DNA of 17,145 bases from Acinetobacter sp. (lineage in GTDB: Bacteria > Pseudomonadota > Gammaproteobacteria > Pseudomonadales > Moraxellaceae). The notes beneath the pieces were generated by a model that was not told where the DNA came from, made no database searches, and was given only the letters and a program-made list of their open reading frames with translations. The first letter of the stretch is position 1; every line of letters starts with the position of its first letter. Shown here piece after piece: positions 1 to 17,145 of this stretch. The position numbers and the translations under genes are program-made. The stretch covers positions 1 through 17,145 of the forward strand of contig JAUNHS010000028.1 of NCBI GenBank assembly GCA_030523805.1, given 5' to 3'.

Positions 1-34
1 TTTATCAATAAATTAAGTGTTGTAAAGAAAGAGA

Positions 35-61
35 TTGTTTTTTTTTTAACCAATTTATAAT
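35..61 (+). promoter_or_regulatory. Possible promoter of the dynamin-like operon
   Basis: A perfect -10 hexamer TATAAT (56-61) lies 15 bp after a weak -35, TTGTTT (35-40). A run of ten T residues (38-47) overlaps the -35 and the spacer. The predicted 5' leader to the first gene would be about 80 nt. The spacer is 2 bp short of the optimum, so the promoter should be weak as it stands. This is a visual match only. Positions 1-142 hold no other gene that I can support. Confidence 0.3.
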
Positions 62-148
62 GATCAATATCATCTGTCATTTATTTTAAATGATTGATTT
101 TACCTAATATTATTGCATTTTTATCTATATAATCATGGAGTTATGGTT

Positions 149-1855
149 ATGCATGCCCAAAACCAATTTTTAAGCTATATTCGTGAAGCAAAAAATATCA
201 TTCAACCGATTGATATTACAAGTGATCGCTTAGATCAATTAGAAACGGAAATTCAGCACGCTGAATTAATTGTTCCTGTTGTAGGTGGCTTTAGTGCTGG
301 CAAAAGTACCTTAATTAATTCATTTTTAGGAACAGAAATTTTACCGACTGCCATTACACCAGAAACAGCTTTAGCCACCGAATTACGCTATAGCACTGAT
401 GAACGCATTGAAGCGATTAATCAATCAGGCGATACGATACATTATACTCTAGCAGATTTAAAAAGCATCAAAGACAATGCGAAAAATTTCAAATTACTCA
501 AACTTTATTTGAATAATGAGCAGTTAAAACAAATCCAACCGCTTGTATTGGTTGATATGCCAGGGTTTGATGCACCGATTGAAAGCCATAACCAAGCGAT
601 TTTAAACTATTTAAATCGTGGCGTTTATTTCATCTTTTTAACTAGCATTGAAGATGGCAATATTACGCTGAGCATGAAGCGTGAAATTGAAAATATTCAA
701 CAATTTGGCAAAGGTTTTGCTTTTTGCATTAGCAAAACCAATTTACGCACCCCAGAAGATGTACAAGACATACAAAAGCAAATTGCTAAACAATTAGATG
801 AAGATTTTGACCACACCGACCCTGTGGTTTTATTGGATATGGACGGTGGAAACAATCTCAAACAGATTTTAAATGCCATTCATCCAGAGCAATTATTTCA
901 TGCTTTATTTATTGAGCATTTAAAAGATAATGATCTCAATATTAAACAAAGTATCAACCTAAAAATCTCAACACTTAAAAGCAGTCAGCACGATGTAGAT
1001 GATACTCTACAAAATCTACAGCAAGCTGTACAAAGTTTGAATGAACAAAAAGAAACTGCTTTAGCCAATGTTGAACAGCGTTATTCCACTCAAAAAGTTG
1101 ATCAAATTGTGCGTAAAGTTACACAAGCCGTAGAAAGCCGTATCCATTCGCTTACCGATTTGGCAATGCAAAGCCCTGATGCTCTCACCAGAGAATTAAA
1201 TGATCTGATTAAACATCACTTGCTGATTGAAACACAACGCAGTTTTAGATATGTCAGCGATGAAATTTTAAATGATTTTAGCGATCATTTAAAAGCTGCT
1301 TTACCGCAAGGTAATTTATTACCTGAAGATATGGTTGAAAAAATCAAGAAAACCACTGAAACCTTGCTCAATAAAGCCGTGTCAGCTTTAGACCATAAAG
1401 TACAAAGCATGAAAAGTGATCAAGATACACAAAAAGCAATGGGTAATATCTATAAAGTAATTGCAACCATCGCAGGTATAACAACCACAGTAGTTGCTCC
1501 TGTTGTAGAAATTATCATTATTTTCCTACCAAATATTATCAGTAGCTTAACTAAAGGCTATCAAGAACGTAAAGCTAAAGCTGAAATTGAAAAAAATCTG
1601 CGTACATCTCTTATTCCTAGTATTAAAAGTGAATTACAAGAGAAATTACCTGCAATTTTCAAACAGCAAACAGCTGATTTAATTCGTGAAATCAGTGAAC
1701 AATTTGAACAACAGTTACAGCAAAAGCAAGCTGAAATTGAGCAAGTTGAGCAAGAAAAAGCGAAAAAAGCCCAAGAAATTGAGCAGATGACTGCACAATT
1801 TAATGATGCAAAACAAAAGTTAGAAGCGATTTCTAAGCAGTATTTATTTAACTAA
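149..1855 (+). CDS. Dynamin-like GTPase with C-terminal hydrophobic segment (cassette gene 1)
   Basis: The product is a 568-residue protein of the bacterial dynamin-like family (large GTPases that bind and remodel membranes). The P-loop GGFSAGKST (G1) is at residues 46-54, a switch-I TPETA at about 70-74, and DMPG (G3) at 136-139. The expected G4 motif [T/N]KxD reads SKTN (195-198), with Asn in place of the guanine-contacting Asp. A helical middle region leads to a strongly hydrophobic stretch at about residues 438-467 (IATIAGITTTVVAPVVEIII and onward), a likely membrane-insertion element. A Gln/Glu/Lys-rich coiled coil fills the last 50 residues. I chose ATG 149 because GGAG (137-140) sits 8 nt upstream. 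ATG 143 and TTG 113 are in frame but badly spaced. It is the first gene of a three-GTPase cluster and shares the GGFSAGKS P-loop with gene 3, so those two may be paralogues. It may correspond to a LeoA-type dynamin, but that is inferred from size and architecture only. Confidence 0.85.
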   Translation: MHAQNQFLSYIREAKNIIQPIDITSDRLDQLETEIQHAELIVPVVGGFSAGKSTLINSFLGTEILPTAITPETALATELRYSTDERIEAINQSGDTIHYTLADLKSIKDNAKNFKLLKLYLNNEQLKQIQPLVLVDMPGFDAPIESHNQAILNYLNRGVYFIFLTSIEDGNITLSMKREIENIQQFGKGFAFCISKTNLRTPEDVQDIQKQIAKQLDEDFDHTDPVVLLDMDGGNNLKQILNAIHPEQLFHALFIEHLKDNDLNIKQSINLKISTLKSSQHDVDDTLQNLQQAVQSLNEQKETALANVEQRYSTQKVDQIVRKVTQAVESRIHSLTDLAMQSPDALTRELNDLIKHHLLIETQRSFRYVSDEILNDFSDHLKAALPQGNLLPEDMVEKIKKTTETLLNKAVSALDHKVQSMKSDQDTQKAMGNIYKVIATIAGITTTVVAPVVEIIIIFLPNIISSLTKGYQERKAKAEIEKNLRTSLIPSIKSELQEKLPAIFKQQTADLIREISEQFEQQLQQKQAEIEQVEQEKAKKAQEIEQMTAQFNDAKQKLEAISKQYLFN

Positions 1856-1879
1856 TCGCAAATCTTTTTTCAACCCAAC

Positions 1880-1908
1880 GCACCAATGATGAAATAACAC
1901 ATTGGTGC
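1880..1908. repeat. Inverted repeat between cassette genes 1 and 2
   Basis: GCACCAATG (1880-1888) and CATTGGTGC (1900-1908) form a perfect 9-bp stem with an 11-nt loop in the 80-bp gap between the first two GTPase genes. No T-run follows on the + strand, so it does not look like an intrinsic terminator. It could be an mRNA processing or stability hairpin, or an operator dyad. Confidence 0.6.
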
Positions 1909-1935
1909 AATCACCACACATAAAGAGTATGAACC

Positions 1936-4152
1936 ATGAATATGATTGAACTAAACCAAAAAATTGAGCAATTTGTCAATAAACAAGATGAAACGTTTAT
2001 TAACGATGCAAAAGCCATTCAAACTAACCTTGACATGACCGACATCAAAGAATGGCAAAAGACTTTAAATGAACTCACCCAAGAAGGACGTGTATTGCGT
2101 GTAGGCATTATTGGTCGTGTAAAGGCAGGCAAAAGCTCTATGCTCAATGCTTTACTTTTTAATGGAGAAAATATTCTACCCAAAGCAGCCACACCTATGA
2201 CTGCGGCACTGACCATTATGGAATATAGTGAAACATTGCGTGCTGAAGTAGAGTTTTATACCGATGAAGATATTAAAGAAATTGAACAAAAGCATGCCAA
2301 ACATTCAGAGCTTTTAGAGCAAAAATTCCAAGAAAAAAAGCAGGATTTACTAGAACGCCTTAAACGAAAAAATTCTTCACCTTCGTCAATGGAAGAGAAA
2401 GAATGTTCAAACAAAGCACGCTCACAAGCTGAACGTGAGATGAAAAATGAATCTACTTTTGCTGCATACGACCAATATGAACGTATTAAAGATTCAGGCA
2501 AAACTCCAGCTAATTTAGAGCAATATAAACATATTGAAGCCAATAATTTAAATGATTTAATGAACGGTACGCTGAATAAATTTGTCGGTGCTAATGGCGA
2601 ATTTATGCCATTTACCAAATCTATTACGCTATATCTGCCAGAAGAAGGCTTAAAAGGCTTACAAATTATTGACACCCCAGGGATTAATGACCCTGTAACG
2701 TCTCGTGGTGCACGTACCGAACAATTATTGCAAAAATGCGATGTGGTATTAATTGTATCGCCATCAGGACAATTCTTAAGTAGCGAAGATACCGATTTAC
2801 TCTATCGTGTAATAGGTAAAGAAGGTATTGCCCATGCCTATTTGATTGCCAGCCAAGTAGATAACCAACTGTTTGGTAGTGAAAGTAGGGGGGTGAGTAA
2901 TCCGATTGATGTATTACATAAAGTTGAGCAAACTTTAACTTCTCATGCTCGTAACGTATTAGCAAAGCCTGAAAATCAACAAGATTTAAAAGTCATTGCC
3001 GATGCGTTAAATAAAAATAGCGTGATTTGCTCATCTAGTGTGGCTTATACCATGAGCCAGCATCTTGATGCACAGCACCAGTGGGATAACAATACGCAAC
3101 ACGTATGGACACAGCTTAATCGTCAATTCCCAAGCACATTTGGCTCGCCAAGCTCAGCAAAAGCGGCTTTAGACCAATTAGCCAATATTCAAAAATTACA
3201 TGGCATTGTACAAAAAGTAACGCAAGAAAAGGAGCAAATTTTAGCACAACGCCGTGATGATTTTGAAAAACAAAAATATAAGCTATTGCAAGATTATATC
3301 AAAGCTCTACTCGCCAATATTGATGAAACTTTAGATAAAATCAAAAACAGCGATGTAGAACAAATCAAGGAACAGCAAGGCACGCTTAAAAACCAAAAAG
3401 CAAAATTTAATATGAGTATTGGCAATACCTATGATGCGTTGATTAGCCGTGTTAAAACAAATTTGGATGCAGAATTAAAAAGCAAACTCAACAATGAAAT
3501 GAATAAGTTTTCCCCTGTTGTCGAAAATGCTCAAGACAAAGAGACAGAAGAACGGTATATCTATAAAGGTAGAAGATTTATATTCTTTGGGAAGAAAATG
3601 TACGATACTGTATATGATTCTATCGACACAGTACAAACTGCTCCAATTAAAAAAGCAATCCTAAATATACGTGATGAATTGCAAGACAGTTTAAATAGCT
3701 TAGTATTTAGTTTTTCACAAAACTTTAAGAAAGAGCTATATCAAAAAATTGTCGGTGTCATCCGTGAAACGATGGGCGATGATAATACCGATGATTTCAT
3801 TTTAGATCGTGCTTTAAAAAATGTATTAAGCAAAATTCCTGACCACAATTTTGAACTTAGAGATGCCTTGCCAAGTCAGCTCAATAAATCAAGTAAACTA
3901 AAAGGTAGTGAAGCTGATAGTTATATTGATGCAGCAAATGACTATATGCATAATCTTAAAGGTAATATTCGTACGCAAATCGACAATTATATTCGTAACC
4001 TTTATAGCGAACTGCAACGTATTGATTTGGCAAAAGATTTTACGCAAGATTTAGATCAACGTATCAATGATTTACTCAAAGATATTGAGAATAAGCAAGA
4101 AAGTTTGTATCGCTACGAGCAAATGAAGAAAGAGCTGAGCCAACTGCAATAA
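1936..4152 (+). CDS. Dynamin-like GTPase with inserted charged helical region in the G domain (cassette gene 2)
   Basis: The product is a 738-residue large GTPase. G1 is GRVKAGKS at residues 60-67, a switch-I ATPMTA is at 85-90, G3 DTPG is at 246-249, and the G4 position reads SQVD (306-309), keeping the Asp but lacking the usual Lys. G2 and G3 are about 160 residues apart, against roughly 65-72 in the two neighbouring GTPases. The extra residues (about 105-225) are rich in Lys, Glu and Gln and look helical. The rest of the protein (about 440-738) is mostly charged helix, as in dynamin stalk regions. I see no clear membrane span. ATG 1936 follows AAGAG (1922-1926) with about 9 nt spacing. ATG 1942 is a possible in-frame alternative. 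Its position between two other dynamin-like genes suggests it acts as a heterotypic partner. This arrangement is known for the Leo and Eleos systems, and membership here is inferred. Confidence 0.85.
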   Translation: MNMIELNQKIEQFVNKQDETFINDAKAIQTNLDMTDIKEWQKTLNELTQEGRVLRVGIIGRVKAGKSSMLNALLFNGENILPKAATPMTAALTIMEYSETLRAEVEFYTDEDIKEIEQKHAKHSELLEQKFQEKKQDLLERLKRKNSSPSSMEEKECSNKARSQAEREMKNESTFAAYDQYERIKDSGKTPANLEQYKHIEANNLNDLMNGTLNKFVGANGEFMPFTKSITLYLPEEGLKGLQIIDTPGINDPVTSRGARTEQLLQKCDVVLIVSPSGQFLSSEDTDLLYRVIGKEGIAHAYLIASQVDNQLFGSESRGVSNPIDVLHKVEQTLTSHARNVLAKPENQQDLKVIADALNKNSVICSSSVAYTMSQHLDAQHQWDNNTQHVWTQLNRQFPSTFGSPSSAKAALDQLANIQKLHGIVQKVTQEKEQILAQRRDDFEKQKYKLLQDYIKALLANIDETLDKIKNSDVEQIKEQQGTLKNQKAKFNMSIGNTYDALISRVKTNLDAELKSKLNNEMNKFSPVVENAQDKETEERYIYKGRRFIFFGKKMYDTVYDSIDTVQTAPIKKAILNIRDELQDSLNSLVFSFSQNFKKELYQKIVGVIRETMGDDNTDDFILDRALKNVLSKIPDHNFELRDALPSQLNKSSKLKGSEADSYIDAANDYMHNLKGNIRTQIDNYIRNLYSELQRIDLAKDFTQDLDQRINDLLKDIENKQESLYRYEQMKKELSQLQ

Positions 4153-4166
4153 TCCCCTAACCCACC

Positions 4167-4213
4167 CATCAATATGCTTTTAGGGTATGATACCATCTAA
4201 AAGTATATTGATG
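4167..4213. repeat. Long inverted repeat between cassette genes 2 and 3
   Basis: CATCAATATGCTTTTA (4167-4182) pairs with TAAAAGTATATTGATG (4198-4213) across all 16 positions, with one G-U wobble in RNA. The 15-nt loop itself contains a small dyad, GGTAT-G-ATACC. It lies just after the gene 2 stop and ends 36 nt before the preferred start of gene 3. No T-run follows, so it is more likely an mRNA hairpin (stability, processing or attenuation) than a full terminator. Confidence 0.65.
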
Positions 4214-4249
4214 TTTCAATCTCTAACCATTTATTATGAGCATTACACC

Positions 4250-6121
4250 ATGACTAAGCCAACTATCGATACCCTTTATGAATTAATCACACCTGCGATT
4301 CCATTAAAATTAATTTTCAATCGCCAGTACGCCCTTCATTTAATGCAAGAGATACGCAACCAAATCAATGATTTTTCACAGTTAAAACAACAATTTAATG
4401 TTGCCCAACACGATATTGAGCAATTAAATTTATCAAAAGATAATTTATTGCAAGAAAACAACCAACAGGCTAAACAAATTGCTGAACAGGCAGACCAACT
4501 TAATAACTTACAACAAAATTTGGATAAAAATATCGCACAGCAACACCATTTAACCCAGCAAATAGAAGATAATCAAAAAAAATTCAATGACCAACTCAAA
4601 GAAATAGAATTACGTCAAAATTTAATCGCTCAACTACTATCCGCACAAAGTAAAAATCAAGGCGTAAAAAATTTTTTTGATGCACTTTATAATGATTTTT
4701 TAAATTTTGCTAACCAAGAAAACGCATTTAAAGAAGAAGCTCAAGCCATGCTTGAATTGCAATCTATTGGCAATGAACTTAAACTCATCGGAGCATATCC
4801 TGAGTTTCATAAAAAGCATACCATTGCTGTTGCAGGTGGTTTTAGTGCTGGGAAATCAGAATTCATTAGTAGTTTATTTTTAGATCATACCATTCATTTA
4901 CCTATTGCCATTGAACCAACAACGGCAATTCCAACCTATGTGTTCCATGAAAAAACCAATGATGTGATTGGTTGCAGTAAAAATGGTGGTATTGTTAAAT
5001 TATTAGACATCGATTCAGACTTTCATCATAAATTATCACACCAGTTTATTCGCTCTTTTGGTTTCAATCTTAAAAAGATTATGCCATTCGTTTTTCTTAC
5101 TACACCGATGGTTTATGAAAATTTATGCTTTATTGATACCCCAGGTTACAATCCTGCTGAAGTGGCTGAAGGTCATACACATGAAGATGAAAATACAGCA
5201 AAAGAATTTGTCAAAAATGCTAAAGCATTAATCTGGGTGATTGGACTTGATGCCAATGGTACAATTTCAAAGAGTGATTTAGAGTTTTTAAGCCACATTT
5301 GCGAAGAAAGTGATAAACCACTTTACATCATTCTAAACAAAGCTGATTTGCGTCCTGCCGATCAACTAGAAGATATTTTAGAAGAAATTGCCGACACACT
5401 AGATGATTACGACATTTCATACAAAGGAATTTCTGCATATAGCTCTATCCACAGACGTGAATATGACTTCAAAAAAATCAATTTGAATGAATTTCTATAT
5501 CAATTTAAATATGATCACAGCTCAAATAAACATGATGTCATGTCTCAACGTTTATTAAACATTGGAGAGCAATATAAAAGTGCAATTTTAAATGCAATCC
5601 AAGAAAAGAAAAACTTAAACTCAGCCCTAAAACGTTTAAGACTTGATTTATTACAAGCTGGTGTGGATACTGACACCAGTGATGTTTATGAGCGAATTAG
5701 AGAGATACAAAAGCCTTTTAATACCGATAAGGAAGAAAAGCTCCTACAGCAACTCATCACAGTTTTTGCAAAATTCTCTAATGCGATTGATGAAACATTT
5801 GCTGCCCCCAAAAGAAATAGCAAGCTACAGATTAACTCACAAGAGATTAAACAAATGCGACAGACATCATCAAAACCTAGCAATATGCAAAATGATGTGG
5901 TAGAAAAACCACAGCCAGCTATGCAAGATTTTGATAACCTTTTAAAAATACTGAAAGTCCTTGAGAATAAAACTGTACTAGATTTAGATAATCTCGATGA
6001 TGAAACACCTAAAGATAGTAAGCCTGAAGCTAGAAAGCGTCCATGGGGGGGGGCTACTCGGGAATTTATACAGAGACTAAACATTTCTAATTCACAAAAA
6101 ACGCTTAATCAAACTGATTAA
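4250..6121 (+). CDS. Dynamin-like GTPase with N-terminal coiled coil (cassette gene 3)
   Basis: The product is a roughly 623-residue protein. Residues about 35-130 are Gln/Asn/Leu-rich coiled coil, followed by a G domain: GGFSAGKS (G1, 196-203), EPTTA (switch I, 222-226), DTPG (G3, 296-299) and NKAD (G4, 363-366). It is the only one of the three GTPases with a textbook G4 motif. The C-terminal 200 residues are helical and then low-complexity. The reading frame is open back to ATG 4187, but that codon lies in the loop of a 16-bp hairpin with AGGG only 1 nt away. ATG 4250, preceded by GAG (4238-4240) at 9 nt, is a better start. A run of nine G (6045-6053) lies 23 codons before the stop. The stop itself sits inside the downstream terminator stem. 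It is probably co-transcribed with the two upstream GTPase genes. Confidence 0.82.
   Translation: MTKPTIDTLYELITPAIPLKLIFNRQYALHLMQEIRNQINDFSQLKQQFNVAQHDIEQLNLSKDNLLQENNQQAKQIAEQADQLNNLQQNLDKNIAQQHHLTQQIEDNQKKFNDQLKEIELRQNLIAQLLSAQSKNQGVKNFFDALYNDFLNFANQENAFKEEAQAMLELQSIGNELKLIGAYPEFHKKHTIAVAGGFSAGKSEFISSLFLDHTIHLPIAIEPTTAIPTYVFHEKTNDVIGCSKNGGIVKLLDIDSDFHHKLSHQFIRSFGFNLKKIMPFVFLTTPMVYENLCFIDTPGYNPAEVAEGHTHEDENTAKEFVKNAKALIWVIGLDANGTISKSDLEFLSHICEESDKPLYIILNKADLRPADQLEDILEEIADTLDDYDISYKGISAYSSIHRREYDFKKINLNEFLYQFKYDHSSNKHDVMSQRLLNIGEQYKSAILNAIQEKKNLNSALKRLRLDLLQAGVDTDTSDVYERIREIQKPFNTDKEEKLLQQLITVFAKFSNAIDETFAAPKRNSKLQINSQEIKQMRQTSSKPSNMQNDVVEKPQPAMQDFDNLLKILKVLENKTVLDLDNLDDETPKDSKPEARKRPWGGATREFIQRLNISNSQKTLNQTD
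6045..6053 (+). repeat. G9 homopolymer near the 3' end of cassette gene 3
   Basis: Nine consecutive G residues encode part of Trp-Gly-Gly in the gene 3 tail. In the frame as read, 23 codons follow. Loss of one G gives a 10-residue alternative tail ending in ...NLYRD. Gain of one G gives ...TETKHF. Slippage would therefore swap the C-terminus rather than abolish the protein. The tract is also a site where a sequencing error could change the true C-terminus. Confidence 0.8.
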
Positions 6122-6129
6122 GCGTTTTT
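6097..6129. terminator. Bidirectional terminator between the dynamin cassette and yidC
   Basis: A perfect 15-bp stem has arms at 6097-6111 and 6115-6129, a 3-nt loop, an A-rich left flank and a T5 right end. It can therefore act on both strands. It separates the convergent gene 3 (+) and yidC (-). The gene 3 stop codon (6119-6121) is inside the right arm. Confidence 0.85.
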
Positions 6130-6151
6130 ATTGTTTGATAGTTTACAGATT

Positions 6152-7861
6152 TTACGAACTCGCCTGCTCTTTTTGTAAACGCTCTTTCTCCACCGATTTA
6201 TTAATCAAAGTTTGCTGTAAAATCGTAATCAAGTTGTTTACAATCCAGTATAACACCAAACCAGCTGGGAAGAACAATAAGAACACCGTAAAAATAATCG
6301 GCATCATGGCAAATACTTTCGCCTGCATCGGGTCAGTCGGTTGCGGGTTTAAACGCTGTTGAATAAACATCGTCGCACCCATCACCAATGGTAAAATAAA
6401 CCAAGGGTCCATCGCAGATAAATCTTGAATCCAACCTAACCACGGTGCATGACGCAATTCCACACTTTCCATTAATACCCAATACAAGGCCAAGAAAATC
6501 GGCATTTGCAATAAAATTGGTAAACAGCCCGATAAAGGATTCACCTTTTCACGCTTATACAACGCCATCATCTCTTGAGAAAAACGCATACGGTCATCGC
6601 CAAACTCTTCCTTCATACGTTGCATTTCAGGAGCAATCACACGCATTTTCGCCATAGAGCGATAGCTTTTTGAAGACAATGGCCACAAAATCAATTTTAC
6701 CAACACCGTTAATAAAATAATTGACCACCCCCAGTTTTGTACAATTTTATGGAAAAATTCCAAGCCAATAAACAACAACTGAGCAATCGGCCAAAGCCAA
6801 CCATAATCCACCGTTTGATTTAAACCATCAGCCAATGCCTTCAATTCAGACTGAATTTTCGGGCCAGCATAGAACGTCGCATCTACCGACATAGACGTAC
6901 CCACAGGCACTTTAATCGCAGGTGATGTAAAGCCGATAATATTTGTATCATCACTTGCTTTACGAGATTCTAACTTCGCCGTGTATGGCTGACCACCATC
7001 TTGCGTCAATTTAAGCTGACCTGGTACCCACGCACTCACAAAATAGTGCTGAACCATCGCCACCCAGCCGCCTTTGGCACTCGTATCTAACTTTTCATCA
7101 GAAAAATTAGCAAATTTCAGCTTATTATAATGCTCATCAGGTGTACCCCAAGCACCACCCAAATATGTGCCTAAAGTAAAAATGCCTTGATCATCTTTAC
7201 CAGGGTCTTCCGAATTATCACGCTTAATTTGCCCAAACATTTGACCTTGCCATTCTTGCTGGCTACGGTTCGTTACCTGATGCGATACGACAATCGGATA
7301 TTTACCTTGCTCAAAAGTAAAACGTTTAATGACTTCAATACCTGCTTCATTTTGAAACACCATTGGTAATACAAACGTCTTTTGACCATTAAAATCGCTC
7401 AAATCATAGCTTGTTTTTTCTACTTCATAGGTTGGACGTGTCGCACCATCAATACCAATCAAGCCCGATTGAGCCACATATACACGATTTTTATCACTTT
7501 CCAACATCACAAAAGGTTGGTCGCTATCCTTGCTCTTATCGTGCGATAACAGCTCCAAACGAACAATATCACCACCTTTCGGATTAATCCAAAGTTGATA
7601 AAGATCAGTTTTTACCGAAATTAAATTTTGACTCTGTACAGCGGTAGTTGCACTTGGCGTACCAGCCACTTGAGCCTGTGGAATATCTGATGCAGTTGCA
7701 GTATTTGCAGTCAAATCTGCAGATACATCTTGAGATACCACAGCAGCAGCCTGCTGAGTTTCTGTTTTGGCTTGGCCATAATCTTTTTGCCAAGCTAAAA
7801 TAAGCAAATAAGCAGTAACTAAAATACCTGCTAAAATTGCCAACCTAGCCCATTTTTGCAT
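6152..7861 (-). CDS. yidC: Membrane protein insertase YidC (Oxa1 family)
   Basis: The 569-residue inner-membrane insertase places proteins into the membrane with or without SecYEG. The N-terminal signal-anchor helix is at about residues 7-24. A large periplasmic domain follows (about 30-345). The C-terminal five-helix core begins near residue 352 ([10 protein letters not shown]...). The cytoplasmic loop carries AKMR at about 402-405, holding the conserved Arg of the hydrophilic groove. Later segments include [16 protein letters not shown] and the final [13 protein letters not shown] helix. The length is normal for Gram-negative YidC. ATG is preceded by AGGA at about 9 nt. Its 5' end overlaps yidD by 17 bp, as expected for co-transcription. 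In related genomes mnmE follows, but here the gene is followed by a terminator and the convergent dynamin cassette. Confidence 0.98.
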
Positions 7862-8174
7862 AACGGATTATCCTAAGATGAGATTTAAAAAAATGATGAC
7901 TAAAAGGTACTACAAAATAACAATTTTGCACAGCAAAATAATGATAAGAAATAGACAACTGATGTGGAATGACAGGATCATAACCCGAACCACCCCAAGG
8001 ATGACAACGGCAAATCCTACACAACGACACATAAGAACCTTTCACAGCACCATAATGCTGTAGTGCTTCTAATGCATACTGAGAACACGTAGGAATGTAA
8101 CGACAACGAGGCCCAAGCAATGGACTAATCGCAATTTGATAAAACCGTATTAACCAACGTAAAATAAGCGTCAT
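7845..8174 (-). CDS. yidD: Membrane protein insertion efficiency factor YidD
   Basis: A small protein (109 residues from ATG 8174) linked to the YidC insertion pathway. The family core is intact: an amphipathic N-terminus ([18 protein letters not shown]), then [16 protein letters not shown], then [13 protein letters not shown], with the conserved cysteines. A TTG 12 bp upstream is also in frame, but ATG gives the usual family N-terminus. After the core there is a tail of about 40 residues, partly aromatic and basic, longer than in the shortest family members. It follows rnpA by 14 bp and overlaps yidC, in the classic rpmH-rnpA-yidD-yidC order. Confidence 0.93.
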
Positions 8175-8188
8175 CAGGCTAAACAATT

Positions 8189-8575
8189 TTAAGATTGAGG
8201 CGTAGATGAAACAACTTTTTTCTTCGCTAAATATTGCAATCTAGCCCATGATGCATTTAACTGCTGGTGTAAATCATCATTAGAAAGCTGTTCTATCCCT
8301 AATTTAGGCATTAACACAATATCCAAAGCATAAGGATAATGTTTAAATAAACGAAAACTTTCTCGCGCAAGTCGTTTTACTCTATTTCGTTCATGAGCAC
8401 GACGCACTTTTTTCTTAGCAACGACCAAACCCAAACGAGATTGTGGTAAAGTTGTTAATTTTGCTAAACATAAAAAACCAGGCTGATGCACTTTTAATTG
8501 TGCATCATCAAATACATCTTTAAAGTCATTGGCACAATTTAAACGTAAATTTTTGCCAAAACCATAAAGTGTCAT
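8189..8575 (-). CDS. rnpA: Ribonuclease P protein component
   Basis: The 128-residue basic protein binds the RNase P RNA and helps process tRNA 5' leaders. The signature RNR motif is at residues 63-65 within [19 protein letters not shown]. The preceding [11 protein letters not shown] strand and the N-terminal [10 protein letters not shown] match the family. Length is typical. The start codon has only a weak ribosome-binding site (AAGG about 2 nt upstream), perhaps reflecting coupling to rpmH, whose stop lies 40 bp upstream. Confidence 0.97.
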
Positions 8576-8615
8576 TGCCTTAGTCTTTTATATTTATATG
8601 TTTAAGAATAACATC

Positions 8616-8750
8616 TTAAACAGTTAAGCTGTGACGACCTTTAGCACGGCGACGAGCTAAAACTTGACGACCTGCTTTAGTAGCCATACGAGCACGGAAA
8701 CCGTGAGTACGTTTACGCTTTAATTCAGAAGGTTGAAATGTACGTTTCAT
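8616..8750 (-). CDS. rpmH: 50S ribosomal protein L34
   Basis: A complete 44-residue protein with the usual L34 sequence: it starts [18 protein letters not shown] and ends [12 protein letters not shown]. It binds 23S rRNA in the large subunit. It is the first gene of the rpmH-rnpA-yidD-yidC operon, reads away from dnaA, and has a strong promoter and a short leader of about 38 nt. GGA lies 9 nt before the ATG. Confidence 0.99.
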
Positions 8751-8763
8751 AACTAAAATTCCA

Positions 8764-8779
8764 AATAGTGAACACTATT
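8764..8779. promoter_or_regulatory. 16-bp dyad in the rpmH leader
   Basis: AATAGTG-AA-CACTATT is a perfect 7-bp inverted repeat with a 2-bp centre. It lies between the predicted rpmH transcription start (near 8788) and the rpmH start codon. The 2-nt centre is too tight for a stable RNA hairpin with the full stem, so an operator for a dimeric protein is an alternative. No function is known to me. Confidence 0.4.
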
Positions 8780-8794
8780 AAATTAAGATGGGTA

Positions 8795-8823
8795 ATTTTA
8801 TTGTTTATTTTTTAACATGTCAA
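8795..8823 (-). promoter_or_regulatory. Promoter of the rpmH operon
   Basis: On the minus strand, TTGACA (8823-8818) is followed after exactly 17 bp by TAAAAT (8800-8795). This is a near-perfect sigma-70 promoter pointing at rpmH 45 bp downstream. Confidence 0.8.
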
Positions 8824-8946
8824 TAAAAGTATGCTGAAAGATGTACCTTTTATCGTAATTGTCATGTCTATTGTTCATTTTAAAAGCATTTTTTATAGAT
8901 GAAATGATGCTTTGAGTGGTTAAACCATTTTTCACTTTGAATGATC

Positions 8947-8955
8947 TGTGAATAA
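8947..8955 (-). promoter_or_regulatory. DnaA box (TTATTCACA)
   Basis: Perfect match to TTATNCACA on the minus strand. It is paired with an opposing perfect box 8 bp away. Confidence 0.75.
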
Positions 8956-8963
8956 ATTTAAAA

Positions 8964-8972
8964 TTATCCACA
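8964..8972 (+). promoter_or_regulatory. DnaA box (TTATCCACA)
   Basis: Perfect consensus box on the plus strand, directly preceded by an AATTTAAA repeat (8955-8962). Confidence 0.85.
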
Positions 8973-9147
8973 ATTGCTAAATTTATAATATAATCTACAG
9001 TTACCATCTACAATATAGCAACTTAACTTAGTACTCACTTGGCATTTACTCATTTTTCCTTACTAAAATTAGCTATCACAAACATTATTCATTTAGTAAT
9101 GATACTTTTAAGCACTATACAAAGAATCAAATTTAAATTTTAATGAG

Positions 9148-9156
9148 TTATCCACA
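9148..9156 (+). promoter_or_regulatory. DnaA box (TTATCCACA)
   Basis: Perfect consensus box on the plus strand, flanked on both sides by AT-rich AATTTAAA-type repeats. Confidence 0.85.
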
Positions 9157-9329
9157 GTGTATTATATCTTTAAATTTAATTCTTTGAATTCGAATTTAAA
9201 ATTCTAAATTTATTAGTTTTGTGAGTAAGTAGCCATGTGAAGATATTTTTCAATCAAAAACAATTATTTAGATTGTGGGTAATTTTTGTAAAAACATAAC
9301 ATAAGCTGTGTATGAATGTGAGCTGGGAT

Positions 9330-9338
9330 ATATCCACA
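9330..9338 (+). promoter_or_regulatory. Probable DnaA box (ATATCCACA)
   Basis: One mismatch, at the first base, to TTATCCACA. It lies next to the most AT-rich block of the origin (9344-9381), where DnaA could nucleate unwinding or autoregulate dnaA. Confidence 0.55.
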
Positions 9339-9539
9339 GTCTAGAATTGAATTTATTTTCAATGAATTTAAATTTAAATTATAGCGTTTGGTTCGGCTTT
9401 GTATTAGAATAATCTCCCCTTGTTGCAATTTGAAGGTGTGAGCAGTTGCATTGAGGTGAGAGTTGTAGATTTTGAATTTAAAACGATAGAAATAAATTCA
9501 AATGTGCTTGTGTTTTTTAAATTTAAAGTAGAGGTTGCA

Positions 9540-10955
9540 ATGCTTTGGGAAAAATGTTTGGAACGCTTAAAAGAAGTGTATTCTGATAATAATTTATTTG
9601 CAATGTGGATTAAACCATTAAAAGCACAAGAAGAAGCAGGTCGGTTAAAAATTTGTGCTGCCAATATGCATTGGTGCAATAAGGTTAAGGCAGAATATTA
9701 TGATGCAATCGCTGCGGCGGTTGAGCAGGTTTCTGAAGGTCGTATTATGCCTGATCAAATTGATATTGTGGTTGATAGTTTGCCAGGTAATTCAGTGTTA
9801 AGTGCAGAAGAAAAAGAACAACAACCTGCAACGACCCTTGGTGCTTTGGAAACTGATAAATCTACTCAAAATACGCAATCTTCTAAAAAAACTAAAAAGC
9901 CAAACGCTGCTAAAAATACTAATAGCGTACCTAATCAGAGGGAATTAGATGAAAATTTTACCTTTTCACTATTTGTTGAGGGGGTGTCAAACAGGTTAGC
10001 CGCACAGACGTGCCGTGATGTGTTGATTAAATTAGGTCATGCTCAGCACAATCCTTTGGTGTTATATGGTGCGACAGGTTTAGGGAAAACGCACTTAATG
10101 CAAGCTGTGGGGAATGCATTATTAAAAAGTCGGCCACAAGCGAGCGTGGCATTTATTACTGCAGAAGATTTTGTGCGTGGTTATAGTATAGCAGTGCAAA
10201 ATCAACAAATGGAAGAATTTAAAGAAGCCTATCGTTCATTAGATTTGTTGATGATTGATGATATTCACTTGCTGCGTGGTGAAAAGAGTATGCTGGAGTT
10301 TTTCTATACGCTCAATCATTTACTAGATCAAGCACGACAAGTAATTTTTACTTCTGATCGTTATCCAAAAGAATTAACAAGTTTAGATGATCGTTTGATT
10401 TCTCGTTTATCTTGGGGCTTAGCGGTTGAAATTGAGCCGCCAGATTTGGATACACGAATTAATATTTTGCAGCATAAAGCTGAAAATCGTGGTGTAGATT
10501 TGCCACGCAATTGTGCATTATTTATTGCACAGCAAGTGGTGGCGAATGTGCGAGAGCTGGAAGGGGCTTTAAATAAAGTCATTGCTTTGTCTGAATTTAG
10601 ACTTCAAGCCATTGATATGGACATGGTGAGAGAAGCATTAAAGCATTTGATTTCTTTAAGAACGAAAGCAATGAGTGCGGAAAATATTCAAAAAGTGGTT
10701 GGAGAATATTTCCGTATTTCAGTGAAAGATTTAACAGGTAAATCACGAGCGAGAAATCTTGCACGACCACGTCAAATTGCGATGGCTTTAACCCGTGAAT
10801 TGACAGGGGATAGTTATCCTGATATTGGTAAGGCATTTGGTGGTCGTGATCATAGTACAGTGATGCATGCTTGTGAAAAAGTAAATGAATTGAAGGAATC
10901 TGATGTCAGTTTTGAAGCTGATTACAAGGAATTATTGAAATTTTTACAACATTAA
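9540..10955 (+). CDS. dnaA: Chromosomal replication initiator DnaA
   Basis: The 471-residue AAA+ initiator binds DnaA boxes and melts oriC. Domain I (1-80) starts MLWEKCLERLKEVYSDNNLF. A polar linker rich in Lys, Gln and Thr spans about 85-135. The AAA+ domain carries Walker A GATGLGKTH (177-185; most relatives have Pro rather than Ala at 178), Walker B LLMIDD (236-241) and the sensor or finger Arg in SRLSWG (near 289). Domain IV holds the DNA-binding signature GGRDHSTVMHA (434-444). ATG 9540 has AGAGG (9530-9534) at 5 nt and gives the family N-terminus. The frame is open 40 codons further upstream, but that part lies in origin sequence. It is the first gene of the dnaA-dnaN-recF-gyrB series. 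Confidence 0.98.
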   Translation: MLWEKCLERLKEVYSDNNLFAMWIKPLKAQEEAGRLKICAANMHWCNKVKAEYYDAIAAAVEQVSEGRIMPDQIDIVVDSLPGNSVLSAEEKEQQPATTLGALETDKSTQNTQSSKKTKKPNAAKNTNSVPNQRELDENFTFSLFVEGVSNRLAAQTCRDVLIKLGHAQHNPLVLYGATGLGKTHLMQAVGNALLKSRPQASVAFITAEDFVRGYSIAVQNQQMEEFKEAYRSLDLLMIDDIHLLRGEKSMLEFFYTLNHLLDQARQVIFTSDRYPKELTSLDDRLISRLSWGLAVEIEPPDLDTRINILQHKAENRGVDLPRNCALFIAQQVVANVRELEGALNKVIALSEFRLQAIDMDMVREALKHLISLRTKAMSAENIQKVVGEYFRISVKDLTGKSRARNLARPRQIAMALTRELTGDSYPDIGKAFGGRDHSTVMHACEKVNELKESDVSFEADYKELLKFLQH

Positions 10956-10980
10956 TGGCGAGAAATTGTTGCTAAAGTTA

Positions 10981-11009
10981 TTTAGATTGTCGGCTGAGTT
11001 TGCTATACT
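10981..11009 (+). promoter_or_regulatory. Possible internal promoter for dnaN
   Basis: TTTAGA (10981-10986), a 17-bp spacer and TATACT (11004-11009) with an extended -10 TGC just before it. It lies in the 113-bp dnaA-dnaN gap, about 60 bp before the dnaN start. The -35 is weak. Confidence 0.5.
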
Positions 11010-11068
11010 TTTGCGTGTAGATTTTGTAGAATGCCAATTTAAATCAATTGTTTGTTAGGGTGAATGCC

Positions 11069-12217
11069 GTGCGTCTAAAAATTGTCAAAGAAAGTTTGTT
11101 AAATGTACTTACTCATGTTGGGGGCGTTGTTGAGCGTCGTCATACCATTAATATTCTTTCTAATGTCAAAATTCAAGCAACACCACAACAGTTGATTGTT
11201 ACAGGTTCGGATTTAGAAGTAGAATTGGTAGCGACTGCAGAATTGGCAGAAGGTGCGTGTTTACAAACAGGTGTTTGCACAGTGCCTGCACGCAAATTAA
11301 TGGATATTTGTAAATCTTTGCCGAATGCGTCAATCATTGATTTGCGTATCACGGAAGATCAACGTTGCATTCTGACGTCTGGTAATAGTAAATTTGTACT
11401 TGGTACATTGCGTGCGGAAGAATATCCATTGCTTACCACAGAGCAAGTAAAAGGGAAGGAAGTTCACGTTGCTCCAAGTGAATTAAAGCGTTTATTTGAA
11501 AAGACAGCATTTGCTATGGCAGTGCAAGATGTACGTTTTTATTTAACAGGTACATTGCTAGAAATTGAACAAAATCAATTGCGTGCAGTAACGACTGATG
11601 GACATCGTTTGGCATTGTGTGAAACAACGGCAACGTCTAATGTGGAACAGGCAGTACAAGCGATTATTCCACGCAAAGCAGTCGCTGAATTACAACGCTT
11701 ATTAACGGCTGATGATACAACATTGACTTTGACGATTGGACAAGAATTATTGCACGTTAATCTAAAAGTGCCTGCAAAAGATAAGGAACAAGCAGATATT
11801 GAAGTGCGTTTTACTACCAAATTAATTAATGGTAAATTCCCTGATTATCGTCGTGTTATTCCACGTGATGGCGATAAGCAAGTGATTATTAATCATGCAA
11901 CATTACGTCAAGCATTGCAACGTGTCATCATTTTAAGTAATGAAAAATTGCATGGCGTTTATTTGAAATTTGAACAAGATGGTTTGCAATTGCGTGCAAA
12001 CAATCCAGAGCAAGATGAAGCTGTAGAAGATTTAGCGATTCAATATACACATGAAAATTTAGAAATGTCATTTAATGCCTTGTATTTATTACATATTATT
12101 GATGTATTAGATGGCGACAATATTCGTTTGACCATGCAAGAAACAAACGCAGCAGCATTGGTACAAGATCCAGATAGCACCAGCCAAACCTATGTTGTTA
12201 TGCCGATGCGTAACTAA
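11069..12217 (+). CDS. dnaN: DNA polymerase III beta sliding clamp
   Basis: The 382-residue processivity clamp forms a ring dimer around DNA and binds replication and repair partners. The N-terminus MRLKIVKESLLNVLTHVGGV and the C-terminal VMPMRN are typical, as is the length. The GTG start at 11069 is chosen because AGGG (11057-11060) sits 8 nt upstream and the family N-terminus begins here. An in-frame TTG at 11048 adds seven non-conserved residues and lacks this spacing. recF follows after 15 bp. Confidence 0.97.
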   Translation: MRLKIVKESLLNVLTHVGGVVERRHTINILSNVKIQATPQQLIVTGSDLEVELVATAELAEGACLQTGVCTVPARKLMDICKSLPNASIIDLRITEDQRCILTSGNSKFVLGTLRAEEYPLLTTEQVKGKEVHVAPSELKRLFEKTAFAMAVQDVRFYLTGTLLEIEQNQLRAVTTDGHRLALCETTATSNVEQAVQAIIPRKAVAELQRLLTADDTTLTLTIGQELLHVNLKVPAKDKEQADIEVRFTTKLINGKFPDYRRVIPRDGDKQVIINHATLRQALQRVIILSNEKLHGVYLKFEQDGLQLRANNPEQDEAVEDLAIQYTHENLEMSFNALYLLHIIDVLDGDNIRLTMQETNAAALVQDPDSTSQTYVVMPMRN

Positions 12218-12232
12218 AGTAGAGCAATACTT

Positions 12233-13330
12233 GTGCAACTGACTCGCTTAAGCATTGAACGTGTTAGGAATTTAAAAACGGTTGTAATTCAAGATTTACA
12301 ACCGTTTAATGTTTTTTATGGCGAAAATGGTTCGGGTAAAACGTCATTACTAGAAGCAATTCATCTATTGGCGACAGGGCGTTCATTTCGCACGCATTTG
12401 CCTAAATTGTATATTCAAAACCAAGCCAGTAATGCTTTAGTTTTTGCTCAAACCGCACAGCAAGATAAAATTGGTATTCAAAAGCAACAAACAGGCGAGC
12501 AACTCATTCGTGTCAATGGCGATAGTGTGGCAACGCAAGCACAGTTAGCACGCATGATTCCCGTACAAGTGATTGAACCACAAAGTACTGATATTATTGA
12601 TCATGGCTCTAAACCACGGCGACAAATGTTAGATTGGCTGATGTTCCATGTGGAACAATCCTTTTATCTTACATGGCAACAGTATGGGCGAGCATTGCAG
12701 CAACGCAATAGTTTATTGAAAACACAGCGAAATTTAACCTTGCAACAGCTTGAGCCATGGAATAAATTGTTAGTTAATTATGGCGAAGCTTTGCATCAAC
12801 AGCGAAGTGTGATGATTGATGAGTGGCAGTTGATTTTGCAGCAATATTTGCAGCTACTATTGCCAGATGTCAGTATTCAGATGACTTATCACGCAGGATT
12901 TCATCATGAATTGGGTTTGGAACATGATTTAATCTATTATCATCAGAAAGATTGCGAACGACGAAATACGGAATACGGCCCCCATCGTGCTGATTTGAAG
13001 TTTCGTACGCCATTGGGCGATGCTGATGAAGTTTTGTCTCGTGGGCAAAAGAAAATGTTGATGATTGCATTAAAATTGTCGCAAATTGCAATGTTGCATT
13101 CAAGAAATCGTGAAACTGTGGTATTATTAGACGATTTAACAGCAGAGTTAGATGCACAGGCTCAGCAACGTTTGTTGGAGCAGTTGGCGACTTTGGGTAG
13201 TCAAGTTTTTATTACTGCTTTGGAGCATCAAGCCATTGAGCGATATTTGCAACAGTTGCAGGTAAATTATCAATTATTTCACGTTCAACAGGGCGACATT
13301 GGCTTGGTTGAACCATCTGTGAGCATTTAA
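12233..13330 (+). CDS. recF: DNA replication and repair protein RecF
   Basis: The 365-residue SMC-like ATPase loads RecA at gapped DNA together with RecO and RecR. Walker [10 protein letters not shown] is at residues 30-38, the ABC-type signature LSRGQKKML at about 268-276, and Walker [13 protein letters not shown] at about 296-307. Length is normal. The GTG start has AGAG (12221-12224) 8 nt upstream. Codons for MFHVEQ (137-142) overlap a parS-like site. gyrB starts 26 bp after the stop. Confidence 0.97.
12642..12657 (+). promoter_or_regulatory. parS: parS-like site 1, inside recF
   Basis: TGTTCCATGTGGAACA has 7-bp arms TGTTCCA/TGGAACA. It differs from the palindromic parS core TGTTCCACGTGGAACA only at one central base. 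Two more exact copies lie within 3.3 kb in the same orientation. ParB binding is inferred. Confidence 0.7.
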
Positions 13331-13347
13331 GCCTTACATTTTATTAG

Positions 13348-15813
<2,466 letters not shown>

Positions 15814-15829
15814 CGCATAACTTATTGAT

Positions 15830-15866
15830 AAAAAGCCAAAATTTAGCGATGGATTTTGGCTTTTTT
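15830..15866 (+). terminator. Terminator after gyrB
   Basis: A 13-bp stem (15830-15842 with 15853-15865, core AAGCCAAAAT/ATTTTGGCTT) and a 10-nt loop end in a T6 run. It starts 16 bp after the gyrB stop. It is an intrinsic terminator for the dnaA-dnaN-recF-gyrB direction. Confidence 0.85.
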
Positions 15867-15890
15867 GTTAGATTTACATTGATATAGCGA

Positions 15891-15906
15891 TGTTCCATGT
15901 GGAACA
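15891..15906 (+). promoter_or_regulatory. parS: parS-like site 3, between gyrB and yheS
   Basis: Third exact copy of TGTTCCATGTGGAACA, this time non-coding, 17 bp before the ABC-F start codon. Because it is not constrained by a protein, it is the strongest evidence that the DNA sequence itself is selected. It may also overlap the promoter or leader of the following gene. Confidence 0.75.
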
Positions 15907-15923
15907 TATTAGTAGAGACGAAC

Positions 15924-17145
15924 ATGATTCAATTACAACATTTAACGTTGCGTCGTGGGGCAAATGTTTTATTTAAAGATGCAACGATGCAAATTCACCC
16001 AAAATGGAAAGTGGGTTTAACAGGCGTAAATGGTGCAGGCAAATCGTCATTATTTGCGGCATTATTGGGCAATTTAACGCCTGATGTGGGAGATTTGAGC
16101 CGCCCACAACAATGGACAGTGGCACACATGGCACAGGAAATTGAAGCATTAGATGTTTCTGCTTTGGATTTTGTGCTGGCTGGCGATGAAGAATATTGGC
16201 ATATTCAACAGCAATTACAGCATGGTACACAGTTGGCTGATGATGAATTGGCACGTTTGCATGGTCGTTTTGATGAAATTCAAGGTTATACTGCCATCGC
16301 AAAAGCATCGCAATTATTGGCGGGTTTAGGGTTTGCACATCAGCAAATGCAAAATACGGTCAAAAGTTTTTCTGGTGGCTGGCGTATGCGATTGAATTTG
16401 GCTCGTACGTTGATGAGCCGTTCAGATTTATTGTTATTAGATGAACCGACCAACCATTTAGATTTAGATGCGATTTTATGGTTAGAAGATTGGTTAAATA
16501 GTTACCAAGGGACGTTGATTTTAATTTCCCATGATCGTGATTTTTTAGATGCTGTAACCGACCATATTTTGCATATAGAGCATGAAGTTTTAACGCTTTA
16601 TACAGGGAATTATTCAGCATTTGAGTTGATGCGTAGTGAGCGTTTGGCACAGCAACAACAAGCGTATGAAAAACAGCAACAAACCAAAGCACATTTGCAA
16701 AAGTTTATTGACCGATTTAAGGCAAAAGCGACCAAAGCACGGCAGGCACAAAGTCGTATTAAGCAATTGGAGCGTATGCAGCAACTAGCTCCTGCACACG
16801 TGGATACACCATTTAGTTTCCATTTTCGTGAACCAAGTAAAATGAGTTCACCTTTATTGTTACTAGACCAAGTGAGTATTGGTTATAGTGCAACACAAAT
16901 GATTGCTAGCAAAGTCAATTTGCAAATTACTCCGAATACTCGCTTAGGTTTATTGGGCATGAATGGTGCAGGTAAATCCACATTGATTAAAACATTGGTG
17001 GGTGATTTGCCGATATTGGCAGGCGAGCGTAAAGCATCGGAATTGCTCAATATTGGCTACTTTGCACAGCATCAAATGGATGCTTTAGACGACCAAGCCA
17101 GCCCGATGTTGCAATTGGCACGCATCGCTGAACCAATGGTGAGTG
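15924..17145 (+). CDS. yheS: ABC-F family ATPase, YheS type (partial, runs off the window)
   Basis: The first 407 codons of a soluble twin-ABC ATPase of the ABC-F class, proteins that act on ribosomes rather than as transporters. Cassette 1 has Walker A GVNGAGKS (34-41), signature SGGWRMRLN (from 150) and Walker B with LLLLDEPTNHLD (Asp 173). The inter-domain linker contains FIDRFKAKATKARQAQSRI, which closely resembles the E. coli YheS linker and is the reason for this subfamily call. Cassette 2 begins with Walker A GMNGAGKS (345-352) and the GYFAQHQMDAL segment. The second signature and Walker B lie beyond the window. Full YheS proteins are about 640 residues. AGAG (15914-15917) precedes the ATG by 6 nt. 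Confidence 0.93.
   Translation, partial: MIQLQHLTLRRGANVLFKDATMQIHPKWKVGLTGVNGAGKSSLFAALLGNLTPDVGDLSRPQQWTVAHMAQEIEALDVSALDFVLAGDEEYWHIQQQLQHGTQLADDELARLHGRFDEIQGYTAIAKASQLLAGLGFAHQQMQNTVKSFSGGWRMRLNLARTLMSRSDLLLLDEPTNHLDLDAILWLEDWLNSYQGTLILISHDRDFLDAVTDHILHIEHEVLTLYTGNYSAFELMRSERLAQQQQAYEKQQQTKAHLQKFIDRFKAKATKARQAQSRIKQLERMQQLAPAHVDTPFSFHFREPSKMSSPLLLLDQVSIGYSATQMIASKVNLQITPNTRLGLLGMNGAGKSTLIKTLVGDLPILAGERKASELLNIGYFAQHQMDALDDQASPMLQLARIAEPMVS

Follow-up and report, generated by a model that had tools for sequence, protein, structure and literature searches.

What might three dynamin-like GTPases of dissimilar build, encoded one after another on the same strand of an Acinetobacter sp. genome, do together? 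Bacterial dynamins are known mostly as single proteins or pairs, with disputed roles. The window analysed here, by which we mean the whole stretch of 17,145 nucleotides, carries at positions 149–6121 three intact open reading frames (ORFs), g1, g2, and g3, all on the plus strand, each with a Dynamin_N score above the Pfam cut-off of 27 bits (65.8, 75.7, and 48.4 bits, respectively); the three-GTPase cassette proposed in the initial annotation is therefore confirmed, and by their G domains all three proteins belong to the bacterial dynamin-like superfamily. We consider it somewhat more probable than otherwise that these genes encode a mobile dynamin-like membrane system of three subunits, in which g3 serves as the switch or sensor and which has a role in conflict with invaders; no paper on such a module was found in the open-licence PMC literature. 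The features of the cassette are as follows:

149..1855, plus strand: g1, paddle-bearing dynamin-like GTPase of a Cj-DLP2/LeoA-like subtype, 568 aa (Dynamin_N E-value 6.2e-18)
1469..1525, plus strand: paddle-like hydrophobic segment of g1, residues 441–459 of the 568-aa form (KD19 = 2.24)
1936..4152, plus strand: g2, full-length bacterial dynamin-like GTPase, Cj-DLP1/SynDLP-like, 738 aa
2263..2580, plus strand: helical insert in the g2 G domain, approximately residues 110–215 (from P-loop-to-DTPG spacing, and helices in the structure model)
3532..3636, plus strand: predicted beta-hairpin at the g2 trunk tip with a basic/aromatic loop, approximately residues 533–567 (structure model)
4250..6121, plus strand: g3, third GTPase, 623 aa, in which a coiled coil is followed by the G domain and a short neck of helices
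4322..4642, plus strand: predicted long N-terminal helix (coiled coil) of g3, residues 25–131 of the 623-aa form (structure model)
6097..6129, no strand assigned: 15-bp inverted repeat, terminator-like, between g3 and the convergent yidC

The g3 frame is open from 4187 (644 aa), and its true start is probably 4250, because database entry P0241 begins and the Neisseria relatives align there; g1 has an additional in-frame ATG at 143, and a GGAG lies 8 nt ahead of the g1 ATG. The genome holds six Dynamin_N matches, three of which are g1, g2, and g3; the remaining three are short stretches of two frames of 343 and 471 aa (on C36 and C115) that exceed the cut-off only when neighbouring stretches are summed, and whose sizes would fit Era and Der.

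The trio is a conserved unit. A genome scan seeded with g3 recovered 44 loci from distantly related bacteria of several phyla, 35 of which keep the order g1-g2-g3, more than expected by chance, while one has all three genes reordered; since these loci were found through g3, they give no measure of how common g1 or g2 are where g3 is absent. Eight loci are incomplete: five lie at contig ends (L012, L026, L028, L047, and L052), and of the others (L018, L040, and L048), L018 also starts near one. In the 38 complete modules, 58 of the 76 intergenic gaps fall within −4 to +26 nt, and the pairwise distances of the three proteins are strongly congruent (Mantel r of 0.981 for g1-g2, 0.952 for g1-g3, and 0.965 for g2-g3, reached by 0 of 2000 permutations for any pair), a congruence that is also expected from shared host ancestry. 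Searched separately against 72,556 plasmids, g1, g2, and g3 each returned 16 records, 15 of them common to all three. The effective sample is smaller than these counts, because two sets of Pseudomonas modules (L033/L038/L044 and L029/L031/L050) consist of closely similar copies, and Escherichia plasmids that resemble one another make up 10 of the 15 shared plasmid records. Some ORFs in the loci are spurious, since genes were called by a longest-ORF rule. In a tree, g1, g2, and g3 form three supported clades, the sequences having been pre-sorted by profile. Cross-matches between the G domains of the families do occur: in AP031475, the g1 match falls in a g3-like gene, and a separate g1-like frame is also present. 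The fixed order, the congruent distances, and the shared plasmid records led us to reject the notion of independent paralogues with no joint role; the genes are conserved together, and profile searches do not place them in unrelated P-loop families, so that the compact unit of three differently built GTPases first described from the window alone stands.

Each subunit has its own anatomy, and the add-on assigned to each at the outset, i.e., a hydrophobic segment in g1, a G-domain insert in g2, and an N-terminal coiled coil in g3 (modelled as one long helix), was found. A segment whose 19-residue Kyte-Doolittle mean (KD19) is at least 1.6, our threshold, occurs in 38 of 38 g1 proteins, compared with 1 of 38 for g2 and 3 of 38 for g3; g1 would also possess a neck and a trunk. 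In g2, the P-loop-to-DTPG spacing is 170–202 residues in all 38 complete modules (median 180, against 85 for g1, measured in 36 modules, and 95 for g3), and the intervening insert is predicted to be mostly helical. The g2 hairpin is modelled as strands 533–546 and 554–567 around a loop (547–552, pLDDT below 50) that is a possible membrane contact. Neither g1 nor g2 generally keeps the [NT]KxD form of the G4 motif, with Asn replacing Asp in 31 of 38 g1 and Gln replacing Lys in 34 of 38 g2 sequences, so GTP binding by these two is not certain; in g3 the motif is canonical.

The closest structural precedent for the first two subunits is the Campylobacter jejuni pair Cj-DLP1/Cj-DLP2 (PDB 5owv, 5oxf), in which, judging by size, we take 5owv_C (614 aa) to be Cj-DLP2 and 5owv_A (732 aa) to be Cj-DLP1. 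Each family profile prefers the matching chain: that of g2 has 5owv_A as its top hit of all (1.8e-19; 73.1 bits vs 41.1 for 5owv_C), and that of g1 favours 5owv_C (2.2e-13, 53.1 bits) over 5owv_A (2.5e-9, 39.7 bits), in a tie with BDLP 2j68 (1.7e-13). The predicted structure of g2 matches full-length dynamin-like proteins, LeoA 4aur among them (Foldseek 5.3e-8). The module nevertheless differs from the Campylobacter pair, which has no third GTPase; g2 carries a G-domain insert by which it differs from Cj-DLP1 and lacks the 119-residue N-terminal assembly domain of that protein, only 62–74 residues preceding its P-loop GKS across the 38 modules. The Cj proteins assemble two by two into a heterotetramer, which tethers liposomes (PMC6104087).

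The third GTPase is the variable one. Its length has a standard deviation of 141 aa across modules, against 25 and 22 for the other two families; the segment ahead of its P-loop ranges from 85 to 576 residues, and Sel1/TPR, MORN, WG, and HHH parts occur in 5 of the 10 g3-type proteins scanned. It is a mitofusin/IniA-like GTPase. Its structure model shows a neck only, with no trunk, and its sequence contains no hydrophobic segment; compared with mitofusin, EHD, and IniA, it shows no trunk, paddle, or EH domain, and unlike them it has N-terminal coiled coils, with C-terminal parts that are interchangeable among its relatives. Structure matches to g3 among viral proteins are mainly dynamins and small GTPases of giant viruses.

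Taken together with the homology to the 5owv pair, the conserved unit is what a hetero-oligomeric machine would look like; that part of the initial proposal is borne out, while the complex itself is our inference. In the mechanism that we propose, g1 and g2 would form a hetero-oligomer of the Cj-DLP2/DLP1 kind, the hydrophobic paddle of g1 and the trunk tip of g2 would enter the membrane, and the pair would tether or remodel it once GTPase activity is switched on. The third protein, g3, has no membrane tip; through its G domain and neck it would bind to the g1/g2 assembly or switch it, and the parts attached to it, variably coiled coils, repeats, or others, might sense a trigger or bind a partner. 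The membrane action could be directed against phage or other incoming DNA by delaying lysis or by sealing or sacrificing the membrane.

A conflict with invaders is the likely role because the unit moves between genomes and plasmids, often together with WYL regulators, a class of proteins linked to defence. The loci of the modules (752 kb) contain 19 WYL frames, or about 16 genes since three are counted as two frames each, vs 81 in the 158 Mb of 43 such genomes, an approximately 40-fold enrichment whose baseline comes from a Pfam search, a method different from that of the locus count; random regions of module-bearing genomes gave 0 in 393 kb. In 9 of the 44 loci a WYL gene lies less than 1 kb upstream on the same strand, and in 35 there is none just upstream; a Pfam scan of 17 of the 43 ORFs lying directly upstream, chosen for their size and strand, identified 9 as WYL. 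WYL matches are absent from the genome that carries the window. Known defence genes are found near the modules, and defence families other than WYL occur in both the neighbour and the control sets: 137 random control ORFs, from a usable total of 316 that excludes one dynamin-bearing region, match 133 PADLOC families, many of them single-member PD-T4-6 models, for which reason PADLOC families were dropped as evidence of a defence island and only WYL stands out. Because the scans cover the first 25 families each, which hides single members, the control was recounted with our own WYL profile, which matched 13 of 257 neighbour ORFs and 0 of the 137 control ORFs (17 of the 257 by PADLOC and 16 by Pfam). 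The neighbour set comprises 256 of 290 listed ORFs and one WYL gene of L065 added by hand, which was missing from that list, as was its twin in L027.

Among more divergent cousins, a g1-like dynamin is fused to a patatin phospholipase, or dynamin genes have bpMoxR and VWA genes as neighbours. The module and these cousins resemble the GTPase-centred and MoxR-vWA ternary conflict systems, in which a constant NTPase switch is combined with variable sensor or effector modules, although the systems of that paper use other GTPases, and the word dynamin occurs 0 times in its main text (PMC7159879). On an island of Pseudomonas, dynamin genes predicted to serve in defence, which may or may not be of the g1-g2-g3 family, were inactive against the phages tested (PMC12595487).

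Mx and GBP are dynamin-family antiviral GTPases. A stronger version of our reading, which we hold only tentatively and think it more prudent to doubt, is that the trio constitutes an undescribed, widespread immune machine, a membrane dynamin pair gated by the non-membrane g3 as an exchangeable receptor. Were this so, bacteria would have a counterpart of Mx and GBP, its divergent cousins would have fused a phospholipase effector to a dynamin, and the conserved substitutions in G4 (by Asn in g1 and by Gln in g2) would leave only g3 as a conventional GTP switch. A conflict role, if it holds, would mean that bacterial immunity includes a class of systems that remodel membranes, and would bear on the origin of antiviral dynamins. 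The trio, spread across phyla with a constant membrane pair and a part-swapping GTPase, offers a natural experiment, and the variable parts of g3 may point to what the machine would sense.

The distribution of the module is sporadic. Conservation across Moraxellaceae is not what the survey of the genus shows: strong g2 matches are confined to 4 of 175 genomes, one of which is that of the window, with much lower scores in the remaining three. Among 321 genomes of the class, g1, g2, and g3 matched 72, 40, and 10, respectively, at E 0.001, mostly as weak stretches; above 100 bits, g1 is found in its own genome only, and g2 and g3 in that genome and G245, i.e., in 1 of the 320 others. This rarity bears on the foremost alternative, a membrane-stress or envelope-repair machine of the type suggested for DynA or IniA, which would maintain or reseal the inner membrane when antibiotics or other stresses act on it and would have spread horizontally through a benefit in some niches. 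We regard this as unlikely, though worth weighing: rarity within both genus and class, as well as a variable, sometimes repeat-rich g3, fits conflict better than housekeeping repair. None of the three is a fused double dynamin like DynA: g1 scores 23.4 bits in NF052648 (cut-off 1600), and each protein contains one G domain, not two.

A role in vesicle shedding or secretion, as proposed for LeoABC, is improbable. It draws on a weak match of g1 to the PADLOC LeoA profile (1.6e-11), on LeoBC matches of the g2 proteins of two relatives (6.6e-14 in L065 and 1.1e-8 in L068; none in L010), and on the lowered secretion of a periplasmic marker and OmpA after leoAB disruption (PMC4159319). Over the four modules tested, LeoA matches g1 in all and LeoBC matches g2 in two; LeoBC also matches the window's g1 (5.9e-11, best stretch in the C-terminal half), and against the PADLOC Leo profiles the window's g2 has no match at E 10 and g3 none. 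Against such a role, g1 reaches only 14.9 bits in the NCBIfam LeoA/HP0731 model NF041922 (cut-off 325), with g2 and g3 not among the matches listed at E 1, and the leading neighbour families (25 each out of 116 and out of 129) include no recurrent secretion genes. Leo is LeoA plus a dynamin split into LeoC and LeoB, as opposed to the single uninterrupted 738-aa ORF of g2, and its description, in the part available to us, contains no counterpart of g3 (PMC4159319).

We take the 'dynamins' defence system to be the one named Eleos. In the module, as in Leo and Eleos, dynamin genes stand in tandem, on plasmids or, for Leo, on an island, and it looks like a three-part relative of the known two-part bacterial dynamin systems; the term used for Eleos in PMC11811056 is a dynamins-like system. 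Identity with either, raised at first as an inference, is not upheld given the weak profile matches, the NF041922 score, and a third gene with no described Leo counterpart. Nor did the suggested check place the proteins with CrfC (YjdA): g1 scores 30 bits, over residues 30–83 only, in NF007368 (cut-off 1146), and g2 and g3 are not among its matches.

Trios occur on plasmids of five genera. One of them (L067) is flanked by traU and traN genes, and others lie close to integrases on megaplasmids of Pseudomonas, which would suit a selfish, plasmid-centred role in which the unit keeps out other elements or aids transfer or partition at the membrane rather than benefiting the host. We give this reading little credence, since at the genome loci the 25 leading families from each of the two neighbour sets (116 and 129 families) contain no transfer genes. 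The module's distribution is sporadic and mobile, and a phage-borne origin was rejected, with no match to g1, g2, or g3 in 50,697 phage records or in the viral contigs searched (the latter with two peptide patterns, of g3 only).

The position of the window's own copy can be read from its right flank, the left being the contig end:

6152..7861, minus strand: yidC, right-hand flank (from gene order)
8947..9156, no strand assigned: DnaA boxes at 8947, 8964, and 9148 of a probable oriC, between rnpA and dnaA

We presume the flank gene names from gene order and general knowledge, mnmE also from Pfam PF12631. In 12 of 12 genus relatives examined, the mnmE match starts 430–453 nt after yidC, so there is no room for the module there, and in this genome it probably lies between yidC and mnmE. 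A functional linkage with oriC was rejected, as copies reside on plasmids and the 12 relatives have no such genes at this site; the proximity to oriC first noted thus looks incidental as a meaningful link, while it is true by position, given the DnaA boxes and the cumulative GC-skew minimum at approximately 8.5–9 kb.

The three dynamin-like GTPase genes, namely the paddle-bearing g1, g2 with its insert in the G domain and g3 with an N-terminal coiled coil, together with the features around them, are laid out as follows:

149-1855, plus strand: g1, intact GTPase ORF
1936-4152, plus strand: g2, intact GTPase ORF
4187, or better 4250, to 6121, plus strand: g3, intact GTPase ORF
3' of g3: 15-bp terminator-like repeat, followed by the convergent yidC
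8947-9156: DnaA boxes of the probable oriC

The initial annotation, which read these as dissimilar GTPases in a row, is borne out: all three are intact and pass the Pfam Dynamin_N cut-off, and their mutual unlikeness is apparent from the best local alignments, in which 128/494, 91/357 and 24/94 residues are shared. The G4 guanine-specificity motif is SKTN in g1, SQVD in g2 and NKAD in g3, with the departures being conserved in 31 (g1) and 34 (g2) of 38 complete modules, hinting at an altered nucleotide preference. The source genome is a draft (1.85 Mb, 90% complete, 220 contigs), in which a Dynamin_N search returned, besides g1-g3, short stretches in two more frames, probably Era/Der-type GTPases, and no further dynamin matches.

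The joint conservation of the three genes is documented by their tandem order, congruent distances and common plasmid records. A scan with the g3 alignment, taking one genome per species, yielded 44 loci in 43 genomes (Pelistega suis having two), and profiles of g1, g2 and g3 applied to the locus ORFs recovered the same-strand tandem g1-g2-g3 in 35 of the 44 loci; locus L024 has the order g3-g1-g2, and L020 and L046 carry one additional copy each. Full sets are hosted by Pseudomonas (including PA7), Helicobacter, Thiothrix and Rahnella, among others, as well as by Spirochaetes, Phycisphaerae, Fibrobacteraceae, Fusobacteriaceae and Latescibacteria. Among the best 120 of 1369 (g1), 4480 (g2) and 810 (g3) matches, most of them without a name, the named homologues are mainly from Neisseria, plus Moraxella and Pasteurella sp., with those of g3 additionally coming from Campylobacterota, Providencia and others. 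The 38 complete modules comprise 34 of the 44 loci, three plasmid copies and the one in the window. Of their 76 intergenic gaps, 58 measure -4 to +26 nt, and the pairwise distances of the three genes correlate at 0.95-0.98, above all 2000 permutations.

As a check free of linkage seeding, tblastn of 72,556 plasmids gave 16 records for each protein, of which 15 were common to all: two from Pseudomonas, one each from Calditerrivibrio, Photobacterium and Moraxella, and ten from Escherichia. Of 5,426 complete E. coli genomes, 5 carry the Escherichia version, which is plasmid-borne every time. On one E. coli plasmid (NZ_CP148279.1; L068:5186-12786) a divergent dynamin trio is accompanied by a fourth gene annotated CFI-box-CTERM, and on the Photobacterium plasmid (L067:5222-11992) a reordered trio of g1, g3, two small ORFs and g2 is flanked by the conjugation genes traU and traN.

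Within the genus the module is rare: four of 175 genomes, one of them the source, match g2 strongly, and the other three are of a divergent type. At the level of the class, 1 of 320 other genomes has matches to g2 and g3 that exceed 100 bits. A match to an mnmE query lacking the N-terminus starts 430-453 nt past yidC in all 12 genus relatives examined. In the source genome it is the module, not mnmE, that comes after yidC, and the mnmE gene is truncated where contig C180 begins (L090, G000:C180:1-3000), as expected if C180 and the window's contig C7 adjoin at the module's left side. Taken together, these observations make it likely that the module was inserted at the yidC-mnmE junction, which here would span two contigs, and its nearness to oriC looks like a by-product.

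Identity with Leo is not upheld: by curated cut-offs the module proteins lie outside Leo, CrfC and DynA, with the PADLOC LeoA and LeoBC profiles weakly matching some g1 and g2 proteins. Earlier surveys may thus have recorded parts of the module as 'dynamins' (PMC12629846 and PMC11811056); a description of a three-dynamin module was not found in the open-licence PMC literature searched.

The lengths of g1 and g2 are tight (SD 25 and 22 aa), and g3 ranges from 414 to 1188 aa (SD 141). A Pfam scan of ten g3-type proteins, picked mostly by length, identified Sel1/TPR repeats (L028 and L042), MORN (L041), WG repeats (P0313) and helix-hairpin-helix motifs (L030), with nothing more than sub-cut-off coiled-coil matches in L029 and, besides GTPase matches, none above cut-off in L027, P0242, P0286 and L069. 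We infer from this pattern a constant switch with swapped binding parts. By eye, the Sulfurimonas protein P0312 joins a g3-type G domain to a tail like the g2 C-terminus, possibly a natural fusion of two partners.

The neighbourhood may link the module to conflict. WYL regulators account for 19 frames, about 16 genes, in 752 kb of module loci, compared with 81 Pfam matches in the 158 Mb of the 43 module-holding genomes, or ~21 genes versus 0.5 per Mb (the loci being searched with a custom profile, the baseline with Pfam); the profile used on the loci found none when applied to 393 kb sampled at random from these genomes. A same-strand WYL gene lies less than 1 kb upstream in 9 of 44 loci, and a Pseudomonas plasmid copy reads WYL-g1-g2-g3, adjoining DEAD-helicase and EH-signature genes consistent with ZorD and ZorC matches. 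Among 257 neighbours there are members of further known defence families, and some were likewise seen in the control set, which comprised 137 ORFs of genomes bearing the module.

The Campylobacter jejuni pair Cj-DLP1/Cj-DLP2 forms a 2:2 tetramer in which both partners are needed for efficient lipid binding and stimulated GTPase activity (PMC6104087), and Bacillus subtilis DynA offers a precedent of a dynamin in phage resistance (PMC8844932). By analogy, we propose as most likely that g1 and g2 would form a membrane-tethering hetero-oligomer in the manner of this pair, that g3 would dock via its G domain or neck and gate them by what its variable parts bind, and that the output, with its presumed link to phage, would be at the membrane.

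Two divergent cousins add weight to the conflict link. G042:C3 (L106:4899-8588) encodes a 1230-aa fusion in which a patatin-like phospholipase (1.3e-28) is joined to a dynamin resembling g1, and the stretch between the two parts matches EAD9 weakly and below cut-off. The genes run in the order WYL, fusion, g3-like, TerB, one unassigned gene and g2-like, possibly an effector-armed form of the dynamin system. The larger cluster of G418:C5 (L104:1608-13488), from the same genus, comprises g1, two g3-like genes, an unassigned 508-aa ORF and g2, and continues with genes for bpMoxR and VWA, both of the MoxR-vWA conflict type.

Further afield, a Lysinibacillus plasmid (Bacillota; NZ_CP106863.1, L109:4285-11325) carries three tandem dynamin genes of similar lengths that match weakly in the g1 and g3 searches, and three successive frames in a genome of the same class as the source (G083:C2:225224-229408), with weak g1, g1/g3 and g2 matches, are perhaps another divergent trio.
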